From positions 2,100,370 through 2,164,369 of the forward strand of contig NZ_CP043875.1 in NCBI RefSeq assembly GCF_032878975.1: DNA of 64,000 nt. The letters are read 5' to 3'. Below, one piece after another: positions 1 to 64,000 of this stretch. This DNA is from Methanoplanus sp. FWC-SCC4. GTDB lineage: Archaea > Halobacteriota > Methanomicrobia > Methanomicrobiales > Methanomicrobiaceae. Below the pieces are notes generated by a model that was not told the DNA's origin, ran no database searches, and saw only the letters and a list, made by a program, of their open reading frames with translations. Made by a program: the position numbers and the translations under genes. How positions within the stretch are numbered: the first letter of the stretch is position 1; the number at the start of each line of letters is the position of its first letter.

Positions 1-491
1 AACAGTGATATTCCTGCGATAATGAGTGCTGTTTCAACAGGTATTACCTGCACGTCTCCTGCAAGGCCGAGAGCCATATTGACAGCGACAGGTGCAAGTG
101 AAAGACCAATGACACAGATAACAGGCCCGACAACGACAGGCGGGAAGAATTTTTGTACAATCTCAATACCAAAGAAACGGATTATAAAACTTAACAGAAC
201 ATAAAAAAGACCGGCGGCGGCAAGACCACAAAGGGTGCTCGGAATTCCCCATGTGGCAACACCGTATGATATCGCCGGAATGAAGGCGAACGATGATGCC
301 AGAAAGATAGGCACTTTCCACCTTGTTATTACCTGAAATATTAATGTTCCTACACCGGCGGTGAACAGTGCAACACTTGGATCAAGACCTGTGAGCAATG
401 GCACAAGAACAAGAGCACCAAAAGCCACAAAAATGACCTGGACACCACCTATTACTTTTTTAAGAGTATCTGAATAACTAACGGACTCCAT
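1..491 (-). CDS. uraA: NCS2-family uracil/xanthine permease, N-terminal part (cut by window edge)
   Basis: The reverse strand opens at an ATG at 491 and runs off the left edge, giving about 163 residues. The start (MESVSYSDTLKKVIGGVQ) is followed by hydrophobic segments and by an SSFAFIPAI motif in the third segment, which matches the SSF(A/S)FI signature of UraA-type nucleobase:cation symporters. The family carries uracil or xanthine across the cytoplasmic membrane, using protons or sodium. It lies downstream of thiM-thiE on the same strand after a gap of about 200 bp, so it probably has its own promoter. Substrate choice cannot be read from the fragment. Confidence 0.85.
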   Translation of the reverse strand, partial: MESVSYSDTLKKVIGGVQVIFVAFGALVLVPLLTGLDPSVALFTAGVGTLIFQVITRWKVPIFLASSFAFIPAISYGVATWGIPSTLCGLAAAGLFYVLLSFIIRFFGIEIVQKFFPPVVVGPVICVIGLSLAPVAVNMALGLAGDVQVIPVETALIIAGISL

Positions 492-690
492 TATAACTCT
501 CCAAAAAAAGAACAACCCCATAGACTTTAAAATTAGAAATAATCGAACTATGCGGTTTTCCTTTTGACATATTCATAGCTACACCAGAAATGTATCCTTA
601 ATAAATTCTTTTTTTTGCGGGATATATCTATTGTTTTTTGGATACTTCCGGAAAAATTTATTTTCAAATATAATTAAAAAAAAGAAAGGC

Positions 691-1332
691 TCAAAATCCT
701 GCCCGGGAATCCTTTGCAGACCTGATGGCTTCTTTCATCTCATATGCAGCGGACGGGATGTCTTGCTGACTCACAACAGCGGAAATCACCGCAACGCCAT
801 TTGCTCCTGCCGAGATGACATCAGCGGCATTATGGACCCCTATCCCGCCAATTCCAAGGATGGGTATCGACACCCTTGAAGATATTTTTGAAAGTTCAAG
901 GAGTCCGTGTCCCGGCCCTGCATCATCCTTGGAACCTGTGTTAAATGTGGGACTGAGTGCAATATAGTCTGCACCGCCGTCCTCTGCCAGTACCGCCTCT
1001 TTTACGTTCCCGACAGAGACGCCTATCAGAAAATCCCCGGGGACAATCGCCCTTGCATATTCAAGCGGCAGATCGTCCTGACCTAAGTGGACTCCGTTTG
1101 CACCAGAAGCCAGTGCAACATCGAGCCTGTCGTTTACAAAAAAAAGGGCACCATTCTCTTTTGCAATATCAGCTATTTCAGAGGCGACTCTTACCATCTC
1201 CCTGCATGGCATGTTCTTGTCCCTGAGCTGGACTGCATCGGCACCTCCAAGGATTGAAAGCCGGGCAATCTCTGTGTGTGAAAGGCCGTTACCTAATCCC
1301 TCATCAGTTACTACGTAAAGGTCATACGCCAT
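691..1332 (-). CDS. thiE: Thiamine-phosphate synthase ThiE
   Basis: 213 residues, the usual length for ThiE. The enzyme joins HMP-pyrophosphate and the thiazole phosphate to make thiamine monophosphate in the cytoplasm. Family landmarks are in place: QLRDKN at residues 35-40 (diphosphate contacts), NDRLDVAL at 67-74, [10 protein letters not shown] at 80-89, and a glycine-rich GIGGI phosphate-binding segment near the C-terminus of the TIM barrel. Its start overlaps the end of thiM by 11 bp, so the two are translationally coupled and supply the last steps of thiamine salvage. Confidence 0.95.
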
Positions 1333-2131
1333 TGTATTCTTTCACCTTTGCATCCACTTTAAGCTCAACGGGCTTTAGTGAATAAAGCTGATCAAAGAGT
1401 GCAGTCCTGAAAGAATAAGGCCCGTTGGCGCACATTCCAGCCTTTTCACCGGCAAGACCGAATGCTGCAAGGGCTGATGCCGATGACAGCATATAATCCT
1501 CAGATACGCCTGCAAAGGAGCCCAACACAGATGCCGCCATGCAGCCGGTTCCTGAGAGTTTTCCCATCATTTCATGACCGTTCTCTACGGTAAGAGTCCT
1601 GTTTCCGTCAGTTACAATGTCGGTTGCACCGCTCATCACCACAATGGTCTCAAAATTTTCTGCGCATTCAACTGCAATATCTGCCGCATCGCCGTCAATA
1701 CTTTCAGAATCCACGCCCCTTACTTTTCCTTTTGAGCCTGCCAGAACACCGATCTCTCCGGCATTGCCCTTTAAAACCGAAATATCGAGCTCTGAAAGAA
1801 GATAAAGAGTGCTCTCTGTTCTCAGTTTTGTGGCACCGGCACCCACAGGATCAAGGATAACCGGTATTTCAAGTTCGTTTGCACGTCTTCCGGCAACAAG
1901 CATTGACTTTATCTGACCAGGGGAGAGTGTACCAATATTTAACACAAGAGCACCGGCATAGGATACCATCTCCGATACCTCCTCCACTGCATGTGCCATC
2001 ACCGGGGATGCACCTGTGCAGAGAGTTATGTTGGCACAGTCATTTACTGTCACATAGTTTGTTATATGGTGAACGAGTGGTTTTTCTGTCCTCACCTTTG
2101 TCAAAAGCTCAGAAGCTGTCTTTCCGTACAT
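1322..2131 (-). CDS. thiM: Hydroxyethylthiazole kinase ThiM
   Basis: 269 residues, full length for ThiM. It phosphorylates 4-methyl-5-(2-hydroxyethyl)thiazole with ATP, giving the substrate that ThiE uses next. Residues 21-46 carry the substrate-binding signature ([14 protein letters not shown], then GASPVMA), and GTGC at 194-197 provides the catalytic cysteine region of this ribokinase-like family. A TATA box lies about 20 bp before the ATG, so the mRNA is essentially leaderless and there is no room for a TPP riboswitch. First gene of a thiM-thiE operon. Confidence 0.95.
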
Positions 2132-2148
2132 CTTAATTCTGTTTAAAA

Positions 2149-2156
2149 TTTATATA
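2149..2156 (-). promoter_or_regulatory. TATA box of thiM-thiE
   Basis: On the reverse strand the sequence reads TATATAAA, centred about 22 bp upstream of the thiM ATG at 2131. At the usual archaeal spacing of about 25 bp, transcription would begin at or next to the start codon, which implies a leaderless message. Confidence 0.65.
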
Positions 2157-2248
2157 CGCCATAAATGATGAATGGATCAGTAGGGGAAACAAATTTTAAA
2201 AAAGCTCTACTATCCAAAAACCCTGACTTCCCTTAAAGCAAAAGTCAG

Positions 2249-2258
2249 ATATATATAC
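2249..2258 (+). promoter_or_regulatory. TATA box before the alpha/beta hydrolase region
   Basis: GATATATATA lies about 35 bp upstream of an ATG at 2289. It predicts a transcription start near 2278, just ahead of that ATG. This supports 2289, rather than the internal ATG at 2545, as the beginning of the transcription unit. Confidence 0.5.
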
Positions 2259-2288
2259 CTGAGATTTCTAAATAACTGCTGATATATT

Positions 2289-3255
2289 ATGTATTCTGTA
2301 TCAGAAAATACATGGGATGCAGTAGTGTACTCTGCTGCAGATCGCTTTATTATGCGATAAAAACAGTTTTTCAGAGAATCATAGTGAAAATGAACCCGAA
2401 AAGGAATCAGGCATCTCTCTTGTACCTTTCAGGGAAAAATCCGGATATCTTCTTCTCCCGCGTCATTCAATCGCAAGAGTTAACAAAACCAGTATAGGTT
2501 ACCGTGTTTTTGGAAATTTAAAGGGAGAAACGCTTCTTCTCATAATGGGCTACGGGGCCACAATGAACGAATGGCCTTATCATTTATTGAAGCCTCTTTC
2601 CAGGAAATACAGAATAATCATCTTTGATAACAGAGGTATCGGGCTTTCAGCCGGAAAAGATGAGAATTTCTCAATTGAACTTTTTGCTGACGACACTGCC
2701 GCCTTAATGGATTATCTGGGGATAGAAAAAGCCCACGTTCTTGGTTACTCCATGGGTTCTGCCATTGCACAGGAGCTTGCACTGAATTATCCGGAAAAGG
2801 TCTCGGGCCTTATCCTCTACAGCACATTCGCATCATCCGATGAGATGAAAAACCCTGCAATGAGATCTTTTGTATCAAGAATTGCAGTCGGCGGAGTTTC
2901 TTCAAAGGAGGTATTGTCATCCCTTACGACAGAAAAATGGGTCAGAGAAAATCCTGACCACAGGATTTACATGCCAAAATCCGTCGGTTCAAAAGATCCG
3001 GGGGTAATTATGAAACAATGCAGGGCGGCACTCCGGTGGAGAGGCAGTCTTAACCGGATATCATGCATTGAGAAAAAAGTTCTTTTTATCGCAGGTTCTG
3101 ATGATAAAATAATCCCTCCTGAAAACTCAACCCACATGGCCGGGATGATAAAAGGTTCATGGGTTGTTCAGTTTAAAGGCGGCGGGCACGGCCTTATGTA
3201 TCAGATGCCTGAGAAGATGGCAGAAACAATTCTCTGTTTCCTTGAAATATCATGA
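2289..3255 (+). pseudogene. Alpha/beta hydrolase with an apparent +1 frame break near its 5' end
   Basis: The frame from 2545 to 3255 encodes an alpha/beta hydrolase: GYSMGSA nucleophile elbow (Ser69 counted from the ATG at 2545), a late Asp in IAGSDDKIIPP and the catalytic His in GGGHGL. Starting at 2545 would remove the first beta-strands, yet the same frame reads on upstream as good family sequence (GYRVFGNLKGETLLLIMGYG) back to a stop at 2323-2325, without any ATG, GTG or TTG. A promoter-proximal ATG at 2289 opens a 23-codon frame ending at 2360, and a +1 shift around 2343-2360 would join the two. The gene may be broken, a sequencing error, or recoded. Annotators would probably list 2545-3255. 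Substrate unknown. Confidence 0.65.
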
Positions 3256-3358
3256 AGAGCAGAGATGAGAGATCACAATCTGATTTCAAAACAAATTATT
3301 TTTAATGGATTAATCAGTTTTTTTAAATATTCACCATTTACTGACGGCTTATCTGCTC

Positions 3359-3730
3359 TCAGACTTTTCCGGATATTTTAATATTCAAATCTGAGAAAAA
3401 ACGCCCCTTTTTGGTAAGCTCATAAATAATCCAAGTTCCCTTAGAAGTCCCCGATATTAAACCCGCTTTCTGCAGAATTTTCAGGTGGTATGACAGACGG
3501 GAATCAGAGATATCCAGTACTTCACGGATGATGCACACGCAAAGCGGCTGTTTTGTGAGCATAAAAAGAATCTTTATCCGGTAAATGTCCGAACATGCAT
3601 GATATATGTCCTTTAAAAGAATTGCAGTCTCTTCTTCAGGCAGTGCCCGGTAAATCTCCGAAATCCCTCCGCTTTCCTCAACTGTTTCAAGCGCACCCTC
3701 AGGGAGGGCCTGTTTCTCCTTTTTAACCAT
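3359..3730 (-). CDS. ArsR/SmtB-family transcriptional regulator
   Basis: 123 residues, a winged helix-turn-helix dimer of the ArsR type. A CVC pair at residues 64-66 sits at the start of the recognition region, as in the ELCVCDL metalloid-binding motif of ArsR; here the following residues are IIRE rather than DL. The HTH covers about residues 68-90 (ISDSRLSYHLKILQKAGLI) and the wing follows. Such proteins leave their operator when As(III)/Sb(III) or a similar thiophilic ion binds the cysteines. No efflux gene is adjacent; the only candidate target in the window is the ArsP-type permease at 21.4-22.4 kb, which has a palindromic operator. Confidence 0.85.
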   Translation of the reverse strand: MVKKEKQALPEGALETVEESGGISEIYRALPEEETAILLKDIYHACSDIYRIKILFMLTKQPLCVCIIREVLDISDSRLSYHLKILQKAGLISGTSKGTWIIYELTKKGRFFSDLNIKISGKV

Positions 3731-3967
3731 AAAATACTGCCTCTAAAAAGTAATCTAAAACAACTATAAAGTCGTGTACAGTTATTCAGGATAATAATTA
3801 TATGCAATATGACAAAAATCATGCAGATTCAGAAATTTTTATCAAAAATACATTGATTAAACGCCCGACAAAAAAGACCTGACAGATACAAACGGAGTTT
3901 TCACCCGTAACTTCAGACACCCCTGCCGCAATAACAAAGATAAAAGAGAAACAAAAATAGAGGTTAC

Positions 3968-4909
3968 ATGTTTTCAGTTGTAACCGGCGGTGCCGGGTTC
4001 ATTGGTTCCCATATTGTCGATTACCTTGTCAGGTCAGGAGACAGGGTTCTCATTATCGATAATCTCAGCGCAGGAAATAAACAAAACATTGCGGGGCATC
4101 TTGATTCAGGAAAAGCTGAGCTGATTAAAGCCGATCTCCTCTCCGACGGGTGGCAGAAATACCTGGAGGGTGCTGACAGGGTTTTCCACATTGCAGCAGA
4201 CCCGGATGTCCGTGCAAGCGCCAAAAACCCAAAACCCGTCTGTGACAACAATGTCAGTGCAACCATAAATGTTCTTGAAGCAATGAGGGAATACGGCGTC
4301 AGGGAGATTGTCTTCACATCAACCTCAACAGTTTACGGTGAGGCAAAAACAATACCGACACCTGAAGACTACTCGCCGATGATCCCGATCTCCATCTATG
4401 CAGGCACAAAACTCGCAGACGAGGCGATAATAGCCTCGTATGCCCACACCTATCAGATGAAGGCCCGTGTTTTCCGGTTTGCAAACATCATCGGAGAGAG
4501 AAGCAACCACGGTGTAATCTGGGACTTCATCCATAAGCTTAAGGAAAATCCAAAAGAGCTTGAAATCCTCGGTGACGGGAAACAGACAAAGTCTTACTTC
4601 TCGGTGGATGCATGTGTGAGGGCAGTATTTTATGCATGTGAAAATTCGGATGAAACCTTCAATTACTTCAACATCGGCTCTGAAGACTGGATATCAGTAA
4701 CAGAACTTGCGGAGATCATAACAGAAGAGATGGGTCTGCCCGGCGTTGCCTTCAAATACAGCGGAGGAGACAGGGGATGGGTTGGAGATGTCCCAAAAAT
4801 GCAGCTCTCTGTTGAAAAGCTGAAATCGCTTGGATGGACACCTGACACAGACTCAAAAGAATCGGTAAGACTTGCCGCAAGGGCTCTTTTAAAAGAGATG
4901 GAAGAATAA
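3968..4909 (+). CDS. NAD-dependent sugar-nucleotide epimerase/dehydratase (UDP-glucose 4-epimerase-like)
   Basis: 313 residues, an extended short-chain dehydrogenase. The Rossmann motif GGAGFIGSH lies at residues 7-15, the catalytic Ser/Thr region TSTSTVYG at 117-124, and the YxxxK pair is Tyr144/Lys148. It interconverts UDP-hexoses through a keto intermediate and keeps NAD(+) bound. In archaea these enzymes feed surface glycan synthesis, so it could serve the glycan cassette at 26-34 kb, although it is not linked to it. Exact substrate (UDP-Glc/Gal or UDP-GlcNAc/GalNAc) cannot be fixed from sequence. Confidence 0.85.
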   Translation: MFSVVTGGAGFIGSHIVDYLVRSGDRVLIIDNLSAGNKQNIAGHLDSGKAELIKADLLSDGWQKYLEGADRVFHIAADPDVRASAKNPKPVCDNNVSATINVLEAMREYGVREIVFTSTSTVYGEAKTIPTPEDYSPMIPISIYAGTKLADEAIIASYAHTYQMKARVFRFANIIGERSNHGVIWDFIHKLKENPKELEILGDGKQTKSYFSVDACVRAVFYACENSDETFNYFNIGSEDWISVTELAEIITEEMGLPGVAFKYSGGDRGWVGDVPKMQLSVEKLKSLGWTPDTDSKESVRLAARALLKEMEE

Positions 4910-4986
4910 AATAAGATAATAACTGCATAATTACAAAAAATTTCAATATTTTTTCAAAATATAAACAGAATCCAGGAAGGCAGCGA

Positions 4987-6156
4987 ATGAAATACATAGT
5001 AATCCTCGGCGACGGAATGGCAGATGAGCCGATAGAGGCACTTGGAGGAAAGACACCTCTCGAATATGCAAAGACACCCAACATGGACAGGATTGCCCGC
5101 GAGGGAAAATGCGGAATGCTTCATACGGTACCACAGGGTTTTGAGCCGGGGAGCGACATTGCAAACCTTTCGGTTCTGGGATATAAACCAGAAGAATGCT
5201 ACACCGGAAGAGGGCCTCTTGAAGCAATAAGCATGGGTCTGAATTTAAGTGACACAGATATCGCCTACCGCTGCAACCTTGTAACCATAAACGGCAGCAC
5301 AATGGAGGATTTCTCCGCAGGGCATATAACATCGGAGGAGAGTGCCCTTCTCTTCAGCTCACTCAATGAAAAAATAAAGGGCATTGCAACCGGTTACCCA
5401 GGCATCAGCTACAGGAATCTTTTGGTTGTCCCTGACGGGAAAGGGGCAAAATCAACACCGCCCCATGACATAACCGGTGAGGATATTGCCGAATACGTCC
5501 CAAAAGACGGGGACGCAGAAATCCTCCAGAGAATAATGGAAATAAGCAGAGAGGTTTTCTCAAACCATCCTGTAAATGAGAAAAGAATCCGGGAAGGAAA
5601 AAAACCGGCAACACAGGTATGGCCCTGGAGCGGAGGAAAAAAACCGGCTCTTGAAAACTTCAGGGAAAAATACGGGCTTTCCGGAGGAATGATCTCGGCA
5701 GTGGATCTCTTAAACGGTATCGCTGCGGGTGCCGGAATGAAGGTGATTTCAGTCCCGGGCGCAACAGGATACCTTGACACAGACTACGAAGCAAAGGCAC
5801 GATACGCAATAGAGGCTTTAAAAGAACTTGATTTTGTGTATATGCATGTGGAGGCACCCGATGAGGCAGGCCATCTGGGAAGTTATGAGGAGAAGGTGAA
5901 GGCAATTGAGCGCCTTGACGAGGTAACAGGTCTGATACTTAGTGAAACAGATGCGGTTGTTGCTGTTCTCCCCGATCACCCGACACCAATAAGGATCAAA
6001 ACACATACAAATGAACCTGTTCCGTTTGCAATACTCGGGAAGGGAACTGACGACTGCCTGATTTACTCAGAGAAGGAGGCAGCAAAAAAAGGCGGATTCG
6101 GGATACAAAAGGCTGAAAATTTCCTGAAAATCATGTTCTCTCAGGAAAACGAATAA
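4987..6156 (+). CDS. apgM: 2,3-bisphosphoglycerate-independent phosphoglycerate mutase, archaeal type
   Basis: 389 residues. The archaeal alkaline-phosphatase-superfamily PGM interconverts 3- and 2-phosphoglycerate in glycolysis and gluconeogenesis. GDGMAD at residues 8-13 brings the first metal ligand (Asp9) and GSDIAN at 55-60 the phosphorylated Ser56. C-terminal metal-binding motifs (EAPDEAGHLG; VLPDHPTP) are present. It lies 77 bp after the epimerase gene on the same strand. A second, unrelated phosphoglycerate mutase lies at 59.0 kb, so the organism carries both types. Confidence 0.95.
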   Translation: MKYIVILGDGMADEPIEALGGKTPLEYAKTPNMDRIAREGKCGMLHTVPQGFEPGSDIANLSVLGYKPEECYTGRGPLEAISMGLNLSDTDIAYRCNLVTINGSTMEDFSAGHITSEESALLFSSLNEKIKGIATGYPGISYRNLLVVPDGKGAKSTPPHDITGEDIAEYVPKDGDAEILQRIMEISREVFSNHPVNEKRIREGKKPATQVWPWSGGKKPALENFREKYGLSGGMISAVDLLNGIAAGAGMKVISVPGATGYLDTDYEAKARYAIEALKELDFVYMHVEAPDEAGHLGSYEEKVKAIERLDEVTGLILSETDAVVAVLPDHPTPIRIKTHTNEPVPFAILGKGTDDCLIYSEKEAAKKGGFGIQKAENFLKIMFSQENE

Positions 6157-6182
6157 TAAAAACAATAACACTATTTTTTTAG

Positions 6183-6319
6183 TTTCCGGCATCAGTACCC
6201 TGCTTCATCACAAAAGATTTTTTCAGTGGGGGTAACTATCATCATTTGCCGGAAATCCTGCAACAAATGCTGATATTATCTATGTCTCTACTATTTGAAT
6301 AATATATTCCGCCGGGGGA
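6183..6319. other. Possible replication origin or Cdc6 binding region
   Basis: Upstream of cdc6 there is a perfect 9-bp inverted pair, TTTCCGGCA at 6183-6191 and TGCCGGAAA at 6247-6255. G-runs occur between and after them (GTGGGGGT near 6226 and CCGGGGGAC near 6313) in AT-rich DNA. Archaeal origin recognition boxes are often inverted, carry a G-string and sit beside orc1/cdc6. The match to a known ORB consensus is weak, and autoregulation by Cdc6 is an equal option. Confidence 0.35.
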
Positions 6320-6378
6320 CAAAAAAATTCTGAAATAATGGCATAAATTAATACAATACAGGACAATAATTTTTTGAC

Positions 6379-7503
6379 ATGAAAAAAGATCTGCTCATGT
6401 GGGATGAAACGCTGTTTCGCGATGTCGAGGTTTTTGAGATAGACTACATGCCGGAGCAGTTCAATCACAGGGATTCACAAATAAGGGAGCTTGCATTCCA
6501 TGTAAAACCGGGGATGATGGGTGCAAGACCACTAAATACAATATGCAAAGGGCTTCCGGGCACGGGAAAGACAACCACCATAAAAAAACTCTTCAAAGAG
6601 ATAGAAGAAACAACAAAAAAACTTATTCCCGTATATGTAAACTGCCAGATCGACAATACAAAATTCGCAATATTTTCACAGATCTACAAAAGCCTTACAA
6701 ACCGCCCGCCACCTGCATCAGGTACATCCTTTAAAAATCTCTTTGACATGGTATGCAGGCTCATCGAGGAGAAGAATGCTGTTCTGCTCGTATGCCTTGA
6801 CGATGCAAACTACCTGCTGTATGAAAAAGAGATTAACAAAGTTCTCTACACTCTCCTTAGATCACACGAATCCCATCCGGGAGTCAGGATGGGAGTAATT
6901 ACTGTCATATCAGACATGAGCGTGAATCTGATGCAGGAGGTGGATGTAAGGGTCTCATCCGTTTTCAGACCGACAGAGATCTATTTTTCACCTTACGATG
7001 AACCCGAAATACGCGATATTCTAAACGAAAGGGTCAAACAGGGCCTTTATCCGGGTGTAATTACAAACGAGATGCTTGATCTCGTTGTTGAGCAGACCAT
7101 GAAGAGCGGTGATTTGCGTGTAGGCATTGATCTCCTCAAACGTGCCGCCTTAAATGCCGAGATGGATGCAAGACGCGAAATAGAAAAAGACGACATCTGC
7201 CGCGCATATCTGATATCAAAAAATCTTCATCTCTCAAGCACAATAAAAACACTGAATGCCGAAGAGAAAAAAATTCTCAAACTGATGGCCGGAATGGCAG
7301 AAGAAGAAAAAGAGATGACTTCAAGTATTGTTTTTGAAGAGATCAAAAAAGAGATCAAGATAGGATACACAAGGTTTTACGAAATTGTCAAAAAGTTTGA
7401 CTCAATGCGTCTTGTAAACCTCAACTACAGGGAAGGCAGGGGAAGGACGAGAGTTATAACCCTCAGGTATGAACCTGCCCGTGTGATTGAGATTCTGCCC
7501 TGA
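6379..7503 (+). CDS. cdc6: Orc1/Cdc6-type replication initiator
   Basis: 374 residues, an initiator that binds origins and loads MCM. The AAA+ domain has Walker A GLPGTGKTTT at residues 59-68 and a Walker B with an Asp-Asp pair (LLVCLDDANYL, about 136-146). The sensor-2 region (GDLRVGIDLLKRA) follows near residue 250 and a winged-helix DNA-binding domain closes the protein (about 290-374). AT-rich DNA (CATAAATTAATAC) about 30 bp before the ATG fits a short or absent leader. The DNA between apgM and this gene has inverted repeats and G-runs and may be an origin. Confidence 0.95.
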   Translation: MKKDLLMWDETLFRDVEVFEIDYMPEQFNHRDSQIRELAFHVKPGMMGARPLNTICKGLPGTGKTTTIKKLFKEIEETTKKLIPVYVNCQIDNTKFAIFSQIYKSLTNRPPPASGTSFKNLFDMVCRLIEEKNAVLLVCLDDANYLLYEKEINKVLYTLLRSHESHPGVRMGVITVISDMSVNLMQEVDVRVSSVFRPTEIYFSPYDEPEIRDILNERVKQGLYPGVITNEMLDLVVEQTMKSGDLRVGIDLLKRAALNAEMDARREIEKDDICRAYLISKNLHLSSTIKTLNAEEKKILKLMAGMAEEEKEMTSSIVFEEIKKEIKIGYTRFYEIVKKFDSMRLVNLNYREGRGRTRVITLRYEPARVIEILP

Positions 7504-7560
7504 AATCCACAGTAATGCAATTAAAAACTATTATCTATTTTGCTCGTTCATGTATGATTT

Positions 7561-7566
7561 AGGAGG
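7561..7566 (+). promoter_or_regulatory. Strong ribosome binding site of mch
   Basis: AGGAGG lies nine bases before the mch ATG at 7576, a near-perfect complement to the 3' end of 16S rRNA. It fixes the start codon and fits high expression of a core methanogenesis gene. Confidence 0.8.
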
Positions 7567-7575
7567 ATCACTCTA

Positions 7576-8523
7576 ATGATAAGTGTTAACGAAATTGCCC
7601 TCGATATCTTCGAGGAAATGGCGGAGTATCCGGAAGACTACAATGTGGAATTCCATCAGTTCGACAACGGTGCCCGCTTTATTGACTGTGGTGTAAAAAC
7701 AAGAGGCGGCTATCTTGCAGGAAAACGCTTTACAGAGATCTGCATGGGCGGTCTTGGTGAAGTATCATTCAGAAACGGCCAGATTAACGGTATCCCGATG
7801 CCGTTCATCGATGTAAACACAGACTTCCCTGCAATCTCATGCCTTGGATCACAGAAAGCAGGATGGACTGTAAAGACAGGCAACTTCTTTGCAATGGGAA
7901 GCGGTCCGGCACGTGCACTTTCACTCATGCCAAAGCACACATTCGAAGTAATCGAGTATGAAGACGAGTCAGATGTTGCAGTAATATGCCTTGAATCCGA
8001 CACACTTCCAAACGCAGAGGTAATGGAACACATTGCAGATAAATGCAATGTGGATGTTGGAAATGTATGTGCACTTGTTGCACCAACAGCATCAATTGTA
8101 GGTTCAATCCAGGTTGCAGGACGCTGCGTGGAAACATCAATCTACAAGTTAAACGAACTCGGTTTTGACACAAAGAAGATTCACTCCGCAATCGGTACCG
8201 CACCAATTCCACCGGTCAAAAAAGACTCGACACAGGCAATGGGATGCACAAACGATGCAACAATCTATCACGGACAGATCTACCTTACAATGAATGCACC
8301 TGAAATCACTGAATACCTTGACAAGATCCCGTCAAACAAATCATCATCATACGGTGAGCCTTTCTATGACACATTCAAGGCAGCAAACTTTGATTTCTAC
8401 CAGATTGATACAGCACTCTTCTCACCTGCTGAAGTTATCATAAACGAACTTTCAGAAGGCAAAGTGTACCGCGTAGGTGCTGTAAATCCTGAAGTCACAC
8501 TCAAATCCTTTGGACTTCTCTAA
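7576..8523 (+). CDS. mch: Methenyltetrahydromethanopterin cyclohydrolase
   Basis: 315 residues, the normal length for Mch. The enzyme hydrolyses/forms methenyl-H4MPT from formyl-H4MPT in the third step of CO2 reduction to methane and acts in the cytoplasm. Long conserved stretches can be read by eye (GVKTRGGYLAGKRFTEICMG; GSGPARALSL; GTAPIPPVKKD with AMGCTNDA). It is monocistronic here, between cdc6 and a convergent TPR gene, as is common for mch. This gene is the clearest marker that the host is a methanogen or a close methanotrophic relative. Confidence 0.97.
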   Translation: MISVNEIALDIFEEMAEYPEDYNVEFHQFDNGARFIDCGVKTRGGYLAGKRFTEICMGGLGEVSFRNGQINGIPMPFIDVNTDFPAISCLGSQKAGWTVKTGNFFAMGSGPARALSLMPKHTFEVIEYEDESDVAVICLESDTLPNAEVMEHIADKCNVDVGNVCALVAPTASIVGSIQVAGRCVETSIYKLNELGFDTKKIHSAIGTAPIPPVKKDSTQAMGCTNDATIYHGQIYLTMNAPEITEYLDKIPSNKSSSYGEPFYDTFKAANFDFYQIDTALFSPAEVIINELSEGKVYRVGAVNPEVTLKSFGLL

Positions 8524-8655
8524 ATATATCAAAAATTTTTTTCAGACATTTCTTTCGTTTATTTGCAGAAAAAACACGCGGGATAGTCTGCCGTTTTAAT
8601 CCGACAAATAAGATTCAAAAATAGTGTATTTTTGTTTTTTTCAAAAAAATTATAA

Positions 8656-9459
8656 TTACAGGTTCTTTAAGATATCCTGGTAACCTGAAACTGTCTTTTC
8701 AAAACCGCCCATAATCTTTGCCGCTACCATCGGATAGGAGAGAGGGTCGATTTCAACAGCTTTATTGTAGGATTCCACAGCCTTTCTGTGAGATTCAAAT
8801 GATGACATATCATAGCCTGTCTTTTCGCCGGAGGGCGCCCTTCCAAGCTCTTTGTACATATCCTTCAACTGACCCTGGAGGTACATGGACTTGAATAAAT
8901 AAGCGTCACCAAGTCCTATCCATGCTCCTGCATTTGAAGGTTCTTCATTAATTACAACATTGTACGCCTCAATGGCCTCATCATACCTCTGAAGTTTAAT
9001 CAGAACATCTGCCTTCTCCATAATGGCTGATGAGTCATCCGGACTGGTCTTCAGCATAAGCTCACAGCTTTTTAGAACCTGCTCATATGAGTCAACAGAA
9101 TCTTTTGTATTGTTCGTTCTGGCGTTTAAAACCGCAAGGTTGTGCCAGTCTTCCTTTGTCATGTCCAGAGGGGATAATTCCTGTATGATTCTCTGATTCT
9201 CAAGGGCACCCTCGTAATCCTCAAGTATTGTGAGCACTGCAACCTTTCTTTTAAGAATTTCAGAGTCATAGGGTGAATCCTCAAGCATCCAGTCACATGC
9301 GGAAAGACTCCATTCGTACTTTTTGTTCTCAAGGCCAAAATCCGCAATTGAAAGGGCAGTACTTTTCTTTAAATCCGGATTTGAAGAGATCAAAGAGGGC
9401 ACTGCAATTGACAGGATGATTAAAATGAGAACAATGTAGATCAATGTCTTTATTTTCAT
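8656..9459 (-). CDS. Membrane-anchored TPR protein
   Basis: 267 residues. Residues about 5-24 form an uncleaved-looking membrane anchor (LIYIVLILIILSIAVPSLI); the rest is helical with several tetratricopeptide units, the clearest around YDEAIEAYNVVINEEPSNAGAWIGLGDAYLF and SHRKAVESYNKAVEIDP. TPR arrays hold protein partners. It is divergent from the archaellin-like gene at 9575, so the pair may share a regulatory region and possibly a role in secretion or assembly, which is inference. Confidence 0.8.
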   Translation of the reverse strand: MKIKTLIYIVLILIILSIAVPSLISSNPDLKKSTALSIADFGLENKKYEWSLSACDWMLEDSPYDSEILKRKVAVLTILEDYEGALENQRIIQELSPLDMTKEDWHNLAVLNARTNNTKDSVDSYEQVLKSCELMLKTSPDDSSAIMEKADVLIKLQRYDEAIEAYNVVINEEPSNAGAWIGLGDAYLFKSMYLQGQLKDMYKELGRAPSGEKTGYDMSSFESHRKAVESYNKAVEIDPLSYPMVAAKIMGGFEKTVSGYQDILKNL

Positions 9460-9574
9460 ATTCCTGTTTAGGCGGTTTTGTAAACGATCAGTATATTATA
9501 ATTCCCATTATGGGAAGGGCTGTTAAATTTGGAAAATGCTAAAAGGAGAGCGGTATTAATACCAGATAAGCATT

Positions 9575-10231
9575 ATGCATAAAATATTAAATTTAAAAAA
9601 TGCAGACGGGCTGACAGGTCTTGAACTAATTATTGCAATAGCAGTCATATGCATTTTTATCTATCTCTTTGCAGGCATCATTTTCAACGCATCCATGCCT
9701 GATATGAATCATAAAAGTCCCGGGGGAATTGTGGGATTTGCCGTTTCAGAAACCGGATACCTGCTTATTGTGGACGGCGACTGCTACGGCATGCAGGATA
9801 CAGGCGGCACAGCAGGGACTATTACACTAGTGAGCGAAAATCCGTCATCTTCCGCCATGGGAAGCTGCCAGATTCCTGTGAAGCTTGTCACTGGCAGCAC
9901 AGGGGCGATTGAAATGGATGGTGCAGAGATTGTATTTACATACAAAAATAAATCAGAGAAGCTTTCATATTCCGGGAATAATCCTCTCTTTAAACCTGCA
10001 TGGACAATTTCAGACAAGTCAGGTGTCATTCCGTTTCAGGACGCTGATGAGGATTTGCTCCTTGAACCAAACGAGATCTTCACCATTCTTGTATATCAGA
10101 GCACACCTGTGGAGGCATACGATTCATTCCAGGTCTCGCTGACACCAAAGAGTTCGCTTCCGCTGGACATCGGATTCAAAGTACCGCCTCAGATCAGACA
10201 GAACAGGATTGTAACACTTCTCCCTGTATAA
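9575..10231 (+). CDS. Archaellin/type IV pilin-like secreted protein
   Basis: 218 residues. The N-terminus has a short leader ending in Gly before LTGLELIIAIAV, then a long hydrophobic helix. This is the class III signal of archaellins and pilins, which FlaK/PibD-type peptidases cut just before the hydrophobic stretch (compare G-FTGLEA in archaellins). The C-terminal half has the archaellin-like beta domain layout, including a DEDLLLEPNEIF segment and an ending rich in hydrophobic strands. No archaellum operon genes (flaCDEFGHIJ) are near, so it may be a solitary pilin/archaellin paralogue. It is followed after 11 bp by the OB-fold gene, which suggests one transcript. Confidence 0.7.
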   Translation: MHKILNLKNADGLTGLELIIAIAVICIFIYLFAGIIFNASMPDMNHKSPGGIVGFAVSETGYLLIVDGDCYGMQDTGGTAGTITLVSENPSSSAMGSCQIPVKLVTGSTGAIEMDGAEIVFTYKNKSEKLSYSGNNPLFKPAWTISDKSGVIPFQDADEDLLLEPNEIFTILVYQSTPVEAYDSFQVSLTPKSSLPLDIGFKVPPQIRQNRIVTLLPV

Positions 10232-10242
10232 AAACGGATAAA

Positions 10243-10617
10243 ATGATCTTTGGAAAAGAAGAAAAAACTGCAATAACAGCTCTTATTATTGTTCTTGCAA
10301 TAATTATTGCGGCTCACATATTCCTTTCATCTGCAGGAAAGGAATCCTTTGCAAAAAAGTATGACAACTCTTCAGAAACAAATGATCTCGTTACCTATGA
10401 GGGAATAATAAAAGAGATTTCAAAAACAAAGACAGGCGGCCATCTTTTAATAAAAACAGACGATATCATCATTTTCATATCAGGCGGTGCTGACAAAAGC
10501 GTTAATTTTTCACCTGGACGTGAGATAAAGGCAACAGGAACGGTTCAGTTTTACAAAAACCAAAAGGAAATCATCGTAAACAGCATTTCGGATATTGAAA
10601 CCTTCCCAATAAAATAA
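10243..10617 (+). CDS. Membrane-anchored small OB-fold protein
   Basis: 124 residues. An N-terminal membrane segment (about residues 9-29) is followed by an OB-fold-like beta barrel: VTYEGIIKEISKTKTGGHLLIKT, then IFISGGADKSVNFSPGREIKATGTVQFYKNQKEIIV. The pattern matches the tRNA-anti/YhcR-type OB domains found in extracytoplasmic nucleases and DNA-binding proteins. The barrel probably faces outside the cell. It starts 11 bp after the archaellin-like gene, so the two are probably cotranscribed. A role in binding extracellular nucleic acid is inference only. Confidence 0.6.
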   Translation: MIFGKEEKTAITALIIVLAIIIAAHIFLSSAGKESFAKKYDNSSETNDLVTYEGIIKEISKTKTGGHLLIKTDDIIIFISGGADKSVNFSPGREIKATGTVQFYKNQKEIIVNSISDIETFPIK

Positions 10618-10636
10618 AAAAAGATAATTTTAAATT

Positions 10637-11263
10637 TTAGCTGAAGAGATCGTCTTCATCGTCAATATAGAGGGCACTTTTTCCGGAATCAGCATCATTA
10701 ACGTCTTTTTTAGAACCGGCCTTCTTTTCAGAACTTTTTTTGCCTGACTTTATTGTCCTCTGGTTTCTCTGGTCAGTGTATCCAAATCCGGTGTAGAAAG
10801 GATCCTCTTTTTTTGTCACCATCTCGGATTCAATACTTCCGGGACTGTCCCCTCCATGAATTGCTCTCTCCTCAGAGGTGTTTTTAGATAATTCCTCAGA
10901 ATCATGTTTTTCTTTATTCTCAGTTTCGGGTTTGATTCTGTCAAATGTTTTTTTCCGGCCTCCTGATGAGCCGAAACCACCGGAAAATATGTCTGAATCG
11001 TCTCCGACTGATGAAGCACCCGAATATTTCCGCTTTGGCGATGAAGATCCAAAACCTGTGGAAAATATATCTGAATTATCAGAAATATGCGAATCTCCCA
11101 TTGCCTTCCTGTCCGGCTTTGAACTGCCAAAACCTGTATCTAAAGGATCATCATGGCTTTTATCCCCGGAGTTGTCAGAAGGGATTTTGGACTTTTTCCT
11201 GCGGCCCTCTATTCCCTCTCCCTCGAGAGCACCTGAAATGATCTTTTCGCGTGGCATACTCAA
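10637..11263 (-). CDS. Disordered charged protein with TGFGSS repeats
   Basis: 208 residues, not recognised. It is strongly hydrophilic (Lys, Asp, Ser, Gly) with no membrane segment or signal. A motif of the form D-x-x-(S/T/Y)-(T/G)-GFG-S/Y-S/T followed by basic residues occurs four times: DPLDTGFGSS, DIFSTGFGSS, DIFSGGFGSS and DPFYTGFGYT, spaced by about 26-70 residues. The protein ends in a sharply acidic tail (IDDEDDLFS). Regular short motifs in a disordered chain suggest a scaffold that presents several copies of a binding peptide. It is convergent with the OB-fold gene, 19 bp apart, and divergent from nothing obvious. Confidence 0.65.
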   Translation of the reverse strand: MSMPREKIISGALEGEGIEGRRKKSKIPSDNSGDKSHDDPLDTGFGSSKPDRKAMGDSHISDNSDIFSTGFGSSSPKRKYSGASSVGDDSDIFSGGFGSSGGRKKTFDRIKPETENKEKHDSEELSKNTSEERAIHGGDSPGSIESEMVTKKEDPFYTGFGYTDQRNQRTIKSGKKSSEKKAGSKKDVNDADSGKSALYIDDEDDLFS

Positions 11264-11537
11264 GAGTTATTGCATTGTATTCATATTAAGATTGAGGATG
11301 AAGTCCTATTTTTAGAGTATTTATATTAAAAAACCTTTTTTTAAAAGATGAAAATAAATAACATTGTATCATTAAAACCTTTATTTCCCCTGCAAAAGAA
11401 CATATTTCAAAGAGCAAACCGGATTTTTTTTAAAAAAAGGTCAAAAAATATTTTTCTGCTACCGGTTTTATGAGAACGTAAATTTTCGTTTTCGTGAAAG
11501 CCCGGGGTTTTATAAAAAAGTTTCAGGGATATTATGG

Positions 11538-13067
11538 TCAGAGACCACCGGTATCAGGGTTTAGTGCCCATACCGGAATATCCATTGAAAACCCGAGAGC
11601 CCATGTGATTATGGTAAACATAAACACGGTCATTATAATAATACCGATTATGTTCAAAACCCAGCCGGTTCGTACCATATCACGCATGCTTACATAACCC
11701 GATCCGTAAGCAACCGCATTTGGCGGTGTCGCAACCGGAAGCATGAATGCCATTGAACATGCAAATGCGGCAGTGAGCATCAGGAAATACGGGTGAATCC
11801 CCATACTGACCGATGTTACAGCCATAATGGGCATCATAACAGACGCCATCGCTGTGTTGGATGTTACTTCAGTCAGTAGTGAAACTATAATCGCAACAAC
11901 AAGTACACCGATAATTATCGGGAGACCATGCAGTATTTCCATATAATCCATTATGACATTTGCAAGACCGCTTTTTATGAAGGCGGTTGAAAGACAGATA
12001 CCTCCTCCAAACAGAATTAGAATGCCCCACGGAATTTTCTTTGCCCACTCCCAGTTCATTGTGTATACCCCTTCCTGACGGTTTACAGGAAGAAGGAAGA
12101 GAAGAACCGCACCTGCAATTGCAATCGTTGAATCATGAACAAAAGGCAGGAAGGTGTTTATGCCAGGGATTACAATACCGCCGATATTCTTCTCTGATCT
12201 GAGAATCCAGGCGACTGCGGTCATCACAAATACCATAAGTGTCCATTTTTCACCTCTGCTCATCTTCCCGATTGACTTTAACCTGTCATGAATAACATCC
12301 TTTCCGGAGGATATCTTTGCAGGCATATGCCTGTAAGGACCATATGTAAGCCATAACCAAGCAATCGGCAGAAATACAAAGGCCAGCGGAAGGGCAAACT
12401 TCATCCATGTAAAGAAGTCAATCGCAGGTGCATCGGGGAAAATGGTCTCCATCTGGGCAATAAAAATGCCGTTTGGAGGGGTTCCGATTATGGTTGCAAG
12501 TCCTCCTATTGTAGCTGCATAGGCAATGGAGATAACGAGACATTCGGAAAAATCCCTCTGAGTCTCACTCATTTCCTCAAGTCTTGTATCTTTCTGTGGA
12601 AGAATGGTCGCAATAATTGCGATTGCAATCGGGACCATCATCATGGCCGTTGCAGTATTGGAAATCCACATTGACAAAAAGGCGGTTGCAACCATGAAAC
12701 CCAGAACAAGCATTCGGGGAGAAGTTCCAACCCTGTCTATTATGTGAAGAGCTATTCTTTCATGAAGGCCCCAGCGCTGCATAGACATCGCAATTATAAA
12801 ACCTCCCATGAAAAGAAAAATTATTTTATCAGCATAAGGTGCACACGCCTCTGCCGGAGTCAAAACCCCCAGTAACGGGAAAATAACGACCGGCAAAAGT
12901 GCAGTTGCCTGAATTGGAATCGCCTCGGTGACCCACCATATAACCATCAGCAATGTGCCTGCAGCCACATATTTTGCATCGATTGGGAAGGTGGATGGGT
13001 CGACCGGATATAGCAGTACAATTAAAAAGACTGCCAATCCGACATATCGGCCCAGAGTTTTCTTCAT
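11538..13067 (-). CDS. SLC13/DASS-family sodium:anion symporter
   Basis: 509 residues, an integral membrane carrier of the divalent anion:Na+ symporter family. Two SNT motifs, the hallmark of the substrate/sodium sites, are visible in the two repeats: ISNTATAMMMVP and TSNTAMASVMMP. GTPPNGIFIA and ATPPNAVAYGSG also match conserved hairpin segments. The family imports C4-dicarboxylates, citrate, sulfate or phosphate; methanogens could use it for succinate/malate or sulfate, and the sequence alone does not decide. It stands alone, with AT-rich DNA on both sides. Confidence 0.9.
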   Translation of the reverse strand: MKKTLGRYVGLAVFLIVLLYPVDPSTFPIDAKYVAAGTLLMVIWWVTEAIPIQATALLPVVIFPLLGVLTPAEACAPYADKIIFLFMGGFIIAMSMQRWGLHERIALHIIDRVGTSPRMLVLGFMVATAFLSMWISNTATAMMMVPIAIAIIATILPQKDTRLEEMSETQRDFSECLVISIAYAATIGGLATIIGTPPNGIFIAQMETIFPDAPAIDFFTWMKFALPLAFVFLPIAWLWLTYGPYRHMPAKISSGKDVIHDRLKSIGKMSRGEKWTLMVFVMTAVAWILRSEKNIGGIVIPGINTFLPFVHDSTIAIAGAVLLFLLPVNRQEGVYTMNWEWAKKIPWGILILFGGGICLSTAFIKSGLANVIMDYMEILHGLPIIIGVLVVAIIVSLLTEVTSNTAMASVMMPIMAVTSVSMGIHPYFLMLTAAFACSMAFMLPVATPPNAVAYGSGYVSMRDMVRTGWVLNIIGIIIMTVFMFTIITWALGFSMDIPVWALNPDTGGL

Positions 13068-13268
13068 AATTAGTATCTTTAGGCTTTTTTGATATAATTA
13101 TATTGCCATTTTGAATAAGAGTCAAAATATTAAGCATTTTTAGGAAAAACAGCAGATTTTTCCAAATTTTAAAAAAACAGATCTTCACCATAACATAAAA
13201 GTCGTTTTAAAACAACTAATGATAGAAATCAATTTTCTGCTTAATAAAAATACGGCGGTTTTAAAAAT

Positions 13269-14015
13269 ATGGATTTTCGTGATCTCGTCTCAATATCACA
13301 GGGTGAATTAAGCATAATGAACCCGTGCAGCATTGAAAAAGCACTCTATATGGGTGAAATTTCAGGCCTTTCCGACGGCTCAAAGGTCATAGACTTCGGA
13401 TGCGGCAACGGTACTGTCCTTGCACTCTGGGGAGAAAATTTCGGGACATCCGGCGTAGGCATTGAAATGAGAGAGGATGCCTGCCAGACTGCCAGTGCCA
13501 CAATTGAAGAGCTTGGACTCTCAGAAAAAATATCAATATTCTTTGCAGATGCATCCGAATATGAGAAAGAAAAGGATGAATATTATGATGTTGCCCTCTC
13601 CTTGGGATCATCTCAGATCTGGGGCGGCTTTGAAGGGACACTAAATGCCCTTTCAGGATTCATAACCGGGAAAGGTTCAATCATCATAGGTGAGCGTTAC
13701 TGGAAAAAAGACGGGGTTGCGCCTGAATTCTGCCGCCAGTGGTCAGAAATACTTACAGAATATGAGATTCTTCAGATAATCAGGGATTCAGGTTTTGATC
13801 TTAAATCGGTTGTAAGAGCAGACGAGAATGACTGGGACATATACGAATCCGGCATCTGGAGAAACTGTATTGAATGGCTTTTGGATGAGAATAATCAAAA
13901 AAGCCAGGATTACGATGAAGTACTCTCTTATTACAGAAGAGTACAGGAAGAATATATAGCATACGGAAGGGAATACGTTGGCTGGGCAATGTACCTAATA
14001 ACCCCTTCATTTTAA
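13269..14015 (+). CDS. SAM-dependent methyltransferase (class I)
   Basis: 248 residues with a Rossmann-type methyltransferase core. Motif I is VIDFGCGNGTVLALWG (about residues 40-55), followed by an acidic residue at the end of strand 2 (GIEMRE) and a DVALSLGSSQIWGG motif IV. The C-terminal third (RRVQEEYIAYGREYVGWAMYLI) is helical. The gene lies 27 bp before the ACT-MBL gene and is probably cotranscribed with it. Target unknown. Confidence 0.85.
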   Translation: MDFRDLVSISQGELSIMNPCSIEKALYMGEISGLSDGSKVIDFGCGNGTVLALWGENFGTSGVGIEMREDACQTASATIEELGLSEKISIFFADASEYEKEKDEYYDVALSLGSSQIWGGFEGTLNALSGFITGKGSIIIGERYWKKDGVAPEFCRQWSEILTEYEILQIIRDSGFDLKSVVRADENDWDIYESGIWRNCIEWLLDENNQKSQDYDEVLSYYRRVQEEYIAYGREYVGWAMYLITPSF

Positions 14016-14042
14016 TAAAATCAGGTAAAACAGGTGATTTTA

Positions 14043-15560
14043 ATGGAAAGATATTCACTGGTTGCAGATATACCCGTCCAGAAAGGCACCCTCAAAAAGA
14101 TTGCAGAGATAATTACCGAACTAAACGGCAACATAAACAGAATCCACTACGACAGACAGATTGATCCGCAGACTGCATTCTTTGAGATTACGTCAACAAA
14201 AGAGGCATACAATACCATTAAAGAGAGACTCTCAAAGGAGGGACTGCTCAGAAATTCACTGAAGAGTCTCCCTTTCCTCAAGTTCAGTGTGAAACTTCCG
14301 CACCGGACAGGAGCACTCGCAGAATTCCTGAAATATTCAACGGATTCCGGGGCACTTGTCACTTCTATTGATTTTGATGACACTGGAAGTCTGCCCGACA
14401 AGGTCTTTGTCAGCATGAATCTTGAGGATACAAAGCATGCCGATGATCTGCTTAATTTGCTCAAAAACACCTACACAGTTGACATAATCGATTATGACAC
14501 AACGGGTGGAAAGCTTGACAGGACTGTCTTTTATGTAAAATTTGCAAGAGAGATCAGGCAGTATCTTGCAGATGATGATGAACAGCTCCTGATTGACTTT
14601 TTAAAGGATATTAACCACACAGTCCAGGAACTCTCTAAACTGGGTGAGAATACTGATGAAATTTTTGAAAACTACATCAGATGCGGCAAATTCCTTACAG
14701 AAACAACCAAAAACGGATTTTACTCAGACGTTCAGGAGGTTGAGATTAAGGAAGGGATGAAACTTTTCTGTTTCCAGCTGCCCGGAGGAGGGAGCATATT
14801 CCTTTTCGATACTCCAGAAGAGATTGTGATGATCGATACGGGGTATGGAATATATGCAGATGATGTCAGGGAGATGTTCGATTATTATGGCCTTGAAATC
14901 GACAAAAAACTCTCATACATCATTGCTACCCACGGGGACGCTGATCACTGCGGTGCCGGGGGAGCATATGATGTCCCGTGTTACATGCACCCTGCAACTT
15001 ACGAGATTATCAGGTGCGGAAACCGTGCATGGGGATCAAAGAGTGAAGAGTCGGTTCTTGAAAAAGTCTATACAACAATGATTGCTCTGTTTTCACGCTG
15101 GAACCCTGCATCTGAAGAAAATATCAGACTTTTCCCTGAAACTTCGGTTGAAAAACGCGGCAACTTCCCCATACTTGCAAAGATACCGGTTATGGGATTT
15201 GATTTTGAGGTCCTTTTATCAATGGGCGGGCATCAGCACGGACAGCTGATTATATTCTCGCAGGATGCCGGTCTTTTGTTTACGGCAGACACCCTGATGA
15301 ATTTTTCAAGCTTTAGTCAGGATCGAAGGATGTATAACTCAATTGCCGATTTCCTTGTAACCTCCGTTAATGTTGACAGTGAACTTGCACGTGAGGAGAG
15401 GCATGAAGCAATGAAAATTGCCATGAAATATGAAGAGGATACCGGAAAGAAATGCCTCATATGCGGAGGACACGGGACAATATCAATACTAAACGAAGAA
15501 GGAAAACCTGAGACTTTTGGCGAAGTCAGGCATTACAGCAAAGCCACAAAGGAACAATAA
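14043..15560 (+). CDS. Double ACT domain fused to metallo-beta-lactamase-fold hydrolase
   Basis: 505 residues from the ATG at 14043, chosen because AGGTGA lies about 6 bases before it; a GTG at 14034 would add three residues. Two ACT-like regulatory domains occupy about residues 1-75 and 80-155 (LVADIPVQKGTLKKIAEII; FSVKLPHRTGALAEFLKY). A helical linker leads to an MBL-fold domain with the metal motif ATHGDADHCGAGG and later GGHQHGQL, ADTLM and CGGHGT, all metal-ligand-like. ACT domains usually bind amino acids, so hydrolase activity could be amino-acid controlled. Function is unknown. It follows the methyltransferase closely. Flavodiiron-like C-terminal parts are absent. Confidence 0.85.
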   Translation: MERYSLVADIPVQKGTLKKIAEIITELNGNINRIHYDRQIDPQTAFFEITSTKEAYNTIKERLSKEGLLRNSLKSLPFLKFSVKLPHRTGALAEFLKYSTDSGALVTSIDFDDTGSLPDKVFVSMNLEDTKHADDLLNLLKNTYTVDIIDYDTTGGKLDRTVFYVKFAREIRQYLADDDEQLLIDFLKDINHTVQELSKLGENTDEIFENYIRCGKFLTETTKNGFYSDVQEVEIKEGMKLFCFQLPGGGSIFLFDTPEEIVMIDTGYGIYADDVREMFDYYGLEIDKKLSYIIATHGDADHCGAGGAYDVPCYMHPATYEIIRCGNRAWGSKSEESVLEKVYTTMIALFSRWNPASEENIRLFPETSVEKRGNFPILAKIPVMGFDFEVLLSMGGHQHGQLIIFSQDAGLLFTADTLMNFSSFSQDRRMYNSIADFLVTSVNVDSELAREERHEAMKIAMKYEEDTGKKCLICGGHGTISILNEEGKPETFGEVRHYSKATKEQ

Positions 15561-15597
15561 TTTTTTTGTACCTGCCTGCATCAAAGGCTGTATTACT

Positions 15598-15629
15598 TTT
15601 TTTATCCACACCTTCATTAAGGGTGCGAC
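15598..15629 (-). repeat. Decayed terminal CRISPR repeat
   Basis: This 32-nt segment matches the array repeat at about 23 of 32 positions, including ATCCACAC at the left and AAGGGTG-GAC at the right. It lies exactly one spacer length (36 nt) before the first recognisable repeat at 15666. It is best read as the oldest, degraded repeat at the trailer end. Confidence 0.7.
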
Positions 15630-15665
15630 TCTTTTGTTTCATTCGTTGTTGCATCATCCCCTTTT

Positions 15666-17489
15666 ATTTCAATCCACACACCCGTGAAAGGTGTGACGTT
15701 TGACCGCAGCCGTAACAGTATCAAGGATTCTGTATTTCAATCCACACACCGTGAAAGGTGTGAACTCAAATGTTTGATTTAAGATTTCAAAGGAAATAAT
15801 TTCAATCCACACACCCGTGAAGGGTGTGACCAACCTGACCGGCTGTAATCGCTGCCCCTGCGGTATTTCAATCCACACACCCGTGAAGGGTGTGACTTGG
15901 TTTAACGCAAGTTATGTTTTTCTATAACAGATTTCAATCCACACACCCGTGAAGGGTGTGACGTAAAATAAACGATGTATTTTGCTTAAAAATCAGGATT
16001 TCAATCCACACACCCGTGAAGGGTGTGACATAATAAAAAATGATAATACTGGTTTGTATTTTATTTCAATCCACACACCCGTGAAGGGTGTGACATAATT
16101 ATTTTTTGCCATTTCTGTGTATTTTTCAATTTCAATCCACACACCCGTGAAGGGTGTGACCATTGCAGCTTCAATTCCACATTGCTGATGCAGTATTTCA
16201 ATCCACACACCCGTGAAGGGTGTGACCCTAGAAGAAAATCAAAGATTGTCAAAGCTCTGATTTCAATCCACACACCCGTGAAGGGTGTGACGATATGTAT
16301 ATCAACAATAAAAAATTTTCTTCTGGAATTTCAATCCACACACCCGTGAAGGGTGTGACGTTCACGGCCCTGATGCCGTTTAGGTTTAATATTCTATTTC
16401 AATCCACACACCCGTGAAGGGTGTGACGCTGTTGTCGGTAAAATCTCAAGGATTAGATAGATTTCAATCCACACACCCGTGAAGGGTGTGACCAGCACTT
16501 GTTATTGCCCCCCTTCCGCCGAGATTATTTCAATCCACACACCCGTGAAGGGTGTGACCTTTTCTTTTATATTGTCTGTTATTTACTCTGTATTTCAATC
16601 CACACACCCGTGAAGGGTGTGACCAGAATCATTATAATTCATATATATGTAATTGCCTATTTCAATCCACACACCCGTGAAGGGTGTGACGCCTACATTA
16701 TTATTAGTATAGTCGTATGTGTTGATTTCAATCCACACACCCGTGAAGGGTGTGACAGTTTAACGATCCCGATCCCTCAGACAACCTGAAAATTTCAATC
16801 CACACACCCGTGAAGGGTGTGACTTAATGCTCAATGGTTTCCTGATTTGTTGCCGTATTTCAATCCACACACCCGTGAAGGGTGTGACACTATTCGTAAT
16901 GCCTCTAAAATAGACATTTTTTGGGATTTCAATCCACACACCCGTGAAGGGTGTGACACCGCATGGATGATCCTTATTTGTGCAGGTGATATTTCAATCC
17001 ACACACCCGTGAAGGGTGTGACAGTAGGACGGCGGCAAATAAACATTAAATCAAGCTATTTCAATCCACACACCCGTGAAGGGTGTGACGATTTTTGCCC
17101 CTCCTGTTGCAACCCTAAGAATGAATTTCAATCCACACACCCGTGAAGGGTGTGACATCACCTGCACAAATAAGAGATTTGCGTGCGGCGTATTTCAATC
17201 CACACACCCGTGAAGGGTGTGACAATTTTCAAGTTCGTTTTTATATTCTTCAGATAAATTTCAATCCACACACCCGTGAAGGGTGTGACCTTGATCTTTT
17301 TATCAAATAGATTGACAATTTCATATTTCAATCCACACACCCGTGAAGGGTGTGACTATTTACATAAATCATAAAGAAACAAACTATGATATTTCAATCC
17401 ACACACCCGTGAAGGGTGTGACTATCATGATAATTCCAATCGTATAAAGGATAAAATATTTCAATCCACACACCCGTGAAGGGTGTGAC
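15666..17489 (-). CRISPR. CRISPR array, 28 repeats, type I-C-like repeat, no cas genes in window
   Basis: 28 copies of a 32-nt repeat (plus strand: ATTTCAATCCACACACCCGT then GAAGGGTGTGAC) start every 65-69 bp, with 27 unique spacers of about 33-37 nt. Copies from 15799 to 17458 are identical by eye; the copy at 15666 has G-to-A in GAAGGG, and the copy at 15734 has that change, a lost C and an altered end. Read on the minus strand the repeat begins GTCACACCC and ends GGATTGAAAT, like type I-C repeats (GTCGC...GGATTGAAAC). The degenerate copies at the left mark the trailer, so transcription runs right to left from a leader beyond 17489. No cas1-cas8 gene is present in 64 kb, so effector proteins must act in trans or be lost. 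Confidence 0.97.
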
Positions 17490-17640
17490 TCTAAACCAAT
17501 GATTTCAATGGCATCATTCTTAACCGGATAATGCCAGACAATCACTAATTATATCTGATAGTATAAACAGCCCGCATATTATTTCTTTCTAAAACATACA
17601 CGCTTACAAAATATATCGACTATTAGATATAATATGGCAC
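17490..17640 (-). promoter_or_regulatory. Probable CRISPR leader
   Basis: AT-rich, gene-free DNA directly beside the intact end of the array. On the minus strand it holds TTTATACT-like and GATATATT-like sequences that could serve as TATA boxes reading into the array. An ATTGAAAT octamer (plus-strand ATTTCAAT at 17503-17510), equal to the repeat's 3' end, lies a few bases from the first repeat. The assignment rests on repeat orientation and on decay at the opposite end. Confidence 0.6.
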
Positions 17641-17725
17641 AAATTTGAAAACAGGAGAATTTCATAAATTCGTCTGATTATTATTTTTAAATTCTCATCC
17701 CTAAAATTCTGTGAAAATTAAAAAG

Positions 17726-17738
17726 TTTAATATATAAG
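17726..17738 (+). promoter_or_regulatory. TATA box for a candidate small RNA or long leader
   Basis: TTTAATATATAAG is one of the best archaeal TATA boxes in the gene-free stretch between the CRISPR leader and the PAS-GAF gene. At normal spacing it predicts transcription from about 17757, which is where a GC-rich inverted repeat begins. Confidence 0.5.
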
Positions 17739-17753
17739 AATTATATTTTCTCC

Positions 17754-17905
17754 GCGAACCTCACGGGAAAAACATGTTCACTACAGGTTCGCAAAATTAA
17801 TCCAGCCAATAACTTTCCGGCACCAAGACCCGATAAAAGGGAGAAATAATATCTGAACAGACCAATTTTAGGCATTTATCGGAGAATAAAGTTCTCTTTT
17901 TCGCC
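17754..17905 (+). ncRNA. Candidate structured small RNA (or structured leader of the PAS-GAF gene)
   Basis: Downstream of a strong TATA box, three pairings can be drawn: GCGAACCT (17754-17761) with AGGTTCGC (17785-17792); CCGATAAA (17830-17837) with TTTATCGG (17875-17882); and a terminator-like hairpin GAGAA/TTCTC (17882-17896) followed by TTTTTC. The segment has no sensible reading frame and contains GC-rich patches in AT-rich surroundings. It could be an independent RNA of about 150 nt, or the 5' part of a 290-nt leader of the gene at 18045. It matches no RNA family that I can name. Confidence 0.4.
17882..17901 (+). terminator. Hairpin plus T-run at the end of the candidate small RNA
   Basis: A 5-bp stem (GAGAA with TTCTC) and a 5-nt loop are followed at once by TTTTT. 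Its first base is shared with the 8-bp stem closing at 17882, so the two helices border each other. Confidence 0.35.
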
Positions 17906-18044
17906 CATATCAATCTATCCGTCGATGAGAGACAGGAATTTTCATGCATTTTATTAACAGAAGAAATCTGTATAATGAAAATAAATTTTATTTTTATAAT
18001 ATTTTCACAAAAAAGATTTATCTGATAAAATATATCTCCTCACC

Positions 18045-19205
18045 ATGCAGGAAAAGGGGGACATATATAAAATAATATTTGAGCATGCCAAAACCGGCCT
18101 TTTACTCATTGACAGGGAAAGCACGGTAATCGCCGCAAACAGGGTTTTTTGTCAGACGACAGGATATTCAGAAGATGAGATAGAGGGAAATATAAAATGG
18201 ATGGATTTTATCCATAAAGATGAAATTCCGCATCTAATGGATGTTTACAAAAAAATATATGAAACCAAAAAAGCGGATGACACAATATATGAATATAAAG
18301 TCGTTAAAAAAGACGGAAGCCTTATAGATGCCGCAACCACCGTCTCCTTTGACCCGGAAAGCCAGAATCTTATTGCAACATTCCTCGATATTACAGAAAA
18401 GAAAAATATCACACAGGCACTAAGACGCCGTGACAATATACTTGATGCAATTAATTTTGCATCAAACCAGTTCCTCAAATCTCATTCATGGGAGGAGAAT
18501 ATGCCTGAAATACTTGCCAGACTTGGAGAGGCAACAGGCGTTTCAAGGATATATTGCTTTAAAAACGCTGATAATGAAAAAAAGGGCAAAATCCTGATGA
18601 ATGAGATATTTGAATGGGTAAGGAATGAAAGCCTCGCACAGATCAGGAACAAAAAGATGCAGGGCCTCTCCTACAGGGAAGCAAATGTTGAGAGGTGGGA
18701 AAAGGTCCTGAAAAGAGGTGAAATTATCTATGCAGACATCGGAACCGTGGATGCCGGAGAACGTGAAAACATGGAGCTCCTTAAGGTAAAATCCTCGGTA
18801 GTCGCACCGATATTTCTAAACGGGAGATGGTGGGGATTCGTGGGATTTGACGAATCAGAATCCGACAGAATCTGGTCAGAAGCGGAAATAGATGCTCTCG
18901 GCGCAGCAGCAGGCCTTATAGGTTCTGCAATTTACAAACAGGAGAGCTACGAAGCCTTAACCGCATATATCACCGAGTCTGCACTCAGGTTAAAGGAGCC
19001 TGTGAAAATCATAACGGATAACCTTGAAGAGATTAAAAATGAACTTGAGGAAGGCACAATCTCAAAAGAGAACATAAGCGGGCAGATCAGCGTACAGATT
19101 GTCAACCTGAACCAGATTCTTGAAAACCTGAGAATGCTTAACCGGTCTATTGCTCAAAGAAGAAGCGAAATACCAAACTCATACAGGGAATTCATATCAA
19201 AATAG
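18045..19205 (+). CDS. PAS-GAF sensor protein without a kinase domain
   Basis: 386 residues, soluble. An N-terminal PAS domain spans about residues 8-125 (LLIDRESTVIAANRVFCQTTGY; ending in the FLDITEKK S-box linker). A GAF domain follows at about 135-305 (VVAPIFLNGRWWGFVGFDESE). The last 80 residues are helical, recalling a dimerisation bundle, but there is no H-box and no HATPase domain. It probably senses a ligand or redox state and passes the signal by contact. The next gene begins 10 bp after its stop, which points to a two-gene operon with the RecA-fold protein. Confidence 0.85.
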   Translation: MQEKGDIYKIIFEHAKTGLLLIDRESTVIAANRVFCQTTGYSEDEIEGNIKWMDFIHKDEIPHLMDVYKKIYETKKADDTIYEYKVVKKDGSLIDAATTVSFDPESQNLIATFLDITEKKNITQALRRRDNILDAINFASNQFLKSHSWEENMPEILARLGEATGVSRIYCFKNADNEKKGKILMNEIFEWVRNESLAQIRNKKMQGLSYREANVERWEKVLKRGEIIYADIGTVDAGERENMELLKVKSSVVAPIFLNGRWWGFVGFDESESDRIWSEAEIDALGAAAGLIGSAIYKQESYEALTAYITESALRLKEPVKIITDNLEEIKNELEEGTISKENISGQISVQIVNLNQILENLRMLNRSIAQRRSEIPNSYREFISK

Positions 19206-19215
19206 GCAGGCAAGA

Positions 19216-19776
19216 ATGTTTCTTAAAGAAAATCCGGACGGAAAGGCACAGATTTACCTTGTTTTGTCTTCACCAAAAAGAGTTAAGGAGAACAACATAA
19301 ATCTCATCAGGGAAGTATTAAAAGAAGGCGAAAAAGTCCTCATAATAAGTATTAACCAGCCTGCACAGTATCTTTATGAACTTTATATGTCCAGAGGAAT
19401 ACCGCTCGAAAATGTTCTGTTCATTGATGCCATCACCAAATATGCAATGGGAAAACCCGGCGACGGAATTCCAAACTGTAAATATTTAAACAGCCCGGGT
19501 GATCTTACCTCCCTTTCAATTGCGGTTTCGGAGTCCCTTAAAGAAAACCAAAACCAGAAAATATACCTACTCATGGACTCTGTAAATGCAATGCTCATAT
19601 ACCTCCCATCTGCAAGTATCACAAAATTTTTTCACTTCCTAACAAGTAAACTTAAAATTATGAACCTTTCCGGAATATACCTGGCAATTGAGGGTGGTCT
19701 TGACCCGATGATTTTTTCACAGCTGACTGCATTTTCAGATGCTGTTATAGATCTTGAAAAAGAACAACCAGAATAA
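19216..19776 (+). CDS. RecA/KaiC-fold protein lacking Walker A, partner of PAS-GAF sensor
   Basis: 187 residues from the ATG at 19216, chosen because it lies just past the preceding stop and follows a GGCAGG site; a longer frame from 19150 overlaps the previous gene. The order of strands and helices resembles KaiC/RecA-type P-loop proteins: IYLVLSSPKR at the usual P-loop strand but no GxxxxGKT, VLIISINQPAQYLYELYMSRGI, a Walker B-like strand KIYLLMDSVNAMLIYL, and a last strand AVIDLEKEQ. Comparable Walker-less proteins in methanogens and haloarchaea sit beside sensors (DUF7504-like). It is probably a signal output or adaptor protein rather than an ATPase. Confidence 0.65.
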   Translation: MFLKENPDGKAQIYLVLSSPKRVKENNINLIREVLKEGEKVLIISINQPAQYLYELYMSRGIPLENVLFIDAITKYAMGKPGDGIPNCKYLNSPGDLTSLSIAVSESLKENQNQKIYLLMDSVNAMLIYLPSASITKFFHFLTSKLKIMNLSGIYLAIEGGLDPMIFSQLTAFSDAVIDLEKEQPE

Positions 19777-19818
19777 TCCGGTACGCCAAAAATTGTCTGA
19801 AGATTTTTTAATTTTCAT

Positions 19819-20358
19819 CTATTCATTATAATGTTCAATCCTCCGGATTAAATGACCCATAACCTGTTCAATAAGAGGTATGTGATCATAAGGAGATGAG
19901 GTATACGCCGCAGCATAACACATTATAAGTGCATTGTCAAGACTGAATTCATCGGGAACTTTCAGATTTTTATCATTCATTTCAATTGCAAGAAAATCTT
20001 TTTCTGATTCATCAAATAAACACCCGCAGCTTTTCGCCTGACTGTCAGGTACTGCTGATTTCAAAGGATCTTCCCCTTCCCAGTCAAATTCAGACCGGAT
20101 TGATTTTTGTGAGGGGCTGAGCAAAACAGCACTGTCAATTACAATAGAGACAGCACGGAGCAGAATTTTTGGAGCCTTTTTATTTTCAAGGGTCAATAAC
20201 GCCTTTTTGCCGCTTTCAATCGTACGATCATATAACCCTGACCTGTAACCTATAAGCATTGACGCAATTGTATGTCCCGATCTTTCACTTACGCCTGAGA
20301 AAACAGGAGTCATTCGTCTGATGTAATCATCAAGATATTCTTCAGAATTCTTATTCAC
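19819..20358 (-). CDS. Conserved hypothetical protein, helical
   Basis: 179 residues, not recognised. No signal peptide or membrane segment is seen. The sequence looks helical at both ends (LDDYIRRMTPVFSGVSERSG; LIEQVMGHLIRRIEHYNE), with a polar middle region that contains a CGC pair near residue 110. It lies on the minus strand behind the response regulator (138 bp gap) and converges on the PAS-GAF/RecA-like pair. This location suggests a signalling accessory role, by context only. Confidence 0.55.
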   Translation of the reverse strand: MNKNSEEYLDDYIRRMTPVFSGVSERSGHTIASMLIGYRSGLYDRTIESGKKALLTLENKKAPKILLRAVSIVIDSAVLLSPSQKSIRSEFDWEGEDPLKSAVPDSQAKSCGCLFDESEKDFLAIEMNDKNLKVPDEFSLDNALIMCYAAAYTSSPYDHIPLIEQVMGHLIRRIEHYNE

Positions 20359-20496
20359 AAAATCACCGGATTAAGAGATGTATGAATTCTTTTTTTGCTC
20401 TATAATCATTAAAGGTTTAGTAAAAAAATCGGATGATTGTTTCCGGACTTTTTAGTCTTAATAATTTAGCCGGGTATCTCATTACAGATATTTTGT

Positions 20497-21021
20497 TCAT
20501 GACCTGATCGGAAACGGATATTCATATGCTTCAGCTACTAATTTTTTGAATGAATTTAATGCAAAGGCGTTGAGACACAGATTGAATAAAATTTTTCTCT
20601 CTTCTTCACTCTCATGTTCATCGAAGGCATCTTCAACAATTCTCAAAACCCTGCTCCTCTGCATATACGCTGATTTTATAATATTTTCAAGTGTCCCGGA
20701 CTTCACAGGTTTTTGTATATAACCGTCAGCCAAAAAACCCTTTTCAATTATTTTTTCACGGGTGCAGGTTTCTGATTCCATCATTAAAACAGATATGCCC
20801 GCTGTTTTTGGATTTTTCTTAATTTTTGCAAGTATCTCCCAGCTGTCACAGGGTTCCATACACGTGTCAAGAAGAATAATATCCGGATTTAGATCATTTA
20901 TTTTGTAAAAACACTCATCTCCGCCATATACAGCATCACATTCGTAACCCGAATGAGTTAAAAAATTACAATAAAGATTCGCAAGAACTTTTGTATCATC
21001 TACAATTAATATGCCCGCCAT
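20497..21021 (-). CDS. Single-domain response regulator with C-terminal extension
   Basis: 174 residues. A receiver domain covers about residues 1-120: acidic pocket Asp8/Asp9 (LIVDDTK), phospho-acceptor Asp52 (IILLDTCME), and the conserved Lys in GYIQKPV. The switch Thr/Ser normally found after strand 4 (as in VIMLTA) is replaced, since the sequence reads SVLMMESE, so its signalling switch may differ. The 50-residue tail is helical and not a known DNA-binding domain. It may act on other proteins, as CheY-like or Spo0F-like regulators do. No kinase is adjacent. Confidence 0.85.
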   Translation of the reverse strand: MAGILIVDDTKVLANLYCNFLTHSGYECDAVYGGDECFYKINDLNPDIILLDTCMEPCDSWEILAKIKKNPKTAGISVLMMESETCTREKIIEKGFLADGYIQKPVKSGTLENIIKSAYMQRSRVLRIVEDAFDEHESEEERKILFNLCLNAFALNSFKKLVAEAYEYPFPIRS

Positions 21022-21430
21022 AGAAGATCACACTCAGATAGCTCCAGATTTTTTATAATCATTAATTTTTGAACAACTTTAAACCAGGGAAATAACCCAG
21101 GATACGGGGGAAATGCTGTTTTTAGCAGGACATTATAAACCCGTGATTATTATGAGATCTGATTTTAGTAACACATAATTTAATTTATGTATTACTATCT
21201 GTTACTTATTAATGTTTCCACACATAGGAGATGATCTCCACCCCCCACATACATCAAAGCAATTACATTAATTATTACTCGATGTTAAATAAAACTATCT
21301 GATGCCCAATACATAATAAAACAGAACTCATTAATAGTCAAAATGGCCGGTTATATGAAGAGAAATTTACAAAGAAATATGCAGAAAACCGTTTCTGAAA
21401 ATATCAGAAAAAATGAAAAAGTATAATTTT
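21022..21430. other. Gene-free AT-rich interval
   Basis: 409 bp without a supported gene. The only structure I see is a perfect 13-bp palindrome, GGAGATGATCTCC at 21227-21239, followed by a C-run. It may be a protein-binding site. The rest holds the upstream region of the response regulator on the left and the 3' end of the permease on the right. Confidence 0.5.
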
Positions 21431-22372
21431 TCAGATTAATGCATAAGCCTGAAAGATCAGGCCGGCAATTATGGCGGTCATAATCACAAATCCTACAAAA
21501 ACCGCAAGAAGTTTTTTTTCAAATATTGAAGACAGTATTGTGACTTCAGGAATACTTGCACCCGCACCCCCTATAATCAGGGCCATAACCGCACCCGTTC
21601 CCATACCTTTCCCGATAAGTGCCGTTCCTATCGGAATAATTGTTTCCGCACGGATGTACATCGGGATTCCAATCAGTGCTGCCAGAGGAATTGCTAACGG
21701 ATTGTCCGGCCCTGCAATTGCGATAATCAGATCTTCGGGGACAAAACCATAAATGAACGCCCCGATGCCTGCACCGAGTAAAAGATATAAAAATACATGC
21801 CTGAAAAGACCGTATGAAAATCTGGCAGCGTTTTTTATCTTTAAAAGATTATTTCCTGTTCTTTTTTCAGATTCAATTTTTGAAGATTCACAGGAACAGC
21901 ATGAACATGAACCGGAATCACTGAAAATTTTTTCTTTCAGGTAACTCTCAAATCCTGCTTTTTCAACTATCATGCCCATAAGGGAAGTCGCAAAAAATGT
22001 AAAGACAGCATAAACCGCTGTCTGATAGAGACCAATCATTGCAATGAGAAGCCCCAGAATAATCGGATTTAACAGAGGGGAGGCAAAAAGAAATGCCATG
22101 CAGGCACCAAAAGGAACACCTGCCTTTAACAGACCGGTTAGTATCGGAATCGTGGAGCATGAACAAAAAGGAGTTATCGCACCAAATGCAGAACCAAAAA
22201 AATATGAAAATTTCTTTCTTTTCCCGGACAGAACCCCTTTAATTTTCTCCTCAGGAATATATTCCTGCAAAAGTCCTGTCAGGAATGATACGACCAAAAA
22301 CAGAATCACCAGTTCGATTATTATTGTCAGAAAAAAATCAGATGCAATCTGAAGACTGTTTATTGTGTCCAT
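21431..22372 (-). CDS. ArsP/DUF318-type permease
   Basis: 313 residues, about eight membrane segments. The TPFCSCSTIP motif near residues 66-75 is typical of this permease family, which includes organoarsenical exporters (ArsP) and related metal or sulfur permeases. A cytoplasmic loop near residues 150-165 carries a tight cysteine cluster (SCSCCSCESS), probably a metal or metalloid site. GAITPF and SPLLNP are also conserved. A perfect palindrome lies 12 bp ahead of the start. The ArsR-type regulator at 3.4 kb is a reasonable but unproven controller. Substrate not certain. Confidence 0.85.
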   Translation of the reverse strand: MDTINSLQIASDFFLTIIIELVILFLVVSFLTGLLQEYIPEEKIKGVLSGKRKKFSYFFGSAFGAITPFCSCSTIPILTGLLKAGVPFGACMAFLFASPLLNPIILGLLIAMIGLYQTAVYAVFTFFATSLMGMIVEKAGFESYLKEKIFSDSGSCSCCSCESSKIESEKRTGNNLLKIKNAARFSYGLFRHVFLYLLLGAGIGAFIYGFVPEDLIIAIAGPDNPLAIPLAALIGIPMYIRAETIIPIGTALIGKGMGTGAVMALIIGGAGASIPEVTILSSIFEKKLLAVFVGFVIMTAIIAGLIFQAYALI

Positions 22373-22383
22373 AAATAACCACT

Positions 22384-22407
22384 TTGTTTCAAATTATTTT
22401 GAAACAA
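22384..22407. promoter_or_regulatory. Perfect palindromic operator before the ArsP-type permease
   Basis: Two 10-bp arms, TTGTTTCAAA and TTTGAAACAA, are separated by TTAT. The site lies 12-35 bp upstream of the permease ATG, where RNA polymerase would begin. Symmetric AT-rich sites with a TTCAAA half are common for ArsR-family dimers. Confidence 0.7.
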
Positions 22408-22482
22408 TAATTGAATGCAGAAGTATTAATGCTTTTTTAATGGACCCTGAACAAAAAATAAAAATTGGCAGTTATATGAGGA

Positions 22483-22926
22483 TCAGTTCTTTCCTGATTT
22501 TTTTGATTTCCCTTCTGTTGCACCGGGGATACAGTCAAGTGAAGGAATGTAGGGCTTTATGTCAATAACAGGAGTGTTGTCTATAGCATCAAGACCCGCA
22601 ATCATTATTTTCCCGGAATCCACGGAAATAATTCTCCCGATATCAAAGCCGACAGGATTTGGCCTGTTAGGTGAACGGGTAGTAAATACCGGTTTTTCCT
22701 GATCAGAATACGGTGGCTTTGCAAAAAGGAGATCTCTTTTTGCCTGGTCAAACCACAAAAGAACAATAAGATGGCTGACCTCCCTGTAATCACCAAGCCC
22801 TTTTTGATATTCTTCAAATATTTCAATTACCATCTCTTCGGAGTCTTTGTTTCTCCCCTGTGAGGGAGCCTGTTCTTTAGTCAGATAAGGGGATTTCACA
22901 ACCCCGATAGGAACAATATCATACAT
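22483..22926 (-). CDS. trmO: tRNA (N6-threonylcarbamoyladenosine37-N6)-methyltransferase TrmO
   Basis: 147 residues from the ATG at 22926; an upstream ATG would add seven hydrophobic residues that do not fit the family. The protein begins MYDIVPIGVVKSPY, as TrmO/TsaA-like proteins do, and contains the hallmark TRSPNRPNPVGFDIGRI near residues 80-96 and the later LDAIDNTPVIDIKPY. The beta-barrel enzyme uses SAM to methylate t6A37 of some tRNAs. It is on the same strand as the permease but 110 bp upstream, with separate regulation likely. Confidence 0.9.
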   Translation of the reverse strand: MYDIVPIGVVKSPYLTKEQAPSQGRNKDSEEMVIEIFEEYQKGLGDYREVSHLIVLLWFDQAKRDLLFAKPPYSDQEKPVFTTRSPNRPNPVGFDIGRIISVDSGKIMIAGLDAIDNTPVIDIKPYIPSLDCIPGATEGKSKKSGKN

Positions 22927-23236
22927 AACAATCAACAGAAAAAACAATTTTTTTTATTATGCATTACATCACCATCAGGAAATAAAAAGCAGTGCCCGAT
23001 CATTGAAACAGAAAGTATAATATAGTAATTTTTAATTCATTTACAGCCTGGGACAGATCAATTACCCGGATTATATGAAAAACTTTCATTTATAGGAAAA
23101 TTATATATCTCTGAATTGAGAGGAAGGTAAATGAAATGCTAAAAAGATACAGGGGAAAATTTATCGATACATGGATATCATGCCTGACTCCTGACAAATG
23201 AAATAACTGATTTAAGGAGGATTTGCTGTATAAATT
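22927..23236. other. Divergent intergenic region between trmO and the receiver-PAS gene
   Basis: 310 bp, very AT-rich, with no supported gene. AAGGAGG at 23214-23220 precedes the next ATG (23237) by 16 bases, unusually far for a ribosome binding site. An in-frame stop just before 23237 excludes an earlier start for the receiver protein, so either the spacing is real or the RBS is not used. Confidence 0.45.
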
Positions 23237-24385
23237 ATGGTTTCATCAAAAGTGCTGATTGTGGACGATGACATAATTACCGCAATGGGGCTTGAGAGTT
23301 CACTAAAGAGAATGGGATATGACGTAATTACAATAGTTACAACAGGTGAAGAGGCTGTAAATGCGGCCGATGAGAAAAAACCTGACGTGGTTATTATGGA
23401 TATAAATCTCAAAGATGAAATGGAGGGTGTTTTTGCTGCCGAAAAAATCACTTCCAAATACAATATTCCTGTAATCTTCCTGACCGCTCATTCAAAAGAT
23501 GATATTTTAAAAAGAGCCCTGAAATCAAAGCCGTACGGTTACCTGAACAAACCCGTAAGGCCAATAGAGATTAAATCAACAATTGAGACAATCATAAATA
23601 AACACAGAGCAATAGAAGCAGAAAAAGAACTTTTTAAAAGCGAAAGAAAGCACAAATCACTTTTTGAAAATATGCCACAGGGCATCCTCTATATATCAGC
23701 CGGAGATATGACAATAACAGACCTCAACCCTGCCGCTGAAAATATTATAGGCTATAAAAAAGAGGAAATGGTAAATAAAAATTATCTGGAAATATTCACA
23801 GGCACCTTCTCTGAAGACGGGGAATTTTATTCTCCGGAAAATCATCCGTCCTTTAAATCCCTCCGTTCCGGAGATAAATTTGTTGAAATAATCGGATTTC
23901 CGGGTAAAAATTCAAAAGGAAAAAAATGGATAGCTGTAACTGCCATTCCGGAAGATGAAAAAGGGTGTAATGATCAAAAACAGATTTTTGTTACTTTTGA
24001 GGACATTACAGAGAAAAAGATTGCAGAAGAGAGATTTTTAAAAGCTTTTGAGCTTTTTCCAAACGCTGTTGCAATAATTGATATTGAAAACAAAAAAATT
24101 ATTGAAGTGAATAATGTCTTTTTAAAAAATATGGGATATAAGAAAGATCAAATCGTTGGAAAAACCTTATCCGAAATTGAACTTTTTGCAGACAAAAACG
24201 AAAAGATGGCATTTTTAAATGAATTTAAAGAAAAAGGGACAATTAAGGATATGCCTGTAAAAGCTCTCACTTTCTCCGGCAGAATACGGAACGGATACAT
24301 CTCTTCTGAAAAAATTCTAGTAAATAATGTAGCTCACCTCCTCATGACAATTATTGAGGACAGGGAAAATTTCTGGGCTTTTTAG
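23237..24385 (+). CDS. Receiver-PAS-PAS signalling protein
   Basis: 382 residues. The receiver domain (1-125) has Asp10-12, the phospho-acceptor Asp55 (VVIMDINLKD), the switch Thr in VIFLTAHS and the Lys of LNKPVRP. PAS 1 spans about 135-265 (ITDLNPAAENIIGY; ending FEDITEKK) and PAS 2 about 270-380 (FPNAVAIIDIENKKIIEVNNVFLKNMGY). There is no kinase or output domain after the second PAS, which ends close to the C-terminus. Such proteins in Methanomicrobiales may act as intermediates between histidine kinases. The start is set by an in-frame stop immediately upstream. Confidence 0.9.
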   Translation: MVSSKVLIVDDDIITAMGLESSLKRMGYDVITIVTTGEEAVNAADEKKPDVVIMDINLKDEMEGVFAAEKITSKYNIPVIFLTAHSKDDILKRALKSKPYGYLNKPVRPIEIKSTIETIINKHRAIEAEKELFKSERKHKSLFENMPQGILYISAGDMTITDLNPAAENIIGYKKEEMVNKNYLEIFTGTFSEDGEFYSPENHPSFKSLRSGDKFVEIIGFPGKNSKGKKWIAVTAIPEDEKGCNDQKQIFVTFEDITEKKIAEERFLKAFELFPNAVAIIDIENKKIIEVNNVFLKNMGYKKDQIVGKTLSEIELFADKNEKMAFLNEFKEKGTIKDMPVKALTFSGRIRNGYISSEKILVNNVAHLLMTIIEDRENFWAF

Positions 24386-24542
24386 ATTTGATTAAGCCAA
24401 AATAAGATTAAAATATGCTATTTTAAAAAGACCTGCATGAGATTTATCTTTCAGGCACTTCTTTTAATAAAGCAGAACTGATTTCCCAAAAGATAAGAGG
24501 ATTTTATTTTATATTTTTTAAATTTAGATTTTTTTAATCTGC

Positions 24543-26171
24543 TTAGCCTCTTTTCCTGCTGCAATATAAAATTACAACAAAAATTCCCAATACTATAATA
24601 TTTATTCCAAATCCCGGTGCTGCGGTTGGTTCTGTATATGGTTTCATAGCAACAGAAACTGTTGAAGTGCCCCCCGCAGAGACGGTAACTTTTCCGTGAG
24701 AGTCACCATATCCGTCAAGTTTCAGCATAACCTGATGCTCGCCTGCGGTAACGCCGCTTATTTGAACAGGAGTTATCCCTTTATAGACATCGTCTATGTA
24801 AACCCCTGCACCCTCCGGATCAGATGTGACAGAAACTGAACCTGTAAGCGGCTCTGTGAACGGGACAAGTACTGCATGCACCCATGCTGTTTGTCCGCTG
24901 CTGACGCTTGTCTGTACTTCATAATCACGATATCCTGTTTTTTCAACAGATATTGTGTATGTTCCGGGATTAAGAGTTAATGCATACGACCCCTGAGTGC
25001 CCTGTTCTCCTGTAAGTCCCATGTAACGCCCGTCAAGATAGACTTCCGCTTCTCCGGGTTCTGATGTTACTCTCACATATCCCTTGTTTGAACCTGCGAC
25101 AGGGACGAGACGTGCATGAACCGTCATGACAGCATTTTTCTTTACAAATTGGGTCCCTTTCCATTCGGAATAACCCGAAGCCGTGACTTTTATGTCATGA
25201 TTTCCAACTACAAGATTTTTTACGGTTACAGTTGAGAGGCCTCTGTATATTTCATCAATATAAACACCGGCACCGGCGGGATCTGATGAAACTGAGAGTG
25301 TCCCGTATTCTGTCTCTGTCTGAAGAGTGTATTCCCTTGTAAGCGTCTGCCCGGTTGAGATGAATATATTCTCGTTAATTTCACGATAACCACTTTTTGC
25401 GATCTGAAGGGCATGTGATCCCGGTTTTAATGAGGCTGTTAAAGGTGTTGATCCTTTGAAATTCCTGTCTACATATACACTTGCACCGGAAGGATTTGAA
25501 TAGACAGTAAGTTGTCCGTTTGTTGAGGGTTCAGGCTGAAGTGTCAGATATGTATTAACGGTCTGTCCGGCTGAGGGAGGCAAAGGAAGGTTTTGTGACA
25601 CTGAAATATATCCGGATTTGGAGACTGTCACTTTATTGTATGGTGTTGAACCGACTGTGTATTCTACGGTTAACTGCCCGTTTTTGGTTGTTCCTTTTAG
25701 TAGTCCGTCAAAATAGACATTTGCGTTGTCAAGATTGCAGTGTACTACATACCAGCCGATTCCGGGTTCGGGTGTGGGTGTCACTGTCGGAGGAGCAGTT
25801 GTCGGTACAGGAGTTTGTGTCATTGTAGGAGTTGGAGTCTCCGTTTCTGTCGGGGTCTTTACAGGCTCAAGTGTTACAGATATCCCGCTCTGCTCACCAG
25901 GAGAGAGGGTTACTGATTCTGTTTTTGATTCATAGCCGGTTTTTGAGACAGTTATCTCATGTGTTCCGGATTCTATTTCATAGCCGGTTATAGGAGTATT
26001 GCCAATATCTCTTCCGTCGATTGCAACATTTGCAGCGGAGGGATCCGATGTTATTGTTATATAACCCGTTACAGGGAGGACTGTTGCGTTGTCTTCCGCC
26101 AGTACGGGGGATGAAAGAAGTAATATGAAATAAACAAGTATTAGTGCCAGCTGGAGTTTTTTCACATACAT
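24543..26171 (-). CDS. Secreted PEGA-repeat surface protein with PGF-CTERM-like tail
   Basis: 542 residues. A signal peptide (LILVYFILLLSSPVLA) precedes a first PEGA domain (YITITSDPSAANVAIDG). A Thr/Pro-rich linker (about 108-140) comes next, then about five more PEGA-like units, each with a (V/I)xSxPxxAxVYxDxxxxGxTP core. The C-terminus is PGFG, a hydrophobic stretch and RKRG, the layout of a PGF-CTERM sorting signal cut by archaeosortase, so the protein is probably lipid-anchored at the cell surface. PEGA domains are beta modules tied to cell-surface structures. It is related to the PEGA protein at the right edge of the window. Confidence 0.9.
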   Translation of the reverse strand: MYVKKLQLALILVYFILLLSSPVLAEDNATVLPVTGYITITSDPSAANVAIDGRDIGNTPITGYEIESGTHEITVSKTGYESKTESVTLSPGEQSGISVTLEPVKTPTETETPTPTMTQTPVPTTAPPTVTPTPEPGIGWYVVHCNLDNANVYFDGLLKGTTKNGQLTVEYTVGSTPYNKVTVSKSGYISVSQNLPLPPSAGQTVNTYLTLQPEPSTNGQLTVYSNPSGASVYVDRNFKGSTPLTASLKPGSHALQIAKSGYREINENIFISTGQTLTREYTLQTETEYGTLSVSSDPAGAGVYIDEIYRGLSTVTVKNLVVGNHDIKVTASGYSEWKGTQFVKKNAVMTVHARLVPVAGSNKGYVRVTSEPGEAEVYLDGRYMGLTGEQGTQGSYALTLNPGTYTISVEKTGYRDYEVQTSVSSGQTAWVHAVLVPFTEPLTGSVSVTSDPEGAGVYIDDVYKGITPVQISGVTAGEHQVMLKLDGYGDSHGKVTVSAGGTSTVSVAMKPYTEPTAAPGFGINIIVLGIFVVILYCSRKRG

Positions 26172-26486
26172 ATGTATCGTGCAGAGTTAGGAGTTTATGT
26201 ATATAATAATAGTTCTAAAATAAATTTTGGTTTGAGTGAATGATTATATCCCGGAGCAATTGAGTATAAAATAAAAATAAAGGCTAAACTTTTACTAAAA
26301 AACAAGTTTAATTATTAGAATCTAATTTTAAATCAATGGCCAAATGATGTTTAAAAGCTGATTAAAAAACATTTCAAGGAATATTTTTGATCATTATTTT
26401 TTACAGCCGGATGTGCTGATTTGTTTTGAATTTTTTATAAATAGGAGTTCATTTAAACATATAACAAGAATATGAGTTGATATCCT
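26172..26486. other. Divergent promoter region between PEGA gene and glycan cassette
   Basis: 315 bp without a gene. It holds a minus-strand TATA-like sequence (ATTATATACATA, near 26200) for the PEGA gene and a plus-strand one (TTTTATAAATAG, near 26435) for the glycosyltransferase gene, about 50 bp before its ATG. Nothing else is evident. Confidence 0.5.
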
Positions 26487-28016
26487 ATGGTAAAAAAAAG
26501 TAGAACAAATCAGAAGGTCAAAAATTTTTCCAAAGGTTATAATAGCGAAAACTTCACAGAAGAAAATTATTCTGTAAAATCAACAGCAGATCTTAATTTT
26601 AATAACCTGAAAAATGTTTTAATGACAAACAAATATGCCTGGATGTTAATATTTCTGACATTTGCAGGGTTTGTCCTCAGGTTTTATAATCTGGGTTTCA
26701 ATTCAATATGGCTGGATGAAGGTTCTACAATTAACTTTGCCCAGAGATCTCTTTCCGGAATATGGGAGGCAACTATCGGAGGAGGCGAGTTCAATCCTCC
26801 ACTATTCTATTATCTAGAACATTTTATGCTGACTTTCGGAGAAAGTGAAGTAACACTAAGATTTTTGCCTGCACTATTTGGTGCACTCTGTATTCCCATA
26901 ATGTATTTTATCGGAAGAGAAGCGGTAGATGAAAAAAGCGGCATCATTGCAGCTGCACTGATGACTTTTTCCTCATTTCAGATATTCTACTCACAGGATG
27001 CAAGAGCATATACAACAGTCCTCTTCTTCTTCTCAGTTGCCCTGATTTGTTATCTGTGGGCCCTTAAAAACAATAATATAAAGTGGTGGATACTTTTCGG
27101 TCTTTTTTCGGCAATATCTTTCTGGACACATTTTTATATTGTCATTGCAGTTGGTATCATTTTCCTTCATGCAATTTATACTAACAGAAATGAAATCAGG
27201 GAGAATATATCAAACATAAAACCAGTGCTTGCAGCCTTTGCAATTTTTACAATAATTACAATTCCAATAATAATTGCCACAATAACATTGTTTTTTAAAC
27301 GTGCAGCAGGAGGAGAAACATGGGGCCTGAAAGGAATTGATGTAATAACAACAACTTTTGTCCAGATCTCAGGAGGAAATGTTATGATAACATTAATATT
27401 TGGTCTTCTGGCTCTGGCAGGTGGGTATAAGATATTTACAATGAAAAGGGATCTGGCTGTCCTTATTGGGTTATCTCTTATTCTCCCGTTTATTGCAAGT
27501 TTTATTCTGTCAGCTGCAATACCAATGAGTCCTAGATATCTCATATATTTATTGCCTTTTTATTTCATGGCAATTGCAGGCTCTGTTAAATATCTCCCCG
27601 AATCCTATAATTCAGAAAAAATTGCAGCATTGGCGATAGTTATTATTCTTCTGCTAAATCTGCCAGCACTAATGCCATATTATACAACATATTCAAAAAA
27701 TGACTGGAGAGGTTTTTCAACAGCCCTTGAAAGTGTTACAAATGAAGGAGACAAAGTTGTTCTTCTGCCTGGATATATGCACCAGCCCTTTGATTATTAT
27801 TATGATAATGAAACAGACAGGACCGAGGTATATCAGTATTATACAAAAGAAGAACTCAATGTTCTTTCTGAAGAGAATCCCAACTCTACAATATATTATG
27901 TAGTTACCGGCGATATTATGTCAGCCGATCCGACAGGAGGTTCACTACAGTGGCTGGAACAAAATGCAGTTTCTTCAGGTCAACATACGGGAATATATGT
28001 GTTTAAGTCAAAATGA
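26487..28016 (+). CDS. GT-C glycosyltransferase, ArnT/PMT_2 type
   Basis: 509 residues. A hydrophilic N-terminal tail of about 50 residues precedes about 12 membrane segments. The acidic motif WLDEGSTINFAQRS after the first membrane helix and YSQDARAYT in a later loop are typical of dolichyl-phosphate-sugar transferases of the PMT_2/ArnT type. These enzymes move a sugar from a polyprenyl-phosphate carrier on the outer face. The C-terminal soluble region is exposed. It begins a two-gene unit with the GT2-GtrA protein (16 bp gap), which probably makes its lipid-linked donor. Confidence 0.9.
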   Translation: MVKKSRTNQKVKNFSKGYNSENFTEENYSVKSTADLNFNNLKNVLMTNKYAWMLIFLTFAGFVLRFYNLGFNSIWLDEGSTINFAQRSLSGIWEATIGGGEFNPPLFYYLEHFMLTFGESEVTLRFLPALFGALCIPIMYFIGREAVDEKSGIIAAALMTFSSFQIFYSQDARAYTTVLFFFSVALICYLWALKNNNIKWWILFGLFSAISFWTHFYIVIAVGIIFLHAIYTNRNEIRENISNIKPVLAAFAIFTIITIPIIIATITLFFKRAAGGETWGLKGIDVITTTFVQISGGNVMITLIFGLLALAGGYKIFTMKRDLAVLIGLSLILPFIASFILSAAIPMSPRYLIYLLPFYFMAIAGSVKYLPESYNSEKIAALAIVIILLLNLPALMPYYTTYSKNDWRGFSTALESVTNEGDKVVLLPGYMHQPFDYYYDNETDRTEVYQYYTKEELNVLSEENPNSTIYYVVTGDIMSADPTGGSLQWLEQNAVSSGQHTGIYVFKSK

Positions 28017-28032
28017 TCTATAGGCCGATGAG

Positions 28033-29145
28033 ATGGAAAAATACGATCTTACAATAATAATTCCCACTTTTAATGAGAGAGACAATATAGAAAATATTGT
28101 TGAGTCCGTATCAGGCGTTATGCATGATGCAGGCATCATAACCGAGGTTCTGGTTGTTGATGATAATTCTGATGACGGAACCATTGAGAAAGTCAGGGAG
28201 ATGCAGGAAAAATATTCCAACCTCGAACTTATTGTCCGTTATGATGACCACGGTTTGTCGCAATCCGTCACTGAAGGTTTTTACAAGGCAAAAGCAGATA
28301 TAATTCAGGTTATTGATGCTGATTTTTCCCATCCTCCAAAAATGATTCCGGAATTTTATACTTCTGTTGCACAGGATGGAAATGATGTTGTAATCGGAAG
28401 CAGATATTTAAAAGGAGGAGACATTGAAAACTGGCCTCTAAAAAGACGTTTAATCTCTCTTGGCGCGACATTTTTCGGGAGAATTTTATTTCCGGAAATT
28501 ACCGATCCTGTAAGTGGTTTTTTTGCTATAAAACGCGATGTGATAAAAAATGCAGTGATGAAACCCCGGGGATATAAAATTTTAATGGAAGTTCTGGGAA
28601 AAGGCCACTGGTATCAGGCAAAAGAGATTCCTTTTGTATTTAAAGATCGTGAAGAGGGGGACAGCAAACTCAAACTCTCAACAATAATAGATTATATTCT
28701 GCAGTGTATCGACATTGCTGTTTATTCTTTTAAGCATCATGAGACAAATGTCTGGCAGGAATGGAAAAAAATCTTTAAATTTGCTGCTGTCGGCATATCA
28801 GGGATTTTTGTAAATGTCGGCCTCCTATATTTTTTAACAGAGTATTTCGGGATATTCTATCTCATATCCAGTTTAATTGCAATTGAAACCTCAATTATTA
28901 CAAATTTTATCCTCAACGATCTATGGACATTTAAAGGTAATGAATCAAGATTTTCTAAAAAATGGCACAGATTCGTTTCTTTCCAGTTTGTTTCTGTAAT
29001 GGGTGTTCTGATAAATATGGGCATATTGTGGGCCCTTACGGAATTTGCAGGACTTTATTATGTCATTTCAAATCTGTTTGGTATCGGTGCCGCGTTTGCC
29101 TGGAATTTTCTGGTTAACAGGAATATTACCTGGAAGAAAATATAA
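28033..29145 (+). CDS. Dolichyl-phosphate hexose synthase-like GT2 fused to GtrA domain
   Basis: 370 residues. The first 230 residues form a GT2 catalytic domain of the DPM1 type: TIIIPTFNERDNIENIV, DDNSDDGT and the metal-binding VIDADFSHPP. The last 125 residues form a four-helix GtrA-like membrane domain (FAAVGISGIFVNVGLLYFL). The enzyme would load a sugar from a nucleotide donor onto a polyprenyl phosphate, and the GtrA part anchors it or assists flipping. Placement directly after a GT-C gene supports a donor-maker/transferase pair. Confidence 0.9.
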   Translation: MEKYDLTIIIPTFNERDNIENIVESVSGVMHDAGIITEVLVVDDNSDDGTIEKVREMQEKYSNLELIVRYDDHGLSQSVTEGFYKAKADIIQVIDADFSHPPKMIPEFYTSVAQDGNDVVIGSRYLKGGDIENWPLKRRLISLGATFFGRILFPEITDPVSGFFAIKRDVIKNAVMKPRGYKILMEVLGKGHWYQAKEIPFVFKDREEGDSKLKLSTIIDYILQCIDIAVYSFKHHETNVWQEWKKIFKFAAVGISGIFVNVGLLYFLTEYFGIFYLISSLIAIETSIITNFILNDLWTFKGNESRFSKKWHRFVSFQFVSVMGVLINMGILWALTEFAGLYYVISNLFGIGAAFAWNFLVNRNITWKKI

Positions 29146-30129
29146 TTATCTATCCTTTACTTTTTCAAATTTTGTGATCTTTATAGGATATTTCAACCAG
29201 AATAAAACTCCGATAAGAGCAATCAGATAATAACAGATAAAAAGATATAAAAATGAGAATGCCAGCGCACTCTCAGCTGAAATTCCCTGAAGGCCAAATA
29301 AGTACACAAGAGCAAAGTCACGGGTTCCAATCCCGGAAACACTTATTGGGAGCAATTCAATTATACAGATTATAGGAATTACAACGACCATATATAGAAA
29401 AGGTATATCTATTCCAAGTGAAAGTGCCATTGTGTACGAATAAAAAAAAGGAATGATCCACGAAAGAATACCAAATACTGATGCAATCAATAGTTTAACA
29501 GGATTAGCAATTAAAATTTTAAGACCTGAATAATAACTTTCAAAATAACCCCATAATATTCTAAACAACTTTTCAGGCAGAATCCTTTTTAAAACCGGCA
29601 TTACAATGTTATCCCCAAAATTTCTACTGAAAAGCAGAAATATTGTAACTAGCATGAACAAAATAATAAAGAATATCAGTTCATTTGGAATGATACTTGT
29701 GTTAAAGAAATATGAAAATACAATTAATGAAATTGTTCCCATTATAACCAGCATAACAATATCAATTATTCTGTCCATAACAACGGCAGAAAGTGCCATA
29801 CCATATTCACTGTTTTTATTTTTTAAATAGAATATTCGAACCAAATCACCCATTTTGGCAGGCATTATTACAGAGAAAGAGAGACTGACCAGATATGACG
29901 CAAGTGCTTCAGTGTTTGAAAATTCGGGACTTATTATCTTTGCAATATATCTCCATTTTAGAACCTTGAATAAAATTCCAAAAAAATAGATGATTAACGT
30001 AATTGACAATATTACAAGATCAATATTTGAAAATATATTTAATATCTCATCCAAATTTACATTGCTTATAATGTATGCAAACAGTACCAGTCCAACAGCA
30101 ATAGTTAAATATTTTATTTTATTTTTCAT
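29146..30129 (-). CDS. LPG-synthase-like/AglD-type integral membrane protein
   Basis: 327 residues, about eight membrane segments, of the lysylphosphatidylglycerol synthase TM region family (UPF0104). The domain motif (LPISVSGIGTRDFALVYLFG, near residues 250-270) and the earlier PAKMGDLVRIFYL segment are clear. In archaea such domains occur in AglD-like proteins and are thought to help move or modify lipid-linked sugars. It sits among glycosyltransferases, immediately convergent with the GT2-GtrA gene (no gap), and heads a three-gene minus-strand order with the methyltransferase and GT2 genes. Confidence 0.85.
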   Translation of the reverse strand: MKNKIKYLTIAVGLVLFAYIISNVNLDEILNIFSNIDLVILSITLIIYFFGILFKVLKWRYIAKIISPEFSNTEALASYLVSLSFSVIMPAKMGDLVRIFYLKNKNSEYGMALSAVVMDRIIDIVMLVIMGTISLIVFSYFFNTSIIPNELIFFIILFMLVTIFLLFSRNFGDNIVMPVLKRILPEKLFRILWGYFESYYSGLKILIANPVKLLIASVFGILSWIIPFFYSYTMALSLGIDIPFLYMVVVIPIICIIELLPISVSGIGTRDFALVYLFGLQGISAESALAFSFLYLFICYYLIALIGVLFWLKYPIKITKFEKVKDR

Positions 30130-30140
30130 GCTTAAAGAAT

Positions 30141-30842
30141 TTAAACTGATTTTTTTGCAATTACACCAACGCCATATGCATAATGTTGTTTGTATGGGAA
30201 ATAATTCTCAACCTTACATATTTTTTTACGAATATTTTCAGACAAAATTTCCTTATTATTTGTAGCAAGGGGCAGTAATGCCTGAATACCGAATGAATCA
30301 ATAATTTCAAGATCCGGAGATGCCCTATTGATCGCATTTTTAAGCCTTGAGAGTGAGTAATCCTCTTCATATCCAAATTCAAATCTATTGGTTTTTATAG
30401 AGAGATATTTCCAGATCCTGTACCATAAACAATGACTGTTTGGAACAATAATCATCAAATTGCCTCCCTTTCTTGTAATTCTTGCCATCTCTTTTATGGC
30501 CCTTATATTTCCAGGTTCACGGAAGTGCTCAATAACCCCGGAATTATATACCAGATCAAAAGTTTCGTCAGGAAAAGGCATATTGAACATGTCCCCATTT
30601 ACAGGATTATCACATTTTGATTTTGCAATTTTAAGGGCATTTTTAGAGATATCTAATCCTGTGGTACTATGGCGCCGGGAAAAGATTTCAAGTGTCTGTC
30701 CCGTACCGCAACCAACCTCAATAATTTTTTTTCCAGCAGATAAATTTGCATCCAGTTTTTCGATAAAATTCAGATAATTCAGACTATAATCACTATTTAC
30801 CTTTTTATTATCCCATACATCATCCCAGACATCCGTGACCAT
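30141..30842 (-). CDS. SAM-dependent methyltransferase in glycan cassette
   Basis: 233 residues, a class I methyltransferase. Motif I IIEVGCGTGQTLEI lies at about residues 38-51, followed by TTGLDISKNAL and the FDLVYNSGVIEHF motif IV-like region, then MARITRKGGNLMIIVPN. Enzymes of this group methylate sugars, lipids or quinones. Its place between a GT2 gene (12 bp) and the AglD-like gene (11 bp) suggests it decorates a glycan or lipid carrier. Low GC content matches its neighbours. Confidence 0.85.
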   Translation of the reverse strand: MVTDVWDDVWDNKKVNSDYSLNYLNFIEKLDANLSAGKKIIEVGCGTGQTLEIFSRRHSTTGLDISKNALKIAKSKCDNPVNGDMFNMPFPDETFDLVYNSGVIEHFREPGNIRAIKEMARITRKGGNLMIIVPNSHCLWYRIWKYLSIKTNRFEFGYEEDYSLSRLKNAINRASPDLEIIDSFGIQALLPLATNNKEILSENIRKKICKVENYFPYKQHYAYGVGVIAKKSV

Positions 30843-30854
30843 AATTATATCCTT

Positions 30855-31595
30855 TTATTTATTCAGCATAAGCCTAAATATTGATTTTATGTACGTTTTA
30901 AACTGTCTGAAATTGAATTTTGAAGATCCAAATTCCCTGTTAACAAGCACGAATGGAACTTCAATCAGTTTAAAACCTGCTTTTTCCGCCTTTATTGTCA
31001 ACTCAAGCTGTATGGCAAAAGTCTTTTCCCGCAGTGAAATTTGTTCAAAAATCTCTTTTTTGCAGATACGAAAACCACTTGTTGCATCTTTGGTTTTTAT
31101 TCTGAAAAACATATGAAATGCAACCTGTGCCACTCTGCTTAACGCCACTCTCCAAAGAGGTACATTCTTCATTCCACCTCCTTTTACATATCTGCTGGCA
31201 ACAACCATGTCATATTCATTTAGATATTCAGCCATGTCCGGCAGGAGTGAGAGAGGATGTGTCATATCACAGTCAATCTGACCAATGTACAGGTAATTTT
31301 TATTTAAACAATAATTTCTTCCACTGTTCAGTGCTTCAGCAAAACCTTTGTTCTTTTCATGGTTAACAGATTTCACCCACGAATACTTTTTTTCATTTTC
31401 AGTAATCATTTTGTAGCTGTCATCTTTGCTTCCGTCATTGACGAAAACAAAATCAAAACCGGCAAGTTCACCCCGCTCTTTGTAATGATATATTTTTTCA
31501 ATTAATTTGGGGATGTTCTCACTTTCATTATAACAGGGAACAACAATGCAGATCCCGTCAGAACAATTAAAGGTCTTTTCAAATTCTGCCATCAA
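30855..31595 (-). CDS. GT2 glycosyltransferase, DPM1/PglD-like
   Basis: 246 residues, no membrane segment. CIVVPCYNESENIPKLI, VNDGSKDDSY and the QIDCDMTHPLSL metal-binding motif are classical for polyprenyl-phosphate hexose synthases and related GT2 enzymes. Unlike the enzyme at 28.0 kb it lacks a GtrA domain. First gene of the minus-strand trio GT2, methyltransferase, AglD-like protein; about 12 bp separate each pair. Confidence 0.9.
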   Translation of the reverse strand: MMAEFEKTFNCSDGICIVVPCYNESENIPKLIEKIYHYKERGELAGFDFVFVNDGSKDDSYKMITENEKKYSWVKSVNHEKNKGFAEALNSGRNYCLNKNYLYIGQIDCDMTHPLSLLPDMAEYLNEYDMVVASRYVKGGGMKNVPLWRVALSRVAQVAFHMFFRIKTKDATSGFRICKKEIFEQISLREKTFAIQLELTIKAEKAGFKLIEVPFVLVNREFGSSKFNFRQFKTYIKSIFRLMLNK

Positions 31596-31709
31596 TGATT
31601 ATAATTTCTATTTTTATCGGTATAAAGAATATGTCTTAATTTTTAAAATTTATTTAAACATTACATAATAAAAAGCAGGACTTATCTATTTATATTCACA
31701 ATTAAAATT

Positions 31710-33029
31710 ATGAAAGTGGGGAATAATAAAATAAAGAAAGACAAGTTTTCACTGTTGGGTATTGAAATCCCTGGAATAAACAAGGAGAATTTCCAAAAAC
31801 ACATAATAATACTTCTATTTATAGCAGTTTTTACAAAAATCGCAGTTTTATTTGCCACAACCAATTTATTTCATTCTTTTATTGATTTGTTTGATATATC
31901 TATATACCTGCAATATGCTGTAAATATCTATGGCGGCCAGATACCATATGTTGACTTCCCTGTTGAGTACCCGGTTCTATTTCTGATCCCGGTTCTCCTG
32001 CCCTTACCCTTTGCAGTTCTCACAAATGATGCTTATACATATATTTATGCGTATCAGATTATAATGTCAGTTTTTGATCTCTTCACTTTAATTTTTGTGT
32101 ACCTTATCTCACTGAAAATATTTGATAAAAAAACAGCTTTTATTTCCGGAATTTTGTATGCAACCGCATTTTCTGCGGCATATTTTATTTTAACAAAATT
32201 TGATTCATTTCCTACGTTTCTGCTGACACTTGCACTTATGCTTACTTTATACAATAAACAAATTGAAGGTTATATTTCCATTATTCTTGGTTTTTTCACA
32301 AAAATATTCCCTGCTCTTGCAGCACCATATATAATATTGTATAATTCAGACAATTCTGATTTAAAGACTGAAATTCTAAAATTTTTAAAATATGCATTGC
32401 CTTTTGGAATAATTCTTTTTATCCCGTTATTCCTTCTGAATCCTGAAATAATAAATACATATCTCTTTGCAACAGGAACAAGCGTCGGCGTCTATGCCAA
32501 TACGGCAACGTATACGATATCCTCAATCTTAAATGCCCTTGGTCTGAATATTTCTCCGGATTCTGTTTCAGTTGTAATGTATACACTGATGATTTTAACA
32601 TTCATATACCTGATATTGACAGCATTTTTCCAGAAAATAAAAGAGGAACGCAGGTTATTATCCTTTATTTTGCTGACAATATTCTCGGCTGTATTCTTCA
32701 CAAAATTTCACAGTCCTCAGTACATAGTCTGGATGACTCCTTTCTTTGCAATACTTCTCGCTGAATCTCTAAAGGGGATTATAATGTTTTATGCGGTACA
32801 GGCTCTTGCTTATGCTGAGTTTCCACTGCTATTCAATACATTTTATCAAAATCAGGAATATATATTCAGTATGGGAACTTCAGGATGGTATACGATAGTT
32901 TTCTTCTTTACGATTGAATACCTCGTCCTGCTTGTAACAATCCTATTCATTATAAAAAATGATAAAGGATTAACAGATAGTTTTAAGGAACTCCCAAAAA
33001 CATTGGTTTCCAGATATAAAATTAAATAA
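31710..33029 (+). CDS. GT-C/GT87-like mannosyltransferase
   Basis: 439 residues with about ten or more membrane segments. An early acidic motif (FIDLFDISIYLQYAVNIYGG) and YVDFPVEYPVLFLI place it among GT87/GT-C polyprenyl-phosphate-dependent transferases; FTKFHSPQYIVWMTPFFA is the usual late loop. It would add a hexose to a glycan at the outer membrane face. It starts a plus-strand pair with wecB. Confidence 0.8.
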   Translation: MKVGNNKIKKDKFSLLGIEIPGINKENFQKHIIILLFIAVFTKIAVLFATTNLFHSFIDLFDISIYLQYAVNIYGGQIPYVDFPVEYPVLFLIPVLLPLPFAVLTNDAYTYIYAYQIIMSVFDLFTLIFVYLISLKIFDKKTAFISGILYATAFSAAYFILTKFDSFPTFLLTLALMLTLYNKQIEGYISIILGFFTKIFPALAAPYIILYNSDNSDLKTEILKFLKYALPFGIILFIPLFLLNPEIINTYLFATGTSVGVYANTATYTISSILNALGLNISPDSVSVVMYTLMILTFIYLILTAFFQKIKEERRLLSFILLTIFSAVFFTKFHSPQYIVWMTPFFAILLAESLKGIIMFYAVQALAYAEFPLLFNTFYQNQEYIFSMGTSGWYTIVFFFTIEYLVLLVTILFIIKNDKGLTDSFKELPKTLVSRYKIK

Positions 33030-33085
33030 AATTATTATTTCCTGAAACACTTTTATCATCTTTATTTACAATTATTATTCATACA

Positions 33086-34165
33086 ATGATCTCAATAATC
33101 CTCGGTACACGTCCCGAAATCATCAAGATGTCCCCTATTATTAGGGAATGTCAAAAAAGGAATATTACATTTAACATTATCCATTCGGGTCAACACTATT
33201 CAAAAAATATGGACAGCGTTTTTTTTGAGCAGCTTGAACTTCCGGCACCCGATTATAATATCCATGTGGGTTCAGGAACACAGGCTGAACAAACAGGAAA
33301 TGCACTAATTGGCATTGAAAGAATACTCCTTGAGAAAAGACCTGATATTGTTCTGGTACAGGGGGATACAAATACGGTACTTGCCGGGGCAATTGCAGCC
33401 TCAAAGCTGAATATAAAAATAGGACATGTTGAGGCAGGACTTAGAAGTTATTTCAGAGAAATGCCTGAAGAGATAAACAGAGTTCTTACCGATCACTGCT
33501 CTGATTATCTTTTTGCACCTACTGAAAAATCAAGGAATATACTTCTAAAAGAGGGAATTTCAGACAAAAATATATTTGTAACAGGGAATACAGTTGTTGA
33601 TGCCGTATACCAGAATCTCGAACTTAGCAAAAAAAAGATAAGTATTCTAAAAGATTATAATCTGAAAAAATCAGGCTATATTCTTGCCACTGTTCATAGA
33701 AAAGAAAATGTGGACAATCCTGTAATTTTCAGGAATATTTTAAATTCTTTTTTAAGAATTTCAAATGAGTTTAATATCCCGGTTATCTATCCAATTCACC
33801 CAAGAGCTAAAAAGATGATGGAAATGTTGGATTGTAATTTAAGTGGCATAATTTTTACTGAGCCACTTGATTATCTCTCATTTCTTCAGTTGGAACAGAA
33901 TGCAAAAATTATTCTGACTGATTCAGGCGGACTACAGGAAGAGGCATGTATTATGAAAGTCCCCTGTGTAACACTGCGTGATAACACTGAAAGACCTGAA
34001 ACGGTTGATGTTGGGGCAAACATTCTTTCAGGAACGTTATCTGAAAGTATTTTCAAAAGTGTTGAGAAGATGATGAGCATAAAAGCCGAATGGATCAATC
34101 CATTTGGTGATGGTAGCTCATCTAAAAAAATATTGGATATTCTCAATAAAGATCAGCTATTGTAG
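33086..34165 (+). CDS. wecB: UDP-N-acetylglucosamine 2-epimerase (non-hydrolysing)
   Basis: 359 residues, full length. IILGTRPEIIKMSPII, HSGQHYS, LVQGDTNTVLAG and GHVEAGLRS are all family motifs, and LTDSGGLQEEA closes the active site in the C-terminal Rossmann domain. It interconverts UDP-GlcNAc and UDP-ManNAc for surface glycan synthesis. The usual partner, UDP-ManNAc dehydrogenase (WecC), is not in the window. It ends the glycan cassette. Confidence 0.95.
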   Translation: MISIILGTRPEIIKMSPIIRECQKRNITFNIIHSGQHYSKNMDSVFFEQLELPAPDYNIHVGSGTQAEQTGNALIGIERILLEKRPDIVLVQGDTNTVLAGAIAASKLNIKIGHVEAGLRSYFREMPEEINRVLTDHCSDYLFAPTEKSRNILLKEGISDKNIFVTGNTVVDAVYQNLELSKKKISILKDYNLKKSGYILATVHRKENVDNPVIFRNILNSFLRISNEFNIPVIYPIHPRAKKMMEMLDCNLSGIIFTEPLDYLSFLQLEQNAKIILTDSGGLQEEACIMKVPCVTLRDNTERPETVDVGANILSGTLSESIFKSVEKMMSIKAEWINPFGDGSSSKKILDILNKDQLL

Positions 34166-34176
34166 CTTCAAAAATA

Positions 34177-34563
34177 TTATTCCCCAAAAACCACCTCATC
34201 CTCCTCCCTCCACTCCGGAGAAACCATCGCAAGAAACACAAGATCACAATCCCCCCTGTTCTCAATATACTGAACAGACCCCGGAGGAATGTACACAACC
34301 TGGCCGGATGACATCTCACTAACCTCAGAGTCAATGTGCATCTGTCCTTTTCCTGCCAGAATGTAATACACCTCACTGGACTCTTTTAGCATGTGGGGAA
34401 TGGTTTTTTCACCAGTCGGAACTATTGCATGCACAATGCTGTACCCCATTTGAAGTTTTAAATCCCCGTAATCTTTCTCGTCTTTTGGATGCAGAAGTTC
34501 ACACAAAAGACAGTTGTCCCCTGCACGAAAATAATCCGCATCCTTTATGTCCCTAATGAGCAT
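34177..34563 (-). CDS. Cupin-domain protein
   Basis: 128 residues, a single small beta barrel. The cupin motifs are visible as TGEKTIPHMLKESSEVYYILAG and later GSVQYIENRGDCDLVFLA. The metal-ligand His/Glu pattern is partly altered (the first motif has one His and a Glu), so the metal site may be incomplete. Members include sugar isomerases and binding proteins. It converges with wecB, 11 bp away, but is on the other strand. Function not known. Confidence 0.8.
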   Translation of the reverse strand: MLIRDIKDADYFRAGDNCLLCELLHPKDEKDYGDLKLQMGYSIVHAIVPTGEKTIPHMLKESSEVYYILAGKGQMHIDSEVSEMSSGQVVYIPPGSVQYIENRGDCDLVFLAMVSPEWREEDEVVFGE

Positions 34564-34650
34564 GATAATGACTTATCAATATGACCGCCTTCGATGATCA
34601 ATTTTTTTACTTTAATTGTCATTTTATACATAACCTAAAGGAGGACAAAA

Positions 34651-35133
34651 ATGACAGAAACAAAAGTTAAATTTGAAACAAATCTCGGCGATATAATTAT
34701 CCAGCTATATGACGACATGCCGGTTACAACAGGAAATTTTGAAAAACTCGTACAGGAAGGATTCTACGACGGAATTATCTTTCACAGGGTTATCAGGAAT
34801 TTTATGATACAGGCAGGATGTCCACATGGGACAGGAACCGGAGGACCGGGATACAACATAAAGGATGAATTTGTAAAAGGCCACTCAAATGTCCGCGGAA
34901 CACTTGCAATGGCAAACACCGGCCAGCCTGACACAGGAGGAAGCCAGTTCTTCATAAACCTTGTCGACAACACATACCTCGACTGGGACAACAAATCAAC
35001 CCCTTACAAACACCCGGTATTCGGCGAGGTTATTGAAGGAATGGACGTTGTTGACAAAATAGCAATGCAGCGTACAAACTCAATGGACAAACCGGTTAAC
35101 GAGACCAAAATCATAAAAGCAACAGTAATCTGA
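34651..35133 (+). CDS. Cyclophilin-type peptidyl-prolyl cis-trans isomerase
   Basis: 160 residues, a compact cytoplasmic cyclophilin without a signal peptide. FHRVIRNFMIQAGCP contains the catalytic Arg, and GTLAMANTGQPDTGGSQFF the substrate-binding core (Q-F-F). The enzyme speeds proline isomerisation in protein folding. A strong AAAGGAGG site precedes the start. It is separated from the upstream cupin by a divergent promoter region. Confidence 0.95.
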   Translation: MTETKVKFETNLGDIIIQLYDDMPVTTGNFEKLVQEGFYDGIIFHRVIRNFMIQAGCPHGTGTGGPGYNIKDEFVKGHSNVRGTLAMANTGQPDTGGSQFFINLVDNTYLDWDNKSTPYKHPVFGEVIEGMDVVDKIAMQRTNSMDKPVNETKIIKATVI

Positions 35134-35224
35134 ATCAGAATACTTCATAAATAAATATTTGGTGAAACCGTGGTGATGATTTTCCAAAGATTTCATCATT
35201 TTTAAAAAATTATGTGATTTTTTA

Positions 35225-36202
35225 TTATGCAAGTTTTATACGGTTTCCCTTTCCCTTGATAACGCCCATCTTCTTCATATCCACCAATACGTCTTTTATA
35301 TAGTTTTTATCCAGATCAAACAGGAATTCATCACCTGAAGCGTCACTGGAAATATTGATGGATTTAAGCCTCTCAAACATCTCTTCCATCCCTGCCTTCT
35401 CGACTTCCTTAAGCACATCAATCACCCTTCCCGCAATAAGCGTATTTAAGAAAATACTCTCTTTTAAGGAAAGATAGGACTCTTTATCGATATCGTAATT
35501 CAAAACTGCCTCATCAAGACTTTTTAAATCAGCCTTGAGGGCAAATTCCAAAGGAAGGGAAAGATGGTATTCCGGGCAGGAGACAACACTGACAACTGTT
35601 TTGATATTGTATTTCACAAGCTCTTCTTCGGATAATTCCTCATACATGACATCAGAGGGAAGCGAGAGAGAGAGTGCCTCAGTATCCGCTGCCTTTAACA
35701 GATACTTTTTCCCCTCTCTTTCTTCGATAAGATCGTTTAATTCCAGAATAGGAAGTGCAGTCATTGTTTTTTTCAGTCTGCTCCCTTCTTCAGCCAGAAT
35801 ATCCCTGACCTGCCCTGCCGAATCATCTCCGCTTATGAGATTATTGTACTGCTCATAATCAGGATCATCAGAAATGCAGCCGTCTTCGGCTGTCATTTCA
35901 TAAAATGCATTTATTGTTCCTGTAATTGAATCAAATTCAGAAATCAGGGAGTTGTATGCTTCAATCAGGATATCGTTCATTTCACTGTCATCTTCATCAG
36001 GAATTTCTTCGCATTCCTTTAATTTTGATAACTCATCAGAAAAATATCGCCTGAAATCCTTTATTGCAGCTTTGAAACTGGTCTCAGAAGCAAGTTTATT
36101 GACTACCCTGATGACCGGTTTGCATCCGTCAGCGTTTAAAATTTGTGCAAATTCCTCCGCATGTTCAGGATTATAAAATATTAGCGTCTCTTCAAATACC
36201 AT
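35225..36202 (-). CDS. Conserved hypothetical acidic protein, divergent from polB
   Basis: 325 residues, not recognised. The chain is acidic, helical and soluble. The final 60 residues (FLFDLDKNYIKDVLVDMKKMGVIKGKGNRI) look like a winged helix, suggesting a DNA- or RNA-linked role. A central region with VVSVVSCPEYHLSLPLEFALK may be a beta sandwich. It is divergent from the DNA polymerase II small subunit gene (139 bp gap), and the two may share control. Function unknown. Confidence 0.55.
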   Translation of the reverse strand: MVFEETLIFYNPEHAEEFAQILNADGCKPVIRVVNKLASETSFKAAIKDFRRYFSDELSKLKECEEIPDEDDSEMNDILIEAYNSLISEFDSITGTINAFYEMTAEDGCISDDPDYEQYNNLISGDDSAGQVRDILAEEGSRLKKTMTALPILELNDLIEEREGKKYLLKAADTEALSLSLPSDVMYEELSEEELVKYNIKTVVSVVSCPEYHLSLPLEFALKADLKSLDEAVLNYDIDKESYLSLKESIFLNTLIAGRVIDVLKEVEKAGMEEMFERLKSINISSDASGDEFLFDLDKNYIKDVLVDMKKMGVIKGKGNRIKLA

Positions 36203-36341
36203 AACTTTTCCTGATATCTGGTATGTTAACTAATCATAATAAAACAAATCAGTAGTTTCGGCAAAACTGATGGTTGTTTTGATAGTCAGCTTTTCCCTAT
36301 TACCAATGTATTTACAATTATAGTACAAACCTAAATGTTCA

Positions 36342-37907
36342 ATGGATGATATCAGGGAAGAGATCGTTCTCAAATTTCTTAAGGCAGACCTCCAGGTTCA
36401 TTACGATGTTGTAATGTGGCTTGCAGAAAAAAATGATCCTTCCCTGGCTGACGAAGTAATAAAAAATGTTCCCCCCAACGCTCCTGTTGCACTTCCCAGT
36501 CACATCCCCGGATGGAAACAGAAAGGATTTGAACCGGCGATACCACGTCTGCGTGAACCGTCCAAAACTCAGGGTTCTGCACCGGACGAAACACCTGATC
36601 ATCACGAGGCTGACGGAACACGGTTCACCTCTCCTGCCGAAATAGAGGTACTATACGGCAAACCCTTTGAGCACAAGTCCGGTGTTGACTTCACTGATTT
36701 TATTTATTATTTCAAGGACCGTTATGAGAAGCTTTCAAAGATGCTTCGCGGAAGAGGCGATCCGATGCCAATTTCAGCACTTACACAGACGGTAAGATAC
36801 AGACAGCAGACCATTACAATAATCGGCATGATATCGGAGGTCAGGAACACTGCAAAGGGGCACAGGATTGCAGTACTCGAAGATCCGACAGATACAATAA
36901 ATGTTCTCTTCTACAATCCGCAGGCGGCATCAAACAATAACTATACCAATAAAGATCCTGAACGTGAGAAAAAAAAGCAGGAGGTCTTTTCAGAAGCTGA
37001 AAGAATTATTCCCGACGAAGTGGTGATGGTCAAGGGTACTCTCTCAAACGAGGGAACAATCATATTTGCAGACGAACTTCACAGACCTGACATTCCCCTT
37101 CAAAATTCTCCCTATAAAAGCAAAAAACCCGGAAAAGCAGTATTAATCTCAGACGTCCACGTAGGGAGCAACACTTTTCTCTCCGAGCAGTGGGAGCGTT
37201 TTTCAGAATGGATCTCACAATCAGATGTTAATTATCTATTGATTGCAGGCGATGTCGTTGACGGAATCGGCATATATCCCGATCAGGACAAAGAGCTGAC
37301 AATACCAAACATCTATGCCCAGTATGAAGTATTTGCACAGATGCTTTCAAAACTCCCAAAGCATATCACAATTGTAGTGTCACCAGGGAACCACGACGCA
37401 ATAAGGGGTTCTGAGCCACAGCCCGGACTTACGGAAAACTTCACAGAGCACTTCCCTGAGAATGCTTACATTGTTGAAAACCCTGCAATGGTTGATCTTC
37501 AGGGCGTAAGAGTCCTGATGTACCACGGAAGAAGCTATGATGACCTGATCTCAATGATCCCGGGTGCATCCTACACTGAACCCGAAAAGATGATGGTTGA
37601 GATGCTTAAAAGACGCCATCTTGCATGCACATACGGGATGAGAACCCCGATTCTGGCTGCAAAGGAAGACAAACTTATAATAGAGCCAATTCCGGAAATT
37701 CTGCACACAGGCCACGTTCACATATGCGGTGTGGAAAAATACAGAGGCGTTTTGTGTATCAATGCAGGGACATGGCAGTCACAGACTTCCTTCCAGAAGC
37801 AGATGAACGTCCAGCCGACTCCTGCACAGGCATATATGGTTGACCTCGAAACTCTCGAATATAAGCTCCTTGACTTCAATGAAGAGACAGTCAGAACAAT
37901 AGAATGA
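36342..37907 (+). CDS. polB: DNA polymerase II (PolD) small subunit DP1
   Basis: 521 residues. DP1 pairs with the large DP2 subunit in PolD, the main replicative polymerase of euryarchaea, and supplies 3'-5' exonuclease activity. An OB-fold near residues 145-240 precedes a calcineurin-like phosphoesterase with all expected metal motifs: LISDVHVG, AGDVVDG, SPGNHD, MYHGRSYDD and HTGHVH. The nuclease therefore looks active, like Mre11. The N-terminal 100 residues contain a Pro-rich linker. The DP2 gene is not in the window. Confidence 0.95.
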   Translation: MDDIREEIVLKFLKADLQVHYDVVMWLAEKNDPSLADEVIKNVPPNAPVALPSHIPGWKQKGFEPAIPRLREPSKTQGSAPDETPDHHEADGTRFTSPAEIEVLYGKPFEHKSGVDFTDFIYYFKDRYEKLSKMLRGRGDPMPISALTQTVRYRQQTITIIGMISEVRNTAKGHRIAVLEDPTDTINVLFYNPQAASNNNYTNKDPEREKKKQEVFSEAERIIPDEVVMVKGTLSNEGTIIFADELHRPDIPLQNSPYKSKKPGKAVLISDVHVGSNTFLSEQWERFSEWISQSDVNYLLIAGDVVDGIGIYPDQDKELTIPNIYAQYEVFAQMLSKLPKHITIVVSPGNHDAIRGSEPQPGLTENFTEHFPENAYIVENPAMVDLQGVRVLMYHGRSYDDLISMIPGASYTEPEKMMVEMLKRRHLACTYGMRTPILAAKEDKLIIEPIPEILHTGHVHICGVEKYRGVLCINAGTWQSQTSFQKQMNVQPTPAQAYMVDLETLEYKLLDFNEETVRTIE

Positions 37908-38096
37908 TAAAACCCGGAAATCCAGAGCAGAAATAAGGATGATGAATCCTGTTTTCCAGGTCCGGGGCGCTTCAATTCCCGGAATAATATAATTACTCTT
38001 TTACAACCTCTTTATCACACCGCACAAATAAAATAATAAACAAATTCCGGCTTTTACAATTTAAGCCTGTTTTCCAACCGGAGATGACAAAACCCG

Positions 38097-38732
38097 ATGC
38101 TCAAGACTACAGAGGAAAAGACAGTTTTCCTCATATCACTATACATAGCGGCACTAATCGTTGCAAACCTGCTTGGAAACAAAATAACAGATATTGGAGG
38201 AATTGTTGTATCAGTCGCAATATTCTCCTATCCTGTTACATTCCTTGTGACAGACATAATAGCAGAAGTCCATGGTGAAAAGAAATCAAAGGCACTTGTA
38301 ATGGCAGGAACAACGGCCCTTATTTTTGTCCTTGTTCTGACAGCACTCTCTGTTGCACTCCCGCCGGCAACACGTTTTCCGTTTAATGACAGTTATACAG
38401 ACATATTCGGAAGTTCCCTCAGGCTTGTTTTTGCAAGCATTGTATCCTTTGCAGTCAGCCAGACACATGACGTCTGGTCATTCCATTTCTGGAAGAGGAA
38501 AACAAACGGAAGGCATCTGTGGCTTAGAAATAATATTTCAACCGCAACAAGCCAGCTGATTGATACAACAATATTCATGTTCATAGCCTTTTACATGGCC
38601 GCTCCGATGTACACAGCCGGATTTATTGTGGCACTAATAATCCCCTACTGGATTGTAAAAGTAATAATGGCCCTGTTTGACACCCCGCTGTGCTATCTGG
38701 GAGTAAAATGGCTTAAAAATTCATCAGAATAA
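38097..38732 (+). CDS. Queuosine/archaeosine precursor transporter (YhhQ/QueT-like, DUF165)
   Basis: 211 residues with six or so membrane segments. The hallmarks are LVTDIIAEVHGEKKSKALV near the middle and QTHDVWSFHFWKRKTNGRHLWLRNN, which match the YhhQ family of 7-deazaguanine (preQ0/preQ1) importers; a later SQLIDTTIF motif also fits. In archaea the product feeds archaeosine or related tRNA modification. The gene stands alone between polB and the PadR operon. Substrate assigned by family only. Confidence 0.85.
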   Translation: MLKTTEEKTVFLISLYIAALIVANLLGNKITDIGGIVVSVAIFSYPVTFLVTDIIAEVHGEKKSKALVMAGTTALIFVLVLTALSVALPPATRFPFNDSYTDIFGSSLRLVFASIVSFAVSQTHDVWSFHFWKRKTNGRHLWLRNNISTATSQLIDTTIFMFIAFYMAAPMYTAGFIVALIIPYWIVKVIMALFDTPLCYLGVKWLKNSSE

Positions 38733-38931
38733 ATTTCACTGAATTTAATTATTATTTTTGCGGGATTACACCTGTATTGATGAAAATCACTCCCTGATTT
38801 CTCAATAAACAGTGCATGTAACTTTTATTCCATATATCTTTTCAAAACAGATTCTGATTTCGTCATCAGGATATGTGCTAACGGGGAAATTAATCCCATA
38901 CTGTTAATAATGTTATTCTGCCGGGTTTAAC

Positions 38932-39001
38932 CCGAAGTCTGCACGGAAAAACAAGCTCGGGAAATTTTTCCGGTGAAACAGGTTTCCCCCGGGAACTTCG
39001 G
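38932..39001. ncRNA. Candidate structured RNA or leader element
   Basis: A foldable, GC-rich segment in AT-rich surroundings. CCGAAGT (38932-38938) pairs with ACTTCGG (38995-39001) as an outer stem. Inside it, CGGAAAAA (38944-38951) pairs with TTTTTCCG (38965-38972) across a 13-nt loop, and GAAA/TTTC (38975-38986) forms a smaller hairpin, giving a three-way shape of about 70 nt. Its strand cannot be fixed. The TATA box at 39030 lies after it, so it is not part of a padR leader from that promoter. I cannot assign it to a known family. Confidence 0.35.
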
Positions 39002-39050
39002 ACAGGGGGAACTGGCAACTCCACGATATTTAAATATTATAATATTCAAT

Positions 39051-39110
39051 AGTTCTTATTAGAACCGTGCATTAATGAAAAGTTCTATTTCAAAACGTGC
39101 ATTTACGAAA
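39051..39110. promoter_or_regulatory. Tandem 30-bp direct repeat, probable PadR operator
   Basis: Two adjacent 30-bp units (39051-39080 and 39081-39110) share about 23 positions. Both start AGTTCT and end with a CGTGCATT-(A/T)-A-(T/C)-GAAA core. The 30-bp period equals about three helical turns, so two dimers could bind the same face. The pair lies between the TATA box (39030-39045) and the padR ATG, at or just after the expected transcription start, where a bound repressor would block initiation. Confidence 0.7.
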
Positions 39111-39127
39111 TATTAGGTGAAATAAAA

Positions 39128-39637
39128 ATGAGAAGCCCACCGGGATTTATGGAAGGCAGAAACAGAAGGAGAGGAAGAGGATTAATCCAGCTATATATTC
39201 TCCATTCACTCAAAAAAGAGCCTAAATCAGGATATGATATTTTAAAGGAGATATCCGATAAGACTAAAGGTGCATGGGTGCCAAGCAAGGGCACATTATA
39301 TCCAATGCTTAAAAAAATGGAGGATGAAGGTCTGATAACAATATCAGAAACAGGAAAACGCTCCAAAAACATCTTCGGCCTGACTGAAGACGGAAAAACT
39401 ACACTCGAAGGGATCATAAAGGGAAGAGAAGAAGAGAGAGAAAAAATGTATATCTTCAGGAATCTTCTTTTTGAGATTTTTGGTGATGAATCAGAGTCAG
39501 TAAGAGCAAATCTGATGGAAATCCGGTTTCTGGCAGAGAAAATTCCGGATGATAAACAGGGCAAAGCAAAATCACTTGTCAAAAAATGTCTTGAAGACTT
39601 AAAGAGGCTTGATTCCGATGAAAGCGGTAAGTGTTGA
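39128..39637 (+). CDS. PadR-family transcriptional regulator
   Basis: 169 residues. A winged helix at residues about 15-95 (LYILHSLKKEPKSGYDILKEI; GTLYPMLKKMEDEGLITISE) is typical of PadR, and the C-terminal part is a helical dimerisation arm. It overlaps the ABC ATPase start by 20 bp and so leads a padR-ABC-permease operon. PadR proteins beside exporters commonly repress them until a drug or metabolite binds. The tandem repeat just upstream is the likely autoregulatory site. Confidence 0.9.
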   Translation: MRSPPGFMEGRNRRRGRGLIQLYILHSLKKEPKSGYDILKEISDKTKGAWVPSKGTLYPMLKKMEDEGLITISETGKRSKNIFGLTEDGKTTLEGIIKGREEEREKMYIFRNLLFEIFGDESESVRANLMEIRFLAEKIPDDKQGKAKSLVKKCLEDLKRLDSDESGKC

Positions 39638-40601
39638 AAACCTGACAAAGAAGTTCGGTGATTTCACTGCTGTTGACGGCATCTCGCTTGATATCCCGGA
39701 AGGTGAGATCTTCGGACTTTTAGGCCCTAACGGTGCCGGAAAAACAACGACAATATCAATGCTTGCAACCATGCTGAATCCTACATCAGGAAAAGCAGAG
39801 ATTAACGGACACGATATAAATAAGGATGAAGAGGGTGTCAGAAAATCAATAGGAATTGTATTTCAGGATCAAAGCCTTGATGAAGAGCTTACTGCCTGGG
39901 AAAATATGGACTTTCACGGAAGACTGTATAGGATTCCTAAAAAAATCCGGCTTGAAAGAACAGGAGAGCTTTTGGATCTTGTCGGACTTGAAGACAGAAA
40001 GGATGACCTTGTAAAGACATATTCCGGCGGAATGAGGAGAAGGCTTGAGATTGCCAGAGGGCTTTTACACAGGCCAAAAGTGCTCTTCCTGGATGAACCG
40101 ACACTCGGACTGGACCCGCAGACAAGGAATTATCTCTGGGATTACATCGAAAAATTAAGCAGGGAAATGAAAATCACCGTAATTCTCACCACACATTACA
40201 TGGATGAGGCGGACAGGCTTTGCGGTCGTGTGGGAATTATTGATAAAGGCCGGATTGTTGCCCTTGATACACCGGAAAACCTGAAGAAGAGAACAGGCGG
40301 AGATGTTATAACCGTAAAATCACCTGATTATTCCTGCAAAATCCCAGGTCTTAATGAATCATGGATTGAGAAGGTTGAAAGCTCTGAGGGTTTTTTCTCA
40401 ATTGCCCTTCATGATGCCGAGGAGCATATGTCTGAGCTAATCGGGATACTGATTAAAGATAATATCAGAATTACTTCTGTTTCAGTTCACAAACCGACAC
40501 TTGAGGATGTATTTCTGCATTATACAGGCAGGACAATCCGCGATGAGGAAGCAGGTACAAAGGATCACATGCGGATGGCATATAAAACAAGGAGGCACTG
40601 A
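39618..40601 (+). CDS. ABC transporter ATP-binding protein, DrrA type
   Basis: 327 residues from the ATG at 39618; a TTG nine bases earlier is the alternative. Walker A GLLGPNGAGKTTT, signature YSGGMRRRLEIARG and Walker B VLFLDEPTLGLDP are all present, plus the H-loop in LTTHYMDEADRL. The C-terminal 90 residues after the nucleotide-binding domain match daunorubicin-resistance ATPases (DrrA) and are thought to contact the permease. It is encoded with an ABC-2 permease directly downstream, so the pair forms an exporter controlled by the upstream PadR. Confidence 0.93.
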   Translation: MKAVSVENLTKKFGDFTAVDGISLDIPEGEIFGLLGPNGAGKTTTISMLATMLNPTSGKAEINGHDINKDEEGVRKSIGIVFQDQSLDEELTAWENMDFHGRLYRIPKKIRLERTGELLDLVGLEDRKDDLVKTYSGGMRRRLEIARGLLHRPKVLFLDEPTLGLDPQTRNYLWDYIEKLSREMKITVILTTHYMDEADRLCGRVGIIDKGRIVALDTPENLKKRTGGDVITVKSPDYSCKIPGLNESWIEKVESSEGFFSIALHDAEEHMSELIGILIKDNIRITSVSVHKPTLEDVFLHYTGRTIRDEEAGTKDHMRMAYKTRRH

Positions 40602-40603
40602 TT

Positions 40604-41353
40604 ATGGATGTTATTTATTCAATCTGGCTCAGGAACCTCAAAAGGTACCTCAGGTCTAAGAGCAGGATTGTCGGCAGTCTTGGGATGCCACTCTTTTTCC
40701 TGATAATTCTTGGTTTCGGTCTGAATTCGGTTGTGAATATCTCCAGCGTAAGCGGGAATTATGTTGAGTTTTTAGTGCCCGGAATTGTGGCAATGAGTGT
40801 TTTGTTCACATCGATATTTTCCGGAATTCAGATCATATGGGACAAGCAGTTTGGATTTTTAAAAGAAACCCTTGTGGCACCCATCTCAAGAATTGAAATT
40901 ATGCTCGGCCAGACTTTTGGCGGCGCCACAACCGCCATAATTCAGGGAACGATAATTCTCGTATTGTCTCTCTTTATAGGGCTTAATATCTCATGGATTG
41001 GCGGGCTGTTAATTGCCTTCGGGTTCATGGCACTGATCGGAATCGGCTTTACCTCGCTTGGTATTGCAATTGCTTCCAGAATGGATGATATGAACGGTTT
41101 TCAGCTTATAATGAGTTTTATCATATTTCCGATATTCGGACTTTCCGGAGCAATGTTTCCGATTGACAGCCTTCCTCCGATGTTTAGAACCCTTACATTG
41201 TTTGACCCGTTAACCTACGGTGTTGAGGGAATAAGATTCGGTTTAAACGGAGTGGCACAGATTAACCCGATTGCGTGCTTTGTCGTACTCCTCACATTTT
41301 CAGTTGCGATGATTCTGACCGGAGCCTTCCTTTTTAGGAAAGTCAAAATCTAA
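40604..41353 (+). CDS. ABC-2 type exporter permease
   Basis: 249 residues with six membrane segments, a DrrB-like permease. Conserved pieces include LVPGIVAMSVLFTSIFSG, FLKETLVAPISR and IFPIFGLSGAMFPIDSLP. It starts 2 bp after the ATPase gene behind an AGGAGG site. With the ATPase it would export a hydrophobic compound, a lipid or a drug. The substrate is unknown. Confidence 0.92.
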   Translation: MDVIYSIWLRNLKRYLRSKSRIVGSLGMPLFFLIILGFGLNSVVNISSVSGNYVEFLVPGIVAMSVLFTSIFSGIQIIWDKQFGFLKETLVAPISRIEIMLGQTFGGATTAIIQGTIILVLSLFIGLNISWIGGLLIAFGFMALIGIGFTSLGIAIASRMDDMNGFQLIMSFIIFPIFGLSGAMFPIDSLPPMFRTLTLFDPLTYGVEGIRFGLNGVAQINPIACFVVLLTFSVAMILTGAFLFRKVKI

Positions 41354-41526
41354 AAAAAATTTTTTGCCCGCGATTTATTCTGCCTGAATTGCATAAACTC
41401 AGAAATTGGCAATCTCTTCAATATATACTTTATTTTAAAATTAAGGCAATTATAACTGCGATTTTTTTCGAAGTCAAGGATTTGCTTATAATCCCCAAGG
41501 CCCTATATTATAGATGGTGAACGATA

Positions 41527-42369
41527 TTGAATAAAGAAAATTTCAACAAATTCCTTTCATTTATTGCAATAACTGCAGCATTCTTTGCAGTGGTAATAAC
41601 TCCCGGATGCATCTCCGGCGACCAGAACGATAACATAAATGAAACACCTGAACAGACCCCTGGCATTGTAGAACAGGATACCATTTTCGGTCACACATGG
41701 GTGCTGAAATCCCTATATGACAATGAAACAGAAGAGATGCTTTCAACAGGAAACGTCTCGGCAACACTTGTGCTTGGAGAAGACAAAAAGATCTCAGGAA
41801 ATGCAGGCTGCAACAACTTCTTTGGTGAATACACACTTGAAAATAACTCATTTAAGACAGGTGTTTTAGGCACAACCCTGATGGCATGCTTTGATGAGGA
41901 AACAGCACTTGTTGAAAGTATATTCCTGAAAAATCTTGATAAGGCATCATCCATTAAATTAGCAGGAGATAAACTCGCAATTCTTGATGAAAGCGGAAAA
42001 GAGATTCTTGTATTTGAAAAAGCCACACTTGCAGGCTCAGAATGGGAGCTTCTCTCCATGAAGGAGGGGGATGCGATAGTTTCAATTCCGGCAAACACGA
42101 CCGTTTCACTTTCATTTAAAGAAGGAAAGATCTCAGGAAATACAGGCTGCAACAACTACTTTGCAAACTATAATACCGATGAAATTTCAGAGATAGAGTT
42201 CGGGCTCCCCGGTTCAACAAAAATGTATTGTGATGAAGAGACTATGAAGACCGAATCCTCATACCTCGGACTTCTTGAGGATGTTAAAGGATACAGAATT
42301 TCAGGCAATACTCTGACACTCACAGATAGTGAAGGAAAAACCCTCCTGAACTTTAAGAGAACAACCTGA
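41527..42369 (+). CDS. Lipoprotein with two META (HslJ-like) domains
   Basis: 280 residues from a TTG start, chosen because GGTGA lies six bases ahead and no ATG or GTG is open in frame. A signal with a lipobox-like VITPGCIS (Cys about residue 28) precedes two tandem META domains: GHTWVLKSLYD with ISGNAGCNNFFGEYT, and GSEWELLSMKE with ISGNTGCNNYFANY. Each has the conserved cysteine pattern, probably disulfides. META/HslJ proteins are heat-shock or motility-linked in bacteria. It is probably anchored on the outer face. Its role here is not known. Confidence 0.85.
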   Translation: MNKENFNKFLSFIAITAAFFAVVITPGCISGDQNDNINETPEQTPGIVEQDTIFGHTWVLKSLYDNETEEMLSTGNVSATLVLGEDKKISGNAGCNNFFGEYTLENNSFKTGVLGTTLMACFDEETALVESIFLKNLDKASSIKLAGDKLAILDESGKEILVFEKATLAGSEWELLSMKEGDAIVSIPANTTVSLSFKEGKISGNTGCNNYFANYNTDEISEIEFGLPGSTKMYCDEETMKTESSYLGLLEDVKGYRISGNTLTLTDSEGKTLLNFKRTT

Positions 42370-42496
42370 ATATCTTCTTAACCTCTTCTTTTTTAAACGG
42401 CAGATGACGATTTTTTTGCCTTTTTTTTCGCTAATTGACGAATTCAATATAGGGATTGGTCGATAGGAACCGGATCATTTTTATTATAATAAACAA

Positions 42497-42506
42497 ACTT
42501 ATAAGC
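42497..42506 (+). promoter_or_regulatory. TATA box of the membrane pyrophosphatase gene
   Basis: ACTTATAAGC lies 68-77 bp before the hppA ATG and predicts a leader of about 46 nt. That leader contains the palindrome CCTCCGGAGG (42551-42560), whose right half, GGAGG, is the putative ribosome binding site, 13 bases before the ATG. Confidence 0.45.
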
Positions 42507-42573
42507 AAATTGATTACTTCGGGGTATGCAGAGTGTTTATCGCTCCAATACCTCCGGAGGGATGGTTTAAACT

Positions 42574-44610
42574 ATGGATATGTTGATCTATCTCGCACCT
42601 GTATGTGCATTAATCGGCCTTATCTTTGCAGGATTCTCATTTATGAGAGTCAGAAAAGAAGGCGAGGGCACAGAGGTCATTAAGAAGATTACTGCAGCAA
42701 TCCACACCGGTGCAATGGTCTACCTTAACAGGCAGTACCGTGCCATCGCTGTTTTTGTTGTGGTACTTGCAATCGTAATTGCAGTTCTTCTGCCACAGAA
42801 TGGTATTCTCACCGCAGGATGTTTTGTCCTTGGTGCAGTATTATCCGCAACGGCAGGTTACATCGGAATGTTTACAGCTACAAATGCAAACGGACGCACA
42901 ACAAACGCTGCAACCCGCGGTATTGCAGAAGCGTTCAAAGTTTCATTTGCAAGCGGAACTGTCATGGGAATGAGCGTTGTGGGCTTAGGTCTTTTCGGTC
43001 TTTCAATCGCATTCATCGGACTGACTGACATTCTTGCAGGCGCTGAAATGCCTGTAATCGTCAACACACTTGCAGGTTTCTCCCTTGGTGCATCTTCAAT
43101 TGCACTCTTTGCACGTGTCGGCGGCGGTATCTTTACAAAGGCAGCCGATGTCGGTGCTGACCTTGTTGGAAAGGTAGAAGCAGGCATTCCTGAAGATGAT
43201 CCAAGAAACCCTGCAGTTATCGCTGACAATGTCGGTGACAATGTAGGAGATATCGCAGGTATGGGTGCTGATCTTTACGAATCATACGTAGGATCAATCA
43301 TCGCAACAATGCTCCTTGCAGCATCAACAGCAGCACTTACCTTCCCCGGCATTCCTATGATGAATGTCGTGATGGTTCCTATGATAATTGCAGCTCTCGG
43401 AATTGTTGCTTCAATTGTAGGTACATTCTTTGTACGCACAAACAAGACAGAATCATCCGCAATTCACATGGCATTCAACTCAGGCCTTATCGTTGCATTA
43501 ATTCTTGTCATTGTCGCAACCTACTTCATCACAGATATGCTTCTTGGAAGCTTCGGATTCAACGTATTCCTCTCAACAGTAGCAGGACTTGTTGCCGGTT
43601 TCCTCATCGGTCAGATTACGGAATATTATACATCATATGAAAGGAAGCCAACCCTCACAATTGCAAAGTCCTGTGAGACAGGTGCAGCAACAAACATCAT
43701 TACCGGTTTTGCAAAGGGAATGGAATCCACAATATGGCCTGTTTTAATCATCGGACTTGCAATTTATGTTGCATTTACACTCTCCGGACTCTACGGTATT
43801 GCAATTGCAGCAGTCGGTATGCTTGCAACACTCGGTATTTCACTTGCAGTTGATGCATACGGTCCTGTCGCAGACAATGCGGGCGGTATCGCTGAGATGA
43901 GCCACCAGAAACCTGAAGTCCGTGAAATCACAGACACACTCGATGCAGTAGGAAACACAACCGCTGCAATCGGTAAGGGTTTTGCAATCGGTTCAGCAGC
44001 TCTTACAGCACTTGCACTCTTCTCCTCATACGGTATTGCAGTCGGTCTTGACTCAATCAATGTCGCAGATGCAAACGTATTCATCGGACTTTTAATCGGT
44101 GCAATGCTTCCATTCCTCTTCTCATCAATGACAATGATGGCTGTGGGTCGTGCAGCATATGAAATTGTCATCGAAGTCCGCAGACAGTTTAAGGAAATTA
44201 AAGGCTTAATGGAAGGAAAAGCAGATCCTGACTATGAGTCATGTATTGCAATATCCACACACTCTGCATTAAAGGAAATGATTCTTCCTGGTGTTCTTGC
44301 AATTGCAGCACCTCTTGTCGTAGGATATATCCTCGGTCCGGGTGCTCTCGGAGGACTTTTAGCAGGTTCACTTGTTTCCGGTTTCATGCTTGCAATCACC
44401 ATGGCAAACGCCGGTGGTGCATGGGACAATGCAAAGAAATACATTGAACTTGGAAACTTCGGTGGAAAAGGCTCTGATGCACACAAGGCAGGTGTCACTG
44501 GTGACACAGTCGGAGATCCTTTCAAGGACACATCAGGTCCTGCAATCAATATCCTCTTAAAGCTCATGAGCATTGTTGCTGTTGTATTTGCACCACTGTT
44601 CATCCTTTAA
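42574..44610 (+). CDS. hppA: Membrane-bound pyrophosphatase, K+-dependent type
   Basis: 678 residues, full length, about 16 membrane segments. It couples pyrophosphate hydrolysis to pumping of H+ or Na+. The substrate-binding [35 protein letters not shown] region and the late [15 protein letters not shown] motif are intact. The sequence [18 protein letters not shown] has Ala at the position that is Lys in K+-independent enzymes, so it should need K+. Whether it pumps Na+ or H+ is not decided here. Monocistronic, ended by a hairpin terminator. Confidence 0.97.
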
Positions 44611-44777
44611 ACTCAATTTCAAACAATTTTTTAAGAACAGGTTTTTATCGATTGTTTCTTTTTGCTGTTTTTTGTGAAACCTCTTACACAAATTCAGTTG
44701 ACTTTATTTTGACATTTTTTTGAAATCAGAGGAATTTTACTATTATATTTTGCAAAATTTAATTATTAAAATGAATT

Positions 44778-44817
44778 AAAAACCCTGGATTTTCATTTCA
44801 CAAGGGTTTTTTTAGAA
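44778..44817. terminator. Bidirectional terminator between hppA and the methyltransferase
   Basis: AAAAACCCT (44778-44786) pairs with AGGGTTTTT (44803-44811) over a 16-nt loop, with T-runs on both strands. It overlaps the stop codon of the minus-strand methyltransferase at 44798 and lies 168 bp past hppA, so it could end both convergent transcripts. Confidence 0.6.
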
Positions 44818-45538
44818 TTACCCAGAACCCTGATTCATCGCTTAAAATCCTGTAAGGAATCTCCGCCTCCTCGATTGCACAAAAGATCTCAGCCCTCCTC
44901 TCAACAGTCATATTTTTCCCACTTTTACTACCGGCACCCCATTCGGGATTTTCCAGTGCCATCTCAGAAGTTATCCGGTTGCAGAGTTCAGCGTTTCCAA
45001 ACCCTCCTCCGATAAAAGTCATACACCCTGGTGCAATCACCCTGTATATCTCCTGAAATGAACGGATTTTATCCTGCCAGAAAAAAACAGAACCCCTGCT
45101 GATTATAAGATCTATTGAACTGTCTCTAAACGGCAGGTTTTCGGCATCTCCCGATATAAACTGACACCTCCGGGAAATATTCTCAGACCTTATGTTTTCA
45201 GCAGCAAACTGTTTTGCGTATTCTGAGTTGTCAATAAGAAGAATATCAAGATCGGTTTTTTTTGCAAGTGCTATCCCAAGACTGCCAGGGCCGCATCCGA
45301 GATCAATGCAGACACCCGTTGTTATCCCACACTCCGCAACAATTTTTTCAGCAATTACAGGATAAACAGGTGCAAAAATTCCCTTTGAAAGCCTGTTCAT
45401 TCCTTCTGCCTTCTTTTTTTCCCTGATCTTATCGTCTCTCATAATACTGCCCGCCGGATTTACTAAAAAAATTATTTTCCAAAAACATACGGAAAAAAAA
45501 TCTGAAATATCCGGGCCTTTTTTAGTATCTGTACTCAT
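44798..45538 (-). CDS. SAM-dependent methyltransferase
   Basis: 246 residues. An N-terminal 50-residue part precedes a class I methyltransferase core: CIDLGCGPGSLGIALAKK (motif I, about residues 80-96), IDNSEYAKQ, and ISGDAENLPFRDSSIDLIISRG, then FQEIYRVIAPG. The start is uncertain: an internal ATG at MNRLSKGIF may be the true one, giving a shorter protein with the usual family length. It probably methylates a small molecule or lipid. It converges with hppA. Confidence 0.8.
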   Translation of the reverse strand: MSTDTKKGPDISDFFSVCFWKIIFLVNPAGSIMRDDKIREKKKAEGMNRLSKGIFAPVYPVIAEKIVAECGITTGVCIDLGCGPGSLGIALAKKTDLDILLIDNSEYAKQFAAENIRSENISRRCQFISGDAENLPFRDSSIDLIISRGSVFFWQDKIRSFQEIYRVIAPGCMTFIGGGFGNAELCNRITSEMALENPEWGAGSKSGKNMTVERRAEIFCAIEEAEIPYRILSDESGFWVILKKPL

Positions 45539-45647
45539 GCATTAAAAAAGATTTATCCGGCATCCGGAGGCATGATCCTAAAGGCAAGGCACCAAAAGAC
45601 AGATTCGCAACCTGCAATTAAAAAAAAGTTTAGAATTGTAATGATGT

Positions 45648-46439
45648 TCAGGCGTAGTCTACGTCAACAGACCATTCGCCGTCACAGATTATATTTAAGA
45701 GATAATTACTGCTCTCTTTTATTGTGATTTTCACTGAGCCGTCATATGCTCCCTCTTTTGGTCTGAGAGGAAGTACCTCTTTGTTGTCTTCAGACATTAC
45801 TGGATTTCCGTCATAGCCGACCATCTCAACACCGATAACAGTGTTGTTGTCTGCTTTTATAATAAAGACCAGATCACCCTTGTTGATGTTGAAGAAAGGT
45901 GTTGCCATGTTTCCGATACCGCTGAAATGCTGTGGCGGGATTCCGTTGATCATTTCCGGGAAAGTTAAATCAATGCTCCATTTGTTTTCTTTGGCTGTTT
46001 CAACCTCTAATACTGAATCCACACCTTCTTCTGCTGAAAACACATAGCTCCATTCAACTAATTCACCATCTTTAAGCTTATCCGCAACTGCATCAGAGAA
46101 CGAGCTCCTTACATAATCCGTAACATTCTCTGAACTGATGGAAAGACCCATTTCAGCAGCGGTGCTCTGCTTTACCTTTGCAAGAATCAGATTGCTCTGA
46201 TCTATAACTGTATAATTATCATTTCCTGTTCCTGAAAATGAGTTAACAGCGTCTCCTGGAACCTCTGTGCTCACTGGTGTTTCATCAATACCCGGGGTTG
46301 CAGTAGCAACCGTTGTTGTTTCTGTAGGAGTTGCTCCGTTTGTATTGTCGCTTCCCGTACAGCCGGCAGTCATGACGACTGCAAGCACGGCAAAAACAAC
46401 AAATAACAAAGAAATACCTACCCTGCCATTAAACTTCAT
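45648..46439 (-). CDS. Putative secreted lipoprotein, hypothetical
   Basis: 263 residues from the ATG at 46439, chosen because it starts the signal peptide (MKFNGRVGISLLFVVFAVL); a further ATG adds 11 residues. The lipobox-like MTAGCTGS has the anchor Cys near residue 27, followed by a Thr/Ser-rich linker. The mature part is beta-rich and ends in two short repeats (SVKITIKESSNYLLNII). It is outside the cell, function unknown. Confidence 0.75.
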   Translation of the reverse strand: MKFNGRVGISLLFVVFAVLAVVMTAGCTGSDNTNGATPTETTTVATATPGIDETPVSTEVPGDAVNSFSGTGNDNYTVIDQSNLILAKVKQSTAAEMGLSISSENVTDYVRSSFSDAVADKLKDGELVEWSYVFSAEEGVDSVLEVETAKENKWSIDLTFPEMINGIPPQHFSGIGNMATPFFNINKGDLVFIIKADNNTVIGVEMVGYDGNPVMSEDNKEVLPLRPKEGAYDGSVKITIKESSNYLLNIICDGEWSVDVDYA

Positions 46440-46559
46440 AAGGATCAGGTATTTCTCACAATATAATATCAAATTACTTTTTATTAATCAGAATCAGATC
46501 AGGTTTCTTTCAGACATTTTAATTATTAAATAATCCAAAAGAGGATACAGGTAAATATT

Positions 46560-46904
46560 ATGACAGAAAAAAACGGACACTTTGAGAAAGGAAGATGGAT
46601 TGAAGATAAACCCGGTGAAGATTCAAAATACGAAAATACAAATGAAGAGGAGATGCAGCAGGAAGAGGCAAAAGGCGGTGAAAAATCAGAAAATAATTCA
46701 GAAGAAACACCTGATCTTGATGAGCTGATAAGCCAGACCTCAAAAACAGTGAAGTCGGCAGTCGGGAGCATAATAAAACTTGGAAACACTGCCATAAGAA
46801 CAGAAAAAGGAAGGGAACAGATAGAGAAAAAGGCAAAATCGGCAGGAGAAAAATTCCTGAAATCAATTGACGAGGCAATTGAAGAAGTCAAAAAGTCAAT
46901 CTGA
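46560..46904 (+). CDS. Small charged hypothetical protein
   Basis: 114 residues. The first 55 residues are acidic, Glu/Asn-rich and disordered. The last 60 (SKTVKSAVGSIIKLGNTAIRT, then EKKAKSAGEKFLKSIDEAI) are predicted amphipathic helices. No membrane segment or motif that I recognise. It lies 157 bp before the first Yip1 gene. Confidence 0.55.
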   Translation: MTEKNGHFEKGRWIEDKPGEDSKYENTNEEEMQQEEAKGGEKSENNSEETPDLDELISQTSKTVKSAVGSIIKLGNTAIRTEKGREQIEKKAKSAGEKFLKSIDEAIEEVKKSI

Positions 46905-47025
46905 AAACACCTGTATTCCCGGATTTAAAAAATCTGCGAACATCAAAAAGATTAAAAATATTTTTTTGTCAGCTGTTTTGTTACAGAATATTAAAAAATT
47001 CATAATCCCGGGGTTTTTCCCAACA

Positions 47026-47034
47026 CATATAAAA
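47026..47034 (+). promoter_or_regulatory. TATA box of the first Yip1 gene
   Basis: CATATAAAA, centred about 32 bp before ATG 47062, predicts a leader of only a few bases and supports 47062 over the earlier ATG at 46867, which would lie upstream of the promoter. Confidence 0.55.
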
Positions 47035-47061
47035 AAATATAAATACCGAAAATATGTCATT

Positions 47062-47628
47062 ATGACTATGGTATCTGATTTTCCCGACAAGGTTAAGGGT
47101 TTTTTGTTAAACCCGGTTGAAACTATTCAGCAGCATCGTGAAGAAGAGTTCGGAGATGCTTTTAAGTATTTCCTGATGATCCTTGCAATAAATGCCATTT
47201 TATCAGGCATTCTGATAATGGCAGGGTTTGGAGCAGCATTTGCAGGCATGGGCGGTGCAGGAGCCGGATTTATTATCGCCATCATCGGCGGATTTATCGG
47301 TGGAATCATCGGCCTGTTCATAATAGGAATTATACTCCACATCTTTGTAACTATTGTAGGAGGACAGAGAGGACTGATGGAAACATTAAAAGCAGTGATA
47401 TACGCATCAACCCCTTCCATGCTTCTTGGCTGGATTCCTGTCATCAACTTTATTGCAGGAATATGGGCCCTCGTCTTAGCCATCCTGGCAATCCGTGAAC
47501 TCCAGGATATTCCAACGGTAAAGGCGGCAATTGCAGTACTATTGCCATTTATAATTCTGATAATCCTTTCAATACTTCTTGTTGGCTTCCTCACAATCGG
47601 GGCAGTATCAACAATGCAGTATTATTAA
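47062..47628 (+). CDS. Yip1-domain membrane protein A
   Basis: 188 residues from ATG 47062; the longer frame would start before the TATA box. The protein begins with a cytoplasmic VSDFPDKVKGFLLNPVETIQ segment, and has five membrane helices of the Yip1 type, with LHIFVTIVGGQRG and the loop YASTPSMLLGWIPVINFI, the main Yip1 signature. Yip1 family proteins shape or organise membranes; in archaea their role is unknown. It is followed after 119 bp by a close paralogue. Confidence 0.85.
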   Translation: MTMVSDFPDKVKGFLLNPVETIQQHREEEFGDAFKYFLMILAINAILSGILIMAGFGAAFAGMGGAGAGFIIAIIGGFIGGIIGLFIIGIILHIFVTIVGGQRGLMETLKAVIYASTPSMLLGWIPVINFIAGIWALVLAILAIRELQDIPTVKAAIAVLLPFIILIILSILLVGFLTIGAVSTMQYY

Positions 47629-47747
47629 ACAAAAAATTAAACCAAAAAAACAATTTTTTTCCACATCAACCAAATCCAAAATAAATTTTCTTTTTGCCCC
47701 CGGCGATCACAAAACTGTAAATACTATTAAGAATCCCCTTACCTGTT

Positions 47748-48317
47748 ATGCGCCAGAATATTCATGCCCGTGTAGCTGAATTCATTCAAAATCCTCTTGA
47801 GTCATTTGACAAGTATTCAGAGGAGGATTTGTTCATGAGTCTTGAGTATTATCTTATTTTGTCTGTTTTTTTCTCTCTTCTCTCATCAGTTACGACAGTC
47901 TTTGGCATGAATTCCATTGCAACAATGTTTTTCAATATCCAGACCGAAGAGATGGTTTTGTGGATGGCACTTCCCGTAACATTTACAGCTATACTGCTTG
48001 TATTAATCTCCGGACTGTTTCTGTCCGGGATCTTTTTGCACATTTTCGTCATCATCACAGGCGGAAAAAGAGGATATGTAAGAACAGTAAAATCAATAAT
48101 TTTTGCCTCAACGCCTGCACTGATCTTCGGCTGGGTACCGGTGGCAGGAATCGTGGCATTCATATGGAGTTTTATCCTAGCAATATTTTCAACAAGGAAA
48201 CTTCAGGAGATCTCAACTGCAAGGGCGGTTCTTGCACTGATAATCCCAATGACGGTATTACTGATAATAATTGCATCATTATCCGGGGTTTACATCTACA
48301 CCTATTATCTTGAATAA
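47748..48317 (+). CDS. Yip1-domain membrane protein B
   Basis: 189 residues, a paralogue of the preceding gene by layout: VAEFIQNPLESFDKYSEED at the start, five membrane helices, LHIFVIITGGKRG, and FASTPALIFGWVPVAGIV. The spacing of helices and the ending (TRKLQEISTARAVLALIIPM) match protein A, so the two are probably a tandem duplication. Confidence 0.85.
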   Translation: MRQNIHARVAEFIQNPLESFDKYSEEDLFMSLEYYLILSVFFSLLSSVTTVFGMNSIATMFFNIQTEEMVLWMALPVTFTAILLVLISGLFLSGIFLHIFVIITGGKRGYVRTVKSIIFASTPALIFGWVPVAGIVAFIWSFILAIFSTRKLQEISTARAVLALIIPMTVLLIIIASLSGVYIYTYYLE

Positions 48318-48459
48318 TCAAAAATTCCGGTCTTAACTCCGACTTATAGGAATCATTTTAAAAACAATGGAGATAATAATTAAATTTTATATTAAAACGG
48401 GCAAAAATCATCAGGAATTTTCCCGTTTGCATAAATATAAAACAGGAGCCGGATTAATT

Positions 48460-49359
48460 ATGAAAATTACCAGATCAGCAGCAATTGCAGCTATTATCCT
48501 TGCATTGCTTTTAATACTGCCTGTTTCAGCAGTTATGCTCGAAGAAACATATAAAGGACAGGTTTCAAGAATTGATGAGAACAAAAAAATGTTCACAATG
48601 CAGGTGGACACCGTCTACAACGGCAAGGAATGGGTTGTTTATTCCAAAACAAGTCTTAAGAACAGGTATGTCGAGGGAATTATAAATAATCCTGATTTTT
48701 TTGCCGATGTGAAACAGGGGGACAAAATTGAGGCCACTATAATGGGTGGCGCCGGAGGAGAATGGATCATTGTCGGTAAAATCGGTTCCACCAGTGTAAC
48801 TGAATCCCCAATCATCGCTTCGTACGGTGATCCCTCGCGTCTTGTTTCTCCATACTACAAGGGCTATACAATATCCTTTGAAGGAAAACCTGACTGTGAC
48901 TCATGTGAAGGCTCAACCTGTCCTGCATTATCCGCAGTTGTTACTGTAAGCAAAGACAAACAGCCGGTTGAAACAAAAGAGATGATTCCGGGAGAAAGGC
49001 ATGTATTCGGATGGACTTCGGATTACCAGTATGTCCTTAAGGTGATATACAACAGGGGAGAAGCCCCATCATCACTCTGCCCGGAAACCGGGATGATTAC
49101 AGGCCCCCAGGCAATTTCTGATTTCACAATATATGACACCCAGAGAAGCACAATACTTGAAAGCGAAATCGGGGCGATTAATCCTGAGGAAACAAAAGAG
49201 ATAAAGACAGAAACCCCGACAGAGATTCCGACTTTAGAAGAGACTCAGACACAAGTACCCCCGACACAGGCACCAACAAAATCAGGCCCTGCATTTGCAT
49301 GGCTCATTGGCGCAATGGCAGTAATCACAACATTATTTGTGTGCAGAAAAAAGCTGTAA
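48460..49359 (+). CDS. Secreted protein with sortase-like C-terminal anchor
   Basis: 299 residues from ATG 48460, which follows an AGGAG site; an ATG at 48367 would add a non-signal tail. A signal peptide (ITRSAAIAAIILALLLILPVSA) precedes a beta-rich domain with a short OB-like start (ETYKGQVSRIDENKKMFTMQ), a CDSCEGSTCPA cysteine cluster and a Pro/Thr-rich linker. The end GPAFAWLIGAMAVITT with CRKKL is a PGF-CTERM-like tail, so the protein is probably surface-anchored after archaeosortase cleavage. Function unknown. Confidence 0.75.
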   Translation: MKITRSAAIAAIILALLLILPVSAVMLEETYKGQVSRIDENKKMFTMQVDTVYNGKEWVVYSKTSLKNRYVEGIINNPDFFADVKQGDKIEATIMGGAGGEWIIVGKIGSTSVTESPIIASYGDPSRLVSPYYKGYTISFEGKPDCDSCEGSTCPALSAVVTVSKDKQPVETKEMIPGERHVFGWTSDYQYVLKVIYNRGEAPSSLCPETGMITGPQAISDFTIYDTQRSTILESEIGAINPEETKEIKTETPTEIPTLEETQTQVPPTQAPTKSGPAFAWLIGAMAVITTLFVCRKKL

Positions 49360-49441
49360 TCCAAATCATATTAGGAATGTCAAAAGGCCTAATAAAACAA
49401 AGGAGATAAAAAATCTTCATTTGCAACACACTTTTTTAAAA

Positions 49442-49460
49442 CCCCATAGGGGCTTTTTTT
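49442..49460 (+). terminator. Weak hairpin terminator after the secreted protein gene
   Basis: CCCC-ATA-GGGG is followed by C and seven T. The stem is only four GC pairs, but the T-run and position 80 bp after the stop codon at 49359 fit a terminator. Confidence 0.4.
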
Positions 49461-49595
49461 AAGAGAGAAAATATTATTCCTAAATGCCCCCTGGATACCG
49501 CAAATCAAAAATTTTGAAAAAATATTTTTTTTTAAATTTTATGGAGCAAACATTCATTTAATACCCCTCTGGAAGAAATATTCTCCAGCATAAAA

Positions 49596-50513
49596 ATGGA
49601 TTTTATTGTAATAGTAAACAGCATCATAATTCTTTTTCTCTTAATGGCAGTCGGATATATCTGCTTTAAATCCGGTATCATCAACAGAGAGGGTGCAAAG
49701 GGACTCTCAAGTTTTCTTGTGAATATTGCACTCCCGAGTCTGATTGTTGTATCAATGCAGATACCGCTGAATGCCGACACATATTCAAAAACAATGGAGA
49801 TGTTCGGGATAGCTGCGGTATTCTATATTCTCTCCTTTGTCTTTGCAGTAATTATACCAAGGTATCTTACAGAAAGTGATCTCGAAAAGGGGGTTTATGG
49901 TTTCATGCTTTTGTTTTCAAACCTCGGCTTCATGGGGATACCTGTTTCTGCGGCAATATTCGGTCAGGAAGCTGTTTTTTACACATCCCTGTTTATGCTG
50001 CCGTTTGGAATACTGGTATTTTCAGTAGGTGTTTTAATGCTGAGGCCGGATATGGGTCGTTACCTTGACAAAAAACTCTTCTTAAACTCAGGGATTATCG
50101 CATCGGCAGCAGGACTTATATTCTTTTTCACGGGATTTCAGATACCCTCACCGGCACTTGATGTCCTGACAATCCTCGGCTCACTCACAACTCCGCTTGC
50201 AATGATTGTGGTCGGAGCCCTTCTTGCAACAATGCCTTTTTCAGGAATGATAAAAGATAAAAAAATCTATGCAATGTCATTTTTCAGGCTGATTGCAATA
50301 CCGGTTGTTCTTTTTATAATCCTAAAGCCATTTGTGGATGACCCGATGCTTCTTGGTATTCCGGTAATTCTTGCCGCCATGCCTGCCGCAGCAAACGCTG
50401 TTTTAATGGCTGAAGAATACGGTGTTGACTCAAATTCAGCCTCAAAAGGCGTATTTATATCCACAATGCTCTGCGTTGTGACAATCCCTGCAATAGCGGT
50501 TTTACTGCTCTGA
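49596..50513 (+). CDS. AEC-family transporter (auxin efflux carrier type)
   Basis: 305 residues, ten membrane segments. Conserved parts include FLVNIALPSLIV near residues 46-57, LLFSNLGFMGIPVSAAIFG and MVVGALLAT-like segments. Members carry malonate, malate, or other carboxylates, or act in auxin-type export in plants. The substrate in this archaeon cannot be told. It has an AT-rich upstream region and stands alone. Confidence 0.88.
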   Translation: MDFIVIVNSIIILFLLMAVGYICFKSGIINREGAKGLSSFLVNIALPSLIVVSMQIPLNADTYSKTMEMFGIAAVFYILSFVFAVIIPRYLTESDLEKGVYGFMLLFSNLGFMGIPVSAAIFGQEAVFYTSLFMLPFGILVFSVGVLMLRPDMGRYLDKKLFLNSGIIASAAGLIFFFTGFQIPSPALDVLTILGSLTTPLAMIVVGALLATMPFSGMIKDKKIYAMSFFRLIAIPVVLFIILKPFVDDPMLLGIPVILAAMPAAANAVLMAEEYGVDSNSASKGVFISTMLCVVTIPAIAVLLL

Positions 50514-50604
50514 AAAATTCAAACTTTTAAAAAAGGTGAATGAAACCGGTGTTTCAGGCATATTATGCCTGTAAATCACAGGTTATTTTTTACGCCCCGG
50601 TATT

Positions 50605-52977
50605 TTATCCGGTGACGGATTTAATGAACCTTGATATCATCGCGTAAAAGCCGCTGCTTTTTTCGGATTTTTTCAGGGATTTCCTTGATTTTTCCGATTT
50701 ATCTATATTTGCGGATTCAAGGAGTGATATCACGGCAGGCATGACAACAATTGCTCCTATGAGCGAAAAGCCTACAGTTATAACAGTTACAGTCCCGAAA
50801 TTCTGGATAACCGGTGATGTTGACAGCAGAAGAGCTGAAAAGCCAAAGACTGTTGTAAGACCGGAGATGGTGACTGCCGTTCCTATCTTCTGGATTGCTG
50901 TCTGAACGGCAGTGTACATATCCATCCCCTTCTCCTTCTCCTCCATATAACGCTCCATAATCAGAATTGTATACTCAGAAGCGATTCCTATCGTCATCGC
51001 ACCGAGTGTAGCGGTCAGAAGTGAGTATTTGAGATCCAGGGAATACATAATAAGCCCGTTCCAGCCAACAATCATGATAATCGGGATCAGGGGGGATACT
51101 GCTGAAAACTTTCTGTATGAAAGAAGCAGAAATGCCAGAATCAGAATAAACCCAAGATAAGTCATCGGATTTTTGGTATCCTTAATGCCGTTTATCAGAT
51201 CAGTGAACATAACCATCTGCCCGGTGTAATCGGCAGTCATTCCGGGATGCATAACGTACCAGTCAAGATCCTGCTGCATGTCGGATATAAGCTCCTGTGT
51301 TGCGGGAATTGATATATCCTTCATTGAAAACTGGATTACAGCCTCTGTATTACCGTATAGATAGCTTTCTTTTGTAGATTTAGGTATTTTGTCCCACACA
51401 TCATCAAGTGTTTTTTTATCGGAAGGAAGAACACCGTCATTATACATCATCAGATAAGTGGCGATACTTCTTGCGCCTGTTAAATCGTCATGCTTTGATG
51501 AGGCGTACTCACCAAAATCATAGAGCCATTTTATGGTATCCGGATCCTTTACAGAGTCAGCTTTGATATATAGTGTGATAGTGTTGGTAGAACCGATTAC
51601 CCTGCCTATTTTGTCCATGGTAATCTTTGCAGGCATATTCTGTGGAACCATTGAGTCTTCATCGGTATCAATTATGACTTTCCCGTCCAGCTGTATGCCG
51701 ACTACTGCAAGCATTAAAAGTATAATTATGACAGGAACAGGGTTTTTTGCAATCTTAACTGCCACACCTCCGAGGAACTTGTCGTATTTCTCCATCAGAG
51801 ATCCTTTTGAACCCTCACGGGTTTTCGGATCTTTATCGCAGCCTTTCCACTCAAGCTGGCAGGGCTCTGCATCATCTGAAAGGTTAACCTCGGTTTTTGG
51901 TTTGTATTTTACAATAGTTCCAAAGGTGGGGACTATAACCATGGCGGAGAGGTAGCAGCATACGATTCCTATTATGCATATTATTCCAAAATCACCGACC
52001 ATAGGGGCAGGAGCAAGAGCTGACAGCGCCACAAACCCAAGGCCTGTTGCAATCATTGCAAGCAAAATTGCAGGGCCCGAACTTGTAATGGTTGTATACA
52101 CCGCCTCTTTGGTTGTCGATTTCCTGATCTCCTCATCAAAACGGGAATGAAACTGGATTGCATAGTCAATCCCGATCCCGATTAATACAGGAAATGCCGC
52201 AACCACAATCGAGCTTATTCCTATTCCCGCAATACCCATGAACCCGAATGTCAGAATAATTCCGCAGAATACCACAAAAACCGGAAGCATCCTGTACCTG
52301 ACATGCCCAAAAAGGAACAGCATTGCAACAACCATCAGAATCATTGCAAGACTGATTAAGGTGCCCATGTTTTTGTTCATGTCCTCCTTCATCTCAATGT
52401 TAAATGCGGGAGACCCTGAAGCTTCAAGCGTTATTCCGGCCGGAGGAAATGACATCTTAATTAATGAGTTTACAGTGCCCACAACCCCGTCTTCGGCGCT
52501 TTCCGGCATGCCTGTCTGAAGAGGCACAGATATGAGTGTCATCGTTTTAGAAGGCAGTATAACTCTTGTATATTCAGCCGGTGTATTTTCTACGGCTTCA
52601 TCAATTTCTGCGACAGATAGAGGTAAAACACCCCCGTTTGCCTGCCTTAATATATCAGGCAGACCTGTAACACTGTCAATGTACCTCTCGTTTCTTAGGT
52701 CTTCCTCCAGATTGTCAAGATATTTTACAACCCCCGGAGTTGTTACATCATCGCCTTCTACAATAATGATGATCGAATCTGACCCGAAAATATCTGTATA
52801 GTGATTGAGAAGGGATCCGACCGGTTTTGTTTTGTCAAGATACGTATCGGAACCCGTCTTCATTGTAGTCATTGTGGCGCCGTACATTGCAAAAAGAAGA
52901 ACTGCAACTATGAGTCCGGCAACTACAAAGGGTCTTTTATTTATTGTATTGGCTATTAGTGCAAATAGCGATTTCAA
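50605..52977 (-). CDS. RND/MMPL-type exporter (HAE3-like)
   Basis: 790 residues from a TTG at 52977, which follows AGGAGG at a spacing of eight bases. It has two matching halves, each with a large extracytoplasmic loop and a six-helix sterol-sensing-type block: GIGIDYAIQFHSRFDEE in the first and GIASEYTILIMERYMEEKEKG in the second. This is the plan of the RND/MMPL superfamily, hydrophobe/amphiphile exporters or lipid movers. It ends in a basic tail (KSEKSRKSLKKSEKSS). It is divergent, across a small gene, from a TrmB regulator, which may control it. Confidence 0.93.
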   Translation of the reverse strand: MKSLFALIANTINKRPFVVAGLIVAVLLFAMYGATMTTMKTGSDTYLDKTKPVGSLLNHYTDIFGSDSIIIIVEGDDVTTPGVVKYLDNLEEDLRNERYIDSVTGLPDILRQANGGVLPLSVAEIDEAVENTPAEYTRVILPSKTMTLISVPLQTGMPESAEDGVVGTVNSLIKMSFPPAGITLEASGSPAFNIEMKEDMNKNMGTLISLAMILMVVAMLFLFGHVRYRMLPVFVVFCGIILTFGFMGIAGIGISSIVVAAFPVLIGIGIDYAIQFHSRFDEEIRKSTTKEAVYTTITSSGPAILLAMIATGLGFVALSALAPAPMVGDFGIICIIGIVCCYLSAMVIVPTFGTIVKYKPKTEVNLSDDAEPCQLEWKGCDKDPKTREGSKGSLMEKYDKFLGGVAVKIAKNPVPVIIILLMLAVVGIQLDGKVIIDTDEDSMVPQNMPAKITMDKIGRVIGSTNTITLYIKADSVKDPDTIKWLYDFGEYASSKHDDLTGARSIATYLMMYNDGVLPSDKKTLDDVWDKIPKSTKESYLYGNTEAVIQFSMKDISIPATQELISDMQQDLDWYVMHPGMTADYTGQMVMFTDLINGIKDTKNPMTYLGFILILAFLLLSYRKFSAVSPLIPIIMIVGWNGLIMYSLDLKYSLLTATLGAMTIGIASEYTILIMERYMEEKEKGMDMYTAVQTAIQKIGTAVTISGLTTVFGFSALLLSTSPVIQNFGTVTVITVGFSLIGAIVVMPAVISLLESANIDKSEKSRKSLKKSEKSSGFYAMISRFIKSVTG

Positions 52978-53015
52978 AAAACTTTCCTCCTGAATTTATT
53001 TTTCATTTTTAATCT

Positions 53016-53438
53016 TTAGGGAATTATCTCTGCCCTGTCAGGTAGCCTGTCATATAGCATCTTATTATTAAAAGAGTGCCCGGATACTTCCGGTTCGTAG
53101 TCTGCAATTATCAAAAGACAAATCTCCTCTGCAATAACAGAATCCGATTTATTATCCCGGGAAATACCACATTTCTCTGCATAACCGTACATCTTTTCCC
53201 TGTCGGTAATTATGCAGGAAGCGCAACCGGAAGCATTAGCCGAAAAACCTGATCTCCCTGACATACCTTTTAGGATATCTATCGGGTGATTATCCTCGTA
53301 CATGTTCATCTGATGTAAAAATTCAACCAGATTTGCATATTCCGCCGGCGGTATGAAACCGGTTTCATGCCATATTGCCATGGTTTCCGGGTATTCTGTC
53401 TGATTTAATTGAATTATACTGGATTTAGATCTTTTCAA
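53016..53438 (-). CDS. Small hypothetical protein beside RND exporter
   Basis: 140 residues, not recognised. No signal or membrane segment. A GCASCIITDREK stretch near residues 75-86 has a CxxC pair that could bind metal or form a disulfide. A second Cys group is absent. Its stop lies 39 bp before the RND start on the same strand, so both could be in one transcript, with this gene leading. Confidence 0.55.
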   Translation of the reverse strand: MKRSKSSIIQLNQTEYPETMAIWHETGFIPPAEYANLVEFLHQMNMYEDNHPIDILKGMSGRSGFSANASGCASCIITDREKMYGYAEKCGISRDNKSDSVIAEEICLLIIADYEPEVSGHSFNNKMLYDRLPDRAEIIP

Positions 53439-53527
53439 CTTATTATGCTCCCTTTGGTATTTCCGGTTGCCACTATGAAAATGTGCATATCTATATAATT
53501 AATTAAGTGCAACTTTAGGAGTTGTAA

Positions 53528-54283
53528 ATGGAAGAAACTGCAATTGAAACATTAAAAACACTCGGACTAACGGAATATGAAGCAAAGGCGTATGTTGCAG
53601 TAGTAGGGCTTGGGATGTCAACAGCAAGAGAGATTCATGAAAAAAGCGGCGTCCCGCAGGGAAGAATCTACTCTGTACTGAGCAGTCTTGTTCAGAAGGG
53701 ATATGTTGAAATTCAGGACGGAAAACCTGCATATTATCACTCCGACAACCCGGGCGTCGTCATAAACCAGGCAAGAGTGCATCTTAAAGAAGCGATTGAA
53801 GAGACAGAAAATTACCTGAACAATCTTCACTACGATACAAAACCCCCGTCGCCTTTCTGGACGATACACAGTGAGTGGGGTATAAAAAGCCGCTTTAAGA
53901 CACTCATCCAGAATGCCGAAAAGGAGATAATTTTCTTTGTATCTGATCCAAAGGTATTCCTAAAATATGTAAACGATATCAAAAAGGCCAAAAGAAAGGT
54001 GGATATCGAAATCTATGCAGAGGATAAAAACGATTTTGCCGGTACAAACCTGAGAATTAATGAATTCAATGAGAGAACACATAGATTCGGAGAGGAGATG
54101 AAAATCAGGTCACCTGACCTTGAAACAGGGATTGATGTCGGTTTTTTTGCAATCATTGATGAATCATCCGGCCTTCTTGTTGGAAGACTTGACGAAAAAC
54201 CGTTTGGAAATCTCTTCAGAATGCCGGGATTCTGCTTTATGCTAAAGTCTTTCATGCAAACTCTCAACGATAACAAATATTAA
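53528..54283 (+). CDS. TrmB-family transcriptional regulator
   Basis: 251 residues. An N-terminal winged helix (residues about 5-75: LTEYEAKAYVAVVGLGMSTAREI; SGVPQGRIYSVLSSLVQKGYV) is followed by a short coiled helix and a C-terminal TrmB effector domain (WTIHSEWGIKSRF; IIFFVSDPKVFLKYV; GFFAIIDESSGLLVG). TrmB regulators often sense sugars or other small molecules, yet many control membrane transport. A short inverted repeat, CAACT-N5-AGTTG (53509-53523), just before the ATG may be its own operator. It is divergent from the 53016/RND genes. Confidence 0.9.
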   Translation: MEETAIETLKTLGLTEYEAKAYVAVVGLGMSTAREIHEKSGVPQGRIYSVLSSLVQKGYVEIQDGKPAYYHSDNPGVVINQARVHLKEAIEETENYLNNLHYDTKPPSPFWTIHSEWGIKSRFKTLIQNAEKEIIFFVSDPKVFLKYVNDIKKAKRKVDIEIYAEDKNDFAGTNLRINEFNERTHRFGEEMKIRSPDLETGIDVGFFAIIDESSGLLVGRLDEKPFGNLFRMPGFCFMLKSFMQTLNDNKY

Positions 54284-54378
54284 AAATAATTTTAAAAATA
54301 CTCCATATAAATATAATTTATCAGACCCGGATTCAAAGACTGGCAAACAGAGCAAGAATAATCTTTAATTGTATATAC

Positions 54379-54969
54379 ATGACTCCTGCAGAAGAGAAAA
54401 TAATTAAAACCGTTTCAGCGATGAAACTAATTAATACAAAAGGAGAGCTTGGCCGGTTTATTGCATCCGAGATCCTGAAATACTCAATGTATGATCTTCA
54501 GATAATCGGTGCAAGGGCACGTGACGAAGTCGATATTCTCCCCCCTGCATACAGGGAAAAATTCCGTCCCTTTGCAAAGGAATGGTTTTTTGGGAGGTAC
54601 CACCGGCTTCTTTCGATGTACAGATCAGGTGAATTCGATAAAATGGATTCTCCAATAAAGGATCGTGAGACTTTCACCGCTTTTTGTGATATGATACCCA
54701 AAGGGTGTTCATATGATGAAAAAGAAGGACACCGGCTTGTACCTGTGGATAAAGCGCCCCTATACGATCTTTTTTATTATCTTCTCAGCACCTTTGCAAT
54801 GTTTGTACTTGATGAACCCGGACACCCGGTGGGAACCCCTTTCCCAGGCGGATTTGAGGTTTACAAAAAAAGAGAGGATTATTTCTGCCCGATAAGAGAC
54901 AAAGAAGAGGAAATATTTCATTCAATATGCAACTTCTGTCCTGCAAAACAGGATAAAAACAACATCTGA
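54379..54969 (+). CDS. DUF2115 (UPF0305) protein
   Basis: 196 residues. The C-terminal part with FCPIRDKEEEIFHSICNFCPAKQ, holding conserved cysteines, and the middle HRLVPVDKAPLYDLFYYLLSTFA match the UPF0305 family, which is found mostly in methanogens. The two CxxC-like sites may bind a metal. Function is unknown. Its likely promoter includes TATATACATG at 54372, which overlaps the start. Confidence 0.85.
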   Translation: MTPAEEKIIKTVSAMKLINTKGELGRFIASEILKYSMYDLQIIGARARDEVDILPPAYREKFRPFAKEWFFGRYHRLLSMYRSGEFDKMDSPIKDRETFTAFCDMIPKGCSYDEKEGHRLVPVDKAPLYDLFYYLLSTFAMFVLDEPGHPVGTPFPGGFEVYKKREDYFCPIRDKEEEIFHSICNFCPAKQDKNNI

Positions 54970-54985
54970 TTTTTTAAAAATCCCT

Positions 54986-57130
54986 TTACCCTGTTGTAGA
55001 TCCGTTTTTAGGCCAGGTTACAATCCATTTGGTTCCTTTTGTCCTTTCGAGAGTCACCTCACCCCTGAGCTGAAGCCTCACTATATTGTATATCACCTTC
55101 ATTCCAAGAGTCGGGGAGGTATCAGGATCAAAGTCATCCGGAATTCCTATGCCGTCATCAGAGACCATCAGCGTCATTTTGCCGTCTGAACATTCAAGAA
55201 TTATTGAGATGTTTCCCTTTTTCCTGCCGCAAAATGCATACTTCATAGAGTTTGTCAGAATCTCATTTAAGACAAGACTGCACGGTATTGCAGACTTAAT
55301 ATCGATTTTGCAGTAATTTGTATCCACAAACAAAGACGGCTGTATATAGTGGGAATAGGATGACATCACAGATTCGGCAAGATTTCTGAAATGTTCATCG
55401 GCATCAATTTCGGAAACGCTGCCGGAGTGGTAGAGACTTTCGTGAACGATCACCATTGACTGAATTCTGTTTTCAGCCTCTGTAAGAAACTCCAGTGCTT
55501 TTTCATCATCGATCCTGCTTTTTTCAATTTCAAGAATCCCTGAGATAGCTGCAAGATTATTTTTTACCCTGTGGTTTACTTCCTGAAGAAGAACGCTCTT
55601 TTCTTCAAGAGACTTAAAGAGGTTTGCCTTTGTCTTCTTAATTTCCGTAATATCCTGTATAACACCTACGATGCCTGCAGGATTACCATACTTATCTTTT
55701 ACAGCCGCCTTGCTGACGATTACGTTTATTATTCTATTATCAGTGCCGTGTATTTCGGATTCATAAACTTGTGTCCCCGAGGCCCTATGGACAAGATCAT
55801 CCTTTATATTCTGTGCCTCAGCCGTATTCTTTTCAAAGATCTCATAAACAGTTTTTCCCACTATCTCCTCCCTTGTAAATCCGGCCATATCGGCGTATGC
55901 CTGATTACAGCCCTTATAAACTCCTTTTTCATCCTTGTAAAAAACAGGATTGGGAATTGTCTCAAGAAGCGTTCCGAAATATTCAGCCTGTTCTTTAATT
56001 TTGGTTTCTGTGTTCACTTCATTTGTAATATCACGAACCGTACCAAGTGAACGGATAATTTTCCCGGAATCATCCAGATAGTGCTGGCAGCTCACCTTTA
56101 TCCAGCCTTTTTCTCCTCCCGGTTTCATAATGCGCATCTGCTGCGAGTAATCCTTGCCTTTATTTATCGATTCATAATAATTTTCAAGGGCCTCAGGAGC
56201 ATCTGCCGGGTCAATGAGTTCTTGGAGTTCAAGACAGGTTACTCTGGAATCTGCTGTTGGTTCCATTCCAAATATCATGAAGGCCTCATCTGACCACTTC
56301 TGACCCCAGGTATCAAAATCTATCTCCCAGTATCCCAGATTCGCTATCTTATGCGCCTCATAAAGTTTCCAGCGGCTATCAAGAATCTCAGCCTCCGCTT
56401 TTTTTCTCAGTGATATATCCTTTGCAATAATTATAGCCGAAAGAGAGTTCTCTGGTCCAAATAACTGTGTGCTGATTTCAACAGGGTAAATCTCTCCGTT
56501 TTTCCCTGAAATTTCCGACTCAAAGGATAAACACTCATTACTGGTGGAAATATCAGTCATATTCATCATTTTGTTTCTCTCTTTCTCAGGGAATAAATCA
56601 TAGAAACAGAGATTTTTAATCTCTTCTTTTGAATGGCCGATATATCTTAAGGCTGTTTTATTGCAGTCCTGTATCTTTCCGATAAGACCTGTCGGCGTTA
56701 TCCCGCAGACAAATACAGATTCAGGTATGTTTTGAAAAATATCCGGATACCTCTCTTTTTTTAACTTGCGGCTACCTGAAATATAGCCAACAAATCCACC
56801 CACACAGAGAAAAGCAAGTGCCCTCAAAACAGTCCGGTAATAGTCCTCCTCTGCTTTACTAAATAAAATATTAAAGATTAAAAGGTAGACGACAGCCAGA
56901 ATGCCCGAGAAAATCAGCGCTTTTTCCGGGTACCTGTAAGCAAAAATGGCTATTGGTATGAATATCAGATGGGATGCAAATATGGTTATTCCCGAAAACC
57001 TGACAAGCAACATTAAAATGAAGGCGACAGAGGTGCTGACTGCAATAGAGATATCCCAGAGATCATAACCCGCTAATGAAAAAAAGCCGGTCTTTGTATT
57101 TCTTATATTCATTATTCCCTTTAATTCCAT
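54986..57130 (-). CDS. PAS-domain sensor histidine kinase (HisKA_2 type)
   Basis: 714 residues. A membrane domain of about four helices fills residues 25-120. Three PAS domains follow, about 130-245, 255-370 and 375-500 (VFVCGITPTGLIGKI; LGYWEIDFDTW; FYKDEKGVYKGCNQAY). The HisKA_2 phosphoacceptor is LLQEVNHRVKNNLAAISGIL and the HATPase region ends with NEILTNSMKYAF, VSDDGIGIPDDFD and TLGMKVIYNIV. The kinase would phosphorylate a response regulator; none is adjacent. Such PAS-rich kinases are common in Methanomicrobiales. Confidence 0.92.
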   Translation of the reverse strand: MELKGIMNIRNTKTGFFSLAGYDLWDISIAVSTSVAFILMLLVRFSGITIFASHLIFIPIAIFAYRYPEKALIFSGILAVVYLLIFNILFSKAEEDYYRTVLRALAFLCVGGFVGYISGSRKLKKERYPDIFQNIPESVFVCGITPTGLIGKIQDCNKTALRYIGHSKEEIKNLCFYDLFPEKERNKMMNMTDISTSNECLSFESEISGKNGEIYPVEISTQLFGPENSLSAIIIAKDISLRKKAEAEILDSRWKLYEAHKIANLGYWEIDFDTWGQKWSDEAFMIFGMEPTADSRVTCLELQELIDPADAPEALENYYESINKGKDYSQQMRIMKPGGEKGWIKVSCQHYLDDSGKIIRSLGTVRDITNEVNTETKIKEQAEYFGTLLETIPNPVFYKDEKGVYKGCNQAYADMAGFTREEIVGKTVYEIFEKNTAEAQNIKDDLVHRASGTQVYESEIHGTDNRIINVIVSKAAVKDKYGNPAGIVGVIQDITEIKKTKANLFKSLEEKSVLLQEVNHRVKNNLAAISGILEIEKSRIDDEKALEFLTEAENRIQSMVIVHESLYHSGSVSEIDADEHFRNLAESVMSSYSHYIQPSLFVDTNYCKIDIKSAIPCSLVLNEILTNSMKYAFCGRKKGNISIILECSDGKMTLMVSDDGIGIPDDFDPDTSPTLGMKVIYNIVRLQLRGEVTLERTKGTKWIVTWPKNGSTTG

Positions 57131-57330
57131 CGAACACCCCCGGACAGTAAAAATTATTTTTATTAGTGATGCATTTTCTTATATTTTCCAGATATATATA
57201 ATTATTAGTGAAAATTTAGGACAATAATCGTAAATTAATTAATTTTCAGAGTGAATTTATCAAATATACTTAATACAACAGGCAGGGAATGCTTTATGAT
57301 ATTATTTATCCTAAATTTTACACAGCAAAT

Positions 57331-58911
57331 ATGTACCAGCCAAATTTAAAACCAGATGAAAATATTGTCAGGACATCACCTGACGTCATCGTAAAAAACA
57401 CAGTTTTTGATGCTTTTTTAACGAATAGAAGAATAATTTTTGTTAAAAAAACCGATGAAATATATGATCGAAAGGAACTTGTCTTTCCGTTAAATTTAGT
57501 AAAGAAATTTGAACCAAGAGCTGATCAAAACGGCACACCGTTAATTGATCTCTCGATTCAAAAACCGTCAGGCGATGTCGGTGAGATGATCATAAGGTTC
57601 AGCCAGAAGGGTGATTACAGGTATGCAGAACGTGACGAATGGATTGAGAAGCTTGGAATTCTTACGCCAAAAAATCAGTCTGAATACCAGAGAATTCCAG
57701 ACTTCCCAAAAAGACCTCAAGACGGTCAGTTTAGCCCTTCACCTCAGCCTTCCGGCTACCAGAGGCAGTCGGTTCCCCCGATGCAGCACGAAATGCCTCC
57801 TGCACAGAGCAGACCACGGGAGAACAGGCAGGGAAATGATCTTTTTTCACCCGGGCCTGTGAGAGAAGAACAAAGAGCCGAACCACAGATTTACAGAGAA
57901 CCAAATCGGCCGCAGACACCCCCGCCTGTCCCGCCAGTACGTCACGAAAGGCAGGAACCTCCCCGCCCCGGTGTATCATCGGCCGGGTTCTGCCGCTTCT
58001 GCGGAGCCAGTATACCTCCGGGCTCAATGTTCTGCCCTTCATGCGGCCAGCGGGTTTCTGCACCCCCACAGTTTCAAGAGAGTAGAACGCCTCAGGAGAG
58101 GCCGGCCCAGAGAATGCCGACACCTCCTCCCCGGCCTCCACAACATCATGGCTACAACGACTACCAGCAGCAGTCTTCCCGTGGCGGAATGAGCCTTGAA
58201 GACGATCCATATTACAGGGATATGCAGGCACCGGCCGGAAGAGCACGTCATCCGGGTAACGGCCGCAGAGATATGCAAAAGTCGGAAAAAGCCAGGATAA
58301 AAGAAGAAAAGAGAAGGGAAAAGGAAGCAATAAAGGCGCAAAAGCAGCAGCAGAAGGCTATGAAAAAAGCCTCAAGGGGAGGATATGACTCTTACGGTTA
58401 CAAAGAGAGCAGAATCCCCGAGGGTCTTCCAAAGATTTTAGGAATTGCCGCGGTTATTGTGGTCGTTTTGGCAGTCGCCGGAATCATATTGTCGAGCGGA
58501 ATGTTTGCAGGAGGAAATTCGGGAACAACACCTGTCGCACCGCCGGATTCATCTTCTTCCACAAGCACAACAAACCCGGGCACAACCCTTCCTAGCGGGG
58601 GCACAAGTACATCAGACACCTTTGGCACATGGCATATTGAAATTTTTTATCAGGGTTCTTGGGAAGGAAGCTACACTGTGAACGGGGTTAAAACACCAAT
58701 CAGCGGCATAGGATACAAACCAATCCCAATAACCAATCCAACCGGCACAATAGTTGCAACTGTCTCAAAAGTGGTTGACACAGAGACACAGGACGCCGGA
58801 GGACCGGGTAAAATAATGATGGTAGATATCGTTGATCCAAAGGGAAAGAAGACAACCGATTCAACATCCGCTGCACTGGGAACAGTTACAGTTACAAAAA
58901 CAGTTTCATAA
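57331..58911 (+). CDS. PH-like/zinc-ribbon protein with one membrane segment and outer domain
   Basis: 526 residues from ATG 57331; an ATG at 57289 is the longer alternative. The shorter start aligns with the paralogue at 61.2-62.9 kb and leaves a leader after a TATA-like box near 57265. Order: a PH/GRAM-like domain (1-105: FLTNRRIIFVKK; ERDEWIEKLGI), a Pro/Gln/Arg-rich disordered stretch with an internal zinc ribbon (CRFCGASIPPGSMFCPSCG, about 220-240), a Lys/Arg-rich coiled helix, one membrane helix (IAAVIVVVLAVAGIILSSG), a Thr/Ser linker, and a beta-rich outer domain. The build suggests a link between the membrane and a cytoplasmic partner. Function unknown. Confidence 0.8.
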   Translation: MYQPNLKPDENIVRTSPDVIVKNTVFDAFLTNRRIIFVKKTDEIYDRKELVFPLNLVKKFEPRADQNGTPLIDLSIQKPSGDVGEMIIRFSQKGDYRYAERDEWIEKLGILTPKNQSEYQRIPDFPKRPQDGQFSPSPQPSGYQRQSVPPMQHEMPPAQSRPRENRQGNDLFSPGPVREEQRAEPQIYREPNRPQTPPPVPPVRHERQEPPRPGVSSAGFCRFCGASIPPGSMFCPSCGQRVSAPPQFQESRTPQERPAQRMPTPPPRPPQHHGYNDYQQQSSRGGMSLEDDPYYRDMQAPAGRARHPGNGRRDMQKSEKARIKEEKRREKEAIKAQKQQQKAMKKASRGGYDSYGYKESRIPEGLPKILGIAAVIVVVLAVAGIILSSGMFAGGNSGTTPVAPPDSSSSTSTTNPGTTLPSGGTSTSDTFGTWHIEIFYQGSWEGSYTVNGVKTPISGIGYKPIPITNPTGTIVATVSKVVDTETQDAGGPGKIMMVDIVDPKGKKTTDSTSAALGTVTVTKTVS

Positions 58912-58922
58912 AGAGAAATGTC

Positions 58923-58961
58923 AGAAGGGTTTTACCGCCCTTCTTCAATCAGTTTTTTTTT
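58923..58961 (+). terminator. Hairpin terminator after the PH-like/zinc-ribbon gene
   Basis: AGAAGGG (58923-58929) pairs with CCCTTCT (58938-58944) over an 8-nt loop, and nine T follow at 58953-58961. It lies 12 bp after the stop codon. Confidence 0.6.
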
Positions 58962-59001
58962 GTTAATCGTCTATTAAATTATCAGGAGTTTTGATAAAAT
59001 C

Positions 59002-59754
59002 ATGTACAAACTTGTTTTGCTTCGCCACGGAGAGAGTGAATGGAACAGGGAAAACCGCTTTACCGGCTGGAAAGACGTTGACCTGTCAGAAAAAGGGCTA
59101 AAAGAGGCAAAAGCGGCAGGCGAAATGCTTGCATCGGAAGGCTACACCTTTGATGCTGCGTACACCTCTGTGTTAAAAAGGGCCATTCGGACGCTCTGGA
59201 TTACACTTGATGAGATGGATCTAATGTGGATTCCGGTAACCCGTTCATGGAGGCTTAACGAGCGCCATTACGGGGCACTCCAGGGGTTAAATAAAGCAGA
59301 AACCGCAGAAAAATACGGGGATGAACAGGTTTTCATCTGGCGCAGAAGCTACACCACACCTCCCCCCGCACTCGCAGAAGATGATGAGAGAAGTCCTGCA
59401 TTTGACAGACGCTACAAAGATCTGAAGCCTGAGGAGATACCCCTTACAGAGTGTCTCAAAGACACGGTTGCCCGCTTCCTCCCGATATGGGATGATGAGA
59501 TAGCTCCCGCAATTAAATCAGGAAAGCGTATTCTCATTGCGGCACACGGCAACAGTATCAGGGCACTTGTAAAAAACCTTGACAACATATCGGATGATGA
59601 GATCTCACAGGTGAACATCCCGACAGGCGTCCCGCTTGTATATGAACTGGATGAAAATTTAAGGCCTATAAGACATTATTATCTTGGAAACCAGGAAGAG
59701 ATTCAAAAAGCGATGAGTGCTGTTGCAAACCAGGGCAAATCAAAAACAAATTAA
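59002..59754 (+). CDS. gpmA: 2,3-bisphosphoglycerate-dependent phosphoglycerate mutase
   Basis: 250 residues, the normal dPGM length. [23 protein letters not shown] contains the phospho-histidine (His9), with the second catalytic His in [12 protein letters not shown] near residue 180, and the substrate-binding [16 protein letters not shown]. It interconverts 3- and 2-phosphoglycerate through a phosphohistidine. This fold is typical of bacteria and eukaryotes and rarer in archaea, so horizontal gain is likely. It shares the role of apgM at 5 kb. Flanked by envelope genes, on its own. Confidence 0.95.
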
Positions 59755-59844
59755 AATATTTTTTTCTGCATATAAAATTTCATTCAGAATTTTTACAGTT
59801 TCTTCTCTGACGTTCAGATTGTAAAAAAATTAAAAATTCCGGCG

Positions 59845-61179
59845 TTATCCGCCGATATGCTTTACCAGATACACATATTCCTTGTAGAGACCGTAGAATT
59901 TTGTTATCTCTGATCTGAAGAACTCTGTTCCGGGTATCCCGAAAATTCTGGTTCCTGTCTGCCCGCCAGCAGAAAGTGTGGTCTCCTTACTGTTGTCAGC
60001 AGTCACGGCTGTTGTCGGAGTCGGCATTAACGTGACTTTAGGAGTCGGAGTGGGAGTTTTTGTGGGCGTCGGGGTTGCCTCACCCTTAACCGTTATGTAG
60101 TCTGTCTTTGTTGCAGATATCTCACCCTGATCATTTTCTACAGTCAGAATTACAGTGAATGTTCCCGCATCCTGATATGTATGCAGAGGGTTGGGCTCAT
60201 TTGACTGTCTGTAATCTCCAAAGTCCCAGTGCCAGGAGGTAATGTTTGGGTGACCGACAGATGTGTCGGTAAACTGAACCTTTAACGGTGCATATCCGGT
60301 GAGAGGAGGGGTTGCCTTGAATGAGGCGGTGATGTTAGGGGTAACCGTTATGTAATCCTTTTTCTCCTCGGTATCTGTGCCCCCTGTTCCGGATGCCCTT
60401 AGAAGAACAGTATAGGTGTCCGCCTTTTCGAAGGTGTAGACAAAATTCTCGTCCGTTCTTGTGGTTGAAAATCCATCTCCGACAATTTCCCACTCCCAAG
60501 AATCTATATCTCCGGATGATTCATCCGTAAACTCAACTGTAAGCGGCGCAATGCCTTTTGTAATATTTGCAGAAAATGCCGCTGTCACATCAGGTTCCTT
60601 TACAACAACGTATCTTGAATAAGTGCTTGTTGAAGAATCCCTTGTAACCGTAAGACGCAAAGTGTAGGTTCCGGATGTCTGGTAAGTATGGCTTCCCGGA
60701 TTTACTGATGAAGTATCGGTCCCATCACCCCAATTCCAGTCAGTCTCATGCCTGCCTATTGTGGTGTCCGTAACCGTCACAGGCAGCGGGGCGTAGCCGG
60801 TAATTTTGTCGAGAGAAATTGCCGGATCGCTTGTGAATGAGGCATGAAGAGTCGGCTCATCTATGTTTATATTATCCTCAAACGAAGCTGTTGTATTGTC
60901 ATCAAAAGTAACAGTCAGATTGACACTATGGATGAGACTGCCCGTATCAATATATTCATAAGTGTGCTGAATGCTCTGCCCGGTACCGGTTGTGCTGTCT
61001 CCAAAATTCCATGACCAGGAAACCGGTGTTCCCCCGGATGATGTTCCGGTGAATGTAACAGTCATATAATCTGCCGAATCAGGATTTGTATATGAATATC
61101 CGGCCGTTCCTGCATATACACTACAAATCAGCGACATTCCAACAAGCATTAGAAGAACAATTCTTTTAACAAAGTCCAT
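59845..61179 (-). CDS. Secreted PKD-domain surface protein
   Basis: 444 residues. A signal peptide (IVLLMLVGMSLICSVYA) leads into four or five PKD domains, each with a PVSWSWNFGDS-type or SWHWDFGD core (e.g. SWSWNFGDSTTGTG; ITSWHWDFGDYRQ). A Thr/Pro-rich linker near residues 365-395 precedes a C-terminal stretch (GTRIFGIPGTEFF) that lacks a hydrophobic anchor. The protein is probably part of the cell surface. It overlaps nothing and is 3 bp after the next gene upstream on the same strand, suggesting one operon with it. Confidence 0.85.
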   Translation of the reverse strand: MDFVKRIVLLMLVGMSLICSVYAGTAGYSYTNPDSADYMTVTFTGTSSGGTPVSWSWNFGDSTTGTGQSIQHTYEYIDTGSLIHSVNLTVTFDDNTTASFEDNINIDEPTLHASFTSDPAISLDKITGYAPLPVTVTDTTIGRHETDWNWGDGTDTSSVNPGSHTYQTSGTYTLRLTVTRDSSTSTYSRYVVVKEPDVTAAFSANITKGIAPLTVEFTDESSGDIDSWEWEIVGDGFSTTRTDENFVYTFEKADTYTVLLRASGTGGTDTEEKKDYITVTPNITASFKATPPLTGYAPLKVQFTDTSVGHPNITSWHWDFGDYRQSNEPNPLHTYQDAGTFTVILTVENDQGEISATKTDYITVKGEATPTPTKTPTPTPKVTLMPTPTTAVTADNSKETTLSAGGQTGTRIFGIPGTEFFRSEITKFYGLYKEYVYLVKHIGG

Positions 61180-61181
61180 TT

Positions 61182-62939
61182 TCAGACACCTCCAAATATT
61201 GCAAATCCGCCGTCACCGGTGATCACAAACAGTGCAAACATTAGTATGAACAAAATCACAGGAATTCCAATGGCAATTGCCGCCTCTCCTGTCTGAAGAT
61301 CATATGTCTCCCTGACACCGGTGAACTGCAGGAAAAATGCCCACAAAGGTGCCAGAAAAACACCTATAAACGGTATTATGCCTCCGAGTATAAACGGTAC
61401 CGAGGAGTATCCGGCAATTCTCACACAGTCCTCCCATTCACTCCTGTATCCGGCAACCATAACACCCACATGAAGCAGAAATCCCGATACAAACACAAAC
61501 ACCAGCATTAAGAGCAATATCTCAAATGCAAGTCCTGCCATAACCCCGATGTCCTTTAGTGAGGTTATAACAGGGTATGTCCCGGGATCAAGTGACGAAG
61601 CGTAAAGATGCAGAAAGAGCATACTTCCAAACGAAAAAATACCCGCAGAGATCAGAAAAACAGGTGCTGCATCCATCATGTCCTGCCCCTTTGTCATCTG
61701 GTACGCCTTGTCAGGCGCTGCCAGAAATGCCATTATCCTCCCGAATACCGAATTATCCGCCCTTGCGGGTCTGACCTTTGCAGGACGCTCTTTTTTGGGT
61801 TTTCTCCTTCGTGGAGCAGTTTTCCCTGATGCCTTTTTGGCCTTCCTGCCGCGAGACCCGGGAAACTCATCTCTCTCTTCAAATTCACCAAAACCACCAG
61901 GGGAATCCGAATCGATTATGCCGCCCGAATAGCCGCCGGAAGGTGCTGAAGAATATCCTAAATCACCCGGCGGGCTGCCGGCGGATGCAACCGGAAAACC
62001 GCAGTTCTTGCAAAACCTTGAAGCAGGATCAAGTCCGGCACCGCATTTCCCGCATACACCGGGAGGAGAGGAAGGTGGCGGAGCTGAAAAACCATCACAC
62101 TCATACCCCGACTGCACAGGAGCTGAATAGTCAGGGGCGGCAGAAGCCGGAGGTGTATAGAGTTCACCCACACTCCCTGTTGCAATAATGTCCTGTATTG
62201 CACGAACCCACATCTCACGCTCCCCCCAGCGGTTTTTGTCGTACCACTGTGAAAACGAAAGGACCATCCTTCTCATGCTGCCATTTCCGGCTTCGACCAT
62301 TAGCACTATGGCCGGTTCGCCCTGTTCGTTTGATTCGCTCTCGGCACTTCTCACAGCCCCCATCGGGATATCCGAGGGTTTGTTCGGGCGGTTTGGATCT
62401 TTTAGTATTAATTTCGCGTTGGTCAGCGATATTGAATATTCCTGTGATTTTACAATCACGTTTTCAGCCGAGATTATTCCCCCGTCATTAGACTTTGAAG
62501 GCATCCTTGCGCTTTTACTGCTGTTTACACCTGAACTTTCAGCAAAAGCGGCTGAAGAGGGCTTCGGTGCGGGTCTGGCTGAAATCTGATACTCCGAAAC
62601 CACACCCTCTATCTTCTTCTTCAGGTGATCACGCTCTTTATCTCTCAAACCTGAAAAATCCTGGGAGAAAGTGAGAACCATCCTCTTCTGTGTTCCGTCC
62701 GGTGCAGCCATCGAGAGCCTGATAGTTGGATCGTCTGCAAAGTTTTTCCCGGCGGAAACAGAGCGTATCACCTCTAAGGGCACTTCAACCGGTGCAGTAG
62801 CGACTTTGTTGTTTTCAACAAGAATAAGACGTTTATTTGTTAAAAATAACCGGAACTCAAGGGTTTTTACCTCTATATTCGGGACTTCCGAAATTATACC
62901 CTCATCACCGGCTAATTTGAAATTCTGCGTATTGACCAC
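61182..62939 (-). CDS. Double PH-like/zinc-ribbon protein fused to a Yip1 membrane domain
   Basis: 585 residues from a GTG at 62939, chosen because a TATA box lies at 62971-62980, which rules out the ATG at 63035 upstream of it. Two PH/GRAM-like domains (about 1-115 and 165-265: FRLFLTNKRLILVENN; EYSISLTNAKLILKD) are followed by a zinc ribbon (CGKCGAGLDPASRFCKNCG, near 295-315), a Gly/Pro-rich and Lys/Arg-rich linker, and a C-terminal Yip1 domain with five helices (near 425-585). It is related to the gene at 57.3 kb but exchanges the outer domain for a Yip1 core. Function unknown. Confidence 0.8.
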   Translation of the reverse strand: MVNTQNFKLAGDEGIISEVPNIEVKTLEFRLFLTNKRLILVENNKVATAPVEVPLEVIRSVSAGKNFADDPTIRLSMAAPDGTQKRMVLTFSQDFSGLRDKERDHLKKKIEGVVSEYQISARPAPKPSSAAFAESSGVNSSKSARMPSKSNDGGIISAENVIVKSQEYSISLTNAKLILKDPNRPNKPSDIPMGAVRSAESESNEQGEPAIVLMVEAGNGSMRRMVLSFSQWYDKNRWGEREMWVRAIQDIIATGSVGELYTPPASAAPDYSAPVQSGYECDGFSAPPPSSPPGVCGKCGAGLDPASRFCKNCGFPVASAGSPPGDLGYSSAPSGGYSGGIIDSDSPGGFGEFEERDEFPGSRGRKAKKASGKTAPRRRKPKKERPAKVRPARADNSVFGRIMAFLAAPDKAYQMTKGQDMMDAAPVFLISAGIFSFGSMLFLHLYASSLDPGTYPVITSLKDIGVMAGLAFEILLLMLVFVFVSGFLLHVGVMVAGYRSEWEDCVRIAGYSSVPFILGGIIPFIGVFLAPLWAFFLQFTGVRETYDLQTGEAAIAIGIPVILFILMFALFVITGDGGFAIFGGV

Positions 62940-62970
62940 CTGCGAGTAATAAAGAATAATTTTGTATTTG

Positions 62971-62980
62971 TATATACAAA
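62971..62980 (-). promoter_or_regulatory. TATA box of the PH-like/Yip1 gene
   Basis: On the minus strand the site reads TTTGTATATA, about 32-41 bp before the GTG at 62939. It predicts a leader of about ten bases and makes the ATG at 63035 an unlikely start. Confidence 0.6.
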
Positions 62981-63166
62981 GCGTTTGTTGTCGAATTAAC
63001 GGGTTTAAAACTGGAAAATCAAACCTTTTTTTCATCCTGACGAAAGATTTTCACCTGTTTTAATGCTCGCCGTAGTTTTCAGGACAAAAACGGATCAACG
63101 TGATATGTGAAAGTCACCAAAAATCCAATAAATACATTCATGAAGTTAAAGAAATATGATAATATC

Positions 63167-64000
63167 ATGAACCAAAATGCAATCCTGTATGTCATTGCTG
63201 CCGCCCTGCTGGTTCTTCTGGCATCTCCGGCAGAAGCAGTCGGCGGCGATATGGCGTGGTACAATATCCACTGCAATGTCAACGATGCAAGCGTCTACTT
63301 TGACGGCGAATACAAAGGTCAGATAACAGGGGGCATACTCTCAGTGGGGGTCTACACAACAGCAACACCCTATCAGAGAGTGAGTGTCCAGAAATCAGGA
63401 TACTATACAGCCCAGACCACACTTCCGGCAGTCCCTGCTGCAGGTGAAGATGTCGATGTTTATGTCACACTCAACCCGATCCCGAGTCCGACGACATCAG
63501 ACACCGGAAACCTCTACATCTCAACATCACCCTCAGGAGCAAGAATTTTTTTAAATAATGTTTACCAGGGTCTCTCACCAATCACCCTCTCGGGATTAAG
63601 GGAAGGATCATACAACATTGAGGCAGAGGCGGAAGGATACGAAACAGGCGAAACCACAGCGACTGTTTACGGGGGATCCACACAGTACGTCCAGTTAAAC
63701 CTGATAACTCCTGGCTCAATATCAGTCACATCAAACCCTTCCGGAGCTTATGTTTCAGTTAATGCCAAGATAGTCGGGCAGACCCCGTACGTAATAACAG
63801 GCCTGTCTTCAGGCGGTCATGAAATTGAGGTCTCCAAAAACGGCTACTATAACTGGAAGAAATCAGTTAACGTGGTCGAGGGAACACAGATTGCACTCCA
63901 TGCGGAACTAAAGCCGATCTCCAACGTGCAGGGTATATATGTCGACTCAAACCCTGCGGGAGCAAAGATTTACCTTGATGGTGTCTACGTCGGTGAAACA
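63167..64000 (+). CDS. Secreted PEGA-repeat surface protein, N-terminal part (cut by window edge)
   Basis: 278 residues to the right edge, with no stop. A signal peptide (MNQNAILYVIAAALLVLLA, then SPAEA) precedes an N-terminal module (WYNIHCNVNDASVYFDGEY) that is also found in the PEGA protein at 24.5 kb, then at least three PEGA units (SPSGARIFLNN; NPSGAYVSVNA; NPAGAKIYLDG). An ATG at 63140 in the same frame is an alternative start; a TATA-like AATAAATAC at 63127 favours 63167. It is divergent from the PH-like/Yip1 gene. Confidence 0.85.
   Translation, partial: MNQNAILYVIAAALLVLLASPAEAVGGDMAWYNIHCNVNDASVYFDGEYKGQITGGILSVGVYTTATPYQRVSVQKSGYYTAQTTLPAVPAAGEDVDVYVTLNPIPSPTTSDTGNLYISTSPSGARIFLNNVYQGLSPITLSGLREGSYNIEAEAEGYETGETTATVYGGSTQYVQLNLITPGSISVTSNPSGAYVSVNAKIVGQTPYVITGLSSGGHEIEVSKNGYYNWKKSVNVVEGTQIALHAELKPISNVQGIYVDSNPAGAKIYLDGVYVGET

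Follow-up and report, generated by a model that had tools for sequence, protein, structure and literature searches.

The locus described here is a block of seven genes, A to G, at positions 26487-34165 of a 64,000-nt stretch of the genome of Methanoplanus sp. FWC-SCC4 (NZ_CP043875.1, 2,100,370-2,164,369), to which, taken as a whole, we refer as the window. A first-pass annotation of the same DNA had placed seven clustered genes here, and this is borne out: the interval is filled by seven open frames, without internal stops, which are listed below together with the genes that border the site.

26487-28016, plus strand: A, predicted GT-C membrane glycosyltransferase of the PMT/ArnT/STT3 type, 509 aa (PMT_2/PMT Pfam)
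28033-29145, plus strand: B, dolichyl-phosphate-mannose synthase homologue, GT2 plus GtrA_DPMS_TM (PF00535 and PF04138)
29146-30129, minus strand: C, LPG_synthase_TM/flippase-like membrane protein (PF03706, 3.4e-43; TIGR00374 over cut-off)
30141-30842, minus strand: D, SAM-dependent methyltransferase adjoining C (PF08241, 1.9e-21)
30855-31595, minus strand: E, GT2, polyprenyl-phosphate-sugar-synthase-like, without membrane domain (PF00535, 5.2e-23)
31710-33029, plus strand: F, GT-C mannosyltransferase-like protein, 439 aa, with the ALG3/PIG-M/PimE fold in its structure model
33086-34165, plus strand: G, non-hydrolysing UDP-GlcNAc 2-epimerase, WecB (TIGR00236)
24543-26171, minus strand: flanking PEGA-repeat protein (PF08308, 5 stretches), site border
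34177-34563, minus strand: flanking cupin gene, site border, followed by the PPI, 35225 and DP1 genes

Described earlier as lying on alternating strands, the genes form three strand blocks (A-B plus, E-D-C minus, F-G plus) rather than a strict alternation, with gaps of 16 nt between A and B, 12 nt between E and D, 11 nt between D and C and 56 nt between F and G. The proposed combination of two polyprenyl-phosphate-sugar-synthase-like GT2 enzymes (B and E) with two GT-C enzymes (A and F) in a surface-glycan cassette is supported; a Pfam scan of the cassette detected no Wzx/AglR-type flippase. The PEGA protein, which has a Thr/Pro-rich linker, forms the site border in four loci of the family (the window, G001, G008 and G015).

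Conservation and history of the block

The orthologues are clustered in relatives rather than scattered. F is found in 24 of the 120 genomes; of the 23 relatives carrying it, 18 have A no farther than 5.5 kb away. C and D are confined to the same nine genomes of the 120 and are adjacent in all nine. The full set of seven genes is also present in six other mapped loci (L114, L115, L116, L055, L057, L058) and, by tblastn, in L054, which is more often than chance would give. Gene content and order do vary, with A and B occurring by themselves in G008 and several f4 loci (L136, L142, L145, L146) and another GT2 taking the place of E in three f1 genomes, and such variation would fit a hot spot at which seven unrelated glycan genes, sharing no product, have gathered. 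This explanation is made very unlikely by the strict pairings: wherever both partners are called, A and B are adjacent (39/39 loci, in 38 of which they share a strand and are no more than 100 nt apart), as are C and D (11/11) and D and E (11/11 mapped loci), and all 21 loci of 61 in which E is called also contain C or its stand-in, f18.

The low GC content pointed out at first pass is real, the block having 0.340 and a 400-kb stretch sampled from the genome 0.401, and is low rather than extreme, being equalled in 18 of 260 windows of the same size. Together with the restriction of F to 24 and of C-D to 9 of the 120 genomes, it would be compatible with a recently acquired genomic island, and transfer does occur: the f1 clade includes A of two f6 genomes but not A of G001 and G005, and a diverged gene set is present in one Methanolobus. 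However, the cassette genes are GC-poorer than their surroundings in 29 of 31 loci, and the number of label changes on the trees is near the least possible (given in brackets) for A, 8 (7), D, 2 (2), G, 4 (3), and F, 8 (5), the A and D trees largely following archaeal families. The site between the PEGA gene and the cupin-PPI-DP1 genes is common to relatives of the family; the window contains no tRNA, and long repeats are absent from the ends. Recent gain is thus largely refuted and retains hardly any credibility; the block is old and has been reshuffled among related species. The cassette reading itself withstands the two refuting conditions set at first pass, scattered orthologues and a GC near the genome average.

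Comparison with relatives makes it most likely that the A-G block is inverted with respect to the flanking DNA. Of 117 inverted repeats, the 25 longest include only two whose arms flank the block (25 nt at 76%; 22 nt at 82%, the second extending beyond the cupin, PPI and 35225 genes), and a recombinase-driven, phase-variable switch is accordingly not supported.

The A-B core and the E-C-D module

Gene A matches PF13231 (2.5e-14) and PF02366 (36.5 bits against a cut-off of 22.7), and its DE motif, D77-E78, is invariant in 23 aligned rows. In the VIA list of solved folds, the structure model of A (pLDDT 85.6) is matched best by Pmt4 (Z 29.9, rmsd 3.0 over 344 residues), with ArnT (Z 27.9 over 427 residues) and STT3 (Z 27.6) behind it, while Foldseek orders the STT3 proteins ahead of Pmt4. 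Searched with phmmer against solved proteins, the single sequence had no relative at E up to 1, and the family profile, A2, retrieved AglB alone, through a 43-residue stretch, and no PMT; neither PMT_4TMC nor MIR was found in A at E 0.001. By its modelled fold A is a GT-C enzyme of the PMT/ArnT/STT3 type, with a reaction presumed from that class.

If A were an archaeal protein O-mannosyltransferase fed by B, its targets could be surface proteins with Thr-rich linkers, for example the neighbouring PEGA protein. The leading place of Pmt4 in the VIA list, the PF02366 match over cut-off with the invariant DE motif, and the PEGA protein bordering the site in four loci, the window included, would all agree with such a function. 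Since ArnT and STT3 come within 2.3 Z units of Pmt4, with the STT3 proteins first in Foldseek, the profile recovers AglB instead of a PMT, the PMT_4TMC and MIR domains were not detected, and tblastn found no PEGA homologue beside A in Methanoregula or Methanoculleus loci, we consider O-mannosylation quite unlikely.

B aligns with the dolichyl-phosphate-mannose synthase of Pyrococcus furiosus (PfDPMS; 5MLZ) over residues 5-368 (E 1.4e-82), through all domains including the GtrA membrane part. This strong homology identifies B as a full-length PfDPMS homologue, for which mannose charging is the predicted activity. B was uncalled in 9 of the 48 loci with A, two of which (L071 and L075) are misses of the ORF caller as judged by tblastn, and G005 has A, C, D and E without B.

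E also matches PfDPMS (4.5e-27). In the window, E and C are encoded separately, on either side of D; C, previously labelled an AglD-like protein, corresponds to the membrane half of such a protein and has no GT2 domain. C and f18, which is a PF03706 protein in the copy scanned, never occur together. Elsewhere in the phylum, fusions of GT2 and PF03706 were encountered in 7 of 30 PF03706 loci, both domains being confirmed by Pfam in the four fusions scanned, and a separate GT2 gene lies beside PF03706 in seven more; in L150 and L155 the fusion has a methyltransferase gene as its direct neighbour, and in L176 such a gene lies next to the PF03706 gene. The best reading of these observations is that E and C are a split AglD-type pair, in which the pairing is observed and the joint role is putative. 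Through this pairing and its fused counterparts, uncharacterised LPG_synthase_TM proteins acquire a functional link. In 6 of their 9 genomes C and D are on opposite strands, and therefore linked there but not in one operon. As the tree shows, the window's E and the E of most relatives are different GT2 enzymes, so that the sugar used by the former cannot be read off from the latter.

Gene F and the eukaryotic luminal mannosyltransferases

The window copy of F has no Pfam match, and its likely function is suggested by its structure model (pLDDT 92.1). The VIA list is headed by ALG3 (Z 28.2, rmsd 3.1 over 347 residues, aligned 27-422 of 439), a Z-score to be judged only against the lower rows of the same list; GPI-MT1 (24.9), GPI transamidase chain U (23.6), ALG6 (23.0) and PimE (19.8) are also among the best matches. 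In Foldseek, ALG3 is tenth (E 0.0041), behind GPI-MT1 and PimE. With the exception of the GPI transamidase subunit, these enzymes transfer mannose or glucose from a lipid phosphate. Residues D59 and D62, lying between predicted helices 1 and 2 of the membrane part, are invariant in 27 rows; F thus has the features expected of GT50 and GT58, a GT-C fold over most of the chain and an acidic residue in the first outer loop. The fold indicates that F is likely a mannosyltransferase acting on a glycan, and F resembles the mannose-adding enzymes of the human and yeast secretory pathway.

Profile A1 of F found nothing among solved structures at E up to 10, and profile A3 found GPI-MT1 only (three chains, best E 0.0042), which means that the sequence link between F and PIG-M depends on the alignment used. 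The GT50 model PF05007 reached its cut-off in none of the 120 genomes; at E up to 0.1 it matched in 13 of them, all below cut-off, with Methanoplanus sp. FWC-SCC4 not among the 13. Six of the 13 matches, including the three best, lie inside F-family genes and the other seven elsewhere, and sub-cut-off matches also appeared in 2 of 14 control genomes. The GT87 family PF09594 matched one of 20 F members (best 6.1e-5) and not the window F at E up to 1, and an archaeal relative of F, at L112 2714-3886, falls into GT87. Weak relatives of F, at 19-30% identity, are encoded in 28 bacterial loci.

According to a 2016 phylogenetic study, the luminal mannosyltransferases seem confined to eukaryotes, and their only relatives, of the PMT/DUF2029 kind, are very distant (PMC4973528). 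B and F might be the archaeal counterpart, by common descent, of the half of N-glycan and GPI assembly that takes place in the ER lumen: a Dol-P-Man synthase, B, would be coupled to an ALG3/PIG-M-type enzyme, F, extending a lipid-linked glycan on the outer face of the membrane. If this were true, F would be a traceable prokaryotic relative of enzymes described as unique to eukaryotes. We regard such descent as unlikely, and the 28 bacterial loci with weak F relatives make it somewhat less likely than it would otherwise appear. As an archaeal enzyme, F lends itself to studying the origin of the eukaryotic luminal mannosyltransferases.

Sugar supply, acceptor and comparison with known systems

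G scores 438.3 bits with TIGR00236 (cut-off 210.15), and its nearest solved protein is the UDP-GlcNAc 2-epimerase 4NEQ (439.6 bits), which we take to be WecB of Methanocaldococcus jannaschii. The next-best solved proteins are UDP-2,3-diacetamido-glucuronate 2-epimerases, at 311 bits, so that UDP-GlcNAc counts as the candidate substrate of G. A second epimerase of the genome was considered as a WecB duplicate; it directly follows FnlA/FnlB-like genes (by eye; L035 18023-19965) and is accordingly read as a FucNAc-type gene. The first-pass annotation was right about a glycan cassette, whereas its remarks on WecC and AglB are qualified by what lies elsewhere in the genome. The genome has two full nucleotide-sugar dehydrogenase matches over cut-off, and the gene nearest to a UDP-ManNAc dehydrogenase lies outside the cassette, its best specific match (291 bits) being below the cut-off of 750 for that family. 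AglB is indeed missing from the cassette, but an AglB-type oligosaccharyltransferase of the STT3 type (821 bits), adjoining 3-amino-sugar genes, is encoded 42 kb upstream, which makes protein N-glycosylation a possible route. By tblastn AglB is absent from 62 loci of relatives, where six weak hits, all within A genes, were the only matches; three loci (L139, L144 and L080) have frames of about 850-900 aa near A, which proved to be PAS-domain proteins. This absence makes us slightly less confident of the overall interpretation given below.

The likeliest candidate for the acceptor is the lipid-linked or protein-bound N-glycan used by AglB, and this is the weakest step of the proposal. A and F could instead make or complete a glycolipid or an exopolysaccharide, in the way that ArnT acts on lipid A and PimE on phosphatidylinositol mannosides. 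A fits ArnT (427 residues) about as well as Pmt4 (344 residues), F matches PimE, and no oligosaccharyltransferase is found in the cassette or the 62 loci; a UDP-GlcNAc 3-dehydrogenase-like gene (by profile) and acetyltransferase and aminotransferase genes (by eye) at the G007 site would suit polysaccharide loci too. On the other side, the top VIA match of F, ALG3, belongs to lipid-linked N-glycan assembly, and the 3-amino-sugar genes beside AglB are of the same kind as those at the G007 site. A non-protein acceptor is a tangible, if clearly lesser, possibility. The two proposals overlap in everything except the acceptor.

With a probability of roughly 65%, we interpret the block as an order-wide, modular locus of the Methanomicrobiales for dolichyl-phosphate-mannose-dependent decoration of surface glycans, with E and C as a split AglD-type pair. 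B would load mannose onto dolichyl phosphate at the inner face of the membrane, and E would charge another dolichyl phosphate, C acting as its flippase or membrane partner. Once flipped to the outer face, a step for which C or B's GtrA domain may be responsible, the lipids could give up their sugars to A and F, which would extend the growing surface glycan. G may supply UDP-ManNAc for the cytoplasmic part of the glycan or, via enzymes coded elsewhere in the genome, its uronic-acid form, and D may methylate an intermediate, sugar or lipid, on which the E-C pair works. A loose gene list thus becomes a defined, testable locus, with an old A-B core and, in the Methanomicrobiales, exchangeable modules: F, G, and E paired with C-D or with f18. 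Our literature search, covering part of the published record, found no paper on a worked-out glycosylation pathway in this order.

The closest known scheme is AglD-AglR-AglS of Haloferax volcanii which, as outlined in a description of that system, has a GT2 that puts mannose on dolichyl phosphate, after which the charged lipid crosses the membrane and a membrane mannosyltransferase adds mannose to the glycan outside (PMC3871713). The scheme proposed for the cassette resembles this mannose branch of S-layer N-glycosylation, with the differences that E and C divide the AglD-type enzyme between them, that B, of the PfDPMS type, comes in addition, and that the cassette has two GT-C enzymes and lacks an AglR-type flippase. 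Both domains of AglD are present and genetically linked, in separate genes. In Haloferax AglD, GT2 and LPG_synthase_TM are joined in one polypeptide. As in AglB-dependent N-glycosylation, an STT3-type oligosaccharyltransferase is present, although 42 kb from the cassette. A shares its fold and DE motif with the protein O-mannosyltransferases and ArnT, which we take to be GT39 and GT83, respectively, but lacks detectable PMT_4TMC and MIR domains; MIR may be missing from some prokaryotic PMTs. Almost the entire fold of ALG3 and GPI mannosyltransferase I (PIG-M), presumably GT58 and GT50, is present in F, with marginal sequence similarity, and F shares the fold of GT87/PimE without a GT87 Pfam match in the window copy. 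B has the domain order of the Pyrococcus enzyme, GT2 followed by the GtrA/DPMS membrane domain, a likeness known from sequence, and sits in a cassette with GT-C genes, while G matches the Methanocaldococcus epimerase over residues 2-354.

Composition and clustering of the glycosylation locus

The seven clustered glycan genes noted in the first-pass annotation are all present and intact, in a 2.31-Mb genome consisting of a single contig. The "alternating strands" described there hold insofar as both strands are used, but the genes lie in three blocks.

26487-34165, both strands: genes A (GT-C of PMT/ArnT/STT3 type) and B (DPMS homologue), +; E (GT2), D (methyltransferase) and C (LPG_synthase_TM, PF03706), -; F (GT-C of ALG3/PIG-M-like fold) and G (WecB), +
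24543-26171, -: PEGA-repeat gene
34177-34563, -: cupin gene, followed by the PPI, 35225 and DP1 genes
4987-6156 and 59002-59754: cofactor-independent and -dependent phosphoglycerate mutase, both encoded, by eye

In relatives, the orthologues proved clustered rather than scattered. The near relatives are Methanomicrobiales, with Methanoculleus, Methanoregula and Methanomicrobiaceae named among the loci. Among 120 compared genomes, F is present in 24 (own genome counted) and A, at E < 1e-40, in 62 (counted from the places listed). Of the 23 relatives with F, 18 have A within 5.5 kb of it on the same contig, one of them (G073) counted on an A fragment at a contig end; the exceptions are G028, G058, G078, G106 and G114, and the F-bearing contigs of G058, G078 and G114 are under 10 kb. 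C (E <= 1e-20) and D (E <= 1e-30) occur in an identical set of 9/120 genomes, adjacent in all nine and on opposite strands in six, and the pair is at most 3.6 kb from A in the eight relatives.

The same pattern is seen in 61 neighborhoods, a non-random sample picked for holding A or F, with two loci each from G013, G028, G041 and G103. Wherever both genes were called, A adjoins B (39/39), C adjoins D (11/11) and D adjoins E (11/11); 9 of the 48 loci with A have no called B. Each of the 21 E-bearing loci also has C or f18, a different LPG_synthase_TM protein, never both; other GT2 genes (cluster x27), some weakly similar to E, have neither alongside and were left out of the E count. The full set was called in 7/61 loci, window counted. 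These counts come from a simple ORF caller that missed genes recovered by tblastn (D, E and G in L054; A in L137; A and B in L141 and L143). A-G is a real, conserved and modular glycosylation locus, its enzyme types known and their combination new; a literature search, with most subscription journals outside its coverage, found no paper on it.

Base composition, site and history

The low GC content of the block, reported earlier with recent gain in mind, is confirmed (0.340, compared with 0.401 in a 400-kb genome sample; 18 of 260 equal-size windows are as low), but fails as a sign of recent gain. In 29 of 31 loci (those 15 kb or longer in which three or more cassette genes were called, counting the window; exceptions L057 and L064), the cassette genes have a lower GC content than the remainder of their locus, where it ranges from 0.396 to 0.619. 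The low GC is thus a persistent property of these genes and makes no case for recent gain.

The gene trees largely track archaeal families: family labels change 8 times in the tree of A (minimum possible 7), 2 in D (2), 4 in G (3) and 8 in F (5), the trees of F and E being made by short search. Exceptions in the A tree are two genomes of family f6 whose A falls inside the f1 clade, and G001 and G005, whose A falls outside it. E of G000 (the present genome), G005 and G015 is a separate GT2, on very long branches from E of the other 18 loci; a single pair (L128-L055, 36% identity) merged both sets into one cluster. C and D beside the divergent E remain orthologous. Our interpretation is that the enzyme in the E slot was replaced, and perhaps the sugar with it.

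The site itself recurs. Among members of the window's family (G001-G014), strong A lies less than 5 kb from the DP1 gene in six of the seven relatives having one (G001, G005, G007, G008, G011 and G013, the last presupposing a circular contig); in G009 the two are on different contigs. G015 has the same site as the window, and G022 is a counter-example, with no flanking genes of the site in 20 kb around A (L133). Site content ranges from B-A only (G008), through E-D-C and A (G005) and A-B with F, f18, E, G and sugar-nucleotide genes (G007), to all seven genes (G015). Because A has its start toward the cupin/PPI side in G005, G007, G008, G011, G013 and G015, and in the window A lies toward the PEGA gene and G toward the cupin gene, the A-G block was most likely inverted in the window's lineage. 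G001, whose A belongs to another clade, has A oriented as in the window, and a search for long inverted repeats flanking the block found none.

Several further features were seen around A. In L072 (Methanolobus vulcani) diverged A, GT2 genes and F occur together, and transfer beyond the order is probable; L144 (8866-11994; G061) has two adjacent, strongly diverged A copies. Large PAS-domain proteins lie near A in three Methanoregulaceae-type loci (L139 12741-15293, L144 4899-7472, L080 383-3073). A large protein, 742-779 aa long and by eye resembling a membrane protein, lies near A in four genomes (L130 1659-3923, L131 4367-6706, L139 5537-7765, L140 11779-14088); the three copies scanned with Pfam (L131, L139, L140) gave no match.

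Predicted lipid-linked sugars, sugar supply and AglB

Residues 5-368 of B align with the dolichyl-phosphate-mannose synthase of P. furiosus (E 1.4e-82). Gene E, in which no membrane domain was found, matches the catalytic portion of that synthase (4.5e-27), and C is the PF03706 membrane domain by itself. A survey of 100 genomes of the phylum gave 30 PF03706 loci, best matches and not a random sample. In seven of these PF03706 follows a GT2-like domain in one fused protein (L147, L150, L151, L154, L155, L167, L171), another seven have a GT2-like gene alongside (L149, L152, L153, L157, L162, L164, L168), and 16 show no GT2 match within the short stretch surveyed; Pfam verified both domains in 4/4 fusions scanned. 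GT2 plus PF03706 is the architecture of AglD, a Haloferax GT2 enzyme. A methyltransferase directly adjoins the fusion in L150 (743-3159) and L155 (750-3147), both weakly similar to D, and the LPG_synthase_TM gene in L176 (1456-3079). From the E-C pairing, the fusions elsewhere and the adjoining methyltransferases, we conclude that E and C probably act together as a split enzyme of AglD type, and that GT2-PF03706 pairs have methylation as a recurring companion.

G is WecB by curated cut-off, as annotated earlier. Its nearest solved relative is UDP-GlcNAc 2-epimerase 4NEQ (439.6 bits), but UDP-2,3-diacetamido-glucuronate 2-epimerases are also near (311 bits), leaving the ManNAc that was deduced from it only possible. 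WecC had been recorded as missing; two full nucleotide-sugar dehydrogenase matches lie elsewhere in the genome, and of the specific models, archaeal UDP-ManNAc dehydrogenase comes closest to one (291 bits against a cut-off of 750) and AglM to the other (515 against 670). With these genes and the WecB match, the cassette sugar may be ManNAc or a uronic acid derived from it. A second, larger glycan locus (L035 4582-19965 and L036 226-1056) has acetyltransferase-, aminotransferase- and nucleotide-sugar-dehydrogenase-like genes and, by eye, rhamnose-type genes, FnlA/B-like genes and a second Epimerase_2; some genes of this locus have a GC content as low as 0.26.

The cassette indeed lacks AglB, but the proposal that the acceptor may therefore be a lipid or a protein glycosylated by another route is weakened: an STT3 of archaeosortase-associated type (821 bits) is encoded 42 kb upstream of A, so that absence from the cassette is by itself no argument against N-glycans. 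The AglB region is L033 2002-7457 (genome 2082371-2087826). Beside AglB, in the opposite direction, lie acetyltransferase-, aminotransferase- and UDP-GlcNAc 3-dehydrogenase-like genes, all under specific cut-offs, which may supply a 3-amino sugar to the N-glycan. None of 62 relatives' loci examined holds AglB, which gives no linkage support for AglB with the cassette. The separation resembles that in Haloferax, where aglD sits outside its pathway's gene cluster (PMC3871713).

Similarity of F and A to known transferases

The model of F (pLDDT 92.1) matches ALG3 best (Z 28.2, rmsd 3.1 over 347), then GPI-MT1 (Z 24.9, 5.0 over 370), chain U of the GPI transamidase, PIG-U (Z 23.6), ALG6 (23.0) and PimE (19.8); in Foldseek, GPI-MT1 leads (E 3.4e-5) and ALG3 comes tenth. 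Of two profiles built from F-family alignments, A3, run against 177,635 solved sequences at E <= 10, found three GPI-MT1 chains only (0.0042, 0.01, 0.26), and A1 found no GPI-MT1 chain. In two alignments of F with GPI-MT1 that were examined, the D62, G-x-x-PY and QY-x-x-W positions agree. The PIG-M Pfam family reached its cut-off in 0/120 genomes.

Close relatives of F are nearly restricted to Methanomicrobiales: matches at 1e-10 occur in 14/196 genomes of the phylum, 11 in the order (own included) and three, partial, in one other family. A genome-collection scan gave 60 loci, of which 28 are good (all Methanomicrobiales except one Methanolobus), four are weaker or partial archaeal matches and 28 are bacterial, at 19-30% identity, indicating that F does have bacterial relatives. 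A frame of Sifarchaeum, an Asgard archaeon, matches F weakly over nearly its full length (E 3e-4) and belongs to GT87. What deserves following up in this locus is the connection between F and ALG3/PIG-M; a 2016 study describes the luminal transferases as apparently restricted to eukaryotes (PMC4973528).

The neighboring PEGA-repeat protein carries a linker rich in Thr and Pro and, at its C-terminus, a PGF-hydrophobic-basic tail, by eye resembling an archaeosortase signal (weak profile match to Heimdall-CTERM, 18.7 bits, cut-off 24); three archaeosortase A-type matches in the genome exceed their cut-off.

The model of A (pLDDT 85.6) is closest to Pmt4 (Z 29.9, rmsd 3.0 over 344), followed by ArnT (Z 27.9, 4.9 over 427) and STT3 (Z 27.6, 5.1 over 434); Foldseek ranks STT3 proteins first and Pmt4 third. 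The same 2016 study (PMC4973528) notes that O-mannosylation in archaea was then undescribed, and in 2021 another study (PMC8241124) characterized O-glycosylation in archaea as a pathway "still elusive". D77 and E78 of A are invariant in 23 sequences and sit at the place of the PMT DE motif, described in the first outer loop (PMC12331936).
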